NCBI GenBank assembly: GCA_902762435.1
Contig: CACWOH010000014.1
Coordinates: 60,282 to 124,281 of the forward strand
DNA from: an uncultured Bacteroidia bacterium
GTDB lineage: Bacteria; Bacteroidota; Bacteroidia; Bacteroidales; UBA932
Direction: 5' to 3'
Length of the DNA stretch: 64,000 bases
Shown here: positions 1 through 64,000 of the stretch, piece after piece
Numbering within the stretch: position 1 is the first letter of the stretch
How the letters are laid out: every line of letters begins with the position of its first letter
Made by a program: the position numbers and the translations under genes
The notes under the pieces: generated by a model
Told to the model about the DNA's origin: nothing
The model's input: the letters and a program-made list of their open reading frames with translations, nothing else
Database searches by the model: none

Positions 1-82
1 CGTGGAGGACCACCGTCATCGCGATGCCGGTGATCAGGGCGTTGCGCTCCCGTTTCTGCCTGATTATCTGGTCGTTCTGCAT
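1..82 (-). CDS. TonB-like energy transducer, N-terminal fragment
   Basis: Only the first 27 codons are inside the window (MQNDQIIRQKRERNALITGI...), starting at the ATG whose complement lies at 80-82. A short charged cytoplasmic stretch with RQKRER leads into a hydrophobic segment (ALITGIAMTVVLH), the usual start of a TonB-type inner-membrane anchor. It follows exbD by 7 nt on the same strand, where Bacteroidota usually place tonB or a second exbD. The position and the anchor support a TonB-family energy transducer, but the C-terminal domain that would prove it lies outside the window. Confidence 0.5.
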   Translation of the reverse strand, partial: MQNDQIIRQKRERNALITGIAMTVVLH

Positions 83-89
83 TTATTGA

Positions 90-500
90 TTATTCTGGCT
101 GCGTGGCCAGGATGACTTTGTAATGGTTGCGTTTGGCGATGTTCATGACCTGCACGATCTCGCCGATGGGCACGCTCTCGTCGGAGAAGATCGAGAAGGT
201 GGGATCCTCCTCGGTCTGCAGCAGCTCCACCAGCTCGTCTTCCACTTCGGCGAAGGCGACGGGTTCCTCCGCGCCGTTGATGTGGTAGGTGTAGCGGTCG
301 GAGCCCCAGTCCTTGATGGAGACGCTCACCGTGGCCTTGGCGCCCACCTGGCCGGTGCTCTTGGGGAGCAGGAGCTTGAGGGCGTTGGGGTTGACCAGGG
401 TGGAGGTCACCAGGAAGAAGATGAGGAGGAGGAACACGATGTCCGTCATCGAGGACATCGAGATGTTCGGGTCCGCCTTGGTGATACGCTTCAGGGCCAT
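90..500 (-). CDS. exbD: ExbD/TolR-family biopolymer transport protein
   Basis: Protein of 136 residues. It opens with MALKRITKADPNIS and then the family signature SMTDIVFLLLIFFLVTST, a single transmembrane helix with the conserved proton-relay Asp (D in MTDIV). The rest is a periplasmic domain of about 95 residues, as in ExbD/TolR. With ExbB it forms the proton-driven motor that powers TonB at the inner membrane. The open frame extends upstream to 944, but that part overlaps exbB antisensically to no sense, so the ATG at 498-500 is chosen, only 2 nt after the exbB stop. Confidence 0.9.
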   Translation of the reverse strand: MALKRITKADPNISMSSMTDIVFLLLIFFLVTSTLVNPNALKLLLPKSTGQVGAKATVSVSIKDWGSDRYTYHINGAEEPVAFAEVEDELVELLQTEEDPTFSIFSDESVPIGEIVQVMNIAKRNHYKVILATQPE

Positions 501-502
501 CG

Positions 503-1198
503 CTATTCGGATTTGGGGGCTGCGGCGGGCTCGCCGAGCATGTCCAGGAACTTGATCGTGGCGCTCTCCATGTTGTACACCAGCGAGGAGATGCGGGCGG
601 TCAGGAAATTGTAGCCGAAGTAGGCGAGGATACCGACGATCAGGCCGCCGACGGTGGTGATCATGGCGGTGTAGATGCCGCTGGAGAGCAGCGTGATGTC
701 GATGTTGTTGCCGGCGTTGGACATGTTGAAGAAGGCCTGGACCATACCGATGACGGTGCCGAGGAAACCGATCATCGGGGCGCCGCCGGCGATGGTGGCG
801 AGGTAGGGAAGGCCCTTCTCCAGCCGGCCGACCTCCACGTTGCCGACGTTCTCGATGGCGGCCTGGACGTCCGCGGCGGGCTTGCCGATGCGGGCGATGC
901 CGGCCTCGACCATGCGGGCGACGGGGGCGTCGTATTTGGAGCACAGCGTCCTGGCAGACTTGATCTTTCCGTCGTGGATGTAGTCGCGGATGTCATTCAT
1001 GAAATCCTTGTCGATCTTGCCGGCCTGGCGGATGATCCACCATTTCTTGCCGAAAATGTAGATGGCGATAAGGGACAGGGCGAGCAGCACCCACATCAGG
1101 GCGCCGCCTTTCGCGGCCATCTCGATCAGGGAATAGGACATCTCCTGCTGCACGGGGACAGCCTGCGCGATGTCGGTCTGGAGGAGTGTGTACAACAT
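503..1198 (-). CDS. exbB: ExbB/TolQ/MotA-family proton channel protein
   Basis: Protein of 231 residues if it starts at MLYTLLQTDIAQ (ATG complement 1196-1198); a start 15 codons upstream is possible but would run into the promoter region. Three membrane segments are visible: ALMWVLLALSLIAIYIF near the N-terminus, and two later ones in the conserved ExbB block (YLATIAGGAPMIGFLGTVIG and GLIVGILAYFGYNFL). The GFLGTV motif is typical of MotA/TolQ/ExbB. It is the first gene of the exbB-exbD-tonB-like unit, and a TAnnTTTG promoter box lies upstream. Confidence 0.92.
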   Translation of the reverse strand: MLYTLLQTDIAQAVPVQQEMSYSLIEMAAKGGALMWVLLALSLIAIYIFGKKWWIIRQAGKIDKDFMNDIRDYIHDGKIKSARTLCSKYDAPVARMVEAGIARIGKPAADVQAAIENVGNVEVGRLEKGLPYLATIAGGAPMIGFLGTVIGMVQAFFNMSNAGNNIDITLLSSGIYTAMITTVGGLIVGILAYFGYNFLTARISSLVYNMESATIKFLDMLGEPAAAPKSE

Positions 1199-1258
1199 AT
1201 CAGGGTCTTTTTTGTAACCAACAAATGCGTAAAATATGCCCATTTAGGCATAATCACA

Positions 1259-1266
1259 CAAAGATA
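1259..1266 (-). promoter_or_regulatory. Predicted -7 box (TATCTTTG) for exbB
   Basis: TATCTTTG on the minus strand matches the Bacteroidota -7 consensus TAnnTTTG, about 60 nt before the exbB ATG in an AT-rich gap. No clear TTTG lies 19-21 nt further upstream, so the call rests on the -7 box and position. Confidence 0.5.
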
Positions 1267-1312
1267 CGGAAATTTTGGGATTTTCCGCCTGTTTCCGAAG
1301 GAAAAACAGCAA

Positions 1313-3928
1313 CTAAATCACCTCGATGTCGGATTCGGAAATCCAGCCCTGGCGGCCGTCGGCGAGTTCGATGTTGCGCCAGGCGCCCACGGCGTCGAGC
1401 ACCTTGACCTTCGTTCCCTCGTGCAGCACGAACAGGTCCTTGGCCGCGGCGTCGCGGCCCGGCGAGCTCTGCACCGTGGTCACGGCGCGCGTCACGACGG
1501 CCCCGTCGGCCTTGCGCCAGTCCGTACGCTGCCAGCAGGCGAAATCCAGGCACAGCAGCGAAAGCAGCAGCGCCACGATCCCGGCGATGAAACCGCTCCG
1601 GCGCGCGGCCACGCTGCGTCCCAGCAGGAACAGCAGCACGCAGCCCAGCGTGGCGGCGAGCAGCACCAGGAACAGCACGGCCCAGGTGTCGGACGGCAGC
1701 AGCCAGCAGGCCTTGCGGCCCCAGGCCTCCAGGAAGAACTCCGGAACGGCCTCGATCTTGTCCTGCACGAAGCCCTGGGCGAAGGTAAGGTTGTGCCGCG
1801 CATCGGAATACGACGGATCCAGTTTGAGCGCCCGCTCGTAGTACAGGATGGCGTGGGCGAGGTCGTCCTGCTTGAAGCAGGCGTCACCCAGGTTGCAGTA
1901 CAGCTCCGGGGACTCCAGGCCCAGGGCGCGCAGGTCCGCCCAGGCCTTTTCGGCCGCGGCCCAGTCGCCGTCGGAGTAGGCGGCTACGCCGGCGGTCCAG
2001 AGCGAATCGGTATAGGCGGCCTGCTGCGCGGCCGCCCGTGGGGCGGGCAGCAGCAGGAGCAGCAGGAGCAGCGCGGCGCCGCCCGCACTCTTGCGCGGAA
2101 CTCTTCTCATGCTTTCGTCGATGGCGGAAATGACCGAGACCGCCTGCTCGTAATGGGTGTTCATCGCCTCGTGCCCGGCGTCCGGGGCGTAGCGGGCGTA
2201 CTCGCAGGCGTCCAGCAGGCTGACGAAATCGGCCGCCAGGGCCTCCGGAACGCCGTTTTCGGTCAGGCGACCGGAGATGTTCTCCTTGCTGAGGTCCGCG
2301 GCGTCCAGGTTGAGCTTGTCGGAGACGAAGCCCAGCAGCGCGCGGTGCAGCTCTTCGTAGAAGGCGGTGTACAGGCTGCCCTTGAGGAAGGTGCCGGCCT
2401 GCGCGAGCCGCTTGCGCGCCATCTTGGTGGCCGCGCGGTTCTTGCTGCCGGCCACGTCGGCGCGGCGGGCGGCCGCTCCGCGCAGCGCCAGCCAGGCCCC
2501 CAGGGCGAGCCCCAGCAGCAGGAGGGTGACGATCCAGAAGGCCGCCGAACCCACGAAGAAGCGGCCCACCGGAGCCAGGTTCCCCGGCTTGGTGGAGATG
2601 AAGCGGATGTCGCTCCCGAGGTTGCGCACGTCCTTGCGGTTCACGCCCGGGACGATCTCCCCGCCGCCCTGGCCGCCGGTGTCGGCGCCCTTGCCCACCC
2701 GGACCGGGAGCGGCTGGCTGGTCAGCGTGACGTACTTGCGGGAAGAAATGTCGAAGTAGCTGTATTCCACAGGTCCGAGGGTGAATTCGCCGTGGCTGCG
2801 CGGGATGAAGGGATACTCGAACATCTTGCCGCCGGGCACGTCGGAGGTCTTCGTGTCATAGACCTCGAAATCCGGCGGGAAGGAAATCTTCGGCGCCTCC
2901 AGCAGCGAGACGTTGCCGGTGCCGGTCACCGTGACGCGCAGCGAGGCGGCGTCGTGCGTGAGCAGCGAGTCGCGGGTGAGGGCGGCGCTCATCTTGAAAG
3001 AGCCCACCCCGCCGCCGAACGAGGCCGGCGCCCCGGCGGGCAGCGCGCTCACGTGCACCGTCACGGGCGAGGTGGTCACCCGCTTGCGGATGGTCTGGTA
3101 GTCGTCCTGGAAGAAATCGTCGAAGATGCTGCCGGTGGAGCGGCGCGGGGCGCGCACGTTCACCAGGCAGACCAGTTCGGCCCCCTCGACGGTGAGCTCG
3201 CCGGCCCGCTGGGGGATGAGGTTCCAGCTGCGGAGCACGGCGGCGTTGTAGATCTTGTCGCCGACGTTCTCGCGGTGGAATTCGATGTTGGAGGGAGCCT
3301 GCAGCTCCTGGCTCCAGAATCCGTTGAAAGTCGGGAACTTGGCGTCCTCGAAACCGGCGATGTTCACCCGCTGGTACAGCTTGAGGGTGGCGGTGACGGT
3401 CTCGCCCACCAGCACGCTGCGCTTGCTCAGCGACAGGCGCAGGAACATGTCGTCCGCGGAGACGGTCCCGGTCTGGGCGCTGCCCTGGGATCCCTGGGAA
3501 CCCTGGCCTTGCTGGCCCTGTCCCTGACTCTGGGAGGCCGCGGCGCCGTCGCTGACCACCTCGATGGTCGGACGGGAGGAGCTCAGGCGGTCGCCCCGGA
3601 CCGTCGCCTCGGCGGCGGCGAGCTGGAATCGGCCGGTATTCTTCGGCAGGAGGATGTAGGTATAGGTGACCTGCGAGGTGCGGGTGCTCTTGCCGTTCAC
3701 GATGCTGACGGAGGTGGAAGAGCCTTTCTGCGGACCCCAGATCAGCTGGAAGTCCGTGCCGGGCTCCCACTTGAACTCGCTCGGGGCGTGTTCCCCGCTG
3801 ATGATGAACGTGACGTTGAACTGCTCGTTCAGGCCCACGAGGTTGGGCGCCTGGACCTTGATCGTGGCCTGGGCGAAGGCGGACAGCGTGCAGAGTGCCG
3901 CCGCGAGGATTGCCAAAAGTCTTTTCAT
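1313..3928 (-). CDS. batD: Fused BatD-BatE aerotolerance protein
   Basis: One uninterrupted frame of 871 residues. Residues 1-22 are a signal peptide (MKRLLAILAAALCTLSAFAQ). About 20-430 are the periplasmic BatD beta-domains, then a TM segment (FWIVTLLLLGLALGAWLAL) and a cytoplasmic tail. At residue 607 comes MRRVPRKSAGG followed by a run of leucines and AAAQQ, which is the signal peptide expected at the start of BatE, then TPR repeats (YCNLGDACFKQ, AILYYERALKLDP), two more TM segments and a C-terminal SH3-like part (VLDAVGAWRNIELADGRQGWI). In relatives batD and batE are usually separate genes. The ATG at 3926-3928 shares one base with the batC stop (TGATG). Confidence 0.88.
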   Translation of the reverse strand: MKRLLAILAAALCTLSAFAQATIKVQAPNLVGLNEQFNVTFIISGEHAPSEFKWEPGTDFQLIWGPQKGSSTSVSIVNGKSTRTSQVTYTYILLPKNTGRFQLAAAEATVRGDRLSSSRPTIEVVSDGAAASQSQGQGQQGQGSQGSQGSAQTGTVSADDMFLRLSLSKRSVLVGETVTATLKLYQRVNIAGFEDAKFPTFNGFWSQELQAPSNIEFHRENVGDKIYNAAVLRSWNLIPQRAGELTVEGAELVCLVNVRAPRRSTGSIFDDFFQDDYQTIRKRVTTSPVTVHVSALPAGAPASFGGGVGSFKMSAALTRDSLLTHDAASLRVTVTGTGNVSLLEAPKISFPPDFEVYDTKTSDVPGGKMFEYPFIPRSHGEFTLGPVEYSYFDISSRKYVTLTSQPLPVRVGKGADTGGQGGGEIVPGVNRKDVRNLGSDIRFISTKPGNLAPVGRFFVGSAAFWIVTLLLLGLALGAWLALRGAAARRADVAGSKNRAATKMARKRLAQAGTFLKGSLYTAFYEELHRALLGFVSDKLNLDAADLSKENISGRLTENGVPEALAADFVSLLDACEYARYAPDAGHEAMNTHYEQAVSVISAIDESMRRVPRKSAGGAALLLLLLLLPAPRAAAQQAAYTDSLWTAGVAAYSDGDWAAAEKAWADLRALGLESPELYCNLGDACFKQDDLAHAILYYERALKLDPSYSDARHNLTFAQGFVQDKIEAVPEFFLEAWGRKACWLLPSDTWAVLFLVLLAATLGCVLLFLLGRSVAARRSGFIAGIVALLLSLLCLDFACWQRTDWRKADGAVVTRAVTTVQSSPGRDAAAKDLFVLHEGTKVKVLDAVGAWRNIELADGRQGWISESDIEVI

Positions 3929-4671
3929 CACCAATTCTTTTCTTTCTGCCGGGACTTCAGCAGGGCGGCCTTCTCCCGGTTCACCTTGTCCTGGGTCTCC
4001 TGTTCCTTGGCCTGGATGGCGCGCAGCATCTGCTGGGCCTGCTGGGGCGAAATCTGCGGCTGCTGGTCCTGCTGGTCTTGCTGCTGGTCTTGATCCTGCT
4101 GATCCTGCTGATCCTGCTGATCCTGCTGGTTCTGGTCCTGGTTCTGGTCCTGGTTCTGCTGATCCTGGTTTTGATCCTGATCCTTATTCTGGTCTTGGTT
4201 CTGGTCCTGGTTTTGATCCTGGTTTTGCTGGTTGTCGCCTCCGCCTCCGTTCTGCTGGTTTTCCAGCATCTTCTTGGCGTAGATGTAGTTTTCCTTGGCG
4301 TCCAGGTCGGCCGGATCGAGGAGCAGCGCCTGCCGGAACGCGTCCACCGCCGCCCGGTAGTCCTTCTGCTGCAGGGCGGCGTCGCCGGCGTTGTAGTGGA
4401 CGGCGGCCGTCAGGTCCGGGCGGTCCTTCACCTTGGCGAGGGCCTCGGATGCGCCCTGCCAGTTCTCCTGGCGGTAAAGCGCCGAGGCGAGGTTGTACTG
4501 CGCGTGCAGGGAGGTGGAGTCCTTCAGCGCCGCCTTGCGGTAGTCGATTTCCGCCTCCTGGAAGCGCCCGCCCCGGAACTTGCGGTTGCCGGCGCGCACG
4601 TCGTGGCGGTCCGCCTGCGCGAATGCGGGCAGGCTGCACAGCATCAACAGGATCAACAAATACCTTTTCAT
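3928..4671 (-). CDS. batC: BatC, TPR protein with Asp/Gln/Asn-rich tail
   Basis: Protein of 247 residues. Signal peptide MKRYLLILLMLCSLPAFAQA, then about three TPR units (AEIDYRKAALKD, AVHYNAGDAALQQKDYRAAVDAFRQA split over residues 40-125), then at about 146-203 a low-complexity stretch built of NQDQ/QDQ units, and a charged C-terminus (VNREKAALLKSRQKEKNW). The TPR part fits BatC, which acts in the periplasm with BatA/B. The ATG overlaps the batB stop by 4 nt (ATGA). The N/D/Q tract is coded by a near-tandem repeat that is prone to length change. Confidence 0.88.
   Translation of the reverse strand: MKRYLLILLMLCSLPAFAQADRHDVRAGNRKFRGGRFQEAEIDYRKAALKDSTSLHAQYNLASALYRQENWQGASEALAKVKDRPDLTAAVHYNAGDAALQQKDYRAAVDAFRQALLLDPADLDAKENYIYAKKMLENQQNGGGGDNQQNQDQNQDQNQDQNKDQDQNQDQQNQDQNQDQNQQDQQDQQDQQDQDQQQDQQDQQPQISPQQAQQMLRAIQAKEQETQDKVNREKAALLKSRQKEKNW
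4060..4233. repeat. Tandem-like microsatellite inside batC
   Basis: About 175 bp of 6- and 9-bp units (variants of CTGGTC, CTGATC and CTGGTT on the plus strand) that encode the DQ/NQ tract of BatC. It is coding and continuous in frame; unit order is irregular. Confidence 0.8.
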
Positions 4672-5669
4672 TCGAACAACCTCCTCCTGGGCCTGCGTTC
4701 GCCGATCAGCGCTTCCAGTACGAAGAAGAACAGCGCCGCGGCGAAGAAATACATGTACTGTTCGTCATATTCCTCGAAGACCAGCGAGTTGAATCGCTCG
4801 TCCTCGAGCTTGCGGATCTCGTCGAGGATGGGGTTGAGCCCGAACTCCTCGCCGCCCGCGCGGACGTAGGCGCCGTTGCCCACCGACGCGATCCGCTTGA
4901 GCGTCTCCTCGTCCAGGCGGCTCACGACGATGTTGCCGTCCTTGTCTTTCAGCAGGTCGCCGTCCATGGGGATGGGCTGCCCCTGCACGGACCCCACGCC
5001 GATCGTATAGATGCGGATGCCGGTCTCGGCCACTTGCCGGGCGGCGTCCACCGCATCGTCCTCGTGGTTCTCACCGTCGGTGATCACGATGATGGCGCGG
5101 CTCTTTTCGCTCTGGAGGCTGAAACTCCTGGCCGCGGTCCGGATGGCGTCGCCGATCGCCGTGCCCTGGATGGGCACCGACTGGGGATTGATGCTGCCCA
5201 GGAACATCTTGGCGGACACGTAGTCGGTCGTGATCGGCAGCTGGACGAACGAGGAACCGGCGAAGATGATCAGGCCGATGCGGTCGCCCTGGAGCCGGTC
5301 CACGATGCGGGAGATCGCCAGTTTCGCCCGCGAGAGGCGGTCCGGCGAATAGTCCTGCGCCAGCATCGAGTTGGACACGTCCAGGCAGATCATGATCTCG
5401 GCGCCCTTGGTTTCACGCTCGACCAGCTTCGCGCCCAGCAGCGGACGCGCCAGGCCGACCGAGAAGCAGGCGAAGCCCAGGCAGAACAGCACCGTCCGCC
5501 ACCAGCCCTTGGAAGCGGACCAGGAGGGCATCAGCGCACGGACGAGCGCCTCGTCGCCGAAGCGCCGCATCCGTTTGCGGCGGGCGCGGCGCAGCAGCGC
5601 GTAGCCGATGAGGATCAACGGTACGAGCAGCAGCAGCCACAGGAAATGGGCACGGGCGAACATCAGCAT
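4668..5669 (-). CDS. batB: BatB, von Willebrand factor A domain membrane protein
   Basis: Protein of 333 residues. N-terminal TM (FLWLLLLVPLILIGYALL), basic linker RRARRKRMRR, second TM near 57-75, then a vWA domain with the metal-site motif DVSNS at about 97-101 and a later ITDGENHED, and a C-terminal TM (YMYFFAAALFFFVLEALIG). This is the normal layout of BatB/BatA. It pairs with BatA at the inner membrane and contributes to stress or oxygen tolerance in Bacteroides fragilis. A second ATG six bases in (MFARAHFL) could be the real start. Confidence 0.92.
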   Translation of the reverse strand: MLMFARAHFLWLLLLVPLILIGYALLRRARRKRMRRFGDEALVRALMPSWSASKGWWRTVLFCLGFACFSVGLARPLLGAKLVERETKGAEIMICLDVSNSMLAQDYSPDRLSRAKLAISRIVDRLQGDRIGLIIFAGSSFVQLPITTDYVSAKMFLGSINPQSVPIQGTAIGDAIRTAARSFSLQSEKSRAIIVITDGENHEDDAVDAARQVAETGIRIYTIGVGSVQGQPIPMDGDLLKDKDGNIVVSRLDEETLKRIASVGNGAYVRAGGEEFGLNPILDEIRKLEDERFNSLVFEEYDEQYMYFFAAALFFFVLEALIGERRPRRRLFE

Positions 5670-5670
5670 A

Positions 5671-6654
5671 CTACGGCATCCTCCTCAGTAAAAGTCCCAC
5701 AAGCAGTTCGAGCAGCAGGCACACCAGCGCGGCCACGCCGTAGCGCCCGAACAGTTCCTTATAGACGGGGAAGCTGTCCACGGTCGTGCGGGCCTTCTCC
5801 ATCTTGTTGATTTCCGTATAGATCTCCGCGAGCTTGGTGTTGTCCGTCGCGCGGAAGTAGCGGCCGCCGGTGGCTTCCGCGATCCCCTTCAGGAGGTCCT
5901 CGTCGATCTCCACCTGCACGTTCTGGATCTCCACGCCCCAGGGCGTCATCACCGGATAGGGGGCCATCCCGTTGGCGCCCACGCCGATCGTGTACACGCG
6001 CACGCCGTAGGTCCGGGCGATCTCGGCCGCCATCTGCGGGGCCACCTCGCCGCTGTTGTTCACGCCGTCGGTCAGCAGGATCACCACGCGGCTGGGCGCG
6101 TCGGAATCCATCATCCGCGCCACCGCGGTCGCCAGGCCGTTGCCGATGGCGGTGCCGTCCTCGATCAGGTCCGTCTGGACCTCTTTCATCAGGTTGATCA
6201 GGGTGGCCCGGTCGGTGGTCAGCGGGCACTGCGTGTAGCTTTCGCCGGCGAAGACCACGATGCCCATCCGGTCGGAGGGGCGCTGGGAGATGAACTGGAT
6301 CGCGATGTCCTTGGCCGCGCTGATGCGGTCCGGTGTGAAATCGCGCGCCAGCATACTCGTGGAAACGTCCATCGCCAGCACGATGTCGATACCCTCGGCG
6401 TCCACCTTCTCCACTTCGGTGGAGGAACGGGGACGGGCCAGGGCGACGACGATCAGGCACAGGGCCGCCGTGCGCAGCAGCGCGGGCAGGTGGCGCAGCC
6501 ACGCCAGGGCGCTGCCGCCGCCCGCGAGCCAGGGCGCCGCCGTGGATACGCGCAGGTGCGGCCGCCGCTCCGCCAGCTCCTTGTACACATACAGGGCAAG
6601 CAGCAGCAGGGGGACGGCCAGCAGCCAGAGCAAGGCGGGATACTCAAAGTACAT
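5671..6654 (-). CDS. batA: BatA, von Willebrand factor A domain membrane protein
   Basis: Protein of 327 residues from the ATG at 6652-6654 (MYFEYPALLWLLAVPLLLL), chosen because this is the usual BatA opening; the frame extends 8 codons upstream. Two N-terminal TM segments, vWA domain with DVSTS at 96-100 and LLTDGVNNSGE, and a final TM (AALVCLLLELLVGLLL). Its start overlaps the end of the preceding gene by 11 nt and batB begins 1 nt after its stop, so it is part of one transcript with moxR and DUF58. Confidence 0.92.
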   Translation of the reverse strand: MYFEYPALLWLLAVPLLLLALYVYKELAERRPHLRVSTAAPWLAGGGSALAWLRHLPALLRTAALCLIVVALARPRSSTEVEKVDAEGIDIVLAMDVSTSMLARDFTPDRISAAKDIAIQFISQRPSDRMGIVVFAGESYTQCPLTTDRATLINLMKEVQTDLIEDGTAIGNGLATAVARMMDSDAPSRVVILLTDGVNNSGEVAPQMAAEIARTYGVRVYTIGVGANGMAPYPVMTPWGVEIQNVQVEIDEDLLKGIAEATGGRYFRATDNTKLAEIYTEINKMEKARTTVDSFPVYKELFGRYGVAALVCLLLELLVGLLLRRMP

Positions 6655-7600
6655 CTTCGCTCTTCGGCTCCTCCTCAAGCACGGTCTGATAGGTGGATGT
6701 CACGAAGCGGACGGCCGTCGGCAGGGCCCGGGCGTTGTCTTCGTCGGAGGCGACGTGCTTCGCGAACTTCACGAAGTCGGCGCGCTCGAACAGGTCGCGC
6801 AGCTCCTCGCGCAGGTCGGCGGGCAGGTCGTCCGCCTGCCGGAGAGCATCGAACAGCTCGGCCGTGGTCATCTCCGGCGCATCCACGCCGAAGCGGTCTT
6901 CGATATAGGTCTTCAGGGTATCGGTGATGCCCGAATAGAAGGCTTTCTGCCGTTCGGGCGCCCAGAACCTGTCGCCGCGCCACTTGTCCAGTTCGCGCAG
7001 GGCCACGATGTAGGCGGGATCCCGGGTCGCGCCGTCCGCGCCCGATGCCCGCCTACGGCGCAGCCGCACCGCCAGGACCACCCCCGCGGCGAGCAGCAAA
7101 AGCCCCGCGATCCAGGGCAGCAGTTCCTTGATGGTCAGCGGGTAGCGCATCTGGCCCTTGATGTCGTGGATCTGGAAGGCCGCCGTGTCGACCGGCATCG
7201 TCTTCACTTCCAGCTCCATGCCTTCGAAGAGGAGGGTGTCCGCGTCGCGCAGCACGGCGAAATCCGGCAGGCGGTAGGTCCCTTCCTCGAAGGGGGCGAG
7301 CACGATGCTGCCCCGCAGGTTGTAGAGCCGCGCGCGGCCCTTGACGCCGGGCTGGCGGACGCGCAGGCGGGCGGTCGTGTCGATCTGCCAGCCGCGCACC
7401 AGCGTGAGCGTGTCGTTCGAGGCCCTGGAGAAATCGGGCAGCGCGATGCGGGTGCCTTCCGCCACGCTGTCCAGCTGGAAGCCGTACTCCAGCTGGTCGG
7501 CGATCAGGACGGAGTCCCGCGGCTGGAGCTGCTTCAGGTAAGCCTGCCCCGCGGGAAGGGTCTGCAGCAGCGCTGCCAGTATGATCGTCAGCACGTTCAT
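6644..7600 (-). CDS. Single-pass membrane protein of the bat operon, function unknown
   Basis: Protein of 318 residues. Signal peptide (MNVLTIILAALLQTLPAGQA), a periplasmic beta-rich part of about 140 residues, one TM (ELLPWIAGLLLLAAGVVLAV) followed by RLRRRRA, and a cytoplasmic tail with ALRELDKWRGDRFW and a helical region ending in YQTVLEEE. Layout resembles the DUF4381-like or BatD-tail proteins found between DUF58 and batA in Bacteroidota. It overlaps DUF58 by 4 nt (ATGA) and batA by 11 nt. No enzyme motif is seen; an adaptor role for the MoxR-vWA unit is an inference from position. Confidence 0.75.
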   Translation of the reverse strand: MNVLTIILAALLQTLPAGQAYLKQLQPRDSVLIADQLEYGFQLDSVAEGTRIALPDFSRASNDTLTLVRGWQIDTTARLRVRQPGVKGRARLYNLRGSIVLAPFEEGTYRLPDFAVLRDADTLLFEGMELEVKTMPVDTAAFQIHDIKGQMRYPLTIKELLPWIAGLLLLAAGVVLAVRLRRRRASGADGATRDPAYIVALRELDKWRGDRFWAPERQKAFYSGITDTLKTYIEDRFGVDAPEMTTAELFDALRQADDLPADLREELRDLFERADFVKFAKHVASDEDNARALPTAVRFVTSTYQTVLEEEPKSEDVL

Positions 7601-8499
7601 CTTCGGTTGAACAGGGCCATCAGCCCCTTTACGTAGTCGGCGTCGGTGGAGATGTCCACGTGGTCGACCTGGTATCTGTTGAACAATTCCGTCTCCCGGG
7701 ACGAAAGGTCGGCGAACCAGCGCTCATAGGCGGCGCGTACCTTGCGGCTGCCGGTGTCGATCCAGGCGGCCGCGCCGGTCTCGCTGTCCTTGACGTGCAC
7801 CAGGCCCACCGCGGGCAGGGCCCGCTCCCGGGGGTCGTGCACCTTGATGACGCTCACGTCGTGCCGGTTCACGGCCACTTTCAGCGCCTCTTCGTAGCGG
7901 GGCTTTCCGTCCGCATCCACATCCAGCAGGTCGCTGAGCAGGAAGGCGGTGCACTTCTTCTTGATGGCGTTGGTGAGGAACTTCAGCGCCGCGCCGATGT
8001 CGGTGCCGTCGGAGACCGGCTGCAGTTCCAGCATCTCGCGGATGATGTGCAGCAGGTGCGAGCGGCCCTTTCCGGGCGGGATGAACTTCTCGACGCGGTC
8101 GGAGAAGAACAGCGCCCCCACCTTGTCGTTGTTGAGGATGGCGCTGAACGAGAGCACCGCCGCGATCTCGGCGATGTGCTCGCGCTTGGTCTCCACCGCG
8201 GTACCGAACAGGCCCGAGCGGCTCACGTCCACGAGCAGCACCACCGTCAGCTCGCGCTCCTCCTCGTACACCTTGACATAAGGCGCGCGGAGGCGGGCGG
8301 TGACGTTCCAGTCCATCGAGCGCACGTCGTCCCCCCACTGGTACTCCCGCACCTCGTTGAACGCCATGCCGCGGCCCTTGAAGGCCGAATGGTACTCGCC
8401 GGCGAAGATCTGGTGGGAGAGCGCCTTGGTCTTGATCTCGATCTTCCTGACTTTCTTCAGGAGCTCGGTAGCGCGGGTATTACGGGACGATGACGGCAT
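7597..8499 (-). CDS. DUF58 (vWA-like) protein
   Basis: Protein of 300 residues. The DUF58 core signature is clear: AGEYHSAFKGRGMAFNEVRE followed by YQWGDDVRSMDWNVTAR. A degenerate vWA fold follows (VVLLVDVSRSGLFG at about 85-98). No TM segment is seen, so it is probably cytoplasmic. DUF58 proteins are regular partners of MoxR ATPases. It overlaps the end of moxR by 20 nt and the next gene by 4 nt. Confidence 0.9.
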   Translation of the reverse strand: MPSSSRNTRATELLKKVRKIEIKTKALSHQIFAGEYHSAFKGRGMAFNEVREYQWGDDVRSMDWNVTARLRAPYVKVYEEERELTVVLLVDVSRSGLFGTAVETKREHIAEIAAVLSFSAILNNDKVGALFFSDRVEKFIPPGKGRSHLLHIIREMLELQPVSDGTDIGAALKFLTNAIKKKCTAFLLSDLLDVDADGKPRYEEALKVAVNRHDVSVIKVHDPRERALPAVGLVHVKDSETGAAAWIDTGSRKVRAAYERWFADLSSRETELFNRYQVDHVDISTDADYVKGLMALFNRR

Positions 8500-9472
8500 T
8501 GATGACCTGCTCGATGATCTCTTCCGGGGTGACGTTTTCGGCTTCGGCCTCGTAGGTCAGGCCGATGCGGTGCCGCAGCACCTCCGGACACACGGCGCGC
8601 ACGTCCTCGGGGATGACGTAGCCGCGCCGCTTGATGAAGGCGTAGGCCTTGGCCGCCATCGACAGGCTGATGCTCGCACGCGGCGACCCGCCGAAGGCGA
8701 TCAGGTCCTTCAGGTTCTTCAGTCCGTATTCCTCCGGGGTGCGGGTGGCGTACACGATGTCCACGATATAGCGTTCGATCTTCTCGTCCATATAGACTTC
8801 GCGCACGACCCCGCGAGCCCGCACGATGTCTTCCGGGGTCACGACGGGCGAGGCCTTGGGGAACTCGCCGCTGTTGTTCATCCGGATGATGAGCTTCTCC
8901 TCGTCCTTCTTGGGGTAGCCCACGACGACCTTCAGCATGAAACGGTCCACCTGGGCTTCCGGGAGGGGATAGGTGCCCTCCTGCTCGATGGGGTTCTGGG
9001 TGGCCATCACCAGGAAGGGCTGCGGCAGCGGGAAAGTCTGCTCGCCGAGCGTCACCTGGCGCTCCTGCATGGCTTCCAGCAGCGCGGACTGCACTTTCGC
9101 GGGGGCGCGGTTGATTTCGTCCGCCAGCACGAAGTTCGCGAAGACGGGGCCCTTGTGCACCTCGAACTGCTCCTTCTTCTGGGAGTAGATGAGGGTGCCG
9201 GTCACGTCGGCCGGGAGGAGGTCCGGGGTGAACTGGATGCGGCTGAACCTGGCGTCCACCGCCTGGGACAGGGTGCTGATCGCGAGGGTCTTCGCCAGGC
9301 CCGGCACGCCTTCGAGGAGGATGTGCCCGTCGGCCAGCATCGCGATCATCAGGTTCTCCACCAGGTGCTTCTGCCCGACGATCACCTTGCCCATCTCCAG
9401 GGAGAGGAGATCCACGAACGCACTTTCTTTCTGGATCCGTTCGTTGAGCTCCTTGATGTTTACACTTTCCAT
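8480..9472 (-). CDS. MoxR-family AAA+ ATPase
   Basis: Protein of 330 residues from MESVNIKELNERIQKES; another in-frame ATG lies 3 codons upstream at 9481. Walker A is GVPGLAKT, Walker B is VLADEINRAP, followed by the MoxR signature ALLEAMQERQVTLGE, and a sensor stretch (MATQNPIEQEGTYPLPEAQVDRF, shown here in parts). It heads the run moxR-DUF58-batA-E and is likely a chaperone-like ATPase for the vWA proteins. Only about 26 nt separate its ATG from that of the divergent truA. Confidence 0.93.
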   Translation of the reverse strand: MESVNIKELNERIQKESAFVDLLSLEMGKVIVGQKHLVENLMIAMLADGHILLEGVPGLAKTLAISTLSQAVDARFSRIQFTPDLLPADVTGTLIYSQKKEQFEVHKGPVFANFVLADEINRAPAKVQSALLEAMQERQVTLGEQTFPLPQPFLVMATQNPIEQEGTYPLPEAQVDRFMLKVVVGYPKKDEEKLIIRMNNSGEFPKASPVVTPEDIVRARGVVREVYMDEKIERYIVDIVYATRTPEEYGLKNLKDLIAFGGSPRASISLSMAAKAYAFIKRRGYVIPEDVRAVCPEVLRHRIGLTYEAEAENVTPEEIIEQVINAVIVP

Positions 9473-9481
9473 ATAATTCAT

Positions 9482-9489
9482 TAATTTTG
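9482..9489 (+). promoter_or_regulatory. Predicted -7 box (TAATTTTG) for truA
   Basis: TAATTTTG matches TAnnTTTG and ends 9 nt before the truA ATG, so the transcript would have a leader of only a few bases. No good -33 TTTG is seen. It lies in the very short divergent gap to moxR. Confidence 0.5.
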
Positions 9490-9498
9490 CAGTCAGTT

Positions 9499-10311
9499 AT
9501 GCGCTATCTCATCAAGCTTTCCTATTGCGGCGCGGACTTCTGCGGCTGGCAGGTCCAGCCCGACGCGCCGAGCGTCCAGCAAACGCTCGAGAAGGCCTTG
9601 GCGACCCTTCTCCGCGAGCCGGTCGGCGTGACCGGTGCGGGCCGTACGGACACGGGCGTCAACGCAATCGGCTACGTCGCGCATTTTGACGCAGCCGAGG
9701 GGCTTGACACGCATCAATTATGCTACAAATTAAATGCCATCCTGCCCCGTTCGGTGGTGATTCACGAGATCGCCCCGGCGGCCCCGGATTTCCACGCCCG
9801 CTTTGATGCCACGCAGCGCGAATACAGTTATTTCCTGCACCGCGTGAAGGATCCTTTCGCCGACGCCTTTTCCTACCTGTACACCTTCCCGGAGGTGGAT
9901 TTCGGGGCGATGAACGCCGCCGCGGAGGCCCTTCTCGGCCGGCATGATTTCCGCTGCTTCGAGAAGACGGGCGCCGACTCCAAGACATCCATCTGCACCG
10001 TCACGCAGGCGGCCTGGCTCCGGTACACGCCCACCCACCTCGCCCTGACAGGCCGGGAGGGCGGCGACGACTACTGGTATTTCCGGATCAGCGCGGACCG
10101 TTTCCTGCGCAACATGGTCCGTGCCGTGGTGGGGACCCTGCTAGAGGTCGGCCGTGGCAAGCGAAGTGTTGAAGATTTCCGCACGTTGGTCCTTCCCGCG
10201 GATTCCTCGGGCCTTGGGGCGGGAGCGCCGGACCGCGACAGCGATTCCCGAAGCCGGGCCGGCGAGTCCGTGCCGGGCCACGCCCTCTTCCTCAGCGGCA
10301 TCCGTTATTAG
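9499..10311 (+). CDS. truA: tRNA pseudouridine(38-40) synthase TruA
   Basis: Protein of 270 residues that converts uridines 38-40 of the tRNA anticodon arm to pseudouridine. MRYLIKLSYCGADFCGWQVQ is the usual TruA start; the catalytic Asp is in GAGRTDTGVNA; later RFLRNMVRAVVGTLLEVGRG and the C-terminal PGHALFLSGIRY are family blocks. Near the C-terminus (about 235-255) there is an extra loop rich in G, S, R and D before GESVPGHALF. The frame starts earlier at a TTG (9487), but the ATG at 9499 gives the standard N-terminus and fits the promoter box. Confidence 0.95.
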   Translation: MRYLIKLSYCGADFCGWQVQPDAPSVQQTLEKALATLLREPVGVTGAGRTDTGVNAIGYVAHFDAAEGLDTHQLCYKLNAILPRSVVIHEIAPAAPDFHARFDATQREYSYFLHRVKDPFADAFSYLYTFPEVDFGAMNAAAEALLGRHDFRCFEKTGADSKTSICTVTQAAWLRYTPTHLALTGREGGDDYWYFRISADRFLRNMVRAVVGTLLEVGRGKRSVEDFRTLVLPADSSGLGAGAPDRDSDSRSRAGESVPGHALFLSGIRY

Positions 10312-10454
10312 TTTCCGTTCCTTCTCCCCAGAGCCGGCGGCCGGAACCGCCGTTCGTGCCGATTTCGGGCGTTTCACCCCAAAAACACCCAATTTATGGG
10401 GTTTTTTCGATGGAATAAAAGAGTCATTTTTGTGACAATGAACACACCGGACGG

Positions 10455-10673
10455 ATGGACAGGGAGAAACCGAATACAAAAGCGACGCTGACCCGGCGGG
10501 AACTGGAGATTCTGCGGCTGCTGGCCGCGGGCCAGACATCCAAGCAGATTGCCGCCGCGCTGGGCCTGAGCCCCGAAACGGTGATGTGGCACCGCAAGCA
10601 GATGCACCTCAAATTCGGCGTCCACAGTTCCCTGGAGATGGTCCTTTCGGCCCTGGAACAAAAGATAATATAA
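10455..10673 (+). CDS. Stand-alone LuxR-type HTH DNA-binding protein
   Basis: Only 72 residues, nearly all one GerE/LuxR helix-turn-helix: LTRRELEILRLLAAGQTSKQ, then IAAALGLSPETVMWHRKQMH and KFGVHSSLEMVLSAL. There is no receiver or sensor domain. It sits between truA and an OmpA-family gene on the same strand. The HTH is clearly related in sequence style to the one at the end of the TPR-HTH protein 1.4 kb downstream (both have W-x-RK-x-x-H). It may be a small regulator of the neighbouring envelope gene, which is inference. Its promoter is unclear: only a weak CATTTTTG at 10425 is seen. Confidence 0.8.
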   Translation: MDREKPNTKATLTRRELEILRLLAAGQTSKQIAAALGLSPETVMWHRKQMHLKFGVHSSLEMVLSALEQKII

Positions 10674-10716
10674 CCGACATCTGCCGGCAGTCCCGGCGGA
10701 TTTAAAAAAAGAGCAT

Positions 10717-12015
10717 ATGAAAAAGATTACCATTTTGATTTTTGTCTTCGCGCTCCTGTGTGCGCCGGCAAACGCCCAAAGCATCCTGCAGCGGCTCGGC
10801 AACCGGGCCAAGAATGCCGTCGAGAACAATATCGGCAACAAGGTTGAAAAAGGCATCAACGACATCCTGGACGGCAAGGCCGGCAAGAACAACAACGGGA
10901 ACAACCAGAATGAGGAAGACGCGTTTGAGCAGGACGCCGAGGCCGCACCCGCCGACGAGAAGGTCGACTTCGAGGAGATCCAGGCCAAGAGCGACTTCAA
11001 GCGCGGCGGTACGGTTTTCTTCGAGGATACTCTCGCTGGCGAGCAGATCGGTGAGTTCCCCTCCAAGTGGGACTTGCTGGGCGGCAGCGAAGTGGAGGTG
11101 GTCAACATCAAAAGCGTGAAGGCCATCCGGATGGAAGATTCCAGGATCCAGCCTCTGATGGAAGAGAAGGAGTACCTGCCCGAAGAGTTTACCATCGAGT
11201 TCGATGTGCTTGCCCAGCCCGCCCAGGAAGGTTCCGGTTGGGATGGTACGCTCGATTTGTATATGAATGGAGAGAACGACAGCAGGGTCTTCGATATCCG
11301 GATGAGCCCGGAATTCCACCCCTATTACGGCAACGAGTATAATGGCATTTCGTGGGGCTGGGGTGCTGAGAATCCCAGTGGCAACAAAATGACGGGAGAG
11401 CCGGGTACGCAGACCATCAAAAAGTATTTGAAGAAGAACGATTGGAACCATATCGCCATCTCGTTCAACAAGCGTGCGTTCAAGATGTATCTTAACTACC
11501 AGCGCATCGTGAACATTCCGAATATGGTCCAGCCCCGTTCCTGGCAGCTTTATGCCTTTTCGGACAGCGACAAAGGTATCTTCATCAAGGATATCGTGAT
11601 GGCGAAGGGTGCCGTAGAACTGTATGAGCGCAATGCCACCGATTATTCCTCCGCCGTCGAGAAGGCCATTGCCGAGACCGGCAAGTTCGTGACCAACAAC
11701 ATCCTCTTCGAGACCGGCAAGGCCACGCTGAAGCCGGAGTCGATGGACGAGATACAGAAGGTGGCCGACTACATGAAAAAGAACCCGACCGCCCGCTTCG
11801 AGGTGCAGGGCCACACCGACAACCAGGGCTCCGACGCCATCAACGACCCGCTCAGCCAGCAGCGTGCCGAGGCCGTGGTGGTGGCCCTGGAAGACCTGGG
11901 CGTGGATCCGTTCAACCTGCGCGCCGTGGGCAAGGGCTCGCACGAGCCCGTGGCCGACAACAAGACCGAGGAGGGCCGTGCCCAGAACCGCCGCGTCGAG
12001 TTTATCAAGAAATAG
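10717..12015 (+). CDS. OmpA-family envelope protein with LamG-like middle domain
   Basis: Protein of 432 residues. Signal peptide MKKITILIFVFALLCAPANAQ, a low-complexity N/D/E-rich linker (to about 95), a middle part with LamG/concanavalin-like character (EFTIEFDVLAQP, DWNHIAISFNKRAFKMYLNY), and a C-terminal OmpA peptidoglycan-binding domain (ILFETGKATLKPESMDEI, GHTDNQGSD, LSQQRAEAVVVAL, NRRVEFIKK). It likely tethers the outer membrane or a surface module to the cell wall. It follows the small HTH gene by 43 nt. Confidence 0.88.
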   Translation: MKKITILIFVFALLCAPANAQSILQRLGNRAKNAVENNIGNKVEKGINDILDGKAGKNNNGNNQNEEDAFEQDAEAAPADEKVDFEEIQAKSDFKRGGTVFFEDTLAGEQIGEFPSKWDLLGGSEVEVVNIKSVKAIRMEDSRIQPLMEEKEYLPEEFTIEFDVLAQPAQEGSGWDGTLDLYMNGENDSRVFDIRMSPEFHPYYGNEYNGISWGWGAENPSGNKMTGEPGTQTIKKYLKKNDWNHIAISFNKRAFKMYLNYQRIVNIPNMVQPRSWQLYAFSDSDKGIFIKDIVMAKGAVELYERNATDYSSAVEKAIAETGKFVTNNILFETGKATLKPESMDEIQKVADYMKKNPTARFEVQGHTDNQGSDAINDPLSQQRAEAVVVALEDLGVDPFNLRAVGKGSHEPVADNKTEEGRAQNRRVEFIKK

Positions 12016-12016
12016 T

Positions 12017-12024
12017 TATCTTTG
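12017..12024 (+). promoter_or_regulatory. Predicted -7 box (TATCTTTG) just before the TPR-HTH gene
   Basis: TATCTTTG is a full match to TAnnTTTG and lies 6 nt before the ATG at 12031, right after the stop of the OmpA-family gene. A transcript from it would be practically leaderless. A -33 TTTG is not obvious. Confidence 0.45.
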
Positions 12025-12030
12025 CTTCGC

Positions 12031-13242
12031 ATGAAGCAGACCTTACTTCTCATAGCCCTGATGGTCCCCGTATTTGCTTTTGCATACGGGGACCATCGCG
12101 GTCATGACCTGGACTCGCTGGAACGCGTCCTGGAAGAGCGTTTCACCCCGGACCGGCTGGCCGTGGCTTCGCCGGAGGAGCAGGCGGACTATGTCCGGAC
12201 CTGCCGCGAACTCGCCTGGGGCTATCTCCAACTGGACGGGCCCAGAAGCGTTTATTACGCCCGGCAGGCCATCCGGACCGGGCGGGAACTGGACAATCCG
12301 GACGCCGTGTTCGATATGTCCATCCTCATCGGCCAGGGTTTCTGGGCCAGGGACCGGTTCGACAGCGCCCGGGTGTACTACAACCAGGCCGCCGACGCGC
12401 TGGCGCTCATCGAGGCCCGCTGGAGCGACCCCGACCGGCACGACCTGGAAGCGGACCAGGCGCGGCTCTGGGGGACGCTGGGCAACTTCTACGCGATGCA
12501 GGATTCCCTGGAGCTGTTCGCCTATTATTACGGGAAGGCCGGGGAGATCTTCGAGAGGCGGGGCTGGTGGGAGGATGCCTCCACGCTGCACCGCAACATC
12601 GGGGAGGTGTACCTGGACGAAGGGGATCTCAAGGCGGCGAAGCCCGAATATGAGCGGGCCCTGCAACTGGCCCGGCAGAGCGGCGATTCGCTGATCATCG
12701 CCGGCTGCCTCTACGGAATGGGACGCTGGTACGAGGAATCCGGCAGGACCGTCAAGGCGTTGAAGTACCTGACGCAGGCCGACGAATACTTCGGCAATCA
12801 CGCGGTAGAAGAGGCCGGCGGCCGAGCCAACACGCTGGCGGTGATGAACGACGCCCGGAAAAAACTGACGCGCAGTTCCTTCCTGCTGGCCATGGGCGCC
12901 TTGGCGCTCCTGCTGCTCGCCGCCGTCGTCTTTTTCGTGAACCGGCGGCTCAGGCGGACGGAAACGGAACTGTCCGAGACCTCGGCCGTCCTGGACGAAA
13001 CCATCGAAGAACTGCGCCCCGCGGAAGATGCGGTCCCGCAGGAGCCGGTCCGCCTGACCGGACGGGAGAAGGACATCGTGCGCCTGCTGATGGAAGGAAA
13101 GACGACGCCCGAAATCGCCGAGGCGCTCTTCCTCAGCGAAAAGACCATCCTCTGGTACCGCAAGCGCCTGCACGCCAAACTGGACGTCCACACCGCCGCC
13201 GCCCTCACCGCGGAGGTCATCCGCCGCCACCTGCTGGATTGA
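12031..13242 (+). CDS. TPR-TM-LuxR HTH transmembrane regulator
   Basis: Protein of 403 residues from the ATG at 12031; the frame also has a TTG three codons earlier. Signal-like N-terminus (MKQTLLLIALMVPVFAFAYG), a periplasmic region of TPR-like helices (about 25-280; YYNQAADALALIEARW, LKAAKPEYERALQLARQSGD, ALKYLTQADEYFG), one TM (SFLLAMGALALLLLAAVVFF), a short coiled coil, and a C-terminal LuxR HTH (LTGREKDIVRLLMEGKTTPE, then ILWYRKRLHAKLDVHTAA). The layout suggests a one-component sensor that reads an envelope signal and binds DNA. Targets are unknown; the OmpA-family gene next door is a candidate. Confidence 0.82.
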   Translation: MKQTLLLIALMVPVFAFAYGDHRGHDLDSLERVLEERFTPDRLAVASPEEQADYVRTCRELAWGYLQLDGPRSVYYARQAIRTGRELDNPDAVFDMSILIGQGFWARDRFDSARVYYNQAADALALIEARWSDPDRHDLEADQARLWGTLGNFYAMQDSLELFAYYYGKAGEIFERRGWWEDASTLHRNIGEVYLDEGDLKAAKPEYERALQLARQSGDSLIIAGCLYGMGRWYEESGRTVKALKYLTQADEYFGNHAVEEAGGRANTLAVMNDARKKLTRSSFLLAMGALALLLLAAVVFFVNRRLRRTETELSETSAVLDETIEELRPAEDAVPQEPVRLTGREKDIVRLLMEGKTTPEIAEALFLSEKTILWYRKRLHAKLDVHTAAALTAEVIRRHLLD

Positions 13243-13255
13243 TGCCGGCGGCCGC

Positions 13256-13639
13256 TCAGGCAGCCGGGAGATAGTCGTCGATGGCGGCGGCTATGGAGAG
13301 GATCGTGGGCTGGAAGAGGACGTTGGAGCCCCGGAGGGGCATCCAGTGCTCCTCGGAGAGGGGACCGCGGAGGTATTTCTCGGTATAGAAAGTCCCCACG
13401 GTGCCGGCATAGAGCTGCACGGCACCGCGGTCGTCGACTTTCAGGGCCCGGATGGGGAAACGCTCGGAATACTTCTTCTTGCTGTCGTAAACCAGGACTT
13501 CCATGTCCTGGCGGCTGCCGTCGTTGTTGATGCAGGGCAGGAATCCGCCTGCTGCCCGGACGCTGTCGCGGATGGCGTCGTGCATGGCATCGCCGGCCTT
13601 TTCGTATCGGTCGGCCAAGTCGATCAGTTCCTGTCTCAT
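13256..13639 (-). CDS. Hypothetical protein
   Basis: Protein of 127 residues from MRQELIDLADRYEKAGDAMH. I do not recognise the family. No signal peptide or TM segment. The N-terminus is helical and charged; the rest looks like a beta-rich single domain (MEVLVYDSKKKYSERFPIRA, VQLYAGTVGTFYTEKYLRG). It starts 4 nt after the stop of the large alpha-2-macroglobulin-like gene and is probably co-transcribed with it. The frame extends upstream to 13702 but that part overlaps the large gene, so the ATG at 13637-13639 is preferred. Confidence 0.65.
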   Translation of the reverse strand: MRQELIDLADRYEKAGDAMHDAIRDSVRAAGGFLPCINNDGSRQDMEVLVYDSKKKYSERFPIRALKVDDRGAVQLYAGTVGTFYTEKYLRGPLSEEHWMPLRGSNVLFQPTILSIAAAIDDYLPAA

Positions 13640-13643
13640 AATT

Positions 13644-16600
13644 CTACGGTTGGACCGTGACGGCCGGATGGCCGTCGTCGTTGGCCCTGTAGTGCGGGGC
13701 ATAAAGGGACTCGATCACCGGGACGGGACTCTGGAAGGTGCCTTCCTGGGTCACGAAGAACTCCTCGGTGAAGCTGGTGTTCTCCTCGGGGTAGCTGTCG
13801 AACCAGAACTCGGTGCGGTCTGCGAGCACGCTCCGGTAACCCTGCGGGCTGAAGCTCACCCAGCCGGTGATGGAAATCGGGCGGGCGAACCAGCCGTAGC
13901 GGCCGGAGAGCTGGTTCACGGGGCGCAGCGCCGCGGGACGCGGGGCGGTCAGGCGCACGAAGCTACGGTTTTCCTCGTTCCAGATGCGGTAGGTGGCGAC
14001 GATTTTGTCGCCCACGTGCAGCACGTCTCCGTCCTTCAGGGGCTGGCCTTCGCGGGTGTAGCTGCGGGACACGGTGAAGCCGTTGCCGGCGGCCTTGATC
14101 TGCTCGAAGGGCAGGGTGGTGGTGGCCGACAGGGCGAGCACCTTGGTCTGCAGGGTGGCCTCCGTGCCGCGGAGCACGCTGCCGATGGCCTGGATGTAGG
14201 CCGGGTCGTCCTCCCACTGCTGCGTCTCCTTCTGGACCATGATCCAGAGCCGGATGCCTTCGGCGACCTCGTTGTGGCCGCAGTCGGTCAGCAGGTCGCA
14301 GATGAGCGAGTGGGCGTACAGCTCGCTTTCGAGCAGGCCCCGCCAGGGCATCACCGCATTCGGGTAGTAGATGCCGCCGCTGCGGTGCGGTTCGGCGTAC
14401 TGGAGCAGGGACTCGACGTCCTTCTCCAGCGACTTGCGGAGCCGGCCGGAGGCGAAGAGCGAGATGCCCCAGGCCCGGGCGAGGGAGGCGCCGCGCTCGT
14501 TCTCGACCAGGGCGCGCAGGGTCTTCATCCGGCGGGCCTTGGCGAAAACCTGGCCGTTCAGGCCGCGTTTCGCGCCCGGCACAAGGTACGCCTTCGCGTT
14601 CTTCTTGAACTCACGCAACTCCTTGAAGGAAGCGCCCTTGGGCGAGAAGTTCACCTCCGGGAACAGCGCCCGGACGTGCAGGTACTGGTCGAAGCTCAGC
14701 GCGCCGCACCAGATTGGACGGAAACGGTCGCCGAAGTAGGTGGCGTCGAGGAAGCGTACGGCGTCGGCAGTGGTGGCGGCCAGCTTCTCGGGACAGGCGT
14801 CCCCCATCTCCGCGATGCGCTCGAGCAGCACGGCGGTCAGGACCGCGGAAGAGCTCATCTCCGGGAACCAGCCGAAGCCGCCGTCCCCGTTGTGGCAGGC
14901 GAGGATCTTTTCGACCATCTCCGCGCGCTGTTCGGGCGTGGCGCCGGAGGCCTTGCCGCCCGGCAGGATGTCGATCAGGTGGTTGGCGAACAGGGCCTCG
15001 GACTGGTCGAGCAGGTTGTCGCTCTGCGGGAGGACCTTCTCCGGGACGGCCTCCTGGATCATGCCGAGGATGGAAATCTCCTTCAGGGCCGCCTGGGCGC
15101 CCTGTACGTTCACGAACTCCCGGCGCAGCGAGGCGAGCAGCGCGTCGCGGTCCATGCCCGCGAGCAGCAGGGCCGAGTGGGCCTCGGTGATGGTCTGCAC
15201 GGCCGGTTTCACGGGCATCGTCACGAACACGCCGTCGGAGCCGGCGTCCTTGTCGTCCGCGGTGAAGTTGACCAGCAGGCCGAGGTCCGCGAGCCTCGGT
15301 GCGGAAATCCCGAAGCTGAAGTCCGCGGAACCGTGGGCCGGCACGGTGATGGCCGTGCCCTTTTCCGAGACGGTCGGGGCCGTCCGGTAGTCCTTGCCGT
15401 TGAGGAACTTCACGGACAGGCGACCGGAAACGGGCTTGTCCGTGCTGTTGGCCAGCGACACGCGGGCGACGTAGCGGTCGCCTTCATACAGGAACTGCGG
15501 CTGCACGACGGCCACCTTGACCGGCAGGGTCACGACCATCTCCTGGCGGAGGGTCTCGTTGTGGAAGGCCTTGTCGTGCGCGAAGAGCTGCACGTAGTAG
15601 GTGGAGAGCTTGTCCGCGGTGCTGAAGTTGAAGGTCACCACGCCGTCCTTGTCGGAACGCAGGAAAGGCTCCCAGGCGATCGTGTTCGCGAAATTCTCGC
15701 GGATGGCTCCGTTCTCCGGCTCGGCGGAACCGTTTTCGGCGGCCTCCTCGTCCAGCTCGGCCGCGTCGTACGAGACGGCGTTGTCTTCCATCCGGGCCAT
15801 CGCCATCGGGGCGGAGTCCTCCACCATCATCTCCACGGCGCCGGCCCCCATCGCGGCGGACTTGGAAAGCATCCTTCCGCGGGTCCGGATGGCGCGGGCG
15901 TCTTCTTCGGAGCGGTAGGCGTAGGACTCGTCCACGCCGATGCTGTAGTCGTAGCCGACGTACGGCAGGTCGCGGAGGTCCGGCGTATCGGTGTGCCAGC
16001 GGTTCGGCTGGATGGTCTCGGTGCTCTTGTCGAAGATGGTGGCGGCCACCTCCACGCCTTCCGCCGTGCGGAGGGTGAAGCTGTAGTCAGTGTGCGGCGC
16101 CGTGGTGTCCAGGAAGCGGCTGAACGAGAGCGGCAGCTGGAAACGCGCCTCCCGGCGGTCGAGGGTGCGGGTGTACTCGTAAGCGTGCGCGTCCTTGAAC
16201 CAGAACAGCTTGAGCGACAGGGCTTCCGGATAGCCCGGCCTGCGGTCGAAGCGGACGGTCGCGAGCGACCCTTCCTTGCCCCGGACGCCCGCGAGGCGGA
16301 CGATGCGGTGCTCCAGCAGGCGGTTGCCGTCGCCGTACAGTTCCGCCACGGCCCAGACGGGCCCGGTGGTGGAGCCGAACTGCAGGGCGATGCCCCGGCC
16401 GTCGTCCGCGATCTCCTTGAAGAAACTGGCCACGTCCATGTCCAGGACGGTGTCGGCGTCGGAGGCCTTGACGACCTCGAAGGTTTCCGTGTCGTCGTAG
16501 GTGTTGCCGTTCCCGGCCTTCGCGGAAGCGGTGGCTTCGATGGTGTACAGGCCGGAGGGATATCCGCTCAGGTCGAGCGGCAGGTCCTTCCCGTTCTCCG

Positions 16601-18872
16601 CTTCGCCGGAGCGCAGGATCTTGCCTTCGTGGAGGAGCCTGTAGGTGAGCTTGAGCGCGGGATGCGTCCGGACGGCGCCCCGGCTGCCGAGCTGGATGCT
16701 GCTCCGGATGACGTCCTCGCCCACGATCGCGCCCCGGCTGTAGCGGTCGGGCACCTCGAAGCGGCCGTCCACGCGGTTCGTCACGGCGATGTTGAGGGGG
16801 AGGTTGGCGGACACGCCCACGGTCTTGCGGAACTCCAGGGTCTCGCCCGTGGCGTCCGTCACGCGGACGGTGATGACCACGTTGCTGTAGTAATACCGGG
16901 CCTCAGGGCCCTTGAAATGCAGGCTGAAGTCGCCGGCGGGGGAGAGTTCCAGTTTGCCGTCGGCGAGGGGCTCGCCGTTGTATTCGGCGGTCCAGCGCGC
17001 GTCGGTGCCGTTGATGCTGTGGCCGGAGTAGCTGCGTACCGTTCCGGCGGCGCTGATTTCGTCGCCGGGCAGGTAGAAGCGGTCGTCGGGCTTCCAGCTC
17101 AGGTCGAAGGTAGGCAGGACGAATTCGTCCGCACGGACGCGCGTGGACGCGACCGTGCGCCCGTTTTCAAAGATGTTGATGGTGTACATCCCGCCCTTGG
17201 CGCCCTTCCTGAGCACGAAGGCGCCGGCCGCGCTGCCGTACTCGCCCGTGGTCAGTTCTTCTTCGCCGATCTCCTTGCCTTCCGGGTCGGTGAGCCTGGC
17301 GCGCAGGCGGATGCCGGCGGCGCGGGTGGCGAACTCGTAGGTGCCTTCATAGAGCATGACCTTGTAGCGGACCGTCTCGTCGGGGTTGAAGGCGCTGCGG
17401 TCCGTGATCAGCATCGCCCTGTGCCGGGGCGGGTTCTGCCGCTCTACCTCGCCGCGTTCCTGGTAGCCGAAGCCGTGCTTCGGGCTCTTCCGGATCCGGC
17501 CGCCCAGTTCGGTAACGGCCTGGAGGGTGTAGTAGCGCGAGTGCTTTCCCTTCTCCAGGATGCCGGTGATGCTCTCGGGCAGGTAGGTGAAGCCGTCGAG
17601 GGTCATCGCCTCCGTCCGCGCCACCTCCTTCCCGTCGTTGTCGTACAGGACGAAGCGGCAGCTCTTCACGGGCTCGCCGCTGAGGTAGTCGGCCACGTAC
17701 ACGCCGTAGCCGTCACGGTCGCGCTTGTGCGCGATGGAGAGGGTATATCGCTGGTATTCGCTCTTCGTCTCCACCTTGCCGCCGGTGCACACCAGGTTGT
17801 AGGTCTTGTCCTCCAGGTCCGGGAACCTGAGGGTCAGGGTATCCGGGACGTAGAAGCTCTTTTTCGGATTGTCCACCGTGGCGGAGAACACCTCCCGGGC
17901 CCCGTCGAGGATGCGCACGCGCACCGAGGGGATGTTGCGGACGCTGAAGGTGGCCGTGCCCTTCTCCACCTCCACGTTGAGGGTCTGCGCGGTCAGGGCG
18001 GCGAGGATCTCGTCCGCTTCGGTGCAGCAGTCCGCGATGGCTTTCTCCTCGCCGCTGAAGAGTTTCCGGTCGTTGATGAAGCGCGCGCAGTCGTCGGCGA
18101 GCAGGCTGTACTGCTCCGAGCTGCCCTTGTCCCAGCGCAGGTCGTTGTTCCGGCGGATCAGCAGGTACTGGCGGGCGAGCATCGTGACCGCCTTGCCGGG
18201 ATAATCCAGGATGATCCCGTCCATCGTTTTCTTCGCATCGTCCGTGGAGAGGGTCTGGGCGATGGTGTATTCGGCGAAGGCTTCCTGCGGATAGCGGCCC
18301 TTGAAATGCGCGCGCACGGCGTCCCGCACCTCCGTGGACCGGCGGTCGGCGAGCAGGCTCCACAGGGCGAACTCGTAGTCGTTGGCGAAGGAGGGGACCA
18401 GGACCGGGGAGAAGAGGTATCCGTTCACGGCGGGGTCGTTCCGGTGGAATTCCGGGTGGCTGGCGGCCAGGAGACGGTCCTTGTTCTCCTGGACGTATTT
18501 GAACATGTCTTCGGAGGCCTGGCGGTCCTTCCAGTTGTAGAAATGCATCACGGGCTCGTCGAAGCGTCCGATCTCCGCGTCCGCCTGGGTGCGGAGTTCG
18601 TCCCGGAGCTTCCAGTTGGTGCTGACCCGGGCGTCCACGTATTTCCAGCAGGCGTCATAGTAGTCCCAGGCCAGCCGCTGGGAGAGGGCCTGCTCCTTGA
18701 TCCGGGTCAGGATGTCCGCCTGGTCTTTGGGCCGGTCGGCGTCGACGGCCTTCTGGTATTCGGACCAGAGCCTGGTCAGGGTGTGGCCGTCCTTGTCTGC
18801 GGCGCAAGCGTGAAAAGTCATGATATGGGTTAAGCTTAACAGGATGACGGATATGAGTTTCAGTGCTTTCAT
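13644..18872 (-). CDS. Alpha-2-macroglobulin-like secreted protein (MG2/A2M/TED domains)
   Basis: Protein of 1742 residues. Secretion signal at the N-terminus (MKALKLISVILLSLTHIMTF followed by HACAAD, a possible weak lipobox). An N-terminal helical region of about 290 residues, then macroglobulin domains; MG2-like block near residue 490 (TDRSAFNPDETVRYKVMLYE), A2M block near 1060 (FLRSDKDGVVTFNFSTADKL), and an alpha/alpha-toroid TED-like region near 1300-1600 (CHNGDGGFGWFPEMSSSAVL). The thioester CxEQ motif of trapping macroglobulins is absent. It is likely a periplasmic or surface scaffold; no PBP1C gene is next to it. It follows folC by 12 nt. Confidence 0.85.
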   Translation of the reverse strand: MKALKLISVILLSLTHIMTFHACAADKDGHTLTRLWSEYQKAVDADRPKDQADILTRIKEQALSQRLAWDYYDACWKYVDARVSTNWKLRDELRTQADAEIGRFDEPVMHFYNWKDRQASEDMFKYVQENKDRLLAASHPEFHRNDPAVNGYLFSPVLVPSFANDYEFALWSLLADRRSTEVRDAVRAHFKGRYPQEAFAEYTIAQTLSTDDAKKTMDGIILDYPGKAVTMLARQYLLIRRNNDLRWDKGSSEQYSLLADDCARFINDRKLFSGEEKAIADCCTEADEILAALTAQTLNVEVEKGTATFSVRNIPSVRVRILDGAREVFSATVDNPKKSFYVPDTLTLRFPDLEDKTYNLVCTGGKVETKSEYQRYTLSIAHKRDRDGYGVYVADYLSGEPVKSCRFVLYDNDGKEVARTEAMTLDGFTYLPESITGILEKGKHSRYYTLQAVTELGGRIRKSPKHGFGYQERGEVERQNPPRHRAMLITDRSAFNPDETVRYKVMLYEGTYEFATRAAGIRLRARLTDPEGKEIGEEELTTGEYGSAAGAFVLRKGAKGGMYTINIFENGRTVASTRVRADEFVLPTFDLSWKPDDRFYLPGDEISAAGTVRSYSGHSINGTDARWTAEYNGEPLADGKLELSPAGDFSLHFKGPEARYYYSNVVITVRVTDATGETLEFRKTVGVSANLPLNIAVTNRVDGRFEVPDRYSRGAIVGEDVIRSSIQLGSRGAVRTHPALKLTYRLLHEGKILRSGEAENGKDLPLDLSGYPSGLYTIEATASAKAGNGNTYDDTETFEVVKASDADTVLDMDVASFFKEIADDGRGIALQFGSTTGPVWAVAELYGDGNRLLEHRIVRLAGVRGKEGSLATVRFDRRPGYPEALSLKLFWFKDAHAYEYTRTLDRREARFQLPLSFSRFLDTTAPHTDYSFTLRTAEGVEVAATIFDKSTETIQPNRWHTDTPDLRDLPYVGYDYSIGVDESYAYRSEEDARAIRTRGRMLSKSAAMGAGAVEMMVEDSAPMAMARMEDNAVSYDAAELDEEAAENGSAEPENGAIRENFANTIAWEPFLRSDKDGVVTFNFSTADKLSTYYVQLFAHDKAFHNETLRQEMVVTLPVKVAVVQPQFLYEGDRYVARVSLANSTDKPVSGRLSVKFLNGKDYRTAPTVSEKGTAITVPAHGSADFSFGISAPRLADLGLLVNFTADDKDAGSDGVFVTMPVKPAVQTITEAHSALLLAGMDRDALLASLRREFVNVQGAQAALKEISILGMIQEAVPEKVLPQSDNLLDQSEALFANHLIDILPGGKASGATPEQRAEMVEKILACHNGDGGFGWFPEMSSSAVLTAVLLERIAEMGDACPEKLAATTADAVRFLDATYFGDRFRPIWCGALSFDQYLHVRALFPEVNFSPKGASFKELREFKKNAKAYLVPGAKRGLNGQVFAKARRMKTLRALVENERGASLARAWGISLFASGRLRKSLEKDVESLLQYAEPHRSGGIYYPNAVMPWRGLLESELYAHSLICDLLTDCGHNEVAEGIRLWIMVQKETQQWEDDPAYIQAIGSVLRGTEATLQTKVLALSATTTLPFEQIKAAGNGFTVSRSYTREGQPLKDGDVLHVGDKIVATYRIWNEENRSFVRLTAPRPAALRPVNQLSGRYGWFARPISITGWVSFSPQGYRSVLADRTEFWFDSYPEENTSFTEEFFVTQEGTFQSPVPVIESLYAPHYRANDDGHPAVTVQP

Positions 18873-18884
18873 AAAGCGGCGGGA

Positions 18885-20114
18885 TTAATCGTTGAACATA
18901 TCGACGGCTTCTGCTACAACAAAATTGCTGCCACCGATATACAAGATGCACCCGGGGAGGCGATTTGCTGCATCAAGCGCCTGCCGGACGCCCTCCCGCA
19001 CGCTCCCGCAGACGGTACGGTCCAGCCCTTCCAGCGCCGCTCCGAGCCGTTCGGCGGGCAGGGCCCGCTCTCCCTGCGGGGCCACCAGGAAGTATTTCGC
19101 TTCCGGGGGCATCAGCGGCCGGATGCCGGCGAGGTCCTTGTCGGCCATGATGCCGAAGACGATGAGCAGCGGGCGGCCGCTTTCCTTCAGCCGGCGGAAG
19201 TTTTCGGCCAGCGCGGGCGGATTGTGCCCGATGTCGCAGATGACTTCGGGATCCTCCCGCAGGCGCTGCCAGCGGCCGCGCAGGCCGGTGCGGGCGGCGG
19301 TGTGCTCCAGCGCCGCGCGGTCGGCGGGCTCGCCGAGCAGTTCGAGCGCAGCGAGGACGGTGCGTAGGTTGGCGTCCTGGCAGGGGCCGCCCAGGTCGGT
19401 CGGGAACAGCTCCGCGTCGAAGTCCTCCGCCCAGAAGAGCGGGCAGGGGGCCGCCGCGGCGTGCGCCTCGAAGACCGGCGCGGTCTGCTCGTCGCGCTGC
19501 CCGCAGAGGGCGGGCACGCCGGGCTTGAAGATCCCCGCCTTTTCGGCGGCGATCTTGGCGCGCGTGTCGCCGAGCAGGGCGCAGTGGTCCAGGCCGATGC
19601 TCGTTACGACCGACAGCTCCGGGGTGAGGATGTTGGTGCTGTCCAGGCGGCCGCCCAGGCCGGTTTCGATGACGGCGATGTCCACCTGCCGCTGCGCGAA
19701 GTGGCGGAAGGCGAGCCCGGTCGTGATCTCGAAGAAGGAAAGCCCCTCCAGGTCCTCCTCCTGCAGGAAGCGCAGCACCTCGTCGCGCGGGATCATTTCG
19801 AAGCCTCCGTCCGTGACGGTCTTGATGCGTTCGCGGAAGTCGGTCAGGTGGGGCGAGGTGTACAGGCCCACGCACAGGCCCCGGGCCGCGAGGGCCGAGG
19901 CGAGCAGGGAACAGACGGAACCCTTGCCGTTGGTGCCGGCCACGTGGATGGAGCGGAAGCCCCGGGAAGGGTGGCCCAGGGCGGCGTCGAAGCGCAGCAT
20001 CCCGGACAGCCCCGGCTTATAGGCGCCGGCGGTGAAACCCGAGGTCTGCACGCTCGGATGCCGGCTGAAAAGGTCCTCCAGGAGGCCCTCATAAATGCGA
20101 TCTGTATCGTTCAT
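18885..20114 (-). CDS. folC: Bifunctional folylpolyglutamate/dihydrofolate synthase FolC
   Basis: Protein of 409 residues of the Mur-ligase type that adds glutamate to dihydropteroate or tetrahydrofolate. ATP-binding loop HVAGTNGKGSVCSLLASALA, then GLYTSPHLTDFRERI, the central ALLGDTRAKIAAEKAGIFK and the C-terminal domain with ICDIGHNPPALAENF. Start at the ATG 20112-20114; the frame extends six codons to a TTG. A -7 box lies 15 nt upstream of that ATG. First gene of folC, macroglobulin-like protein and small protein. Confidence 0.95.
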   Translation of the reverse strand: MNDTDRIYEGLLEDLFSRHPSVQTSGFTAGAYKPGLSGMLRFDAALGHPSRGFRSIHVAGTNGKGSVCSLLASALAARGLCVGLYTSPHLTDFRERIKTVTDGGFEMIPRDEVLRFLQEEDLEGLSFFEITTGLAFRHFAQRQVDIAVIETGLGGRLDSTNILTPELSVVTSIGLDHCALLGDTRAKIAAEKAGIFKPGVPALCGQRDEQTAPVFEAHAAAAPCPLFWAEDFDAELFPTDLGGPCQDANLRTVLAALELLGEPADRAALEHTAARTGLRGRWQRLREDPEVICDIGHNPPALAENFRRLKESGRPLLIVFGIMADKDLAGIRPLMPPEAKYFLVAPQGERALPAERLGAALEGLDRTVCGSVREGVRQALDAANRLPGCILYIGGSNFVVAEAVDMFND

Positions 20115-20129
20115 AGTTGCAACTGAATC

Positions 20130-20137
20130 CAAATTTA
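20130..20137 (-). promoter_or_regulatory. Predicted -7 box (TAAATTTG) for folC
   Basis: Minus-strand TAAATTTG matches TAnnTTTG, in the AT-rich divergent gap between folC and the plus-strand gene at 20166. It overlaps the alternative TTG start of folC, which argues for the ATG at 20114. Confidence 0.5.
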
Positions 20138-20165
20138 ATTAATTTTACACGCTTTTACGTACCGG

Positions 20166-21293
20166 ATGGCAGAAAAAACTTCAGCGTTGCACGCGATCTA
20201 CGTCATCGACGGGGTGCAGGAGGAATATACTCCCGCACAGTTGCTCGATGCGGTGACCGAGCCGGAAGGCCGGCACCCTTTCCCCGGCCCGGCCGAGGCG
20301 CGCGCCGTGGACGAGACCCTGGATCCGGTGTTCCGCGGCGCCGAATTCGACCTGGACGCCGTGGGGGACTATCTGGATGCCGTGTGTGCCACGCCCCGGA
20401 CGGTCCCGCCGGCCGCCGCCGATTCCTACACCCGTGTCCGCGTGGCGTCCGCCCTGATCGACACCGTGTGGCGGACGGGCCGTTTCCGGCTCGGCGACCT
20501 GCGCCTGGACGCCTCCTGGCGTTGGGATATGGAGCCCGTGGGGGCACGGGCGGCCTTCTATGCCTCCGTGCGCGCCGCGGCCGATTACGTGGATGCCCTG
20601 GGGCTCAAGTTCTCCTCCTACCGCTGCACGCGGACTTCCGGTCCGTCCGAGCTGACGCTCCGCGCCCGGATCACGCGGGAGGCCGACGAGGACCAGTACG
20701 GCTTCGTCAGCGAGCCCTTCAGTTCCGTGCACCCGGTGCTCGGGACACGCCGCTCCTGCCCCGCCGTCTTCGCGCCCGACCCGCAGAGCTGGGTGGTGTT
20801 CATCCCCTTCGACCCGGCGGATTTCCGCCTGGGCGGCTCGCTGCTGGCGCAGACACTGGGCCTGGGCGGGGGGCCTTCCCCGCAGATTACCGACGCGGAC
20901 TACTTCACGGACTGCTACGAGGTGGTCCGGGAACTCGTCGAGGACGGCATCCTGCTGTCCGGGGGCACCGTGGGCGAGGGCGGCCTGCTCCGCGCCGTCC
21001 GCCAGATGGCGGTGGGGTGCGGGCTGACCGTGGACATCTCCGGCATCCTCCAGTCCTACCAGGAGAAAGAGCCCGTGCGCGTGCTCTTCTCCGAGATTCC
21101 GGGCGTGCTGGTTCAGATCCACGACGCTGATTTCGATTATCTGGACGCCGAACTGCTGCTGCAGGACGTGGCCTTCTTCCCGCTGGGGCATCCCGTTCCC
21201 GGCTCGCCGGAGGTCCGCGTGAAGGCGTCCGCCAAGACCGGCATACAAACCATCTTAGAATCCCTGATGCGTAACGCGGAAGGGGAAGACTGA
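20166..21293 (+). CDS. Divergent AIR synthase/PurL-related protein
   Basis: Protein of 375 residues. The C-terminal half resembles the second domain of AIRS/PurL/SelD enzymes: FRLGGSLLAQTLG, then VVRELVEDGILLSGGTVGEG and GLLRAVRQMA, and VRVLFSEIPGVLVQI as in PurL. The N-terminal half is poorly matched, though PRTVPPAAADSYTRVRVASA could be a decayed start domain. The full-length PurL is about 1200 residues, so this is a short relative with unknown substrate. It ends 4 nt before the PIN-PhoH gene, suggesting co-transcription. Function is not proven by sequence alone. Confidence 0.6.
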   Translation: MAEKTSALHAIYVIDGVQEEYTPAQLLDAVTEPEGRHPFPGPAEARAVDETLDPVFRGAEFDLDAVGDYLDAVCATPRTVPPAAADSYTRVRVASALIDTVWRTGRFRLGDLRLDASWRWDMEPVGARAAFYASVRAAADYVDALGLKFSSYRCTRTSGPSELTLRARITREADEDQYGFVSEPFSSVHPVLGTRRSCPAVFAPDPQSWVVFIPFDPADFRLGGSLLAQTLGLGGGPSPQITDADYFTDCYEVVRELVEDGILLSGGTVGEGGLLRAVRQMAVGCGLTVDISGILQSYQEKEPVRVLFSEIPGVLVQIHDADFDYLDAELLLQDVAFFPLGHPVPGSPEVRVKASAKTGIQTILESLMRNAEGED

Positions 21294-21297
21294 CACC

Positions 21298-22638
21298 ATG
21301 GGCAAACCGAAAATCTTCGTGCTCGACACCAACATCATCCTGCACGACCACAAAGCCATCCGCAAGTTCCAGGACAACGACTTGGTAATCCCGATCGCCG
21401 TGATCGAGGAGGTGGACAAGTTCAAGAAAGGCACGGACACCCTGTCCTACAACGCCCGCGGCTTCATGCGCGACATCGACAAGATCACGAACGGCAAGAG
21501 CTTCGGGGAAGCGGGCCTGCCGATCGGCAAGGGCCTGGGCTGCATCAAGGTGGAACCCAACCACCCCTTCGCGCCGCCTTTCGACACCCTGTTCATCGAC
21601 GACACGCAGGACCACCGCATCCTCTCCACCGCGATGTGGGTGCGGGACACGCATCCCGACCGCTTCGTGGCGCTCGTGACCAAGGACATCAACCTGCGCA
21701 TGAAGGCGAAAGCCGCCGGGATGGAGGTGCAGGACTACCTGACCGACAAGGTCGAGGACCAGCGGATCGAAGACTCCCAGCGGGAGGTGCAGCACCTCAC
21801 CCCGGACGCCGACGTCCTGCAGGAACTCTCCTTCGGGCCGGACAATTCCGTGGAATGGTCCCGCGTCGTCGGGAAGAAACCCGCTCCCAACCAGATGTAC
21901 ATCTTCCGCTGGGAAGGCGAGCGCGGCGAGAGCCTCTGCGCCCGCTACGACGCCGGCCGCGACCGCATCGTGCTGGTCAAGGCCCGGAACGCCTACGGCA
22001 TCCGTCCGCGCAACGACGAGCAGAAACTGGCCCTGGACGCCTTGATGAACCCGGATGTGGAGCTGGTCTCGCTGACCGGCGGGGCGGGCACGGGCAAGAC
22101 GCTGCTCGCCCTGGCCGCCGCCCTGGCCCAGGAAGACGAGTACGAACACATCTACCTGTCGCGCCCGACGGTCATCCTCGGCAACCAGGACCTCGGCTTC
22201 CTGCCGGGCGACCAGAAACAGAAGATGAGCCCCTTCCTGCAGCCCCTGATGGACAACCTGAACGTGATCAAAGACCAGTTCCGCCCCACCTCCAAGGAGG
22301 CGCAGCGGATCGAAGCCATGCTCACGAAGGAGAAGCTGATCATCGAGCCGCTGGCCTACATCCGCGGCCGCAGCCTGGGCCGGTGCTTCTTCATCATCGA
22401 CGAGGCGCAGAACCTCACCCCGCACGAGATGAAGACCATCATCACCCGGGCCGGCGAGGGGACCAAGATGGTCTTCACGGGTGATATCTTCCAGATCGAC
22501 CAGCCCTATCTGGACCAGTGGTCCAACGGCCTGACGCACCTGGGCGAGAAGATGGCCGGCCAGGAGGTCTTCCAGCACGTCTTCCTGCGCAAGGGCGAAC
22601 GGAGCACGCTGTCCGAACTGGCCGCAAAGTTGCTATAA
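21298..22638 (+). CDS. PIN domain-PhoH ATPase (PhoH2-type)
   Basis: Protein of 446 residues. N-terminal PIN nuclease fold (about 1-150) with conserved acidic residues: VLDTNIILHD, PIAVIEEVDKFKKG, LVTKDINLRMKA. C-terminal PhoH ATPase with Walker A TGGAGTGKTLLALAAAL (about 259-275), Walker B CFFIIDEAQNLTPHEMK (about 362-378) and TRAGEGTKMVFTGD. Proteins of this PIN-PhoH build are RNA helicase/ribonucleases in other bacteria. It stands alone here without an antitoxin-like gene, 4 nt after the AIRS-like gene. Confidence 0.92.
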   Translation: MGKPKIFVLDTNIILHDHKAIRKFQDNDLVIPIAVIEEVDKFKKGTDTLSYNARGFMRDIDKITNGKSFGEAGLPIGKGLGCIKVEPNHPFAPPFDTLFIDDTQDHRILSTAMWVRDTHPDRFVALVTKDINLRMKAKAAGMEVQDYLTDKVEDQRIEDSQREVQHLTPDADVLQELSFGPDNSVEWSRVVGKKPAPNQMYIFRWEGERGESLCARYDAGRDRIVLVKARNAYGIRPRNDEQKLALDALMNPDVELVSLTGGAGTGKTLLALAAALAQEDEYEHIYLSRPTVILGNQDLGFLPGDQKQKMSPFLQPLMDNLNVIKDQFRPTSKEAQRIEAMLTKEKLIIEPLAYIRGRSLGRCFFIIDEAQNLTPHEMKTIITRAGEGTKMVFTGDIFQIDQPYLDQWSNGLTHLGEKMAGQEVFQHVFLRKGERSTLSELAAKLL

Positions 22639-22652
22639 TGAGTTTTTTATCG

Positions 22653-22660
22653 TAAATTCG
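22653..22660 (+). promoter_or_regulatory. Possible -7 box (TAAATTCG) for ppdK
   Basis: One mismatch to TAnnTTTG, about 33 nt before the ppdK ATG and just after the preceding stop. No clear -33 partner. Confidence 0.3.
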
Positions 22661-22693
22661 CGGCGCGAAACTAACTGATATACCTGATATCCT

Positions 22694-25420
22694 ATGTACG
22701 AGATGAAAAAACGCGTTTATCGCTTCGGCGGAAAGACCGCCGAAGGCGATGGAAGCATGCGTGAGCTCCTGGGTGGAAAGGGAGCCAACCTGGCCGAGAT
22801 GAGCAAGCTCGGCATGCCGGTCCCGGCAGGTTTCACCATCACGACGGAATGCTGCGCCGAGTACTACCAGCTCGGCGGCGGCTACACCGAAGAACTCAAA
22901 ATGGAGGTCCGTGGTGCCCTGAACGCGACCGAAGCCCTGATGGGCAAGAAATTCGGAGACCCTGAGGATCCCCTCCTGGTAAGCTGCCGCTCCGGCGCCC
23001 GCTCTTCGATGCCGGGCATGATGGACACCATCCTCAACATCGGTCTCTGCTCCGCGACGATTCCCGGCATGATCAAGAAGACCGGCAATCCGCGCTTCGT
23101 GTACGACGCCTACCGCCGCCTTATCATGATGTATTCCGACGTCGTGATGGAGAAGGCCGAGGGCATCGAGCCCGCCGACGGCCAGGGCATCCGCCAGCAG
23201 CTGGACCGGATGATGGCCGAACTGAAAGAGAAGAAAGGCTACGCTTCCGATACCGAGATCACGGCCGACGAGCTCAAGGACCTCTGCGAGAAGTTCAAGA
23301 AGAAGGTCAAGGAAGTCCTCGGCGTCGAATTCCCCGATACGGCCCAGGACCAGCTCTGGGGCTCCATCGGCGGCGTCTTCAAGTCCTGGAACGGCAAGCG
23401 CGCCATCGCCTACCGCCGCATCGAGAAGATTCCCGATGACTGGGGCACGGCCGTCAACGTCCAGTCCATGGTCTTCGGCAATATGGGCAACACCTCCGCC
23501 ACCGGCGTCGCGTTCTCCCGCAACCCGGCCAACGGCGACAACCGTTTCTACGGCGAGTGGCTGATCAACGCCCAGGGCGAGGACGTGGTCGCGGGCATCC
23601 GCACCCCGAACCCGCTCAACGAGGCCACCAAGAACGACCACAACCGCCACCTCGAGTCCCTCGAGACGGCGATGCCGAAGGTGTACGAGGAGCTCGACGG
23701 CATCCGCAAGCGTCTGGAGAACCACTTCCACGACATGCAGGACATCGAGTTCACGATCCAGGAAGGCACCCTGTGGATGCTGCAGTGCCGCATCGGCAAG
23801 CGCACCGGCCTGGCCGCCCTCCAGATGGCCATCGATATGCTCGACGAGGGCATGATCGACGAGAAGACCGCCGTGATGCGCGTCAGCCCCGCCCAGCTGG
23901 ACGAGGTGCTGCACCCGATCCTGAACCCGACCTCCGAGAAGGAGGCGAAGGTCGTCGCCAAGGGCCTGCCCGCTTCCCCGGGCGGAGCCGTGGGTACCCT
24001 CGTGTTCACCTCCGAAGCCGCGATGGAAGCGGCTGCGGCCGGCAAGAAGACCATCCTCGTCCGCGAGGAGACATCCCCGGAGGACATCCAGGGCATGCGC
24101 GCTTCCGCCGGTATCCTCACCACCCGCGGCGGCATGACCTCCCACGCGGCCCTCGTGGCGCGCGGCTGGGGCAAGTGCTGCATCGTGGGCTGCGAGGCGA
24201 TGAAGATCAACCTCGAGGCCAGGACCATCACCTTTGCCGGTGACAAGAAGGTCTACAAGGAGGGCGACTGGTTCTCCCTGAACGGTTCCAAGGGTCTGGT
24301 CTATGCGAAGAAGATCGAAATGATGGACGCCAGCGAGAACCCGACGTTCATCCGTTTCATGTCCATCGTGGACAAGTACCGCCGCCTGGGCGTGCGTACC
24401 AACGCCGACACCCCGGAGGACGCCCAGAAGGCGCTCGACTTCGGTGCCGAGGGCATCGGCCTCTTCCGTATCGAGCACATGTTCTACGGCAAGAATTCCG
24501 AGACGCCGCTCGCCAAGCTGCGCAAGATGATCCTCTGCACCACCGACCAGGAGCGCAAGGACGCCCTCGCCGAGCTGGAGCCGTTCATCAAGGCTTCCGT
24601 CAAGAGCACCCTCAAGGTGATGGACGGCAAGCCCGTGGTGTTCCGTCTGCTGGATCCGCCGCTGCACGAGTTCGTCCCCACCACCAAGGAGAAGACCGCC
24701 GAGGTGGCCAAGGAACTGGGCATCAGCGCGGCCGAGGTGACCCGCCGCGGCGCCAACCTCCACGAGGTGAACCCGATGATGGGTCTGCGCGGCGTGCGTC
24801 TGCACGTGACGTATCCGCTCATCGCCGAGACGCAGTACCGCGCCATCTTCACGGCCGTGGCCGAACTGTGCCACGAGGGCTACCACCCGCAGCCGGAGAT
24901 CATGATCCCGGTCACGGTGTCCGCCCGCGAGCTGGGCTTCCAGCGCGCCATCTGCGAGCGCATCAAGGCCGAGGTCGAGGTGCACAATGAGATGATCATC
25001 ACCTACAAGTTCGGTACGATGATCGAGATCCCGCGCGCTGCCCTGACCGGCGACCGCATGGCCCGCACCGCAGAGTTCTTCTCCTTCGGTACCAACGACC
25101 TCACCCAGATGACCTTCGGCTTCTCCCGTGACGACGTAGGCACCTTCATGGGCGACTACCTCGGCCACAAGATCCTCGACGCCGACCCGTTCCAGACCAT
25201 CGACACCAAGGCGGTGGGACGGCTGGTCGAGATCGGCATCCAGAGCGGCCGGGCCGGCAGGCCGGACCTCAAGTGCGGCGTGTGCGGCGAGCACGGCGGC
25301 GACCCCGACTCCATCGCGTTCTTCAACAAGATCGGCATCGACTACGTCAGCTGCTCCCCGTTCCGCGTGCCCATCGCCCGTCTCGCGGCGGCGCAGAGCG
25401 CCATCCGCCAGGCGGAGTAA
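22694..25420 (+). CDS. ppdK: Pyruvate, phosphate dikinase
   Basis: Protein of 908 residues that interconverts pyruvate + ATP + Pi and PEP + AMP + PPi. N-terminal ATP-grasp domain (LLGGKGANLAEMSKLGMPVP and later SCRSGARSSMPGMMDTILN), phosphohistidine domain with the catalytic His in ILTTRGGMTSHAALVARGWG (about residue 485), and a C-terminal PEP/pyruvate barrel with the catalytic Cys in LKCGVCGEHGGDP (about 860). Full length for the family. Upstream 50 nt hold a near -7 box (TAAATTCG at 22653). It ends at a strong bidirectional terminator. Confidence 0.97.
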   Translation: MYEMKKRVYRFGGKTAEGDGSMRELLGGKGANLAEMSKLGMPVPAGFTITTECCAEYYQLGGGYTEELKMEVRGALNATEALMGKKFGDPEDPLLVSCRSGARSSMPGMMDTILNIGLCSATIPGMIKKTGNPRFVYDAYRRLIMMYSDVVMEKAEGIEPADGQGIRQQLDRMMAELKEKKGYASDTEITADELKDLCEKFKKKVKEVLGVEFPDTAQDQLWGSIGGVFKSWNGKRAIAYRRIEKIPDDWGTAVNVQSMVFGNMGNTSATGVAFSRNPANGDNRFYGEWLINAQGEDVVAGIRTPNPLNEATKNDHNRHLESLETAMPKVYEELDGIRKRLENHFHDMQDIEFTIQEGTLWMLQCRIGKRTGLAALQMAIDMLDEGMIDEKTAVMRVSPAQLDEVLHPILNPTSEKEAKVVAKGLPASPGGAVGTLVFTSEAAMEAAAAGKKTILVREETSPEDIQGMRASAGILTTRGGMTSHAALVARGWGKCCIVGCEAMKINLEARTITFAGDKKVYKEGDWFSLNGSKGLVYAKKIEMMDASENPTFIRFMSIVDKYRRLGVRTNADTPEDAQKALDFGAEGIGLFRIEHMFYGKNSETPLAKLRKMILCTTDQERKDALAELEPFIKASVKSTLKVMDGKPVVFRLLDPPLHEFVPTTKEKTAEVAKELGISAAEVTRRGANLHEVNPMMGLRGVRLHVTYPLIAETQYRAIFTAVAELCHEGYHPQPEIMIPVTVSARELGFQRAICERIKAEVEVHNEMIITYKFGTMIEIPRAALTGDRMARTAEFFSFGTNDLTQMTFGFSRDDVGTFMGDYLGHKILDADPFQTIDTKAVGRLVEIGIQSGRAGRPDLKCGVCGEHGGDPDSIAFFNKIGIDYVSCSPFRVPIARLAAAQSAIRQAE

Positions 25421-25440
25421 AGCGCTGATTGATTGCCAAA

Positions 25441-25473
25441 AAGAAGGCGGCCCGAAATTCGGACCGCCTTCTT
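25441..25473. terminator. Bidirectional intrinsic terminator between ppdK and DUF389 gene
   Basis: A 16-bp stem with one mismatch: AAGAAGGCGGCCCGAA, short loop, TTCGGACCGCCTTCTT. A-rich and T-rich ends flank it on both sides. It lies between two genes that converge, 20 nt after the ppdK stop. Confidence 0.9.
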
Positions 25474-25495
25474 CCGTTTCCGGCCTTCGCCGGAG

Positions 25496-26842
25496 CTATT
25501 TCTTTTTGGTGTCGACGAGGACTTCGACCTCCTCCACGCCCAGGCGGACCTTCAGCCAGTTCTGGATGCGGATGCGTTCGGTCTCCCTGGGCGGCTTGGT
25601 GCAGTTCAGGATGGCGACGATGATTTCGCAGCTCTCGCCGCTTTCCGCATCGGTCCGGCTGCCTCGGGTCAGCGTGACCTGGCGGACGCCGTCGTACTGG
25701 GCGGCCAGCTCGCGCGTGAGCAGGGCGACGGGCAGTTCCCGGTTCTGGTATTCCTGGATTTCGCCGGACAGTTCCGTGACCTTGCCTTCCAGTTCTTCGA
25801 CCTGGCGGTTGTGCCCGTCGATGATGCTTTGGATCAGTTCGGATTCGGTCATCAGCTCGTTCTGGAATGCGGCGTCCTCGTGGATGACGATCTGGCTGCG
25901 GGTGATGCCCGCCTCTTCGGCGCGGAGGTAGATCCGTTCCCGGGCGCTCGCTTCCATCTTCTCTCCGGCCAGGTAGAGATCGAGGGTGTGCGGACGGTTG
26001 TCCAGGTTGGTCTTGTAGTCGTAGATGTAGCTCTTGCCCAGGTTCTTGTTCTCCTTGACGAGCAACTCCGCGTTGCGGGCGAAGTTGTTGTCCTGGATCA
26101 TCTGGATGGCGGACAGCACGCTGGGGACGATGAGGATGACCAGGGTGACCGCGCTCCAGCGGGCGCTGTGCCTGCGGCGCGCCTCGTCGCCCGCGACCAT
26201 GGGGAAGTGCAGGTATTTGACCGTGACGACGGTGGCCAGCGAGATGAAGACCGAGTTGATGAGGAAGAGGTAGAACGCTCCGAGGATGAATTTCAGCTCG
26301 AGGTGGGCGATGCCGTAACCGACGGTGCACAGCGGCGGCATCAGGGCGGTGGCGATGGCCACGCCGGGAAGCACGGTGCCGCCCTTTTCCTTGCGGGAGG
26401 TCTCCAGGATGCCGGCGAAGCCGCCGAACAGGGCGATCAGCACGTCATAGAGCGTGGGGTTGGTGCGCGCCAGCAGTTCGGTCTGCTGCTCCAGCTGGAG
26501 CGGGGAGATCAGGTAGAACACGGTGGAGGCGAGGATGCTGATCAGCACCATCACGAGGAAATTCTTGAGGGCGTCCTTGACCAGCGCGGTGTCGTTGGTG
26601 CCCAGGCCCAGGCCGAAGCCGAGGATGGGACCCATCACCGGGGAGATGAGCATCGCGCCGATGATGACCGGGATGGAGTTGAGGTTGAGGCCCACGGACG
26701 CGATGACGATCGCGCAGGCTAGGATGAAGACGTTGGGGCCGCGGAAATAGATGCCCTTCCGGATGTTGAGGGCGGCCATGTCCACGTCCACGTGGTCTTT
26801 CATGTTGACCAGTATGCGGAAAAAACGGGAAAACTTGTTCAT
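25496..26842 (-). CDS. DUF389 (TIGR00341-like) membrane protein
   Basis: Protein of 448 residues. After a short N-terminus come six or so TM segments in the DUF389 block: VFILACAIVIASVGLNLNSI, PVIIGAMLISPVMGPILGFG, FLVMVLISILASTVFYLI, PTLYDVLIALFGGFAGIL, a histidine-poor GVAIATALMPPLCTVGYGIA and FILGAFYLFLINSVFISLAT. The C-terminal third is soluble with a coiled coil (QVEELEGKVTELSGEIQEYQ) and a beta region. Function is unknown for the family. It is monocistronic: divergent promoter with the next gene, terminator behind it. Confidence 0.9.
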   Translation of the reverse strand: MNKFSRFFRILVNMKDHVDVDMAALNIRKGIYFRGPNVFILACAIVIASVGLNLNSIPVIIGAMLISPVMGPILGFGLGLGTNDTALVKDALKNFLVMVLISILASTVFYLISPLQLEQQTELLARTNPTLYDVLIALFGGFAGILETSRKEKGGTVLPGVAIATALMPPLCTVGYGIAHLELKFILGAFYLFLINSVFISLATVVTVKYLHFPMVAGDEARRRHSARWSAVTLVILIVPSVLSAIQMIQDNNFARNAELLVKENKNLGKSYIYDYKTNLDNRPHTLDLYLAGEKMEASARERIYLRAEEAGITRSQIVIHEDAAFQNELMTESELIQSIIDGHNRQVEELEGKVTELSGEIQEYQNRELPVALLTRELAAQYDGVRQVTLTRGSRTDAESGESCEIIVAILNCTKPPRETERIRIQNWLKVRLGVEEVEVLVDTKKK

Positions 26843-26862
26843 GACTGTGTCGGGTCAGTGCA

Positions 26863-26870
26863 CAAAGATA
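26863..26870 (-). promoter_or_regulatory. Predicted -7 box (TATCTTTG) for DUF389 gene
   Basis: Full match to TAnnTTTG on the minus strand, 20 nt before the ATG at 26842. It is back-to-back with the -7 box of the plus-strand gene at 26883. Confidence 0.6.
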
Positions 26871-26882
26871 ATGCAAAATGCT

Positions 26883-26890
26883 TATATTTG
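26883..26890 (+). promoter_or_regulatory. Predicted -7 box (TATATTTG) for the EF-hand membrane protein gene
   Basis: Full match to TAnnTTTG, 36 nt before the ATG at 26927, in an AT-rich divergent gap. Confidence 0.6.
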
Positions 26891-26926
26891 TAAATATCGT
26901 GAAACAATCAAAAACCGCATAGAGAC

Positions 26927-29149
26927 ATGGCAAAGAAACAAACCGACGGCTATCCCTGGAAATTCTGCTCCCTGGGCGGCGTGGTCCGGGTCAACATCAC
27001 CTCCGGCGAGGACATCGCCCATCTGGGTGAACTGGACCAGAAACTCTGGACGGTCCTGGCGTGCCCCGTCAAGGACCTCGAATTCGACGAGAAGACCCTG
27101 CAGCTGATCGACACCGACGGCGACGGACGCATCCGCGTGGCGGAAATCGTCGCCGCCGCGCAGTGGATCACCTCCGTGGTCAAGGACAAGGACGCCATCC
27201 TGAAAGGCGAGGGCGTCCTGAAGCTCGACGGCATCAATACGGACTGCGAGGCCGGCGCGAAACTCTACGGCTCCGCGAAGCAGATCCTCTCCAACCTGGG
27301 CCTGGACAAGGACGAGATCACGGTGGAGGAAGCCTCCGACAGCGTGGCGATTTTCGCGAAGACGCAGTTCAACGGCGACGGCGTGATCACGCAGGCCTCC
27401 GCGGACGACGAGACGCTCCGGCCGCTGATCGCCACGATCGCCGAGAAGGCCGGCAGCGCGACGGACCGCAGCGGCGAGCCGGGCATCACCGCCGAGCACA
27501 TCGAGGCTTTCTACACGGCCTTGGCGGACTATTCCGCCTGGCAGGATGCCGCGGCGGCGGACCGGGCCGCCATCTTCCCGTACGGGGACGACACGGCCGC
27601 CGCGCTGGACGCCTGCAACGCCGTCAAGGACAAGGTGGCGGACTATTTCATGCGCTGCAAGCTGATCCGCTTCGACGACGCCGTGTCCGGTGCCGTGGAC
27701 GTGTCCGCCGAACGGCTCGGCGCGATCAGCGACAAGAACCTCGCCACGCAGTCCGAGGAGATCGCCTCCTATCCGCTGGCCCGTCCCAGCAGGGACGCCG
27801 TCCTGCCGCTGGACGCCGTCAACCCGGCCTGGCAGCCGGCTTTCGCGGCCGTGAAGGCCCTCGTGCTGGACAAGGAGTTCCCGAAGGCGGAAGGCATTAC
27901 GGAGGAACAGTGGGCCGGCGTGCTCGCGAAGTTCGCCCCTTACGCCGCCTGGATGGCGGACAAGAAGGGCGAGGCCGTGGAGTCCCTGGGCCTGGACGAG
28001 GTCAGGGCCCTGCTGAAGGCCGACCGCAAGGCCGATCTGCTCGCCCTGGTCGAGGCCGACAAGGCGCTCGAGGCGGAGGCCAGCTCCATCGACGAGGTGG
28101 GCCGCCTGATGCACTATTACCGCGACTTTGCGAAACTGCTCCGCAACTATGTCATATTCACCGACTTCTATGGCCGGAAAGAGAAAAAGACCCGCGGTAT
28201 CTTCGAGGTCGGCCAGCTGTACATCGACGAGCGTTGCTGCGACCTTTGCCTCCGGGTGAGCGACATGGGCGCCCACGGCGACATGCCCAAGCTCAGCGGC
28301 ATGTTCCTGCTGTACTGCACCTGCACCTCCAAGACGCACGGCGGCACGATGGATATCGTGGCCGTGATGACGGACGGCAAGACCAGCGACCTGCGCCCGG
28401 GCAAGAACGGCCTCTTCTACGACCTGGACGGCGGCGACTGGGATGCGGTGATCACCAAGGTGGTGGAGAACCCGCTCAGCATCAAGGAAGCCTTCTGGAG
28501 CCCCTATCGCAAGTTCGCCCGCTTCATCTCCGAACGGATCGACAAGTCCGCGGCGGACAAGGAGAACGCGGCAACGGCCAAACTGCAGGGCAGCGCCGAC
28601 GGCGCTCCCGCAGCCGGCAAGCAGCCTTTCGACATCGGCAAGTTCGCCGGCATTGCGGCGGCCATCGGCCTGGCCCTGGCCGGCATCGGCGGTGCGCTCG
28701 CCCTGATCGGCACCGCCATCAAGGGCATGGTCTGGTGGCAATGGCTGGTCGTCATCGCGGCCGTGATGCTCATCATCTCCGGTCCGTCCTGCTTCATCGC
28801 CTGGCGCAAACTCCGCCGCCGCAACCTGGGCCCCGTGCTCAACGCTAACGGCTGGGCCATCAACTCCCGCGTGCTGGTGAACACCCTCTTCGGCAAGATC
28901 CTCACCAGCGTGGCGAAGTACCCGAAGATGAAACTCGACGACCCGTACGCCAAGCGTACGCCCTGGTGGCGCAAATGCCTCCGCTGGTTCCTCGTCCTGC
29001 TGATCGTCGCCTTCGGCGTCTGCTGGTTCACCGATAACCTGAAGTGGATGGGAATCGAGCGCAAGGCCAAGGTGGAAGAGCCTGCCGTGGAGCAGGTTCA
29101 GGAAGCCCCGGCCCCGGCCTTGGAAGAAGCGGCTCCCGAAGCCGAATAG
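26927..29149 (+). CDS. EF-hand-containing membrane protein, function unknown
   Basis: Protein of 740 residues without signal peptide. A canonical EF-hand-type loop DTDGDGRIRVAE lies at about 62-73, and a second, shorter one (FNGDGVITQ) near 148-156. A long helical soluble part follows to about 400. Then a Cys-rich stretch (ERCCDLCLRV, LYCTCTSKTHGG). Near the C-terminus are two adjacent TM segments (about 573-625, ending FIAWRKLRRR) and a third (WFLVLLIVAFGVCWF, about 685-700), then an acidic Pro/Ala/Glu tail. I know no named family for it. The glycosyltransferase gene begins 1 nt after its stop, so the two are co-transcribed. Confidence 0.7.
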   Translation: MAKKQTDGYPWKFCSLGGVVRVNITSGEDIAHLGELDQKLWTVLACPVKDLEFDEKTLQLIDTDGDGRIRVAEIVAAAQWITSVVKDKDAILKGEGVLKLDGINTDCEAGAKLYGSAKQILSNLGLDKDEITVEEASDSVAIFAKTQFNGDGVITQASADDETLRPLIATIAEKAGSATDRSGEPGITAEHIEAFYTALADYSAWQDAAAADRAAIFPYGDDTAAALDACNAVKDKVADYFMRCKLIRFDDAVSGAVDVSAERLGAISDKNLATQSEEIASYPLARPSRDAVLPLDAVNPAWQPAFAAVKALVLDKEFPKAEGITEEQWAGVLAKFAPYAAWMADKKGEAVESLGLDEVRALLKADRKADLLALVEADKALEAEASSIDEVGRLMHYYRDFAKLLRNYVIFTDFYGRKEKKTRGIFEVGQLYIDERCCDLCLRVSDMGAHGDMPKLSGMFLLYCTCTSKTHGGTMDIVAVMTDGKTSDLRPGKNGLFYDLDGGDWDAVITKVVENPLSIKEAFWSPYRKFARFISERIDKSAADKENAATAKLQGSADGAPAAGKQPFDIGKFAGIAAAIGLALAGIGGALALIGTAIKGMVWWQWLVVIAAVMLIISGPSCFIAWRKLRRRNLGPVLNANGWAINSRVLVNTLFGKILTSVAKYPKMKLDDPYAKRTPWWRKCLRWFLVLLIVAFGVCWFTDNLKWMGIERKAKVEEPAVEQVQEAPAPALEEAAPEAE

Positions 29150-29150
29150 C

Positions 29151-30353
29151 ATGGCCCGGCCGACGATTTTCTCTCCGGAACAGGCCAATGTGGGCCTGTT
29201 CTGTGACGTTTTCCCGCCTGTGATGGACGGCGTGTCCGTCTGCATGGAGAACTATGCCTACTGGATGCAGAAGAAGGTGGGCGGGGTGTGCGTGGTCACG
29301 CCCAATGTTCCGGACGCGGATTACAGCGTGCACGACTACAAGGTGTTCGACTACTTCTCTTTCCCGGTGCCGATGCGCCACCCTTACGTGACGGGCATCG
29401 CGGAGATCGACCCGACCTTCCTCGCGAAGATTGCGACCACGCGTTTCCGGATCCTGCACGCGCACTGCCCCTTCGCCTCCGGCATGGCGGCGAGGCGCAT
29501 CGCGCGGATCCAGAAGATTCCCCTCGTGGCGACGTTCCATTCCAAGTACCGCGACGACTTCGCACGGGTGCTGCCCAAGCTGGCGGTGGACATGGTCATC
29601 GACCAGATCGTCGATTTCTACGAGCGGGCGGACCTGGTGTGGGTGCCGCAGGAATCGACGGTGGACGTGCTCCGCGAGTACGGCTACACGGGCCACGTGG
29701 AGGTGATGGACAACGGGTCCGACCTCGTGGCGGACTATCCCGAAAAGTTCTTCGTGGAGGCCCGGCAGCGGCTGGGCATCGCCCCGGAGGAGTTCGTGAT
29801 GCTCTTCGTGGGCCAGCACATCTGGGAGAAGAACCCGCGCCTGGTCATCGAAGGCCTGTCCCGCATCGAGGACATCCCGTTCCGGATGTATTTCGTGGGC
29901 ATCGGCTATGCCGCCGAGGAGATGAAGGCGCTGGTCAGCGAGAAGGGCCTGGATGACCGGGTCACTTTCGTGGGGTCCGTCACGGACCGCGCCGTGATCA
30001 CCGACTACTATGCCGCCTCCGACCTCTTCCTCTTCCCGTCGCTGTACGACAACGCGCCGCTGGTGGTGCGCGAGGCGGCGGCCCTGCACACCCCGGCCGT
30101 GATGGCGCGGGGTGCGACGGCCGCCACCATCCTCAAGGACGGCGAGAACGGGTTCCTGGTGGATAACGATCCCGACTGCATGGCGCAACTGCTGCGCGAA
30201 CTGATCCACGATCCGGAGCGCGTGCACCGCGTGGGCGTGCAGGCCTCCCGGACCATCGTCCGCTCGTGGGAAGACTGCGTGGAGGAGGTGCTGGACCGCT
30301 ACAACGCCCTGCTCAGGCGCCGCGGGTTGCCGCTTATCGAACGTCCAGCGTAG
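29151..30353 (+). CDS. GT4-family glycosyltransferase
   Basis: Protein of 400 residues with the GT-B fold of diacylglycerol or polysaccharide glucosyltransferases. N-terminal DVFPPVMDGVSVCMENYAYW, then HAHCPFASGMAARRIAR and ATFHSKYRDD; C-terminal GSVTDRAVITDYYAASDLFL and the donor-site segment PSLYDNAPLVVREAAALHTP. No TM segment. The acceptor cannot be told; glycolipid synthesis is likely from the resemblance to 1,2-diacylglycerol 3-glucosyltransferases. Its 3' end overlaps the convergent gene by 20 nt. Confidence 0.85.
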   Translation: MARPTIFSPEQANVGLFCDVFPPVMDGVSVCMENYAYWMQKKVGGVCVVTPNVPDADYSVHDYKVFDYFSFPVPMRHPYVTGIAEIDPTFLAKIATTRFRILHAHCPFASGMAARRIARIQKIPLVATFHSKYRDDFARVLPKLAVDMVIDQIVDFYERADLVWVPQESTVDVLREYGYTGHVEVMDNGSDLVADYPEKFFVEARQRLGIAPEEFVMLFVGQHIWEKNPRLVIEGLSRIEDIPFRMYFVGIGYAAEEMKALVSEKGLDDRVTFVGSVTDRAVITDYYAASDLFLFPSLYDNAPLVVREAAALHTPAVMARGATAATILKDGENGFLVDNDPDCMAQLLRELIHDPERVHRVGVQASRTIVRSWEDCVEEVLDRYNALLRRRGLPLIERPA

Positions 30354-32022
30354 CGCGTGCGCAGACGGCTTCGCCCGCCTCGCTCAGCCCTTCCGCAAAC
30401 ACTTCGAAACGTCCGCTGTAGGCGGGCGTTTTGCATTCCACCGTGGCGCTCTCGCCCGGAGCGAGGGTCAGCAACGGGTGCCAGTAGAGTGTTTGGCGGT
30501 AGTCGGGATAGTCGCCGCCCACGCCCGCGCAGGTGTAGGCCAGCGGCAGGGAACAGCCCGGGAAATCGACCACGCGCACGTTGTCCTCGAACTGCATCGA
30601 GGGGAGCGTGCCCTTGTAGGTGACGAAGTTCACCACGCCGGTAAAGCTGCGGATGCCGAGGAAGAAGGAGTCGGGATAGATGTCGATGTGGTGGACGAGC
30701 AGCGGGTCGTAGGCGAAGATCTTTTCCTGGTCGAGCACGGGGATGCCGTCCAGCAGCACCAGTGAGGCGCTGTTCAGGAAGGAATAGTTGCCGAGGTGGT
30801 CGGAAATGTGCACCTGAAGCTCCCGTTTGCCGTTTACGCGCCGGATGCGGAGTTCGGGGATGAACTCGATGAACAGTTCCTCCATCAGGGGGAAACGGGT
30901 GTAGTCGTCCAGGATGTAGGTGGAGCATTCCCGCTCGTCGAAGATGCGGTGTACCTTGGCGGGCAGGGCGGTGTACAGGGTGTCGGCGTCGAAGTTCTTC
31001 TCCAACTGCATGCCCAGGCTGCGCAGTTCCAGCGCCCGGCTCCAGCCTTCGTAGAGCGGAAGCGGCGGGAGTTCCCCGGCGGGGAGGTCGAGGAAGGGAC
31101 TGACCAGTTCCAGGTGACAGATGTTGTCCCGGTCCACGTCCTGGATCTCCAGGAACATCTCCCGGTCGCCGAAGATGTTGGACGTGAAGAACAGGGCGGT
31201 GCCGTCGCTGCCCACGGACTCGGTGTAGATGTTCTCGCCGCTTCCGGGCGAGGAGATGAAGGCGTACTTGCCCTCGACGGCTCTCAGCCCGGCGGCATCG
31301 GTCCCGGTCACGCGGGCGTGGATGATCTCGCCTTCATATTCGGGGATGACCGACCCGTCGAAGCCGCGGGGCGCGGGGAGCGAGCGCGTGCCGCGCACAA
31401 AATCGGCGATGTGCGCGCCGTCCGGGGCCGGAATCCCGTCGTCGTGGCGGACGCTCAGGCTGAAGCGCACCGGCTCGGTCCCGTTGTTGGTCAGCCGGAT
31501 CCGGGCGGAGCCGGCTGCGGAAGCATCCGCTGCCTGGACCGAAAGGGCTCCGGCGGTCGGGACGGAATGCGGCTGCGGCGCCTGCCGGACAACCTCGACG
31601 CCCCCTTCGGCGCGTTCGGTGCTGAAGGTGTTGAAGACCGACAGCGTCCGGGCGCCGGTCAGCGGGTCGAAGCCTTCCTCCGAGGCGCCGAGCCGGGTGT
31701 AGGCGAAGAGCCGGTAGTTGCCGGTGGGCAGGGTGGTGGGCAGGAACAGGCGTCCCGCACCGCGGCCCCCGTCCAGGGCGATCTTGGCCGTCTGGACCAG
31801 CTTGTCCGCGGAGTGGATCTCCACGTAGGCCGTCTTGCTGAAACCGGACAGCCGGCCGCTGCCGGCATCCACGCACCAGGCGGACAGCCAGACGGCGTCG
31901 CCGGCCACGTAAACGTCCCGGTCGGTCGACAGATAGACGCGTTCACGCAGGCGTTCCGCTCCCGGCACACGGAGCAGGGAGGCGGACAGGAGGCAGAACA
32001 GGAGAGTCAGTATCTTTTTCAT
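30334..32022 (-). CDS. Secreted MG2-like / TonB-plug-like protein
   Basis: Protein of 562 residues from MKKILTLLFCLLSASLLRVP. The N-terminus has macroglobulin MG2-like repeats (RERVYLSTDRDVYVAGDAVW, LPTGNYRLFAYTRLG). The C-terminal part resembles a TonB-receptor plug (VLLDGIPVLDQEKIF, HHIDIYPDSFFLGIRSFTGV). This mixed build is seen in Bacteroidota beside TonB-dependent receptors. It is the last gene of a four-gene run after the DUF4249 lipoprotein and probably works at the outer membrane. Role unknown. Confidence 0.72.
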   Translation of the reverse strand: MKKILTLLFCLLSASLLRVPGAERLRERVYLSTDRDVYVAGDAVWLSAWCVDAGSGRLSGFSKTAYVEIHSADKLVQTAKIALDGGRGAGRLFLPTTLPTGNYRLFAYTRLGASEEGFDPLTGARTLSVFNTFSTERAEGGVEVVRQAPQPHSVPTAGALSVQAADASAAGSARIRLTNNGTEPVRFSLSVRHDDGIPAPDGAHIADFVRGTRSLPAPRGFDGSVIPEYEGEIIHARVTGTDAAGLRAVEGKYAFISSPGSGENIYTESVGSDGTALFFTSNIFGDREMFLEIQDVDRDNICHLELVSPFLDLPAGELPPLPLYEGWSRALELRSLGMQLEKNFDADTLYTALPAKVHRIFDERECSTYILDDYTRFPLMEELFIEFIPELRIRRVNGKRELQVHISDHLGNYSFLNSASLVLLDGIPVLDQEKIFAYDPLLVHHIDIYPDSFFLGIRSFTGVVNFVTYKGTLPSMQFEDNVRVVDFPGCSLPLAYTCAGVGGDYPDYRQTLYWHPLLTLAPGESATVECKTPAYSGRFEVFAEGLSEAGEAVCARATLDVR

Positions 32023-32031
32023 AAGCAAGGA

Positions 32032-33267
32032 TCAATAATGGGAGGAAGGCCAGTCTTTGGGCCGCGTCTTCGTGCCGCCCTGCTTGCGGCAGTCGATGCA
32101 GATCGCCGCGACCCAGATGTAGGCGGTGGGCATGGGCGAAGCGCCGTACACGGCCGAGTAGGGGAGGAATCCCGCATGGTATTTGGCGTCCATGGCGAGC
32201 GGGTCGAGCCCGACCTCCGCCTCGAAGGTCTCGTAGGGCCTGTCCGGCTTGTAGAATCTGGCCTCAGCGTTGTCGTAATACATCACGGCGTCGGCGAGCT
32301 CGGCGGCATTGAGGTACCCCATCACCTGGATGGAGGAATTGGTGAGGCAGTGGACGTTGCTGGCCATCTCGCTGGGTGTCGGCGAGAAGATGGAACCCTG
32401 CCCTTCGGAACTCTGCTGCAGGTTGTTCCAATAATTGTAGGCGTTCTCGCTCATCGCCTCCAGATGGACGGTGATCCGGTACAGCTGCTGGAGGCGCTTG
32501 TCGTTCAGCGCGATGGTATGGAAGGCCAGCTCCTCGAAGCGGTCCTCGGTCTGGTTGGCGGTGGAGAAGATGTTGATCTGGGGGGAGTTGTTCTCTTTCC
32601 AGCAGTAGTACAGGCCGGGCCCCTCGAAATAGCCGATTTCCCGGCGCTCGGGCTTGTATTCGTAGAAAGTGCTCAGGTCGCTGTGGTACTCCCAGGCCTC
32701 CTCGAAGGTCCAGCGGAAGTAGTGGGATCCGTTGCAGTGCATGCTCAGGCCGATCCAGAGTTCCTCGAACTCCGGATGGGGGCTGTAACTGAGGGCGTCG
32801 ATGGTCGGGGCCGGGCAGACCTCCAGCCAGTCCGATTCAAAGCTTTCGGTCACGGATCCCGGGGAGAGCAGGTCGAAATGCAGGCGGTAGCGCTGATGGG
32901 GGCTCAGCTGCGAAGTGTCGAACTCCAGTACGCCTCCGGGCGAGGTGGAATAGTACGAACCGCTGTGGTAACTGGAACTGATGGGATCGTAGGCCGTGCG
33001 GCTTTCCACCCGGGTGCCGTCTTCCCCCTGGATATAGCCGCTGGCCTGGATGGGCCGGAGCGCGTATTCGTTGGTATCCTTGCTCTGGAAAGACCGGACG
33101 TAACTCAGGTAAACGGTCGTTTTCCCGCCGATCTGGATGTCGCCCTCGACCACGAAGGGCCATTCGCCGTTCTCGGCCAGGTCGACCTCGTACGGGAATA
33201 TGCAGGCGGTGGCGGCGGACAGCGCGGCGGACAGCGCCAGCAGGCGGAACAGGTATCTCGTATTCAT
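32032..33267 (-). CDS. DUF4249 lipoprotein
   Basis: Protein of 411 residues. Lipoprotein signal (LLALSAALSAATAC, cysteine 22). The mature part starts with PYEVDLAENGEWPFVVEGDI as in DUF4249, and ends with the family's Cys pair and GGT motif (CIDCRKQGGTKTRPKDW). DUF4249 lipoproteins partner a TonB-dependent receptor encoded upstream, as here; the ATG shares one base with the receptor stop (TGATG). Likely a surface-exposed accessory of the receptor; ligand unknown. Confidence 0.88.
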   Translation of the reverse strand: MNTRYLFRLLALSAALSAATACIFPYEVDLAENGEWPFVVEGDIQIGGKTTVYLSYVRSFQSKDTNEYALRPIQASGYIQGEDGTRVESRTAYDPISSSYHSGSYYSTSPGGVLEFDTSQLSPHQRYRLHFDLLSPGSVTESFESDWLEVCPAPTIDALSYSPHPEFEELWIGLSMHCNGSHYFRWTFEEAWEYHSDLSTFYEYKPERREIGYFEGPGLYYCWKENNSPQINIFSTANQTEDRFEELAFHTIALNDKRLQQLYRITVHLEAMSENAYNYWNNLQQSSEGQGSIFSPTPSEMASNVHCLTNSSIQVMGYLNAAELADAVMYYDNAEARFYKPDRPYETFEAEVGLDPLAMDAKYHAGFLPYSAVYGASPMPTAYIWVAAICIDCRKQGGTKTRPKDWPSSHY

Positions 33268-35918
33268 CAGAAAATCAGGTTGAGGTTGATATACGGGATG
33301 GGATAGGCGAAGACGGAGAGCAGGTAGCTTTCCGTGCCGTCGAAGAAGATCGAGTACGCATTCTTGCGGGCGGTCACGTTATAGACGCCGATCGTCCAGG
33401 ACATGTGCGAGAACTGCCTGAGGTAGTGCCCCGGGTCGATGTTGACGGCCAGGTCCAGGCGGAAGTAGTCCGGAATGCGGTAGGTGTTGCGCTGCGTGTA
33501 GGCGAGCCGCCAGCCGCCGCCGTAGCGGAACGTGCCGATGGGCAGGGTGACGGGCCGGCCCGTCGAGTATTCGACGTTGGCGGACAGGGAGTAGCGGTGG
33601 GTGAACTTGTAGTTGCCGACCAGTTTCACCTCGTGCGGCTTGTCGTGCGGAGCGTTGTACCAGGCGCCGCCGTTGATGGTTTCCACGCCGCGGTCCGCCA
33701 TCTCGCGCAGGAGCGAGCGGGAATAGGAGTAGGAGAGCCAGCCGGTGAGCTTGCCGGAACTCTTCTTGGCCATCACTTCCACGCCGTAGGCCTTGCCGTA
33801 GGTCTCCACGAGGTCGTCGGCGAGGTGGGGGTTCATCAGGGTGACGGCGCCGGACTTGTAGTCCAGCTGGTGCGACGTGCGCTTGTAGTAGGCCTCCGCC
33901 GTCAGGTCCACGGAGCCGTCCGCGACGGTCCAGTACAGGCCGGCGGCGGCCTGCCAGCCGGTCTGCGGCCGGATGCGGTCGGTGGACAGCTGCCAGGTGT
34001 CGATGGGCGAGATGGACGAGGTGTTGGAGATGAGGTGGATGTGCTGGCTCATCGTGTTGAAGCCGGCTTTCACCGAGAGGTTGTCCAGGAAGGAATACTT
34101 GCCTGACAGGCGGAGTTCCGGGGTCAGGTAGAACTTGGCGGGGTTCAGGGCCAGCAGGCCGCTCAGGCGCACGCCGCCTTCGAAGGAGAGCTTCGGCGTC
34201 ACCGTCCAGTTGTCGCTGGCGAACAGGGCGGGCTCCAGCGCCTGCTGCCGGTCGAGCGCCCAGGTCCGTACCAGCGACTCGCCCTCATAGAGCGGCGACA
34301 TGGCGCCGGGCTGCAGGTTGTAGTAGGTGGTGTTGGCGCCGAAGGTGAGGCTGTGGGCGTCGCTGACGCCATAGCTGAAGATCAGTTTGCCGAAGCCCTG
34401 GTGGATCTGCGTGTCCACGCGGTAGCCGGACATCTGGTTCCGGCCCAGGCTGTTGTCCAGGCGGGCGCCGTAGCGGTCGTAGCCGGCGGAAGCCGTCAGG
34501 TTGAGCCGGCTGCTGATGCGGTTGCGCCATTTCAGGGAGGCGTTGAGGTTGGCGTAGCGGAAGGCCGGGTCGCGCGAGAACTCGAAGCCGTCCCGCGACC
34601 AGTACACATAGGCCTGGAGGGTGTTGGCGTCGTTGATCTTGTGCGTCAGTGAGGCGTTCACGTCGCTGAAGGAGGCTTTTCCGCCCGCGTACTCGCTGTT
34701 CTTGGGAAGCAGGTTCAGCAGCCAGTTGGAGTAGGTGGTGCGGCCGCCGAGCAGGAAGGTGGTGCGGTCCTTGACGAGCGGTCCTTCCAGGTGGAAGCGG
34801 CTGGTCAGCAGGCCGATGCCCATCGATCCGGCGATCTTGTTGGCGTTGCCTTCGCGGCTGCGCACGTCCAGCACCGAGGAGATGCGCCCGCCGAACTCGG
34901 CGGGGATGCTGCTCTTGTACAGCTCCACCTCGCTCACGATGTCGGGGTTGAAGGCGGAGAAGATGCCGAACAGGTGCGTAGGGTTGTAGATGGTGCCGTC
35001 GTTGAACAGGATGAGGTTCTGGTCGGTGGAGCCGCCGCGCACGTTGAAGCCGCTGGAGGCCTCGCCCACGGACTTCACGCCCGGCAGGGTGAGGACGGCC
35101 TTGATGATGTCGCCTTCGCCGAAGGCGCTCGGAATCTTGTTGATCACCTCCATCCGGACGCGTTCCAGGCCCATCTTGGCGTCGCGGTGGTGGGAGACGG
35201 CGTCGGCGGAGATCACAGCGCTGTTCAGCGCCAGGACCTTCTCCTTCATCACGACATCCAGCACGCCGTCGTCCCAGACCTTGAGGGTGAGGTGCATGTC
35301 GTCGAGGGAGTAGCCGCTGAGGTTCAGCAGGTTGTCCCCGACGGGCAGGGCCAGGCGGTAGAAGCCGTTCACGTCGGTGACGGTGTAGGCGCCGCTCTTC
35401 TCGTCATAGACGGACACGCCCGTGAGCGGCTCGCCGGAGGCGACGTCGCGGACGTGGCCGCTGAGATAGACCTTGCCGTGGCGGCCGGCGCTGCTCTCGC
35501 CGATTTCGTACACCTTGTTCTGGAAGGTCACCACGGCGCTCTGCTCGGCGAGGTATTTCTGCAGTTCGCTGTCGTCGGACAGGGACTTGCCGCTGTCGAA
35601 ATAGCCGGTGGGCAGGGAGGTGAAGACGGACTTGCTGTGCAGGATGAAGCGGGCGGAGCCGTATTCGCTGACCACGTAGCCCTTTTCGCGCAGGGCGTCG
35701 AAGGCGGATTCGAGGAACTGTGCCCGCGGCGCGCTCACGCTGAAGGTGGACTGCTCGGCTTCGTCCTTGACGTAATAGATGTCGGGCCGGAACTCCTTCC
35801 GCAGGAAGCGGACGAGCGAGTCCAGTTCCACGCGCCTGACCTCCAGGAGGTCCTGCGCATGCAGTCCGCCTCCGCCCAGGCAAGCGGCCAGCAGGAGGAT
35901 GCAGGTGAATCTTTTCAT
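33267..35918 (-). CDS. TonB-dependent receptor with STN and carboxypeptidase-like domains
   Basis: Protein of 883 residues. Signal peptide (MKRFTCILLLAACLGGGGLHAQ), an N-terminal STN-like region (about 25-95), a carboxypeptidase D regulatory-like beta domain (about 150-215; GHVRDVASGEPLTGVSVYDE), a plug (about 240-350; GFNVRGGSTDQNLILFNDGT) and an outer-membrane beta barrel ending PYINLNLIF. The STN domain often links receptors to anti-sigma signalling, but no sigma/anti-sigma pair is in this window. Substrate not evident. Overlaps upstream gene by 4 nt. Confidence 0.93.
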   Translation of the reverse strand: MKRFTCILLLAACLGGGGLHAQDLLEVRRVELDSLVRFLRKEFRPDIYYVKDEAEQSTFSVSAPRAQFLESAFDALREKGYVVSEYGSARFILHSKSVFTSLPTGYFDSGKSLSDDSELQKYLAEQSAVVTFQNKVYEIGESSAGRHGKVYLSGHVRDVASGEPLTGVSVYDEKSGAYTVTDVNGFYRLALPVGDNLLNLSGYSLDDMHLTLKVWDDGVLDVVMKEKVLALNSAVISADAVSHHRDAKMGLERVRMEVINKIPSAFGEGDIIKAVLTLPGVKSVGEASSGFNVRGGSTDQNLILFNDGTIYNPTHLFGIFSAFNPDIVSEVELYKSSIPAEFGGRISSVLDVRSREGNANKIAGSMGIGLLTSRFHLEGPLVKDRTTFLLGGRTTYSNWLLNLLPKNSEYAGGKASFSDVNASLTHKINDANTLQAYVYWSRDGFEFSRDPAFRYANLNASLKWRNRISSRLNLTASAGYDRYGARLDNSLGRNQMSGYRVDTQIHQGFGKLIFSYGVSDAHSLTFGANTTYYNLQPGAMSPLYEGESLVRTWALDRQQALEPALFASDNWTVTPKLSFEGGVRLSGLLALNPAKFYLTPELRLSGKYSFLDNLSVKAGFNTMSQHIHLISNTSSISPIDTWQLSTDRIRPQTGWQAAAGLYWTVADGSVDLTAEAYYKRTSHQLDYKSGAVTLMNPHLADDLVETYGKAYGVEVMAKKSSGKLTGWLSYSYSRSLLREMADRGVETINGGAWYNAPHDKPHEVKLVGNYKFTHRYSLSANVEYSTGRPVTLPIGTFRYGGGWRLAYTQRNTYRIPDYFRLDLAVNIDPGHYLRQFSHMSWTIGVYNVTARKNAYSIFFDGTESYLLSVFAYPIPYINLNLIF

Positions 35919-36649
35919 CGGGCGGCGGTGTTGAGGACCAGTTTGCAGAAATCGTCGAAACCCAGGCCTGCCGGCTGCTGGCGGGCGGCGTTGACGGCCT
36001 GGCGGATCTGCCGCTTCCGGTCCGGGAACTTGCGGATCAGCGCGTTCCGGCTCCGGAAGCGCGTGACATGGCCTTCGGCGTCACGGAAGTAATAGACCCT
36101 GTGGATGGCGAAATGCCGGGTATAGTTGCTGCGGTAATGCTCGTCGTAGTAGCCGATGGCATCGCCGTTGACGTTCTGGGTGTTGGAATCCACCACCTTA
36201 TATACGTGCTTGTACACGTGCTCCGGGCCGTCTCCGAACTCTTCATAGAACCCGGCCGGCAGATTCTCTCCCGGCCCGATGCCCACGAAGCGGCTCTCTC
36301 CTATCGTGAACGACGGGGTGAGGTCCGGGGTGAGCGCGACGACGAACGGGCTGTTGGCCAGTTTCACGAGGGCGCGCTGCTCCACGGCGTCGATGTTGAG
36401 GGCCACGTTGTGGTAGAACCTGTCTTCGAAGGTGATGTCGCCGCTTTCGAACTCGGGCTTTGACCAATACTGATGGCCGTTCGCGAGCACGTTGTACTTC
36501 GCGCCCTGCCTCCCGCGGTACAGGATGGAGCGTTCTCCGGCGGCCTGCTGGAAACTCTCCAGCTCGGGCGGAACCTGTGCCCGGACGCACGGGGACCCTG
36601 CGAGCAGGGCGAAGACGCTGACAATGGTTAATAATACGGTTTTTCCCAT
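35915..36649 (-). CDS. Secreted protein of the TonB/DUF4249 cluster
   Basis: Protein of 244 residues from MGKTVLLTIVSVFALLAGSP, a clear signal peptide. The frame has an ATG six codons upstream (36667), but a perfect promoter (-33 TTTG, 19 bp, TACCTTTG) lies between the two, so the downstream start is chosen. The mature protein (ALVKLANSPFVVALTPDLTP, KHVYKVVDSNTQNVNGDAIG) has no family I can name with confidence. It leads the unit with the TonB receptor and DUF4249 lipoprotein. Confidence 0.72.
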   Translation of the reverse strand: MGKTVLLTIVSVFALLAGSPCVRAQVPPELESFQQAAGERSILYRGRQGAKYNVLANGHQYWSKPEFESGDITFEDRFYHNVALNIDAVEQRALVKLANSPFVVALTPDLTPSFTIGESRFVGIGPGENLPAGFYEEFGDGPEHVYKHVYKVVDSNTQNVNGDAIGYYDEHYRSNYTRHFAIHRVYYFRDAEGHVTRFRSRNALIRKFPDRKRQIRQAVNAARQQPAGLGFDDFCKLVLNTAAR

Positions 36650-36654
36650 GAGTC

Positions 36655-36685
36655 CAAAGGTATTCATAAAACCTCAAATATCAAA
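36655..36685 (-). promoter_or_regulatory. Promoter TTTG-N19-TACCTTTG of the TonB receptor cluster
   Basis: On the minus strand TTTG (36682-36685) and TACCTTTG (36655-36662) are separated by 19 bp, a perfect match to the Bacteroidota consensus. The -7 box ends 5 nt before the ATG at 36649, so the message would be leaderless. Confidence 0.75.
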
Positions 36686-36775
36686 CAAGAAAGCCACTTA
36701 TATAACGCACAAGAAGGGGAAGAACTGCATCGGCCCGGAAAAACAATCGCATCTGTGCCGGAAATAAGATAACTT

Positions 36776-36806
36776 TTTGGTATATTGGAAAAAATGTCTA
36801 AATTTG
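36776..36806 (+). promoter_or_regulatory. Promoter TTTG-N19-TAAATTTG of rpsO
   Basis: TTTG at 36776-36779 and TAAATTTG at 36799-36806 with a 19-bp spacer. The predicted start is near 36810, about 58 nt before the rpsO ATG. Confidence 0.8.
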
Positions 36807-36809
36807 CAC

Positions 36810-36834
36810 GCTTTTTCCCGCGGTGGGAGAAAGC
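36810..36834 (+). promoter_or_regulatory. 5'-terminal hairpin in the rpsO leader
   Basis: GCTTTTTCCC and GGGAGAAAGC form a 10-bp stem with one G-U pair and a 5-nt loop. It sits at the very start of the predicted transcript. It may stabilise the mRNA or take part in S15 autoregulation; the second is only a guess, because no known S15 leader motif was recognised. Confidence 0.5.
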
Positions 36835-36867
36835 TGATGTTTAACCCCCAAATTATTTTGCTCAAAC

Positions 36868-37072
36868 ATGGCTGAATATCTGATGCCTGAGAAGAAGCAA
36901 GAGATTTTCGCGAAGTACGGGAAGTCCAATAAGGACACCGGCTCTCCTGAGAGTCAGGTTGCTTTATTTTCCTACCGTATCGCTCACCTTACCTCAGATC
37001 CTGGATTACCTCCAGACGATCGACATCGAGAGATACCGCAACATCGTCAAGGAGCTCGGTCTCCGCCGATAA
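36868..37072 (+). pseudogene. rpsO: Ribosomal protein S15 gene with internal deletion
   Basis: The first 42 codons are normal S15 ([20 protein letters not shown] ... SYRIAHLT). The last 25 codons ([15 protein letters not shown] ... LGLRR, stop at 37070-37072) are also normal but sit in the +1 frame from 36995 on. About 24 codons in between, which contain the conserved HLK...KDYS 16S rRNA-binding part, are missing; the gap is about 71 nt (3n-1). Read straight on, the frame gives a 70-residue protein with a nonsense tail ending at 37080. S15 is a single-copy core ribosomal protein, so this is either an assembly fault or true damage. Followed by a strong terminator. Confidence 0.85.
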
Positions 37073-37090
37073 GCAGATAGGAAAAGACGA

Positions 37091-37123
37091 GGGATGGTTC
37101 CCGGGCGGAACCATCCCTTTTTT
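37091..37123 (+). terminator. Intrinsic terminator after rpsO
   Basis: GGGATGGTTCC, loop CGGGC, GGAACCATCCC then TTTTTT: an 11-bp perfect stem with a T run, 18 nt after the rpsO stop. Confidence 0.92.
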
Positions 37124-37184
37124 GACGGAAAAGACGCCTGTTAGACAGGCTCAAGACGTATAAAGACGCAATAGAGAAACAGTA

Positions 37185-39605
37185 ATGAACGTTATCAACA
37201 AAAAGATCGAACTCGCGGACGGCCGCGTGATCGAGATCGAGACCGGCAAACTGGCCAAGCAGGCCGCCGGCTCCGCCGTTGTCAAGATGGGAGGTACGAT
37301 GATCCTCGCCACCGTGACCTGTGCCGACGAAGTCAAGGAAGGCACCGATTTCATGCCCCTCACCGTGGACTACCGTGAGAAGTACTACGCCGCCGGGCGT
37401 TTCCCCGGAGGTTTCCTGAAGCGCGAGAGCAAGCCCTCCGACTACGAGGTGCTCATCGCCCGCCTGGTGGACCGTCCCATCCGCCCGCTGTGGCCGGATG
37501 ACTTCCACCTCGAGGTCTTCGTGCAGCTCAGCCTCATCTCTGCGGAGAAGGATATCCAGCCCGACGCCCTCGCCGGCCTGGCCGCTTCCTGCGCCCTCGC
37601 CACCTCCGACCTGCCCTTCGGCGGCCCGGTCTCCGAAGTGCGCGTGAGCCGGATTGGCGGCGAATTCGTCATCAACCCGACCTTCTCCCAGATGCAGCAC
37701 TCCGACCTCGAACTGATGGTCGCCGCCACCGAGGAGAACATCATGATGGTCGAGGGCGAGATGAACGAGGTGTCCGAGCACGACATGCTCGAGGCCATCA
37801 AGTTCGCCCACGAGGAAATCAAGAAGCACTGCCGCGTGCAGAAGGAGCTCATGCACGAGCTCGGCACCGACGTGAACAAGCGTGACTATCCCCACGATCC
37901 CGAGGACGAGGAGCTGAAGAAGGCCGTGCACGAGTTCTGCTACGACAAGTGCTATGCCCTCGCGAAGGCCGCCAAGCCCAAGAAGGAGCGTGAGGAAGGC
38001 TTCAAGGCCATCAAAGAGGAGTTCCTCGCCACGATTCCGGAAGAGGAGCTCGAGGAGAAGACCCCGCTCGTGGAGCGCTACTACCACGCCGAGGAGAAAG
38101 AGGCCATGCGCAACTTGATCCTCGACGAGGGCATCCGCCTGGACGGCCGCGTCTGCAACGAGGTGCGCCCGATCTGGTGCGAGGTGGACTACCTGCCCTG
38201 CGCCCACGGCTCCGCCATCTTCACCCGCGGCGAGACCCAGTCCCTCGCGACGGTGACCCTCGGCACCAAGCTCGACATGAAGGAGATGGACGAGGTGCTC
38301 ATCCAGGGCGACCAGCAGTTCGTCCTCCACTACAACTTCCCGCCGTTCGCCACCGGTGAGGCCAAGCCGCAGCGCGGCCCCGGCCGCCGCGAGATCGGCC
38401 ACGGCAACCTGGCGATGCGCGCCCTCAAGCCGGTCGTGCCCCTCGCCCCGGAGAACCCGTACGCCGTGCGCGTTGTCTCCGACATCCTCGAGTCCAACGG
38501 TTCGTCTTCGATGGCGTCCGTCTGCGGCGGCTGCCTGGCGCTCATGGACGCCGGCGTGAAGATCAAGAAGCCGGTCGCCGGCGTGGCGATGGGCCTGATC
38601 ACCGACGAAATCCACCCCAATGACCGTTACGCCATCCTGACCGACATCCTCGGCGACGAGGACCACCTCGGCGACATGGACTTCAAGGTCACCGGCACCG
38701 CCGACGGCATCACCGCCACCCAGATGGACATCAAGGTGGACGGCCTGTCCTACGACGTGCTGGAGAAGGCCCTCGAGCAGGCCCGTCAGGGACGCCTGCA
38801 CATCATGGGCGAAATGATGAAGACCATCAGCGAGCCGCGCGAGGACTACAAGCCCTTCGTGCCCCGCATCGTCCAGATCCGCATCCCGGCCGAGTTCATC
38901 GGCGCGGTCATCGGCAAAGGCGGCGAGACCATCCAGAAAATCCAGAAGGAGACGGGTACCGTCATCAACATCGACGAGGAGCCGATTCCGGGCACCAACC
39001 TCACCGAGGGTGTCGTGGACATCGCTTCCGACAACGCGGACAACATGCAGAAGGCCCTCGACTGGATCAAGGGTATCTGCGCCGTGCCCGAGGTGGGCAA
39101 GACCTACCACGGCCGCGTCGTGTCCATCCTCGACTTCGGCGCCTTCATCGAGATCCTGCCGGGCAAGGAAGGCCTGCTGCACGTCTCCGAGATCGCGTGG
39201 AACAAGACCGAGAAGGTCGAGGACGTCCTGGCCGTCGGCGACGAGGTGGACGTCAAGCTCCTCGAGATCGATGCCAAGACCGGTAAGATGCGCCTTTCGA
39301 TGCGCGCCCTGACCGAGAAGCCGGAAGGCTACAAGGAGCCGGAGCGCCGTCCCCGCGGCGGTAACGACCGCGGCAATGGCGGTGAGCGCCGGGGTGCCGA
39401 CCGTGGCGAGCGTCGCGGCGGTGACCGCGGTGACCGTGGTGAGCGCCGGGGTGGCGAGCGTGGCGAACGCCGCGAAGGCGGCCGTGAGAACCGCGGCGGC
39501 GAGCACCGTGGCGGTGACCGCCCGCGCCGCAGCTTCGGCCCGCGCAACGAGGCTCCCGCGCCGTCCTTCGACGACTTCAAGGAGACCGTCGACGAGGTCT
39601 TCTAG
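37185..39605 (+). CDS. pnp: Polyribonucleotide nucleotidyltransferase with RG-rich tail
   Basis: Protein of 806 residues that degrades RNA phosphorolytically 3' to 5'. Two RNase PH-type domains ([20 protein letters not shown]; later [18 protein letters not shown]), a KH domain (about 560-600, [19 protein letters not shown]), an S1 domain (about 640-710, [20 protein letters not shown]) and an 85-residue tail rich in R, G, E and D (units like [11 protein letters not shown]). The tail is an RNA-binding RGG-like extension not found in E. coli PNPase. A 6-bp hairpin (GCCTGT TAG ACAGGC, 37136-37150) lies upstream in the leader. No own TAnnTTTG box was seen. Confidence 0.96.
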
Positions 39606-39620
39606 GACCTGCCGATCATA

Positions 39621-39655
39621 GAAAGCGCCTGCCTCAATCGGGGCAGGCGCTTTTC
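39621..39655 (+). terminator. Intrinsic terminator after pnp
   Basis: AAGCGCCTGCC and GGCAGGCGCTT form an 11-bp stem with a loop of about 9 nt, then TTTTCTTGTT. 16 nt after the pnp stop; it may also serve the converging esterase gene. Confidence 0.88.
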
Positions 39656-39683
39656 TTGTTATCTGACCGTCAAATGATTACGC

Positions 39684-40589
39684 CTAGTCGATCAGGGCGT
39701 TCTTCTCGACGGTCCAACCTTCGCGCTGCGACAGGCCGCAAGGCGTTCCCTGGAACATCTTGGCGGCTTCCTTGTCGCCCTTCAGCTGCCACTGCAGCCA
39801 GGCGAGGGCCGGGACGGTGAACTCGCCGCCGTGCTCCTGGCGGTAGGTGCCGCCGTGGCCCACGGGATAGTTCGCCGCAAAGGCGGGCACCTTCTCCAGC
39901 CGGTGGAAATCGTCCATGCCGTTCAGGTAGGCGATGTCGGTCTCGCCGCCGAGGATGTAGATCACCGGGACCTTGATGTTCTGGAGCTTCTCCTTCTCGG
40001 GCATCGGCATGCCGGGCACGGCGCCGGCCGGGTTGATGAACAGGCCGCTGTTGCAGATCATGATGGTCTTCAGGCGCGGATCGGCGGAGTTGTCCAGGGT
40101 CTGCAGGCCGCCGCAGGACATGCCGGCCGCCGCGATGGCGTCGGTGTCGATGCGTCCGTAGTACGGGCTCTCCTTGTCGGCGTTCTGCGCGATGGCCCAT
40201 TCGATGGCCTCAATCTGCTGGGCGGACGTGGACTGCGGCCCGCGGTAGGGCTTCTCTTCCATCGGGATGTAGCCGGAGGCGATCACGAGGAAACCGTGCG
40301 AGGCGATCTCGTTGAGGAACTTATAATGCTCCCATGGGGAGTTGGTGCAGGCGCCGTTGCCCCAGACGAGCAGCGGCAGTTTGTTGGCCTTGCCGAAGGG
40401 GGCGAGGTTCTGCGGGGCGAAGATGGTGTGGGCCTCCAGCGAGGGATCCTCGAGCATCAGCACTTTGTAGGGACCGGTGCCGCCGTCTTCGACGACCAGC
40501 GACTGGGAAGCCGCGGGGGCGACTTCCTTGGGGGTGCAGCCGGCCAGCACGAAGGCGCAGGCGGCCATCAGAAAGGAGATCTTTTTCAT
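39684..40589 (-). CDS. Alpha/beta-hydrolase lipoprotein (esterase-like)
   Basis: Protein of 301 residues from MKKISFLMAACAFVLAGC, a lipoprotein signal with lipobox VLAGC; the frame extends 10 codons upstream. The fold shows LPLLVWGNGACTNSPWEHYK (oxyanion region), the nucleophile elbow GMSCGG (GxSxGG), an acid region around YILGGETDIAYL and the catalytic His in VGHGGTY. Similar to poly-ester or acyl hydrolases of the dienelactone-hydrolase type; substrate unknown. It starts 4 nt after the nitrilase stop and is the last gene in the run. Confidence 0.82.
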   Translation of the reverse strand: MKKISFLMAACAFVLAGCTPKEVAPAASQSLVVEDGGTGPYKVLMLEDPSLEAHTIFAPQNLAPFGKANKLPLLVWGNGACTNSPWEHYKFLNEIASHGFLVIASGYIPMEEKPYRGPQSTSAQQIEAIEWAIAQNADKESPYYGRIDTDAIAAAGMSCGGLQTLDNSADPRLKTIMICNSGLFINPAGAVPGMPMPEKEKLQNIKVPVIYILGGETDIAYLNGMDDFHRLEKVPAFAANYPVGHGGTYRQEHGGEFTVPALAWLQWQLKGDKEAAKMFQGTPCGLSQREGWTVEKNALID

Positions 40590-40593
40590 TTTA

Positions 40594-41358
40594 TCATAAG
40601 GTTTTAAAAGCATCTGCATCTTCCAGGACGGGGAATTTGGCGTGGTAGTCCGCGAGGTGCTGAAGGTCGATCTCTCCGGCGATCGCGGCTTCCCGGCCGT
40701 CGGGCGCCGCGGTGAGCGTTTCGCCGTAGGGCCCGATGAAGGCGGTGCCGCCGTCGTACGCGCACACGGGATCGCTGCCCACGCGGTTCACGGCCGCCAC
40801 GTAGCAGGCGTTCTCGATGGCACGGGCGCGCGTCAGCGTGTCCCACGCGAAGCGCCGCACGTCGGGCCAACTGGCCACCAGCAGGATGGCGTCGTAGTCG
40901 TCCCGGTTGCGCAGCCACACGGGAAAGCGAAGGTCGTAGCACACGGCCAGCAGGAAGCGGACGCCGCTGTATTCGACGATGACGCGCTTGCTGCCGGCGA
41001 GGAAACGCTCGCCCTCGCCGCCGTAGCCGAACAGGTGGCGCTTGTCATACTGCTCATAGCTGCCGTCCGGCCGGACGAAGAAGAAGCGGTTGGCGCATTT
41101 GCCGCCCGGGAGGGCCAGGGCAATGCTGCCGGCGATGGCGGCGTCCAGTTCGGCGGCCTTGCGCCGCATCCAGGCCAGGCCTGCGCTGGGCTCCGTCTCG
41201 ACGGTGGCGTCGGGCAGGGTGGCGAAGCCGGTGGAGAACATCTCCGGGAGGACGTAGAGCGCGGCCGGCGGTGCGCCGGCGAGCAGGGTGTCCAGGTGCG
41301 CGCAGTTCGCCTGCGGGTCGCCCCAGACGATATCGGACTGGATCAAACAGATTTTCAT
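40594..41358 (-). CDS. Nitrilase-family amidohydrolase (omega-amidase like)
   Basis: Protein of 254 residues. The Glu-Lys-Cys triad is visible: LPEMFSTGF, YDKRHLFGYGGE and AVCYDLRFPVW. This short, single-domain form resembles omega-amidase/YafV proteins, which repair transaminated glutamine or similar metabolites. The ATG at 41356-41358 shares one base with the stop of the transporter gene. Longer upstream frames overlap that gene and were not used. Confidence 0.88.
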   Translation of the reverse strand: MKICLIQSDIVWGDPQANCAHLDTLLAGAPPAALYVLPEMFSTGFATLPDATVETEPSAGLAWMRRKAAELDAAIAGSIALALPGGKCANRFFFVRPDGSYEQYDKRHLFGYGGEGERFLAGSKRVIVEYSGVRFLLAVCYDLRFPVWLRNRDDYDAILLVASWPDVRRFAWDTLTRARAIENACYVAAVNRVGSDPVCAYDGGTAFIGPYGETLTAAPDGREAAIAGEIDLQHLADYHAKFPVLEDADAFKTL

Positions 41359-42824
41359 TATACTTCGATGGGTTTGTACTTCGGCACCAGGGACTTCATG
41401 ATCACCCAGGCAATCAGGTAGGCCACGCCGCAGAAGCAGAACATGATGAAATAGCCGGCCGGCTTGCCTTCGAAGCCGAGGAAGCGGAAGGCGGCGCCCG
41501 CCTCTTCCGCGTGCGTGAACAGTTTGCCCGCGACATACTGGATGATCATCGAGCCGATGCCGCCCGCCGTGGTGCCGATGCCGGTGATGGAGGCGATGGT
41601 GCTCTTCGGGAACATGTCGCCGATGGTGGAGTAGAGGTTGGCGCTCCAGGCCTGGTGCCCCGCGCCGGCGAGGCCGATCAGGACGGCCGGCCACCAGGCG
41701 GAGTTCAGGTTGATGCCCAGCGGCTGGGCGAAGAGCGCGGCGATCGGGAAGAACGCGAAGATGAGCATCGCAAGCATCCGGCCCGCGTACGGGTCCATGC
41801 CCTTCTTCTCGACGAACACCTTGGGCAGGTAGCCGCCGATGATGGAGACCACGGTCACGATGGCGTACAGCGTGAAAATCAGGGCCTGGCCCAGGCCGGA
41901 GGTGGCGGGGGCGCCGAACTGGTTGCTGAAATAGGAAGGCGCCCAGAACAGGAAGAACCACCACACGCCGTCGGTGAAGAATTTGCCCGTGATGAAGGCC
42001 CAGGTCTGCCGGTACCTGAGGCACTGGACGAAGGGAATGGATTTCTCTTCCGGCCGGGCCGCGTCCTCCGCCGGTGCGGCCGCCGCTTCCGCTGCGTCGT
42101 CCTGGTGGATGTACGCAAGCTCGGCGGTGTTTACGCGCCGGCTCTTCTCCGGCTTTTCATACATGAAGGCCCAGAAGAACATCCAGATGAAGCCCAGGCC
42201 GCCGATGATGATGAAGGACCACTCCCAGCCGAAGCGGACGGCCAGGGGCGGGATCAGCAGCGGGGCCGCCAGCGCGCCCACGGAAGCGCCGGCGTTGAAG
42301 ATGGACGTGGCGAAGGCGCGGTCTTTCTTCGGGAAATACTCGGCCGTCACCTTGATGGCGGCCGGGAAGTTGCCGGACTCGCCGAGGGCGAGGATGCCGC
42401 GGCAGAGCAGGAACAGATACACGGAGGTCGTCGATACGGCGAGGGCGGCGTTGCTGCCCACCTCGACGGCCCGCAGGGCGCCCACGCTGCCCAGGCCGGT
42501 CAGGTGGGCGGTGCCCCAGCCGCACAGGGCGTGCAGGCACGCGCCGGCCGACCAGACGCCGATGGCGATGAGGTAGCCTTTCTTGGTGCCCATCCAGTCC
42601 ACGAACTTGCCCGCGAACAGGCAGCAGATCGCGTAGAAGATGGAGAAGAAGGAGGTGATGGTGCCGTAGTTGGCATCGGTCCAGTGGAATTCGGGCTTGA
42701 TGAATTCCTCGTAGGTGAGCGACAGGACCTGGCGGTCGAGGTAGTTGACGGTCGTCGCCACGAAGAGCAGCGAACACAGCCACCAGCGCCAGTTGGTCAT
42801 CAGTTTCTGCTGGGTTCCGGACAT
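41358..42824 (-). CDS. MFS hexuronate-type transporter
   Basis: Protein of 488 residues with 12 predicted TM helices. The ExuT/ACS-type signature is seen near the N-terminus (ATTVNYLDRQVLSLTYEEF), followed by RGILALGESGNFPAAIKVTA and a large cytoplasmic loop (about 230-275) rich in A and E. The neighbours kdgK and eda degrade 2-keto-3-deoxygluconate, the breakdown product of hexuronates, so uptake of glucuronate or galacturonate is likely. exuT would be the name if proven. Confidence 0.85.
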   Translation of the reverse strand: MSGTQQKLMTNWRWWLCSLLFVATTVNYLDRQVLSLTYEEFIKPEFHWTDANYGTITSFFSIFYAICCLFAGKFVDWMGTKKGYLIAIGVWSAGACLHALCGWGTAHLTGLGSVGALRAVEVGSNAALAVSTTSVYLFLLCRGILALGESGNFPAAIKVTAEYFPKKDRAFATSIFNAGASVGALAAPLLIPPLAVRFGWEWSFIIIGGLGFIWMFFWAFMYEKPEKSRRVNTAELAYIHQDDAAEAAAAPAEDAARPEEKSIPFVQCLRYRQTWAFITGKFFTDGVWWFFLFWAPSYFSNQFGAPATSGLGQALIFTLYAIVTVVSIIGGYLPKVFVEKKGMDPYAGRMLAMLIFAFFPIAALFAQPLGINLNSAWWPAVLIGLAGAGHQAWSANLYSTIGDMFPKSTIASITGIGTTAGGIGSMIIQYVAGKLFTHAEEAGAAFRFLGFEGKPAGYFIMFCFCGVAYLIAWVIMKSLVPKYKPIEV

Positions 42825-42827
42825 ATC

Positions 42828-43493
42828 CTATCTGATTTCTTGGATGATTTGCAGGGTGTTCCGGCAGAGCTCCGTGATCCGGGACCAGCTGCCGGCGGCG
42901 AGCATCTCCTTGGGGAAGAGGTTGGAACCCATCCCGACACAGGTCACGCCGGCCTTGAACCAGGCCTCGAGGTTGGCCCGTTCGGGCTTCACGCCGCCCG
43001 TAACCATCAGCTGGCTCCAAGGCATCGGGCCGAGCAGGCCCTTGACGAAAGCCGGGCCGAGCACGTCGCCGGGGAAGACCTTGCAGACGTCGCAGCCGGC
43101 CTCCTGGGCGGCGCTGACCTCGCTGGCGGAGCCGCAGCCCGGGCAGTAGGGGATGAGCCGGCGGTTGCACACCGGCACGACGGCGGGGTTGTACACCGGG
43201 CCCACCACGAAGTTGGCGCCGAGCTGGATGAAGAGGGCGGCGGTGCCGGGATCGACCACGCTGCCGACGCCGAGGATCATTCCCGGAAGCTCGCGGTCCG
43301 CATACTTGACCAGTTCCTTGAAGACTTCCTGGGCGAAGTCGCCGCGGTTGGTGAATTCGAAGGCGCGCACGCCGCCGTCGTAGCAGGCCTTGAGGACCTG
43401 CCTGGCGGTTTCGGGGTCGGCGTGGTAGAAGACCGGGACCATCCCGGTTTCCTTCATCGTCGCGATGACCTGGAGTTTGCTGTATTTTGCCAT
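42828..43493 (-). CDS. eda: 2-keto-3-deoxy-6-phosphogluconate aldolase
   Basis: Protein of 221 residues. [20 protein letters not shown] is the usual start. Class I aldolase features: [13 protein letters not shown] (the catalytic Glu) and the Schiff-base Lys in [17 protein letters not shown], then [10 protein letters not shown]. It splits KDPG to pyruvate and glyceraldehyde 3-phosphate. It lies 11 nt after kdgK and 3 nt before the transporter gene. Confidence 0.95.
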
Positions 43494-43504
43494 GACTGTA
43501 AGAT

Positions 43505-44545
43505 TTATCGGGAAACGCGCCCGGAGGCGTCGCCTTTCATAAGGTTCTCCACCTCGGCCACGGTCACCTGGTTGTAGTCGCCGAAGACGGTGTGCTTGAG
43601 GCAGGACGCCGCCACGGCGAAGTTCAGCGCCCGCTGGTCGTCGCCGGGCCAGGTGAGCAGGCCGTAGATCAGCCCGCCCATGAAGGAATCGCCGCCGCCC
43701 ACGCGGTCCACGATGTGGGTGATGTCGTAACGCGGGGACTCGTACAGGGTTCGGCCGTCCCAGAGGACGCCGCCCCAGGTGTTGTGGTTGGCGTTGATGG
43801 AGCCGCGCAGGGTGATGATGACCTTCTTCGCACGCGGGAAACGCTTCATCAGCTGCTCGCCCACGCTGCGGAAACGGCCCTGGTCGATGGCGCCGCCCGT
43901 CGCGGTGACGTCGAAACCCTCCGGCTTGATGCCGAAGACCTTGTCGGCATCTTCCTCGTTGCCGAGGATGATGTCGCACCCTTCCACGAGCGCGGGCATC
44001 ACTTCGCCGGCCTGTCTGCCGTATTTCCAGAGGTTCTTGCGGTAGTTGAGGTCGCAGCTGACCGTCACGCCAAGGGCGTTCGCGGCCCTGACGGCCTCCA
44101 GGCACACATCCGCGGCGCCCTGGCTGAGGGCGGGGGTGATGCCGGTCCAGTGGAACCAGTCCGCCCCTTCGAAGACCTTGTTCCAGTCGATCATGCCGGG
44201 CCGGACGGTGGCGATGGAGGAGTTCGCGCGGTCGTAGACGACCTTGCTGGGGCGCGCCACGGCGCCCGTTTCCAGGAAGTAGATGCCCACGCGGTCGCCG
44301 CCGAACACGATGCCGGAGGTGTCGACCCCGTAGGAGCGGAGGTCCTTGATGCAGGCCTTGGCGATATCGTTGTCGGGAAGGCGCGTGATGAAGCGGGCGT
44401 CGAGGCCGTAATTGGCCAGCGAAACGGCCACGTTGGCTTCGCCGCCGCCGAAGGTGGCGTCAAAGCTGCGGGCCTGGCCGAAGCGGAGATATCCGGGGGT
44501 GGACAGGCGGAGCATGATCTCTCCGAAAGTGATGACTCTGGGCAT
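43505..44545 (-). CDS. kdgK: 2-dehydro-3-deoxygluconokinase (PfkB family)
   Basis: Protein of 346 residues. PfkB start [17 protein letters not shown] and [16 protein letters not shown]; the catalytic stretch [18 protein letters not shown] carries the catalytic Asp. It phosphorylates KDG, the substrate for Eda next door. It starts 6 nt after the der stop, so the KDG genes are joined to a housekeeping transcript. Confidence 0.95.
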
Positions 44546-44551
44546 AGGGCG

Positions 44552-45862
44552 TTATTTCTGGCGGCAGAAGATCTGCACGGGGCAGCCGGTGAGGTTGAAG
44601 TTCTTGCGGAGCTGGTTCTCCAGGAATCGTTTGTAGGGTTCCTTTACATACTGCGGCAGGTTGCAGAAGAAGGCGAAGGCCGGGAAGCGCGTCGGAAGCT
44701 GGGTCACGTACTTGATCTTCACGTACTTGCCCTTCCAGGCGGGCGGCGGCGTCTCCTCGATGACGGGCAGCAGCGCCTCGTTGAGGCGCGCCGTCGGGAT
44801 CTTCTGCGAGTAGTTGGCATACACCTGCGTCGCGGCTTCCAGCACGTCCTGGATGCGCTGCATCTTCACCACGGAAGTGAAGATGACGGGCACGTCGTTG
44901 AACGGCGCCAGCCGCTCCTTCAGCGCCTCGGCGTAGTCCCGCATCGTGTTGGAATCCTTGATGAAGAGGTCCCACTTGTTCACGACCACTACGCAGCCCT
45001 TGCGGTTGCGGACGATCAGGTTGAAGATGTTCATGTCCTGCGACTCCATCCCGGAGGTGGCGTCGATCATCAGCACGCACACGTCGGCGTGCTCGATGGC
45101 GCGGATCGAACGCATCACGGAGTAGAACTCCAGGTCCTCGCGGACCTTCGTCTTGCGGCGGATGCCGGCGGTGTCCACCAGCATGAACTCGTGCCCGAAC
45201 TTGTTGTAATGCGTCTCGATGGCGTCCCGCGTGGTGCCCGCCACGGGCGTGACGATGTTGCGCTCCTCGCCCAGCAGGGCGTTGGTCAGCGAGGACTTGC
45301 CCACGTTGGGCTTGCCCACGATGGCGATGCGGGGGAGTCCGGCGTACGGGTCTTCCTCCGGCTCGGACACGGCGGGCAGCGCCGCCACGACGGCGTCCAG
45401 CAGGTCGCCGGTGCCGCTGCCGTTGGCCGCCGAAATGCTGTAGATCTCGCCCAGGCCGAGGGAATAGAACTGGTAGGCGTCGTACATCTTCTCCCCGGTG
45501 TCCACCTTGTTGACGCAGAGGATGACGGGTTTGCGGGAGCGGCGCAGGACGTCGGCGATCTCCGCGTCGTAGTCGGTGATGCCGGTGGCCGCCTCCACCA
45601 GGAAGAGCACCACGTCGGCCTCGTCGATGGCGATCTGGACCTGCGAGCGGATCGCGGCCTCGAAGACGTCGTCCGAGTTGGTGGTGTAGCCGCCCGTGTC
45701 CACCACGGAGAATTCGCGGCCGCACCAGTCGCAGCGGCCGTAGTGTCGGTCGCGGGTCACGCCGGCGGTGGGCTCGACGATGGCCTGCCGCATGCCGACG
45801 AGGCGGTTGAAAAGGGTGGATTTGCCGACATTGGGCCGGCCGACGATGGCAACGAGACTCAT
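44552..45862 (-). CDS. der: Ribosome-associated GTPase Der (EngA)
   Basis: Protein of 436 residues with two tandem G domains. First: [16 protein letters not shown] and NKVD; second: [16 protein letters not shown] at about 176, [11 protein letters not shown] and NKWDLF, then a C-terminal KH-like domain ([20 protein letters not shown]). Acts in 50S assembly. The small Cys protein gene lies 3 nt upstream. Confidence 0.97.
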
Positions 45863-45865
45863 ATC

Positions 45866-46102
45866 CTAGTGTTGTTCGGTGTAAAACTGACAGTCTTGGC
45901 AGGCGTCCGTCCGCTCTCCCGGACAGACCGCACCGTGCAGGGCGGCATCCTCGTCCTTGAAGCAGCGGATGCCCCGCCTGCGCATTTCCTCGTTGGATCC
46001 GACGTCGTACTTCGGGAACCCCCGGCCGGCAAGGATGCCGACGCTCAGCGCGAGCACGCAGAGCGCCACCAGGGCAAGTACGGCGAGGAAGACGGGAACC
46101 AT
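45866..46102 (-). CDS. Small membrane protein with conserved Cys residues
   Basis: Protein of 78 residues. One N-terminal TM segment (VFLAVLALVALCVLALSVGI), then GRGFPKYDVGSNEEMRRRGI, and five Cys residues of which the last three fall in CPGERTDACQDCQFY. Proteins with the FP...VGSNKxMRxRGI pattern are common in Bacteroidota and are usually labelled membrane or secreted proteins. The Cys-rich end could bind a metal or a cluster; this is inference. It sits between prs (9 nt) and der (3 nt). Confidence 0.65.
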   Translation of the reverse strand: MVPVFLAVLALVALCVLALSVGILAGRGFPKYDVGSNEEMRRRGIRCFKDEDAALHGAVCPGERTDACQDCQFYTEQH

Positions 46103-46111
46103 GGGACGGTG

Positions 46112-47083
<972 letters not shown>

Positions 47084-47101
47084 TGCAGTATAGCTTGTGT
47101 T

Positions 47102-47698
47102 TTATAATGTCTGAAGGATGCCGTCGATGTAGTCCAGGATCTCTTCCTTCCCGCGTCCGTCCAGGGACGAAGTGCAGAACACGGGCGGGAGTTCCTCCCA
47201 CTGCTCCAGCAGGATCCCGCGGTCCCGCGCGAGCTGCGCGGCCAGGACGTTGGGCCCCTGTTTGTCGCATTTGGTCATGATGAGCGCGAAGGGGACGCCG
47301 TTTTCCCCGAGTTCGGCAAGGAAGTCGAGGTCGATCCGGCCGATGTCGTGCCGGGAGTCGATGAGCACGAACAGCAGGACCATCTCCTCCGAGTTGCGGA
47401 TGTAGTCCCGGATGACGGCGGCGAGCTCGTCGCGGCCCTTCTGCCCCATGCGGGCGTAGCCGTAGCCGGGGAGGTCCACGAGGTACCAGCTGTCATTGAT
47501 GAGGAAATGGTTGACCACCTTGGTCTTCCCGGGGGTCGAGGAAGTCATCGCCAGCTTTCGGTTGCCGCACAGGGTGTTGATGAGGGAGGACTTGCCGACG
47601 TTGGACCTTCCGATGAAGGCGAATTCCGGCAATTTCCTCTTCGGCTTCTGTGAGACCCGGGTGCTGCTGCCTGCGAAGACGGCCTCGGAGATCTTCAT
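47102..47698 (-). CDS. engB: Ribosome biogenesis GTPase EngB/YsxC
   Basis: Protein of 198 residues. G1 is FIGRSNVGKSSLINTLCG, G3 region LVDLPGYGYARMGQKGRDEL, G4 TKCDKQG. Small single-domain GTPase for 50S assembly. First gene of the run engB-prs-der-KDG genes, with a divergent promoter region shared with xseA. Confidence 0.96.
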   Translation of the reverse strand: MKISEAVFAGSSTRVSQKPKRKLPEFAFIGRSNVGKSSLINTLCGNRKLAMTSSTPGKTKVVNHFLINDSWYLVDLPGYGYARMGQKGRDELAAVIRDYIRNSEEMVLLFVLIDSRHDIGRIDLDFLAELGENGVPFALIMTKCDKQGPNVLAAQLARDRGILLEQWEELPPVFCTSSLDGRGKEEILDYIDGILQTL

Positions 47699-47726
47699 AA
47701 TACGAATACTAACTCTGAATTCTAGG

Positions 47727-47734
47727 CAAAGATA
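47727..47734 (-). promoter_or_regulatory. Predicted -7 box (TATCTTTG) for engB
   Basis: Full match to TAnnTTTG on the minus strand, 28 nt before the engB ATG. It lies back-to-back with the xseA box. Confidence 0.6.
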
Positions 47735-47757
47735 GTAATTCTTTACGGATTTTTCCG

Positions 47758-47765
47758 TAATTTTG
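47758..47765 (+). promoter_or_regulatory. Predicted -7 box (TAATTTTG) for xseA
   Basis: Full match to TAnnTTTG, ending 6 nt before the xseA ATG. A transcript from it would have almost no leader. It would head the long run from xseA to ribF. Confidence 0.55.
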
Positions 47766-47771
47766 TAAAAG

Positions 47772-48872
47772 ATGGAACGGGATTACATCGATTTGCTGGA
47801 ACTCCTGGCAATGGTCCGGGAGGAACTCGAAGCGGCCTTCCCGGAGCGCTTCTGGGTGAAGGCTGAAATCGCGTCCGTCCAGACCAAGGCGAACGGCCAC
47901 TGTTACCTCGAACTCGTCCAGCACGAGAACGGCGGCGTGGTGGCGAAAGTGAAGGCCAACATCTGGCGCTCCCGTTTCGCGCCCCTGCGCGCCTATTTCC
48001 GCGAAGCGACGGGGGGCGACCTGGCCGTCGGGATGGAGGTGCTGCTGCGGGTGCAGGTGACGTTCAGCGAGGCCTACGGCTTTTCGCTGAACGTGGAGGA
48101 AATCGAACCGCGCTACACGCTCGGCGCCGCCGAACTTCAGCGCCGCAAAACGCTGGAGAAGCTGGAGGCGGACGGCCTGCTGGACCGCCAGAAGCAACTG
48201 GAACCTGCGTTGCTGCCGTACCGCCTGGCCGTGATCTCCGCACGCGATGCGGCCGGCTTCGGCGATTTCCGCCGCCACCTGGCGGACAACGCCTACGGTT
48301 TCGTGTTCGAGACGGAACTCTTCGAGGCCACGATGCAGGGGGCGGACGCCCCGGCTTCCATCTGCGACGCCTTCGCCCGCGTGGAGTGTGCGGACAGGCC
48401 GTTCGACGCCGTCCTGCTGCTGCGCGGCGGCGGTTCCCCCCTCGACCTGGCCTGCTTCGACGACTACGGGCTGGCCCTCGCCATCGCGGACTGCCCCGTG
48501 CCGGTCTATACCGCCATCGGCCACGAGCGCGACACCCACGTGGCGGACGTCGTGGCCTACGCCCGGGTGAAGACCCCCACGGCCCTGGCCGACCTGTTCA
48601 TCGAGGCATTTGCCGCCGAGGACGAGCGCATCGGCTCCTACGGTACACGGCTGCGCACGGCCTTCCTGTCCCGGCTCTCCGCGATGGAAAGCCGCCTGGA
48701 CGCGCTGGGGGAGCGCATCCGCCGGGCCGATCCCCGCAACGTGCTGTCCCGCGGCTACACCCTGGTCACCGACGCGCGGGGCGTCGTGGTCAAGTCCGCC
48801 GCCGCCCTGCCGGCGGGAACCCCTTTCAAACTGATGTTTGCCGACGGTACCGTGGATGCCGTCGCCCGATGA
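47772..48872 (+). CDS. xseA: Exodeoxyribonuclease VII large subunit
   Basis: Protein of 366 residues. N-terminal OB fold (FWVKAEIASVQTKANGHCYL), then the catalytic domain with VISARDAAGFGDFRRHL, DAVLLLRGGGSPLDLACFDD, TAIGHERDTHVADVVA and VKTPTALADLFIEAF, and the end RRADPRNVLSRGYTLVTDA. It is shorter than usual (400-450) because the coiled-coil part near 280-320 is reduced. Works with XseB next door on single-stranded DNA. Confidence 0.94.
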   Translation: MERDYIDLLELLAMVREELEAAFPERFWVKAEIASVQTKANGHCYLELVQHENGGVVAKVKANIWRSRFAPLRAYFREATGGDLAVGMEVLLRVQVTFSEAYGFSLNVEEIEPRYTLGAAELQRRKTLEKLEADGLLDRQKQLEPALLPYRLAVISARDAAGFGDFRRHLADNAYGFVFETELFEATMQGADAPASICDAFARVECADRPFDAVLLLRGGGSPLDLACFDDYGLALAIADCPVPVYTAIGHERDTHVADVVAYARVKTPTALADLFIEAFAAEDERIGSYGTRLRTAFLSRLSAMESRLDALGERIRRADPRNVLSRGYTLVTDARGVVVKSAAALPAGTPFKLMFADGTVDAVAR

Positions 48873-48876
48873 TGCC

Positions 48877-49056
48877 ATGGAAGAGAAATTCGATTATAAC
48901 GAGGCGGTCGCCGAACTGGAAAGGATCGCCCTCCGGGTCGAGGATCCGGCCACGGGCCTGGACGAGATCGACCGCTGCCTGCACCGCGCCGACGAACTGA
49001 TCGAAGGCTGCCGGAACTACCTCAGAAGTTTCAGGACAAAAACAGAAGGACTATGA
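48877..49056 (+). CDS. xseB: Exodeoxyribonuclease VII small subunit
   Basis: Protein of 59 residues: MEEKFDYNEAVAELERIALR, then LDEIDRCLHRADELIEGCRN. The usual two-helix XseB. The ATG at 48877 is 4 nt after the xseA stop; the longer upstream frame overlaps xseA. Its stop overlaps the glgB ATG by 4 nt (ATGA). Confidence 0.9.
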   Translation: MEEKFDYNEAVAELERIALRVEDPATGLDEIDRCLHRADELIEGCRNYLRSFRTKTEGL

Positions 49057-51020
49057 TACCCAAGATCTACCAGACGGACCCCTGGCTCGAACCCTACAAG
49101 GGCGCCATCGACGCCCGGCACGAGCGGATCCTGTCCGACCGGCGGAAGCTGGCCGGCGACGGTCCCCTTTCCGCGGCCGTCAACAACCACATCTACTACC
49201 CCCTCCATCTCGAGAGGGACGAATGGGTGATGCGCGAATGGGCGCCCAGCGCCACCCGCATCTACCTCATCGGCGAGGGCAACAACTGGAAACGCACCGA
49301 GGCCTACGCCTTCAAGCCCGTGGGCGCCGGCAACTGGGAGCTGCGCATCCCGGAGATGTTCCTCCACCACGGCGAGCTGTACAAGCTCTGGGTAGAGTGG
49401 CCCGGCGGGGGCGGGGAGCGCCTGCCGGCCTACGTGACGCGCGTGGTGCAGGACCCGGAGACGAAGATCTTCTCCGCCCAGGTCTGGAAGCCCGCCGTCC
49501 CGTACGTGTGGACGGGCCGCAAGCCCGGCCGCCGGCCGCATCCGCTCATCTACGAGTGCCATATCGGGATGAGCGGCGAGGAGGAGAAGGTGGCCAGCTT
49601 CGAGGAATTCCGCCGGAACGTCCTGCCCCGCGTGCAGAAACTTGGCTACAACGTATTGCAGATCATGGCGTTGCAGGAGCATCCCTACTACGGGTCCTTC
49701 GGCTACCAGGTGTCCAATTTCTTCGCCCTGAGCTCCCGTTTCGGCACGCCCGAGGAGTTCAAGGCGCTCGTGGACGACGCCCACCGCCGCGGCATCGCCG
49801 TGATTATGGACATCGTCCATTCGCACGCCGTGAACAACGAGGCCGAGGGCCTCTCGCGCCTGGACGGCCGGGACGACCTCTACTTCTACCAGGGCCCGCA
49901 GGGGCATCACCCGGCGTGGGGCTCCCGCTGCTTCGACTACGGCAAGGACGAGGTGAAGTATTTCCTGCTCGCGAACTGCAAGTACTGGTTGGAGGAGTAC
50001 CACCTGGACGGCTTCCGCTTCGACGGCGTCACCAGCATGATCTACTGGGACCACGGCCTGGGCAAGGACTTCGGGAACTACGCCTATTACTTCGACCAGG
50101 GCGTGGACGAGAACGCCGTCAGCTACCTGGCCCTCGCGAACCAGCTCATCCACGAGATCGACCCCGAGGCGATCACGATTGCCGAGGACGTGAGCGGCAT
50201 GGCCGGCCTGGCGGCCCCCTTCGAGGCGGGCGGCGTCGGTTTCGACTTCCGGATGGCGATGGGCATCGCCGACCACTGGATCAAGTGGATCAAGGAACTC
50301 TCCGACGACCAGTGGAGCATGGGCGGCATCTGGTGGGAACTTACCAACAAGCGCGCCGACGAACACACGATTTCCTACGCCGAGTGCCACGACCAGGCGC
50401 TGGTGGGCGACAAGACCATCATTTTCCGCCTGATAGACAAGGAGATGTACTGGTCGATGGACAAGGCTTCGCAGAACCTGCTCGTGGACCGCGGCATCGC
50501 GCTGCACAAGATGATCCGCCTCGTGACGCTGGCCACTTCGGGCGGCGGATACCTGAATTTCATGGGCAACGAGTTCGGCCATCCGGAGTGGATCGACTTC
50601 CCCCGCGAGGGGAACGGCTGGTCCTACAGCCACGCCCGGCGCCTCTGGTCGATCGCGGACAATCCGGCCCTCCGGTACGGCGGCCTGCAGGCTTTCGACG
50701 CCAAGATGATCCACTACGTGAAGCGGGAGCGCATCCTCTCCGGCGTTCCCTGCCAGCTATATGTGGACGAAGCGCGGAAAGTTTTGATTTTCAGCCGCGG
50801 AAATAGTATCTTTGCATTCAATTTCAACCCGACCGCCTCTTTTGAGGACTTCCGGTTCCAGGCACCCGCCGGGGAGTATGCGATGGCATTCAATTCCGAC
50901 GATGCCGCCTATGGCGGGTTCTCGAGGCTGGCCCAGGACGAACGGCACGCCACGGTGGACGGATGGCTGTCGCTCTACCTGCCGAGCCGGGTGGCGCTCG
51001 TGTTGAAGAAGATTAAATAG
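49053..51020 (+). CDS. glgB: 1,4-alpha-glucan branching enzyme (eukaryote-like GH13)
   Basis: Protein of 655 residues. CBM48-type N-terminal domain (REWAPSATRIYLIGEGNNWK), GH13 barrel with DIVHSHAVNN, DGFRFDGVTSMI (nucleophile Asp), TIAEDVSGMAG (acid/base Glu) and AECHDQAL, then a C-terminal beta domain. The sequence is of the eukaryotic/Bacteroidota branching enzyme type. First glycogen gene of the run; its last 240 nt hold a perfect promoter match for the genes downstream. Confidence 0.94.
   Translation: MIPKIYQTDPWLEPYKGAIDARHERILSDRRKLAGDGPLSAAVNNHIYYPLHLERDEWVMREWAPSATRIYLIGEGNNWKRTEAYAFKPVGAGNWELRIPEMFLHHGELYKLWVEWPGGGGERLPAYVTRVVQDPETKIFSAQVWKPAVPYVWTGRKPGRRPHPLIYECHIGMSGEEEKVASFEEFRRNVLPRVQKLGYNVLQIMALQEHPYYGSFGYQVSNFFALSSRFGTPEEFKALVDDAHRRGIAVIMDIVHSHAVNNEAEGLSRLDGRDDLYFYQGPQGHHPAWGSRCFDYGKDEVKYFLLANCKYWLEEYHLDGFRFDGVTSMIYWDHGLGKDFGNYAYYFDQGVDENAVSYLALANQLIHEIDPEAITIAEDVSGMAGLAAPFEAGGVGFDFRMAMGIADHWIKWIKELSDDQWSMGGIWWELTNKRADEHTISYAECHDQALVGDKTIIFRLIDKEMYWSMDKASQNLLVDRGIALHKMIRLVTLATSGGGYLNFMGNEFGHPEWIDFPREGNGWSYSHARRLWSIADNPALRYGGLQAFDAKMIHYVKRERILSGVPCQLYVDEARKVLIFSRGNSIFAFNFNPTASFEDFRFQAPAGEYAMAFNSDDAAYGGFSRLAQDERHATVDGWLSLYLPSRVALVLKKIK
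50783..50814 (+). promoter_or_regulatory. Promoter match TTTG-N20-TATCTTTG inside the glgB 3' end
   Basis: TTTG at 50783-50786, 20-bp spacer, TATCTTTG at 50807-50814. Fully within the glgB coding sequence, in a locally AT-richer patch. It would give a leader of about 210 nt to the debranching enzyme gene at 51032 and could drive debranching, glgA, GH57 and glgP apart from xseAB-glgB. Confidence 0.5.
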
Positions 51021-51031
51021 AAAAAGACGAT

Positions 51032-52969
51032 ATGGCATTCCTGAAATTCAACAAGTCGGAACTGGTCAACCTGTCCTACTCGCTCAAGCGTGAGATCCTG
51101 GGCGCCAACAAGACGGGAGCCTACTGCAACACGTCCATCGTCACCTGCAACACGCGCCGTTACCACGGCCTGCTCGCGGTTACGCTGGACCGTTTCGGCG
51201 GCGACAAGTTCCTGCTCCTTTCCGACCTGGACGAGACCCTGGTCGTGAACGGCAAGCAATTCAACCTCGGCATCCATTGCTACGGGGATTCCTATGAACC
51301 GCGCGGCCACAAGTACGTGGTGGACTTCAGCGCGGACCCCGTCCCGCAGATCACCTGCAAGGTGGGCGACACTCTTTTCCGCAAGACGCTCGTCCTGGCG
51401 CCGGACCGCGACCAGGTGCTCGTAAAATTCGAAGTCCTGGAGGCCCCCGGCGCCGTTACCCTCCAGCTCCGTCCCTATCTCGCTTTCCGCAACATCCACG
51501 ACCTGACGCACTGCAACCCGGATGCGAACCTGTACGGTTCCCCGGTCCAGAACGGCATGGCTTTCCGCCTGTACGCCAACTTCCCGGACCTCAACCTGCA
51601 GGTGAGCGACGCCCGGGCGAAGTTCACCGCGAACCCGTATTGGAACTACGGCATCACCTATTCCGACGAATACCGCCGCGGCTTCGACTGCCGGGAGGAC
51701 CTGGTGGTCCCCGGCTGGTTCGAGTCCCGCCTGAAGCCCGGCGACGCCCTCGTCTTCTCCGCCTCGCTGCTGCAGGAGGACCCGGCCGGACTGAAGCGCC
51801 GCTTCACCGCCTGCGTCAAGACCGCCGGCGAGATCACCAGCTACCGGGACCAGCTGCGCCGCTGCGCGGACCAGCTGATCACCAACCATAACGGGCGCAA
51901 GAAGATCAACGCCGGCCTGTCCTGGCTGTACACCGGCCTGCTGCGCGAGACGCTGATCGCCCTGCCCGGCCTTACCCTCTACGGGATGAACGATCCCAAG
52001 CAGTTCGAGGAGATCCTCGACAATCTCATCGCCGACGAGCAGGAACGCCTGTTCCGCCGCACCACGCAGGTGGAAGCGCCGCTCTACCTGGCGGGCATCC
52101 TGCAGGAGTACATCGCCTACGGCGCCGACGAAAAGCAAGTCTGGCAGAAGTACGGCGGGGTCGTCCGCGGCATCCTCGAGAGCTACCTCCCGGGTGAGCG
52201 CGCGGAAGTGGCGATGCAGCCCAACGGCCTGCTGTGGGCGCAGAAGGACGGCGTCGCCCTGAGCTGGATGAACGCCTACATCGACGGCCGTGCCGTCACC
52301 GAGCGCGCCGGCTACCAGGTGGAGACCAACGCCTTCTGGTACAACTCCATCTGCTTCGCGATCGAGATGGAGTCCAAGTACGGACCCAGGAAGAATTCCT
52401 TCGTGACCAAGTGGGAAGCCATCCGCGACCTGGTCCGCCGCAACTACCAGCCCACCTTCTGGAACCCGCAGCGCGGCTGCCTGGCCGACTATGTGGACAA
52501 CTTCGGACAGAACATGGACATCCGTCCGAACCAGATCTACGCCATCAGCGTGAAGTATTCCCCGCTGGACGAGGAACTCGCCCCGTCGATCCTCCGCGTG
52601 GTGAACAACGAGCTGGTCACGGCCCGCGGCATCCGCTCCCTTTCCCCGCGCGATGCCAAGTACAAGGCCGTCTATGAGGGCTCCCAGCGTGACCGCGACC
52701 TGGCCTACCACCAGGGCTGCAGCTTCCCGTTCCTGCTCGCCCCCTATGCGGACATCAGCTTCCGCGTCAATGGCGCTGCTTTCTGGAAGCGGGCCGAGTG
52801 GCTGATCGAAGGATTCTACGACGACCTCGGCAAGCACGGCGTCGGCGCCTTCTCCGAACTCTACGACGGAGACCCGCCCCACGAGCCGCACGGAGCCATC
52901 TCCTCGGCGCTCAGCACCGCCGCGCTGCTCACCGTCGAGCACATGTTGGACCAATACAAGGAGGCTTAG
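51032..52969 (+). CDS. Glycogen debranching enzyme (amylo-alpha-1,6-glucosidase, GH133 type)
   Basis: Protein of 645 residues. N-terminal GDE domain (YCNTSIVTCNTRRYHGLLAV, DETLVVNGKQFNLG), then an (alpha/alpha)6 catalytic domain with LTLYGMNDPKQFEEI, ESYLPGERAE, DGVALSWMNAYIDGRAVTER (acidic catalytic region), and RPNQIYAISVKYSPL. It removes branch points from glycogen. It lies 11 nt after glgB and 2 nt before glgA. Confidence 0.92.
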   Translation: MAFLKFNKSELVNLSYSLKREILGANKTGAYCNTSIVTCNTRRYHGLLAVTLDRFGGDKFLLLSDLDETLVVNGKQFNLGIHCYGDSYEPRGHKYVVDFSADPVPQITCKVGDTLFRKTLVLAPDRDQVLVKFEVLEAPGAVTLQLRPYLAFRNIHDLTHCNPDANLYGSPVQNGMAFRLYANFPDLNLQVSDARAKFTANPYWNYGITYSDEYRRGFDCREDLVVPGWFESRLKPGDALVFSASLLQEDPAGLKRRFTACVKTAGEITSYRDQLRRCADQLITNHNGRKKINAGLSWLYTGLLRETLIALPGLTLYGMNDPKQFEEILDNLIADEQERLFRRTTQVEAPLYLAGILQEYIAYGADEKQVWQKYGGVVRGILESYLPGERAEVAMQPNGLLWAQKDGVALSWMNAYIDGRAVTERAGYQVETNAFWYNSICFAIEMESKYGPRKNSFVTKWEAIRDLVRRNYQPTFWNPQRGCLADYVDNFGQNMDIRPNQIYAISVKYSPLDEELAPSILRVVNNELVTARGIRSLSPRDAKYKAVYEGSQRDRDLAYHQGCSFPFLLAPYADISFRVNGAAFWKRAEWLIEGFYDDLGKHGVGAFSELYDGDPPHEPHGAISSALSTAALLTVEHMLDQYKEA

Positions 52970-52971
52970 AT

Positions 52972-54264
52972 ATGAAAGTTTTGATGTTCGGCTGGGAGTT
53001 CCCTCCCCACATCGCCGGCGGTCTCGGCACCGCCTGCGAGGGCATCGTCAAAGGCCTTGCGCACAACGGCGTCGAGACGCTGTTCGTGATGCCCTCCGCC
53101 TCGGGCGACGAAGACCAGAGCTGCGCCACGATCCTCAACGCCAGCGACGTGGCAGTACAGCACGTCAGCGACACGGTCGAGGAGTTCCTCGACAAGGTCA
53201 AGTTCATCAACGTGGACTCGAACATCGTCCCCTACGTGGACCCGGACGAGTATTTCGAGGCCATCGAAAAAATGAAGCGCGAGCAGGTGCACGAGACCAC
53301 GGTGGGCTTCGGCCAGAAGTTCAAGTTCTCCGGCAAGTACGGCGCCAACCTTCTCGAGGAGGTGTCCCGCTACGCCCAGGTGGGCGGCACCATCGCGATG
53401 CAGCACGCCGGCGAGTTCGACGTCATCCACGCTCACGACTGGCTGACCTACCTGGCGGGCATCGCCGCCAAGGAGCTGTCCGGCAAGCCGCTGGTCGTCC
53501 ACGTGCACGCCACCTCCTTCGACCGCGGCACCGACGACATGGTGGACTCCCGCGTCTATGCGATCGAGAAGCGCGGCATGGAAGCCGCCGACCGCGTCGT
53601 CACGGTCAGCGACCTCACGCGCAACATCGTCATCAACAAGTACGGCATCGACCCCGCGAAGGTGGTGACCGTGCACAACGCCGTGGACTTCAGCGGCCGC
53701 GAGAACCTCACGGTCGAGCGCGGCGTGAAGGACAAGGTCGTGACCTTCCTCGGGCGCATCACCTTCCAGAAGGGCCCCGAGTACTTCATCGAAGCGGCCG
53801 CGAAGGTCCTCAAGCGTACGAAGAACGTGCGTTTCGTGATGGCCGGCAGCGGCGACATGATGCAGCGCGCCATCCGCCAGGTGGCCCGCCTCGGCATCTC
53901 CGACCGCTTCCATTTCACGGGCTTCCTGCGCGGGCAGGAAGTGCAGAAGATGTTCGCCCTGTCGGACGTGTACATCATGCCTTCCGTGTCCGAGCCCTTC
54001 GGCATCTCCCCGCTCGAGGCGATGCGCTCCAACGTCCCGTCCATCATCTCCCACCAGAGCGGCGCCGCCGAGGTGCTCAAGTATGCCCTCAAGGTCGACT
54101 TCTGGGATGTGGATGCGATGGCCGACGACATCTATGCCCTGCTGCAGTACCCGGCGCTGGCCGATTTCGCCAACCGCCAGGGATTCGACGAAGTGAACGC
54201 GCTCAAGTGGAACAACGCCACCGCGAAGCTCAAGAAAGTGTATGAATCAGTAGTCAACCAGTAA
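52972..54264 (+). CDS. glgA: Glycogen synthase, GT4-like (Bacteroidota type)
   Basis: Protein of 430 residues from the ATG at 52972. GT-B fold: KVLMFGWEFPPHIAGGLGTA, DVIHAHDWLTYLAGIAA, VVHVHATSFDRGTD, KVVTFLGRITFQKGPEYFIE and the donor site PSVSEPFGISPLEAMRSNVP. Annotated as glycogen synthase in Bacteroidota glycogen clusters; sequence alone does not exclude another alpha-glucan-making GT4. It starts 2 nt after the debranching gene and ends 1 nt before GH57. Confidence 0.85.
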   Translation: MKVLMFGWEFPPHIAGGLGTACEGIVKGLAHNGVETLFVMPSASGDEDQSCATILNASDVAVQHVSDTVEEFLDKVKFINVDSNIVPYVDPDEYFEAIEKMKREQVHETTVGFGQKFKFSGKYGANLLEEVSRYAQVGGTIAMQHAGEFDVIHAHDWLTYLAGIAAKELSGKPLVVHVHATSFDRGTDDMVDSRVYAIEKRGMEAADRVVTVSDLTRNIVINKYGIDPAKVVTVHNAVDFSGRENLTVERGVKDKVVTFLGRITFQKGPEYFIEAAAKVLKRTKNVRFVMAGSGDMMQRAIRQVARLGISDRFHFTGFLRGQEVQKMFALSDVYIMPSVSEPFGISPLEAMRSNVPSIISHQSGAAEVLKYALKVDFWDVDAMADDIYALLQYPALADFANRQGFDEVNALKWNNATAKLKKVYESVVNQ

Positions 54265-54265
54265 T

Positions 54266-55462
54266 ATGAAGAAGTCAATCTGCCTGTACTTCCAGGTTCA
54301 CCAGCCCACCCGTCTCCGCCTTTACAGATTTTTCGATATCGGCAAGGACTCCCATTATTATGACGATTTCGCCAACAGGACCATCCTGAAGCGTATCGCC
54401 CAGAAGTGCTATCTTCCGATGAACGAGCTGCTGCTCGAAGCCGTGAAGAAGAACAAGGGCAAGTTCAAGCTGGCCTTCTCCATCACGGGTTCCGCGCTGG
54501 AGCAGTTCGACCGCTACGCCCCCGAGGTGATCGACAGTTTCCGCAAGTTGGCCGAGACCGGCTGCGTGGAATTCCTCTGCGAGACCTACAACCACTCCCT
54601 GTCCTCGCTGGTGTCCCAGCAGGAGTTCGAGCACCAGGTGAACAAGCACAAGGCCGCCATCGAGCAGTACTTCGGCGTCACGCCCAAGACCTTCCGCAAC
54701 ACCGAGCTCATCTACTCCGACGCCATCGGCGCGGCGGTGTATGACCTCGGCTTCAAGACGATGCTCACCGAGGGGGCCCGCCACATCATGGGTTGGCGGA
54801 GCCCCAACTATATCTACAACAACGACTTGAAGCCGGACCTGAAGCTCCTGCTCCGGAACTATGGCCTCAGCGACGACATCGCCTTCCGCTTTTCCAACCG
54901 CGGCTGGCAGGAATGGCCGCTGACCGTCGAGAAGTTCGTGGACTGGCTGAAGTCCGCCGAGGGCGAGATCGTCAACCTCTTCATGGACTACGAGACCTTC
55001 GGCGAGCACCAGGGAGCCGAGTGCGGCATCTTCGAATTCATGCGCGCCCTGCCCGACGCCGTGGCGAAGGACAAGGAACTGGAGTTCGTGACGCCCGAGC
55101 GCGCCGCTGCGAAGCACAAGTCCGTCGGCGACCTGTCCGTCCCGCAGCCCATCTCCTGGGCCGACGAGGAACGCGACACCTCCGCCTGGCTCGGCAACGA
55201 GCTGCAGCAGGATGCTTTCAACAAGCTGTACGCCCTGCAGGAGAAACTTTCCATCCTGAACGACGCGGCCCTGTGGAACGACTTCGGCCATCTCCAGGAG
55301 AGCGACCACCTGTACTATATGTGCACGAAGTTCTTCTCCGACGGCGAGGTCCACAAGCGCTTCAACCCGTACGACACGCCCTACGAGGCTTTCATCAATT
55401 ATATGAACGTTCTCAGCGACTTTATCATAAGAGTAAACAACGCAATAGCGGAAAAAAAGTAG
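54266..55462 (+). CDS. GH57 alpha-amylase/4-alpha-glucanotransferase
   Basis: Protein of 398 residues. No signal peptide, so cytoplasmic. GH57 motifs: CLYFQVHQPTRLRLYRFFD, catalytic Glu in FRNTELIYSDAIG, GWRSPNYIYNNDLKP and catalytic Asp in NLFMDYETFGEHQG. Likely trims or rearranges alpha-1,4 glucan during glycogen turnover. Placed between glgA and glgP. Confidence 0.9.
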   Translation: MKKSICLYFQVHQPTRLRLYRFFDIGKDSHYYDDFANRTILKRIAQKCYLPMNELLLEAVKKNKGKFKLAFSITGSALEQFDRYAPEVIDSFRKLAETGCVEFLCETYNHSLSSLVSQQEFEHQVNKHKAAIEQYFGVTPKTFRNTELIYSDAIGAAVYDLGFKTMLTEGARHIMGWRSPNYIYNNDLKPDLKLLLRNYGLSDDIAFRFSNRGWQEWPLTVEKFVDWLKSAEGEIVNLFMDYETFGEHQGAECGIFEFMRALPDAVAKDKELEFVTPERAAAKHKSVGDLSVPQPISWADEERDTSAWLGNELQQDAFNKLYALQEKLSILNDAALWNDFGHLQESDHLYYMCTKFFSDGEVHKRFNPYDTPYEAFINYMNVLSDFIIRVNNAIAEKK

Positions 55463-55468
55463 TAGTGT

Positions 55469-58030
55469 ATGATCAATCAGTATGAAATGGCCACACCGTC
55501 ATGGAAAAGCGTGATGGTGACGCGCCATCTGCCTGAGGAGCTCTCGGGTCTGGAGACCCTTTGCAAGAACCTCTGGTGGTGTTGGAACGACAACGCCAAG
55601 GCGCTGTTTCGCACCGTGGATTATAATCTGTGGCACACATCCGGCCACAACCCGATGGTGATCCTGGACAAGGTCAGCCTGAAAAGATACAAGGAACTGG
55701 CGAAGGACAGGGAGTTCCTGGCCCGCCTCGACGAGGTGATGTCGGAATTCAACTCCTATATGGCCGCCAAGGCCGAACGCAAGGACCCTTCCGTCGGGTA
55801 TTTCTGCATGGAATACGGTCTGGACACCTCCCTGATGATTTATTCCGGCGGCCTGGGCATCCTGGCCGGCGACTACCTCAAGGAGACCAGCGACATGAAC
55901 GTGAACCTCGTGGCAGTCGGCCTGCTGTACCGCTACGGATACTTCAACCAGCGCCTCACCCCGCAGGGGAACCAGGTGGCGGAGTACAAGCCGCAGGACT
56001 TCCTGAAGATCCCGGCCGAGCCCGTCCTGGACGAGAACGGCTCCTGGAAGACGGTCTCCGTGCAGATGCCGGGCCGCAGCATGAGCGCCCGCATCTGGAA
56101 GGTGGCGGTCGGCCGCACCGACCTCTACCTGCTGGATACCGACTACGAGGACAACATCCCCGAAGACCGCCAGGTCACGCACCAGCTCTACGGAGGTGAC
56201 TGGGAGAACCGCCTGAAGCAGGAGATCCTGCTCGGCATCGGCGGCGTGCGCGCCCTGCGCGCCCTCGGCCTGAATCCCAAGATCTACCATTACAACGAGG
56301 GCCACGCCGCATTTGCAGGCCTGGAGCGCCTCCGCGAGTGCATCCAGGACAACCATCTCTCCTTCAACGAGGCGATGGAACTGGTCCGCGCGTCCGGTCT
56401 CTACACCACCCACACCCCGGTTCCCGCCGGCCACGACGCCTTCTCCGAGGAGATGATCGGCCGTTACTTCGGCCACTATCCCGGCCGCCTGGGCATCGAC
56501 TGGCGCACGATGATGGGCCTGGGCCGCATCAACGCGGACGACCGCGACGAGAAGTTCTCCATGAGCCACCTCGCCGCCAACCTCTCGCAGAACGTCAACG
56601 GCGTGTCCATGCTGCACGGCAAGGTCAGCCAGGACATCTTCGCGGATATGTATCCCGGCTACCTCCCGGAGGAACTCTATATCAGCTACGTCACCAACGG
56701 CGTCCACTACCCGACCTGGGCTTCCAAGTACTGGAAGGAGCTGCACGCCAAGGTGTTCGGTCCCGAGTTCCAGACGCATCACTACGACAAGAAGTGCTTC
56801 GAGGGCATCTATACGGTGCCCGACGCCGAGATCTGGGGCATCCGCAAGGTGCTCAAGAAGGAACTTGTCCGGACCATCCGCGAGCGCCTCTCCGACCCGC
56901 AGATGAGCGCCCATTACACCCCGCGCCAGGTTGTCACGATCAAGGAACGCCTGCGCGAGGACGTGCTCACCATCGGCTTCGCCCGCCGCTTCGCCACCTA
57001 CAAGCGCGCCACCCTGCTGTTCAGCGACCTGGACCGCCTGGACGCCATCGTCAACGACCCCGTGCGTCCGGTGCAGTTCATCTTCGCCGGCAAGGCGCAT
57101 CCGGCCGACGGCATGGGCCAGGACCTCATCAAGCAGATCATCGAGATCTCCAAGGAAGACCGCTTCCTCGGCCGCATCATCTTCGTTCCCGGTTACGACA
57201 TGACCCTGGCCAAGCGCCTCGTACAGGGTGTGGACGTGTGGCTGAACAACCCGACCCGTCCGCTGGAGGCCTCCGGTACGTCCGGTGAAAAGGCCGCGAT
57301 GAACGGCGTGATGCATTTCTCCGTACTGGACGGCTGGTGGGTCGAGGGCTACAAGGAAGGCGCCGGCTGGGCCCTGCCGCAGAAGCGGACCTACGAGGAC
57401 CAGAACTACCAGAACGAATTGGATTCCGCGACGATTTACGCCACGATCGAAACCGAGATCGCGCCCGCCTACTACGACGTGGACGCCACTTCCGGCCTGT
57501 CGCCCGTGTGGGTCGGCTACATCAAGAACACGATTGCGCAGGTGGCCTGCAACTTCACCACCAACCGCATGCTCACCGATTATTGTAACCAGTACTATCT
57601 GCCTCAGTACGAGCGCTTCACGCAGATGTGCCAGGATGACTTCAAACTCGCCCGCGAGATTTCCGCCTGGAAGCGGATGATGCAGGTGGAGTGGGGCAAC
57701 ATCCGCGTCGTGTCCTGCTCGCAGCCGGACGCTTCCTACGTCCTGTCGCAGAACGACATGCTCAAGAGCAAGGTCGTGCTCGACCTGGGCCGCATCCGTC
57801 CGGAGGACATCGGCGTCGAGGTCGTGTTCACCACGGCGGACGCCAAGGGCGAACTGCACATTCAGGGCGTTTCTGAAATGGCGCTGACGAAGGTCGAAGG
57901 CAGCCTTGCGACCTTCGAGGCGGAGGTGTTGCCGGAGCATACGGGTATGTACCAGGTCGGCAAGCGTGTCTTCCCGAAGAACCCTTGCCTCCCGCACCGG
58001 CAGGACTTCCCGCTTGTGAAATGGCTGTAA
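55469..58030 (+). CDS. glgP: Alpha-glucan (glycogen) phosphorylase
   Basis: Protein of 853 residues, the shorter GT35 type without the long N-terminal regulatory part. Key blocks: YFCMEYGLDTSLMIYSGGLG, KIYHYNEGHAAFAGLERLRE, FARRFATYKRATLLFSDLD, and the PLP lysine region LEASGTSGEKAAMNGVMHFS. Releases glucose 1-phosphate from glycogen. Its last 10 nt overlap ribF. Confidence 0.95.
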   Translation: MINQYEMATPSWKSVMVTRHLPEELSGLETLCKNLWWCWNDNAKALFRTVDYNLWHTSGHNPMVILDKVSLKRYKELAKDREFLARLDEVMSEFNSYMAAKAERKDPSVGYFCMEYGLDTSLMIYSGGLGILAGDYLKETSDMNVNLVAVGLLYRYGYFNQRLTPQGNQVAEYKPQDFLKIPAEPVLDENGSWKTVSVQMPGRSMSARIWKVAVGRTDLYLLDTDYEDNIPEDRQVTHQLYGGDWENRLKQEILLGIGGVRALRALGLNPKIYHYNEGHAAFAGLERLRECIQDNHLSFNEAMELVRASGLYTTHTPVPAGHDAFSEEMIGRYFGHYPGRLGIDWRTMMGLGRINADDRDEKFSMSHLAANLSQNVNGVSMLHGKVSQDIFADMYPGYLPEELYISYVTNGVHYPTWASKYWKELHAKVFGPEFQTHHYDKKCFEGIYTVPDAEIWGIRKVLKKELVRTIRERLSDPQMSAHYTPRQVVTIKERLREDVLTIGFARRFATYKRATLLFSDLDRLDAIVNDPVRPVQFIFAGKAHPADGMGQDLIKQIIEISKEDRFLGRIIFVPGYDMTLAKRLVQGVDVWLNNPTRPLEASGTSGEKAAMNGVMHFSVLDGWWVEGYKEGAGWALPQKRTYEDQNYQNELDSATIYATIETEIAPAYYDVDATSGLSPVWVGYIKNTIAQVACNFTTNRMLTDYCNQYYLPQYERFTQMCQDDFKLAREISAWKRMMQVEWGNIRVVSCSQPDASYVLSQNDMLKSKVVLDLGRIRPEDIGVEVVFTTADAKGELHIQGVSEMALTKVEGSLATFEAEVLPEHTGMYQVGKRVFPKNPCLPHRQDFPLVKWL

Positions 58031-59031
58031 TCGCCACAGGTTTTTTCGACGGTGTCCATCTCGGGCACCGTCGTGTCGTTGAGGCGCTCGTCTCCTTCGC
58101 CCGCCGTACGGGCGGGGAGGCGGTCGTCGTCACGTTCGCGCAGCATCCCCGCGCCGTCCTGCAGCAGGACGCGCGCAGCCTGCGCCTGCTGACTTCGGCG
58201 GAGGAGAAGGAGGCGATGCTGTATGAACTGGGCGTGGACCGGGTGGAGACCCTCCCGTTCGACCGCGCCTTCGCCCGGCTGACGGCCTCCGAATACATCT
58301 ACGACGTGCTGATCGGCCGCTTCGATGCCGACGGCCTCGTGCTCGGATACGACAACCGCTTCGGTTCGGACCGCCTGACCCCTGACCGGATCGCCCCCCT
58401 TGCCGAGTCCCTCGGCCTGGAGGTGCTGGTCGTGCCCCCGGTGGTCACGGGCGCAGTGGAGACGGCAGCAGCCTCCGAAAACCGTAGCCACCCTCGGCTC
58501 CGTAAGAGGGAGGGGCCCGCTGACGAAGTCAGTGGGAGGGGTCCGGCATCGCCAGACGTTTTCGGGGGCTGGCTGCCGCGCAACGAAGCCGGGACCGACG
58601 GGGTGGTGGTGAGTTCGACGAAGATCCGGGAGGCGCTGGACAAAGGGGACGTGGAGGCGGCGAACGCGATGCTGGGCTACGCCTACACCCTGCGGGGCGT
58701 CGTGGTAGGCGGAAAGCAGCTGGGCCGTACCCTGGGCTTCCCGACCGCCAACCTGCGCCTGTACGACCCGCTGAAGATGATTCCCGCGCGCGGCGTCTAC
58801 CTGACGGAAGTCGAGGTCGCCGGGCAGCGGTTCTGGGGCATGACCAACGTCGGCGACATCATCGAGACGAACATCTTCGACTTCCACGAGGACATCTACG
58901 GCCTCGACCTGCGGCTGCATTTCAAAAAGCGCCTCCGGGACGGGAAGCGCTTTGAAAATCTGGAGGGTCTGAAGACCCAGCTGGCAGCGGACGAGGCCGT
59001 CTGCCGGGCCCTGCTGGCCGGAAAGGCCTAG
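58021..59031 (+). CDS. ribF: Bifunctional riboflavin kinase/FAD synthetase with in-frame palindromic insert
   Basis: Protein of 336 residues from MAVIATGFFDGVHLGHRRVV; the first 15 or so residues of longer homologues are missing. FAD synthetase part: GFFDGVHLGH, VLGYDNRFGSDR, GVVVSSTKIREAL. Riboflavin kinase part: GRTLGFPTANLRLY, RGVYLTEVEV, MTNVGDIIETNIFDFHEDIY. Between the VPPVVTGAVETAAA strand and GTDGVVVSSTKIR an extra stretch (about residues 149-186) is coded by the palindromic element; homologues go straight from strand to SSTKIR. The insert lies in a surface loop, so function is probably kept. Overlaps glgP by 10 nt. Confidence 0.93.
   Translation: MAVIATGFFDGVHLGHRRVVEALVSFARRTGGEAVVVTFAQHPRAVLQQDARSLRLLTSAEEKEAMLYELGVDRVETLPFDRAFARLTASEYIYDVLIGRFDADGLVLGYDNRFGSDRLTPDRIAPLAESLGLEVLVVPPVVTGAVETAAASENRSHPRLRKREGPADEVSGRGPASPDVFGGWLPRNEAGTDGVVVSSTKIREALDKGDVEAANAMLGYAYTLRGVVVGGKQLGRTLGFPTANLRLYDPLKMIPARGVYLTEVEVAGQRFWGMTNVGDIIETNIFDFHEDIYGLDLRLHFKKRLRDGKRFENLEGLKTQLAADEAVCRALLAGKA
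58464..58577 (+). repeat. Palindromic coding element, copy A (in ribF)
   Basis: The 87-bp unit runs from GAAAAC (58477) to GTTTTC (58563), 29 codons exactly in frame, and encodes ENRSHPRLRKREGPADEVSG and following residues. Its first 68 bp (58477-58544) equal copy B. Inner hairpins: CCCTC...GAGGG, CCCGCTGAC-GAA-GTCAGTGGG, and a variable GGC-ATC-GCC. The outer arms GGCAGCAGCCTCC and GGGGGCTGGCTGCC pair imperfectly and extend the end stem. Confidence 0.85.
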
Positions 59032-60128
59032 CGGAGCATCTTCGACAGTTCCTTCCTCAGGGCGTCGATGCCGGAAATCGGCGTCGTACTCAGTTCGCCG
59101 TCCACGATCAGGAAGGAGTTGGGCAGGGAAGTCACGTTATAGGCGATGACGGCGGGGGAGGCTCCGCCCAGTCCGTCGTTCACATTGATCCACGGCAGTT
59201 TCTGGGCCAGCACGACGGAAGCCCATTCGGGTTTGTCCGGCGTCACGCACACGGAGTAGATCTCCAGGCCGCGCTTGTGGAAATCCTGATAGAGCGGCAG
59301 CAGCATGTCGATGCTCATCATCTTCTGGGCCGCGTCGCTGACATCCCAGAAATGGACCAGGACCACCTTGGCGTCCACCTCGTTCAGCGCGCGTCTTTCC
59401 CCCTTGATGTCCGGCAGGACGATGTTGGGGAAGCTGTTCTGCGGCGCGCTCTGGAGCTGGGTGTCGAGCTCGAGGTAACGCATCCGGCGCTCGGCTTCCT
59501 TCTCCAGGGCCTTGACGTAGCGGGAGTCGGGATAGACGGTCTTCAGCGAATCGGCGCCCTTGCGGAAGAGGATGCCGTCCGTGGCCTGGGAGAAGATGGG
59601 AGCCTCGCCCAGATACTCGAAGAACACGGGGACCGTGGTCAGCGAGTAGGGATGCTCCATCACGTACCGGACGCTCTCGCGGTAATGCTTGATGTAGTCG
59701 CGCGTCATTTCGGTCGGGGTGTCGCGATGGGCCTCCAGCGCGGCGAGGAAGTCGGCGTAGGCCTTGTCCACGACGGCCAGATCGGAGGATCCTTTGGAGC
59801 CTTCGACGCTGTAGCGGCCGAGGGTGTCGGCCTTCACGACCGCGGTCTCCCCGGCTTCCAGCAGCAGGGCGGCGATACGGGTGTCCCCGTAGAACAGGTA
59901 GATGAACTCCGGCTGCCCTTTCTTGACGTCCAGGCTGTAGCGGAACGAGCCGTCCTTGCCCGTCTTGAGGGTATCGATGCTGCGGTAGACGTTGATGTCC
60001 AGCTGCTTGACGATGACGTTCTTTTCGGCGCCGTCGGCCAGGGTGCCCCGGATGGAGGCCTTCTCGCCGCAGGCGGCCAGCGCAAGCGCGGCCAGAGCGA
60101 GGGCGAAGAGCTTATTGCAATTTTTCAT
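59028..60128 (-). CDS. Thioredoxin-like lipoprotein without CxxC
   Basis: Protein of 366 residues. Lipoprotein signal MKNCNKLFALALAALALAAC (lipidated Cys 20). A DUF4369-like beta domain first (IRGTLADGAEKNVIVKQLDI), a helical linker, then a thioredoxin fold (FPNIVLPDIKGERRAL, VVLVHFWDVSDAAQKM, YSVCVTPDKPEWASVV, TSLPNSFLIVDGEL). The active-site CxxC of TlpA is replaced by VSDA near residue 260, so a redox role is unlikely. It ends with a stop that shares the bases CTAG with the ribF stop, and begins inside the end of the HIT gene (17-nt overlap). Confidence 0.85.
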   Translation of the reverse strand: MKNCNKLFALALAALALAACGEKASIRGTLADGAEKNVIVKQLDINVYRSIDTLKTGKDGSFRYSLDVKKGQPEFIYLFYGDTRIAALLLEAGETAVVKADTLGRYSVEGSKGSSDLAVVDKAYADFLAALEAHRDTPTEMTRDYIKHYRESVRYVMEHPYSLTTVPVFFEYLGEAPIFSQATDGILFRKGADSLKTVYPDSRYVKALEKEAERRMRYLELDTQLQSAPQNSFPNIVLPDIKGERRALNEVDAKVVLVHFWDVSDAAQKMMSIDMLLPLYQDFHKRGLEIYSVCVTPDKPEWASVVLAQKLPWINVNDGLGGASPAVIAYNVTSLPNSFLIVDGELSTTPISGIDALRKELSKMLR

Positions 60129-60519
60129 ACTCGGAGAGGATTGCGGCGGCGATCTGCGCCATCTGTTCCGGCGTCACGGCCGGACGCTCCTTGCGGAAAT
60201 CCAGGTCGCCCTCGGTCTGGAGGGGAACCAGGTGGATGTGGGTGTGCGGGACTTCCATCCCGAGCACGGCCACGCCGACGCGCTTGCACGGCACGGCGGC
60301 CTTCAGCGCCGTCGCGACCTTCCGGGCGAAGGCCCAGAGACCGGCATAGACGGGCTCGTCCAGGTGGAAGATGTAGTCGTCCTCCACTTTCTTGGGGATG
60401 ACGAGGGTGTGGCCGGGCGCCAGGGGACTGATGTCCAGGAAGGCGTAGTAGTCTTCATTCTCCGCCACTTTGTAGGACGGGATCTCGCCTTGGGCGATGC
60501 GGGTGAAAATGGTGGCCAT
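60112..60519 (-). CDS. HIT-family nucleotide hydrolase
   Basis: Protein of 135 residues. MATIFTRIAQGEIPSYKVAE start, APGHTLVIPKK, and the triad motif HTHIHLVP. Likely acts on AMP-linked substrates like Hint. Its ATG shares one base with the greA stop (TGATG), so it is translated with greA. Confidence 0.93.
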   Translation of the reverse strand: MATIFTRIAQGEIPSYKVAENEDYYAFLDISPLAPGHTLVIPKKVEDDYIFHLDEPVYAGLWAFARKVATALKAAVPCKRVGVAVLGMEVPHTHIHLVPLQTEGDLDFRKERPAVTPEQMAQIAAAILSEYEKLQ

Positions 60520-60989
60520 CAGAAAGTGATATCCAGGATTTTGAACTTGATGATGCCGGAGGGGACTTTCGCCTCCACGGTTTCGCCTTTGCGGTGGCCG
60601 ATCAGGGCCTTGCCGATCGGGGTGGTGGCGGCGAGCTTGCCCTTGGAGAAGTCCGCTTCGCTTTCGCCAACGATGGTGAACTGCATTTCCCGGTGGCTGG
60701 TCAGGTTCTCCACCTTGACCGTATTGAGCATCTGGACCTGGTCGGTGTTCAGCTGGGAGCTGTCCAGGACCTTTGCGTTGATGACCTGGTTCTGAAGTTT
60801 CGCAATCTTGAGTTCAAGCAGGCCCTGCGCCTCGCGGGCCGATTCGTATTCGGCATTTTCCGAGAGGTCGCCTTTCTCGCGGGCCTCCGCGATGGCCGCG
60901 GAGATGACGGGGCGCTGTGCGAGCGCCTCGGCGAGTTCTTTCTTGAGCTTGTCCAGCCCTTCCTGGCTCATGTAATGTACGTCTGCCAT
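60519..60989 (-). CDS. greA: Transcription elongation factor GreA
   Basis: Protein of 156 residues. N-terminal coiled coil (YMSQEGLDKLKKELAEALAQ, EAREKGDLSENAEYESAREA with the acidic tip) and C-terminal domain (GKLAATTPIGKALIGHRKGE). Rescues backtracked RNA polymerase. Own promoter lies at 61060-61091; a short leader of about 65 nt includes a hairpin (CTGCC/GGCAG). Confidence 0.96.
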   Translation of the reverse strand: MADVHYMSQEGLDKLKKELAEALAQRPVISAAIAEAREKGDLSENAEYESAREAQGLLELKIAKLQNQVINAKVLDSSQLNTDQVQMLNTVKVENLTSHREMQFTIVGESEADFSKGKLAATTPIGKALIGHRKGETVEAKVPSGIIKFKILDITF

Positions 60990-61024
60990 AATGTGTTTTT
61001 GGTTCGGTCAACTAAAAAGGAGTC

Positions 61025-61039
61025 CTGCCGCCATGGCAG
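61025..61039 (-). promoter_or_regulatory. Small hairpin in the greA leader
   Basis: CTGCC and GGCAG form a 5-bp stem with a 5-nt loop, in the leader between the greA promoter and ATG. No T run follows, so it is not a terminator. Weak call. Confidence 0.25.
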
Positions 61040-61059
61040 AACCCTCATGAATGTGTTTG

Positions 61060-61091
61060 CAAATATAATAATTTTCGGATTAAGCGTCAAA
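61060..61091 (-). promoter_or_regulatory. Promoter TTTG-N20-TATATTTG of greA
   Basis: Minus strand: TTTG at 61088-61091, 20-bp spacer, TATATTTG at 61060-61067. It overlaps the last codons of the upstream short TM-protein gene and gives a leader of about 65 nt. Confidence 0.7.
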
Positions 61092-61529
61092 TTTGGGCTT
61101 GAGTATTTCCGAATATATGATCAGTTTTTTCTTGTCGATTTTCAGCTTGTCCGCCGGCTCGACCGGCTCCGGGGCTTCCTGCGGCCCGTTCTTATGGACG
61201 GCCCGGATTCCCTCTTGTCCAAACTCCGGGCTGCCGGCAGGGTTGCCCCCGAAAACGTCCTGCTGCGCAGGACCCCTCCCACTGACTTCGTCAGCGGGCC
61301 CCTCCCTCTTACGGAGCCGAGGGTGGCTACGGTTTTCTGGGGCAACCCCGCCGGCAGCCTCAGGGGAAAACTCCCGGGCAAACTCCTCGAATGATATGGG
61401 GGAAGGACGATGCATTGAAGGCTTGGGAGGCGGGGACGCGGCACGTTTCTGCCTGGCGCGCTTGTCAAGCAGGGCGACGACCACCGGGAAGGCGAACATC
61501 AGCAGGGGGATGAGAAACTCCCAGTCCAT
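61080..61529 (-). CDS. Short membrane-anchored protein carrying the palindromic insert
   Basis: Protein of 149 residues. N-terminal TM (FLIPLLMFAFPVVVALL), a basic linker KRARQKRAA, a low-complexity middle, and a conserved-looking end (KLKIDKKKLIIYSEILKPKF) as found in small Bacteroidota proteins of unknown function. Residues 65-93 are the palindromic element, in the same frame as in ribF. Without the insert the protein would be about 105-120 residues. A perfect promoter ends 4 nt before the ATG, so the message would be leaderless. Confidence 0.75.
   Translation of the reverse strand: MDWEFLIPLLMFAFPVVVALLDKRARQKRAASPPPKPSMHRPSPISFEEFAREFSPEAAGGVAPENRSHPRLRKREGPADEVSGRGPAQQDVFGGNPAGSPEFGQEGIRAVHKNGPQEAPEPVEPADKLKIDKKKLIIYSEILKPKFDA
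61229..61359 (-). repeat. Palindromic coding element, copy B
   Basis: Inverted relative to copy A on the chromosome, but same orientation relative to its host gene. The 87-bp unit (61251-61337) is 29 codons in frame; its first 68 bp (61270-61337 on minus) equal copy A. The inner variable hairpin is TCCTGC-GCA-GCAGGA. The outer arms are 28 bp (61229-61256 and 61332-61359) with two mismatches, one of which is G-U in the transcript. Confidence 0.85.
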
Positions 61530-61533
61530 ATTC

Positions 61534-61564
61534 CAAAGATACGCAAAAAGCCTTGAAAATCAAA
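61534..61564 (-). promoter_or_regulatory. Promoter TTTG-N19-TATCTTTG of the short TM-protein gene
   Basis: Minus strand: TTTG at 61561-61564 (inside the tsaB end), 19-bp spacer, TATCTTTG at 61534-61541; the ATG starts 4 nt later at 61529. Confidence 0.72.
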
Positions 61565-62252
61565 AGAGTTTCCGGCGGCTGACCGTCGCCACGAAATCCT
61601 TCAGGTAAAAAGGCTCGAAATACGCGGTGTCCCGGAAACGCCCCGCCTCGAACTCCCGCAGGGCAGGCTGCAGCATCGCGGCGGCGTGCGGGAAGGTCTG
61701 GACGAAGCGGGCGCCGTCCCCGGCCAGGACCTCGCTGCATTTCGCGGCTCCGTCGCCGATGAACAGCACCGGCCCCTCGGACCGCTCCTTGCGGAAACTC
61801 TCCCCGTCAATCACGCGCGGCTCCACCTCGGTCAGCCTTTCCCCCTCGGGGGTGAAGACGGCGGTATAGACCTCCATCCGGCGGGCGTCGAGCAGCGGGA
61901 TGACGTAGCGGCAGCCCTCCGGAATCAGGCCGCCCGCACGGGCCTGGCTGACCAGCACCTCGAGGGTGCCGACGCTCAGCAGGGGGACCCCGGCGGCGAA
62001 GCAGATTCCCTTGGCCGTGGACACGCCCACGCGCAGGCCGGTGTAGGAGCCCGGTCCGGCGCTGACGCAGACGGCGTCGAGGTCCGACGCGAACAGCCCG
62101 CAGCTGTCCAGCAGCTCCTTGATGAAGGGGGCGGTCATCGCGGCGTGCGAACGGGGCTGGTCGCTCTCGCGCGAGGCGGCGATTCCGCCGTCGACGGCGA
62201 GGGCCACCGAGCACAGCGCGGTCGACGTCTCGATGAGCAGGATCCTAGACAT
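61560..62252 (-). CDS. tsaB: tRNA threonylcarbamoyladenosine synthesis protein TsaB
   Basis: Protein of 230 residues from MSRILLIETSTALCSVALAV; the longer frame adds 12 unlikely residues. ASKHA fold with ESDQPRSHAAMTAPFIKELL and VSAGPGSYTGLRVGVSTAKG. Partner of TsaD in making t6A on tRNA. Overlaps the cvpA end by 8 nt. Confidence 0.93.
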   Translation of the reverse strand: MSRILLIETSTALCSVALAVDGGIAASRESDQPRSHAAMTAPFIKELLDSCGLFASDLDAVCVSAGPGSYTGLRVGVSTAKGICFAAGVPLLSVGTLEVLVSQARAGGLIPEGCRYVIPLLDARRMEVYTAVFTPEGERLTEVEPRVIDGESFRKERSEGPVLFIGDGAAKCSEVLAGDGARFVQTFPHAAAMLQPALREFEAGRFRDTAYFEPFYLKDFVATVSRRKLF

Positions 62253-62793
62253 TCCCGGAAAGGGCGTCGGTCGCGGCGGCGGCCGCACCGGCGGCGTCGG
62301 TCCCGCCCGTGACGAAGGATTTCAGGATGGGGAAGATGGCGTTGGCGACGTCCTTGAGGGCGTTGTACACCACGGCGTTCTCGGTCGCCTCGGGCTTGAC
62401 GATGTTCAGGGTGCTGTTGAGCGACTCGAACAGCAGGATGACCAGGCCGAGGATCAGTCCGACCTTCAGGACACCGAAGACCATGCCGAGCAGGCGGTTG
62501 AAAAAGCCCAGCGAGAGCTTCTGGAGGGCCTTGGTGATCAGCGTGCCGACCAGGTTCAGGACGAGGGCGACCACGATGGCGATCAGCACGAAGCAGATCA
62601 CCTTCAGTACGGTCTCGTCGAGGGTCACGTAGGTGCCCAGCCATCCGGCAAGCGCCGTGGAGAAGCGGAACGCGGCCCAGGCGGCGAGCAGGATCGCCAC
62701 GAAATCGATGACCTGCTTGACGAATCCCTTCGAAATGCCGGAGACGATCGCCGGAATGAAGCAGAGCAGGATGACAATGTCGAGAATAGCCAT
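62245..62793 (-). CDS. cvpA: CvpA-family membrane protein
   Basis: Protein of 182 residues with four TM segments: ILDIVILLCFIPAIVSGISK, FVAILLAAWAAFRFSTALAG, VICFVLIAIVVALVLNLVGT and VFGVLKVGLILGLVILLFES, and a short C-terminal Ala-rich tail. GISKGFVKQ after the first helix is the usual CvpA signature. Envelope-related, function only partly known. First gene of cvpA-tsaB; divergent from ileS. Confidence 0.9.
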   Translation of the reverse strand: MAILDIVILLCFIPAIVSGISKGFVKQVIDFVAILLAAWAAFRFSTALAGWLGTYVTLDETVLKVICFVLIAIVVALVLNLVGTLITKALQKLSLGFFNRLLGMVFGVLKVGLILGLVILLFESLNSTLNIVKPEATENAVVYNALKDVANAIFPILKSFVTGGTDAAGAAAAATDALSGNV

Positions 62794-62801
62794 ATCCTTT
62801 T

Positions 62802-62832
62802 TTTGTTAAATGTGCAGAAATCGTTAAATTTG
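62802..62832 (+). promoter_or_regulatory. Promoter TTTG-N19-TAAATTTG of ileS
   Basis: TTTG at 62802-62805, 19-bp spacer, TAAATTTG at 62825-62832; the ATG follows 36 nt later. Confidence 0.8.
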
Positions 62833-62850
62833 CGGGCTATAATACAAATG

Positions 62851-62880
62851 CAAAATTAGGCAAAAAATATGACATTCAAA
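62851..62880 (-). promoter_or_regulatory. Predicted promoter TTTG-N18-TAATTTTG of cvpA
   Basis: Minus strand: TAATTTTG at 62851-62858 and TTTG at 62877-62880 with an 18-bp spacer, one short of ideal. It overlaps the leader and first codons of ileS. Confidence 0.55.
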
Positions 62881-63255
62881 GAATATAGCGGACTGGATCT
62901 CGTCGCCGTGGGAGAAGAAGTGCTTCAGCGGTGGAAGAAGATGCACGCGTTCGAGAAGTCGCTTGCCGTCCGGGAAGGCGCTCCGGAGTTCATTTTCTTC
63001 GAGGGACCGCCCTCCGCCAACGGCATGCCGGGCATCCACCACGTGATGGCGCGCTCCATCAAGGACGCCGTCTGCCGCTACAAGACGCAGGCGGGCTTCA
63101 AGGTGCGCCGCCGCGCGGGCTGGGATACCCACGGCCTGCCGGTCGAACAACCGCACCTGCCGCGAGGAGGTGATGAAATACACCGCCGAGTGGCGCAGCC
63201 TCACCGAGCGCATCGGCTATTGGGTGGACATGGACGACCCGTACATCACCTATGA
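62869..63255 (+). pseudogene. ileS: Isoleucyl-tRNA synthetase, N-terminal part (frame broken)
   Basis: Codons 1-93 (to 63147) are normal class Ia IleRS: FEGPPSANGMPGIHHVMARS (HIGH-type region) and GWDTHGLPVE. Straight after GLPVE the frame loses sense (QPHLPRGGDE...) and stops at 63253-63255. The true continuation is found in the +1 frame from 63149 (NRTCREEVMKYTAEW). About 23 codons that normally carry LGVEK...GITKEDIG...VEEY are missing, a gap of about 68 nt (3n-1). Same kind of damage as in rpsO. As this enzyme is essential, assembly error is the first suspect. Confidence 0.85.
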
Positions 63256-64000
63256 CAACCGCTATATCGAGACGCTGTGGTACCTGCTCAAAGACATCTA
63301 CGGCAAGGGCCTGCTCTACAAGGGCAAGAGCATCCAGCCGTATTCCCCGGCCGCCGGCACGGGCCTGAGCACGCACGAACTCAACCAGCCGGGCTGCTAC
63401 CGGGACGTCAAGGACACGACCTGCACGGTGCAGTTCAAGGTCCTGGGCGAAGAGGACCTCTACATCCTCGCCTGGACCACCACCCCCTGGACCCTCGCCT
63501 CCAATACGGCGCTCTGCGTCGGCCCCAATATCGACTACGTCAAGGTCCGCTCCGCGAACCCCTACACCGGCGCCCCCGCGACCTACATCGTCGCGGAAGC
63601 GCTCGTCGGCAGCCTGTTCAACGGCAAGGTCCCCTTCGAGGTCCTGCCCGGCAGCGTCAAGGGCCGCGAACTGGTGGGGCTGCGCTACGAGCAGCTGATC
63701 CCCTGGTTCCGTCCGGACGGCGACGCCTTCCGCGTCATCGCGGGCGACTACGTCAGCACCGATGAGGGTACGGGCATCGTCCACATCGCGCCGACCTTCG
63801 GCGCCGACGACGCCCGGGTGGCCCGCGCCGCCGGCATCGCCGCCCTGCAGGTGATCGACCGTGCCGGGGACCCGCAGGCCCAGGTGGACCTGCAGGGCCG
63901 TTTCTGCCGCCTCGAGGACCTCGACCCGCAGTACGTCGCCACGCACGTGAGCCCGGACTACGCCGAGTGGGCCGGCCGCTATGTGAAGAACGCCTACGAC
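63149..64000 (+). pseudogene. ileS: Isoleucyl-tRNA synthetase, continuing part (runs off window)
   Basis: Open to the window end without a stop: TCREEVMKYTAEWRSLTERI, GYWVDMDDPYITYDNRYIET, LWYLLKDIYGKGLLYKGKSI, then the editing (CP1) domain: LAWTTTPWTLASNTALC and STDEGTGIVHIAPTFGADDA with the editing Asp. The KMSKS part is outside the window. An ATG at 63173 could start a fragment if the frame break is real, but such a protein would lack the HIGH motif. Confidence 0.85.

Follow-up and report, generated by a model that had tools for sequence, protein, structure and literature searches.

The ribF insert and a second copy in the window

The window, by which we mean the whole analysed stretch of 64,000 nucleotides (contig CACWOH010000014.1 of assembly GCA_902762435.1, an uncultured Bacteroidia bacterium), carries a ribF gene for FAD synthetase/riboflavin kinase with an in-frame insert. 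The Pfam matches obtained with query 58024–59028 were FAD_syn (residues 1–143) and Flavokinase (residues 217–330), and the insert lies between the nucleotidyltransferase part and the SSTKIR motif. The features are as follows.

58021–59031, plus strand: ribF (FAD synthetase / riboflavin kinase), interrupted in frame
58453–58588 (approximate ends), plus strand: ribF element, unit (core and shared arms) in common with copy L002 of the same genome, from a by-eye comparison of the flanks of L001 and L002
58464–58482, plus strand: outer arm P1, left part, pairing with the right arm in the minimum-energy fold of 58464–58577
58558–58577, plus strand: outer arm P1, right part, from the same fold
58483–58510, plus strand: H-type pseudoknot, from covariation of both helices (64 copies) and sequence types (173 copies)
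58483–58489 (CGTAGCC) with 58496–58502 (GGCTCCG): pseudoknot helix 1, one mismatch
58491–58495 (CCCTC) with 58506–58510 (GAGGG): pseudoknot helix 2
58516–58536, plus strand: hairpin H2, CCCGCTGAC-GAA-GTCAGTGGG (helix 3; 91.9% of cells paired, two-sided change in 5 of 9 pairs)
58541–58557, plus strand: hairpin H3, GTCCGGC-ATC-GCCAGAC, from the folds (one mismatch in the ribF copy; covariation weaker)
61245–61343, minus strand: second copy, in frame in a hypothetical ORF (61080–61529, minus strand, 149 aa)

An earlier note on this DNA had described an 87-bp hairpin-rich unit in ribF, and the description held in most respects. The 87-mer (58477–58563) starts on codon 153 with the first base of GAAAAC, as follows from the RibF ATG at 58021, has no stop in the ribF frame and shares with the second copy an identical run of exactly 68 bp from 58477; over 99 bp the two copies are 91.9% identical. 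It was said to read open in other frames too, which applies to two of the sense and two of the antisense frames, four of the six in all; stops interrupt the remaining sense frame three times and the remaining antisense frame once. When both strands of both copies were folded, none of 200 shuffles did as well in any of the four cases, with z-scores of −3.8 to −5.0. The boundaries had been drawn too narrowly: the 87 bp are the inner part of a shared unit of about 58453–58588, and base pairing of the ribF copy extends outward beyond it. This larger unit is stop-free in the ribF frame and translates as AVETAAASENRSHPRLRKREGPADEVSGRGPASPDVFGGWLPRNE.

Ten of 14 aligned RibF proteins have only a short loop at the insert site, and an extra loop common to all homologues, which the earlier note had named as a refuting result, was not seen. 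In an AlphaFold2 prediction of RibF (alignment of 15 sequences; mean pLDDT 80.5) the insert was modelled at very low confidence, as in a disordered loop, the sole segment below 50 being residues 144–191. The RibF proteins of two congeners (L061 from genome G088 and L062 from G019) contain a different in-frame repeat peptide, WAPPSYMAEGGH/WAPPSYTAEGGHG, at two positions.

A covariance-model search of the window returned the ribF copy and the second copy below an E-value of 1e-20 and one weak place (E 0.22). No Pfam match was obtained for ORF 61080–61529, which hosts the second copy. The window also contains five distinct perfect hairpins with arms of at least 11 bp (12060–12097, 22430–22477, 37090–37118, 39622–39653 and 48060–48094), against 0–2 in four Markov shuffles; some of them could be terminators.

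Copies per genome and spread across the order

The element in ribF belongs to a multi-copy repeat family, and further copies in the genome, on which the earlier note had made its reading depend, were found: BLAST gave 33 matches at E≤1 and the model 37 at E≤0.001. It was present in 43 of 49 genomes of the genus (this one included; perhaps a Cryptobacteroides-like genus of GTDB), with a median of 11 matches per genome and 702 in all, and in a single genome (G276, 5 matches) of the 32 taken from other families of the order; these counts may be lower bounds, as at most 53 candidates were scored per genome and the filters were stricter. A pattern scan of public genomes yielded at least 114 stretches. 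Among the 80 stretches whose titles were listed, 67 came from Bacteroidales, Bacteroidia or Bacteroidaceae assemblies, many of rumen or gut origin, and 13 from other organisms. Two hits of one pattern in IMG/VR were taken as chance because the rest of the core was absent by eye, and carriage by phage was rejected. The family was not found in the open-access literature searched, a body that leaves most subscription papers outside.

Structure of the core

The copies compared below were collected by a profile search, which gave 178; an earlier regular expression had been too strict (39 copies). The pattern of an H-type pseudoknot was recognized in the 5′ part of 173 of the 178, with five unmatched. 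Within this part AGCC goes with GGCT, GGCC with GGCC and TGCC with GGCA, with mismatches in four copies (L231, L246, L035, L238). Likewise CCCTC, CCCGT, CCCAT, CCCGC, CCCAC and CCCCC each come with the matching complement, the exception being L139. Over 64 sequences, 90.0% of the core cells were paired versus 75.7% in shuffles, and the covariation score was 0.310 versus 0.096 for shuffled and 0.031–0.077 for slid sequences. The pseudoknot helix was paired in 96.1% of cells. Hairpin H2, whose length varies between copies, showed strong covariation and a recurrent G-U pair (42 of 64 sequences), and H3 (helix 4) aligned less well (68.1% of cells paired). One measure pointed the other way: the number of further pair types, 30, was reached or exceeded by 496 of 500 shuffles (mean 34.9).

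Rfam gave no match to the ribF copy at E≤5. For ten further loci its only match at E≤1 was an SRP RNA outside the element, the Bacteroidales small SRP RNA (RF04183) at L012:936–1043.

Complementary outer arms

The core is flanked by complementary arms with a median length of 29 nt in the 178 copies. The mean pairing score was 20.2 with an arm's own partner and 8.3 with the partner from another copy; 136 of the 178 copies lay above the 99th percentile of mismatched pairs and 42 fell below this threshold. A single copy exceeded the maximum mismatched score (42), a value probably due to relatives among the copies whose arms are alike. Between different copies that passed, left arms resembled one another at the background level (8.0). 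The 11 copies of one subfamily share a constant inner arm and differ in their outermost bases; judged by eye, the 10 outer bases are perfectly complementary in four copies, and the complementarity is shorter or imperfect in the other seven.

The arms could be compared at a single site in YgiQ for six of 19 filled species, picked for equal arm length (L361, with shorter arms, was omitted). In these, 147 of 156 cells were paired and two-sided change was seen at 14 of 26 positions. Own partners scored 23–26 of 26 and partners from mismatched species 17–26 of 26, the latter being high because close species share arms.

Host genes and reading frame

Thirty loci of the genome were read, which represent 29 distinct copies, since L025 and L026 are, as judged by eye, contig ends that overlap and share a single copy. 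Fifteen of the 29 lie in frame within ORFs with Pfam matches. The hosts, for which names beyond Pfam were assigned in this analysis, are RibF, a SpoU-type methyltransferase, a XerC-like recombinase, RNase R, an RlmI-like methyltransferase, TldD, a HI0933-like oxidoreductase, RsmF, PcrA/UvrD, PmbA/TldE, YgiQ, QueH, DsbD, glycine dehydrogenase and GltD (a truncated copy). Three of these copies are antisense (RlmI-like, RsmF and PmbA/TldE). A further repeat was noticed near the element in the TldD and RsmF genes (L011 and L013), as PLSDFCCTKVPGPAGPLMRTSLRSTC in one of them and, judged by eye, in the opposite orientation in the other.

Outside this genome, 68 of 78 testable copies lay within a spanning ORF of at least 150 aa and 10 did not. 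These came from 98 pattern-scan copies, a set without the 13 stretches titled as non-Bacteroidales and with the 34 stretches outside the listed titles; 20 of the 98 were too near a contig end for the ORF test. Twenty distinct spanning ORFs (22 of the 68 rows, all from Bacteroidales or Bacteroidia records; L119 and L125 omitted) were searched with Pfam, and 18 gave a match and two none. Hosts elsewhere include the DNA polymerase III gamma/tau ATPase, an rRNA adenine dimethylase, a class-III aminotransferase (read as ArgD), an aldehyde dehydrogenase, glycosidases and another RibF. As most of a bacterial genome is coding, location within an ORF is weak evidence by itself, and we place the weight on the Pfam frames and the aligned empty sites.

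Eleven genes were aligned with those of up to five close genomes. The loops at the orthologous sites were empty, held another family or orientation, or contained apparent remnants, and all 59 gap lengths, empty ones included, were multiples of three (42 of them at least 80 nt). At the filled YgiQ sites, the 19 inserts of 90–279 nt were all multiples of three and stop-free; six YgiQ sites are common to both sets. In both cases the left and right flanks were searched separately, so that agreement in frame was not built into the procedure. On these alignments the insert is therefore probably translated. A fixed codon phase, suspected from the first copies, was rejected: antisense copies in the ORFs L007 and L314, homologous by eye, use different frames.

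Other insert peptides were noted in passing. One, SDYPAIPLEGVQG (DSEYPAIPLEGVQG in the second), is shared by the RlmI-like protein and GltD of two congeners (L235, L249); PLHPQ/PLRPQ..SPETPSV occurs in YgiQ and resembles a stretch of KsgA, and an ArgD-like protein contains EILRSAQND (L215, L358, L178, L367).

Empty sites and inversion of the core

YgiQ was matched in 62 of 81 genomes and 40 of the 62 align straight through the site; the site was left unmeasured in G072 (split over contigs) and in G087 and G010 (one side only). Short loops were found in some relatives for the RibF, RlmI-like, RNase R, HI0933-like, SpoU-type and XerC-like genes. No target duplication could be defined in the ArgD-like, MBL-fold and aldehyde dehydrogenase genes, where an inverted duplication was sought and different species were compared; insertion is for this reason deduced from filled versus empty orthologues of different species. 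At the ArgD-like site the nearest relative carries another insert.

At the YgiQ site the core is in the sense orientation in L357 (G062) and antisense in L359 (G061) and L360 (G005), while the left arms of the latter two are identical to that of L357 at 25 and 24 of 26 positions. An inverted core is the expected product of recombination or strand switching between inverted arms; separate insertions with identical arms are a less likely source.

Origin and maintenance of the element

The many copies, the in-frame insertion, the empty sites, the covariation of the core, the copy-specific paired arms and the inversion of the core at one site were all computed directly. We consider it probable that they reflect a genus-wide family of non-autonomous, selfish palindromic elements, tolerated because they are translated through. 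Each copy has a structured core of about 60–117 nt, in which two hairpins follow an H-type pseudoknot, and is bounded by an outer palindrome; it would presumably be mobilized in trans by an enzyme and inserted into loops of housekeeping proteins. A copy would be retained when it kept the frame, since most frames of the element are stop-free, and would then be translated as an extra, probably disordered loop. The arms would be maintained and extended outward by template switching at the hairpin (quasipalindrome correction), and the core could flip by recombination or switching between them. Points against this explanation are that no mobilizing enzyme could be linked to the element and no target duplication defined, that ten of the 78 testable copies elsewhere lie outside long ORFs, and that the arms of 42 of the 178 copies fall short in the pairing test.

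For the upkeep of the arms a different account has some claim, though we hold it doubtful: the fold would be selected on the element's own single strand, either as an ssDNA substrate of a Y1/RAYT-like transposase or as a transcript, and not be corrected by template switching. It bears on the maintenance of the arms alone and in other respects shares ground with the selfish-element explanation. The two-sided changes in core and arms and the recurrent G-U pair of H2 agree with it, as do the imperfect pairs in the arms, among which G-T exceeded A-C by 80 to 34 in 136 copies, a figure inflated by shared ancestry among the copies, and by 30 to 15 in 51 arm clusters; this excess leans towards a selected single-strand fold.

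The enzyme that such selection might involve was looked for among Y1- and RAYT-like genes, and no mobilizing enzyme could be linked to the element. A Y1_Tnp search of the genome gave no match at 1e-5. A profile of the divergent RAYT-like family of the genus (about 310 aa) matched in 66 of 81 genomes, with seven matches in the present one, of which three are pieces of one broken gene, the best match (G000:C38:915–1707), and four are weaker. RAYT-like presence tracks the element across the genus: the element was absent from five of eight genomes without a RAYT-like match versus one of 41 with a match (Fisher p 1.7e-4, Spearman 0.51; statistics that ignore relatedness and completeness of the genomes). 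Against this account, the core was not enriched beside RAYT-like genes, with one match in 144,059 bases of 39 loci, and the best own RAYT-like match is in pieces. The single adjacent copy, within an ORF read as helix-hairpin-helix, was taken as chance. Some RAYT-like genes are adjoined by other long palindromes, which look different from the element and speak against the account as well. The RAYT-like genes are a genome-level correlate only.

A bolder version of the selfish-element explanation, which we put forward tentatively, holds that the core is itself a maker of palindromes: a pseudoknotted single-strand fold by which the flanks might be rewritten into mutual complements and the core itself flipped. 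If so, the heritable unit would be the structured core, and the arms would be re-created at each site and co-evolve there. Such a mode of upkeep was not met in the literature searched on protein-coding palindromes.

Removal or skipping of the insert at the level of the RNA or the ribosome, by a tiny self-excising RNA or a bypassing element whose fold is conserved for that purpose, appears improbable. It would fit the covarying pseudoknotted core, the long closing stem that brings both ends together and the G-T excess in the arms, but the frame would then not need to be kept, yet all 59 gaps and all 19 YgiQ inserts (six sites in common) have lengths divisible by three, and the insert is spanned by long ORFs. 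Moreover, genes carry the core in either orientation, and do so even at one and the same site, so that the fold of one strand is not always in the mRNA, and no Rfam family matches the element.

We give slightly less credence still to insertion into pre-existing hairpins, the arms being those of the target. The subfamily with shared inner arms and copy-specific outermost arms would suit it, as would the hairpins at some empty sites (mean z −1.73 for MBL-fold, n=6; −1.58 for aldehyde dehydrogenase, n=7; −4.4 at one XerC-like site). In the XerC-like gene of G089 (L206) the insertion site lacks a core but has a perfect inverted repeat of 14 bp around a 4-nt loop. However, no such excess was present at the empty sites in YgiQ (mean z −0.08, n=30), ArgD-like (−0.07, n=17) and RibF genes (+0.66, n=10), and pre-existing hairpins are not a general target. 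Finally, a functional protein module, its peptide selected for a role in the host enzymes, is hardly credible: a similar peptide does recur across many unrelated enzymes, but the same loop holds different families, orientations or frames, or none, depending on the species, and the insert has low structure confidence (pLDDT).

If the selfish-element explanation holds, housekeeping enzymes can absorb some 30–90 extra residues, and such loops should be annotated as mobile DNA and not as conserved domains. Rickettsia and Wolbachia are the best-known carriers of protein-coding palindromic elements; in one gut Bacteroidales genus, 49 genomes with a median of 11 matches make their origin and upkeep testable across related species, and the co-changing arms may be a natural record of template switching.

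Comparison with known systems

MITEs resemble the element in that it is short and multicopy, has terminal inverted repeats (the outer arms) and shows no coding capacity of its own; no parental transposon was identified among the Y1/RAYT-like genes examined, and the comparison, which covered different species, defined no target duplication.

REPs are described, in the excerpted account, as repeats of 20–40 bp that are mostly intergenic, the GTAG and CGTC types being associated with RAYTs; intragenic REPs are reported for a number of species, above all Opitutus terrae and R. conorii, and CGTC repeats are reported from Bacteroidetes, among five phyla (PMC3733652). The present element is likewise palindromic. 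Its commonest core type contains GTAG, and the antisense strand of that core starts, at the opposite end, with CGTC, of which the GTC lies in the H3 stem in the fold. Unlike the unpaired foot tag of a GTAG REP, its GTAG bases pair in the pseudoknot and vary (AGCC, GGCC and TGCC types), and linkage to RAYT genes was lacking (one core match in 39 loci).

In the coding palindromes of nematomorph mitochondria, inverted repeats within coding sequence are gained and lost as well, and template switching is one possible route for co-evolution of the arms; their arms encode conserved amino acids, and a common repeated core is unmentioned in the portion of the source available (PMC6649704). The Bacteroidales element is instead a repeated core between arms that consist mostly of extra sequence.

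The closest likeness is to the Rickettsia and Wolbachia palindromic elements (RPEs and WPEs), which the available extracts present as short palindromic repeats, tolerated by the many unrelated genes in which they lie in frame (PMC10969869, PMC2229807, PMC4224334); for RPEs a loss of repeat identity with time is described (PMC6649704, also in extract). Our element is palindromic and in frame in unrelated protein genes too, and its length agrees with the range of about 105–150 bp, at about 136 bp in ribF (by eye) and 111, 114, 149 or 150 bp in another subfamily. The likening to RPEs in the earlier note thus stands as far as behaviour is concerned. The element may be called RPE-like by description; its arms, its pseudoknotted core and its core inversion differ. 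The hosts belong to a gut Bacteroidales genus. The arms are copy-specific yet complementary (147 of 156 cells in YgiQ), with 42 of 178 copies failing the arm test, and neither a pseudoknotted core nor inverted cores are mentioned in the extracts on RPE/WPE, which were compared by description only. Relative to the RPE descriptions in these extracts, what is new is the covarying core of a pseudoknot and two hairpins, the copy-specific complementary arms and the inversion of the core at one site.
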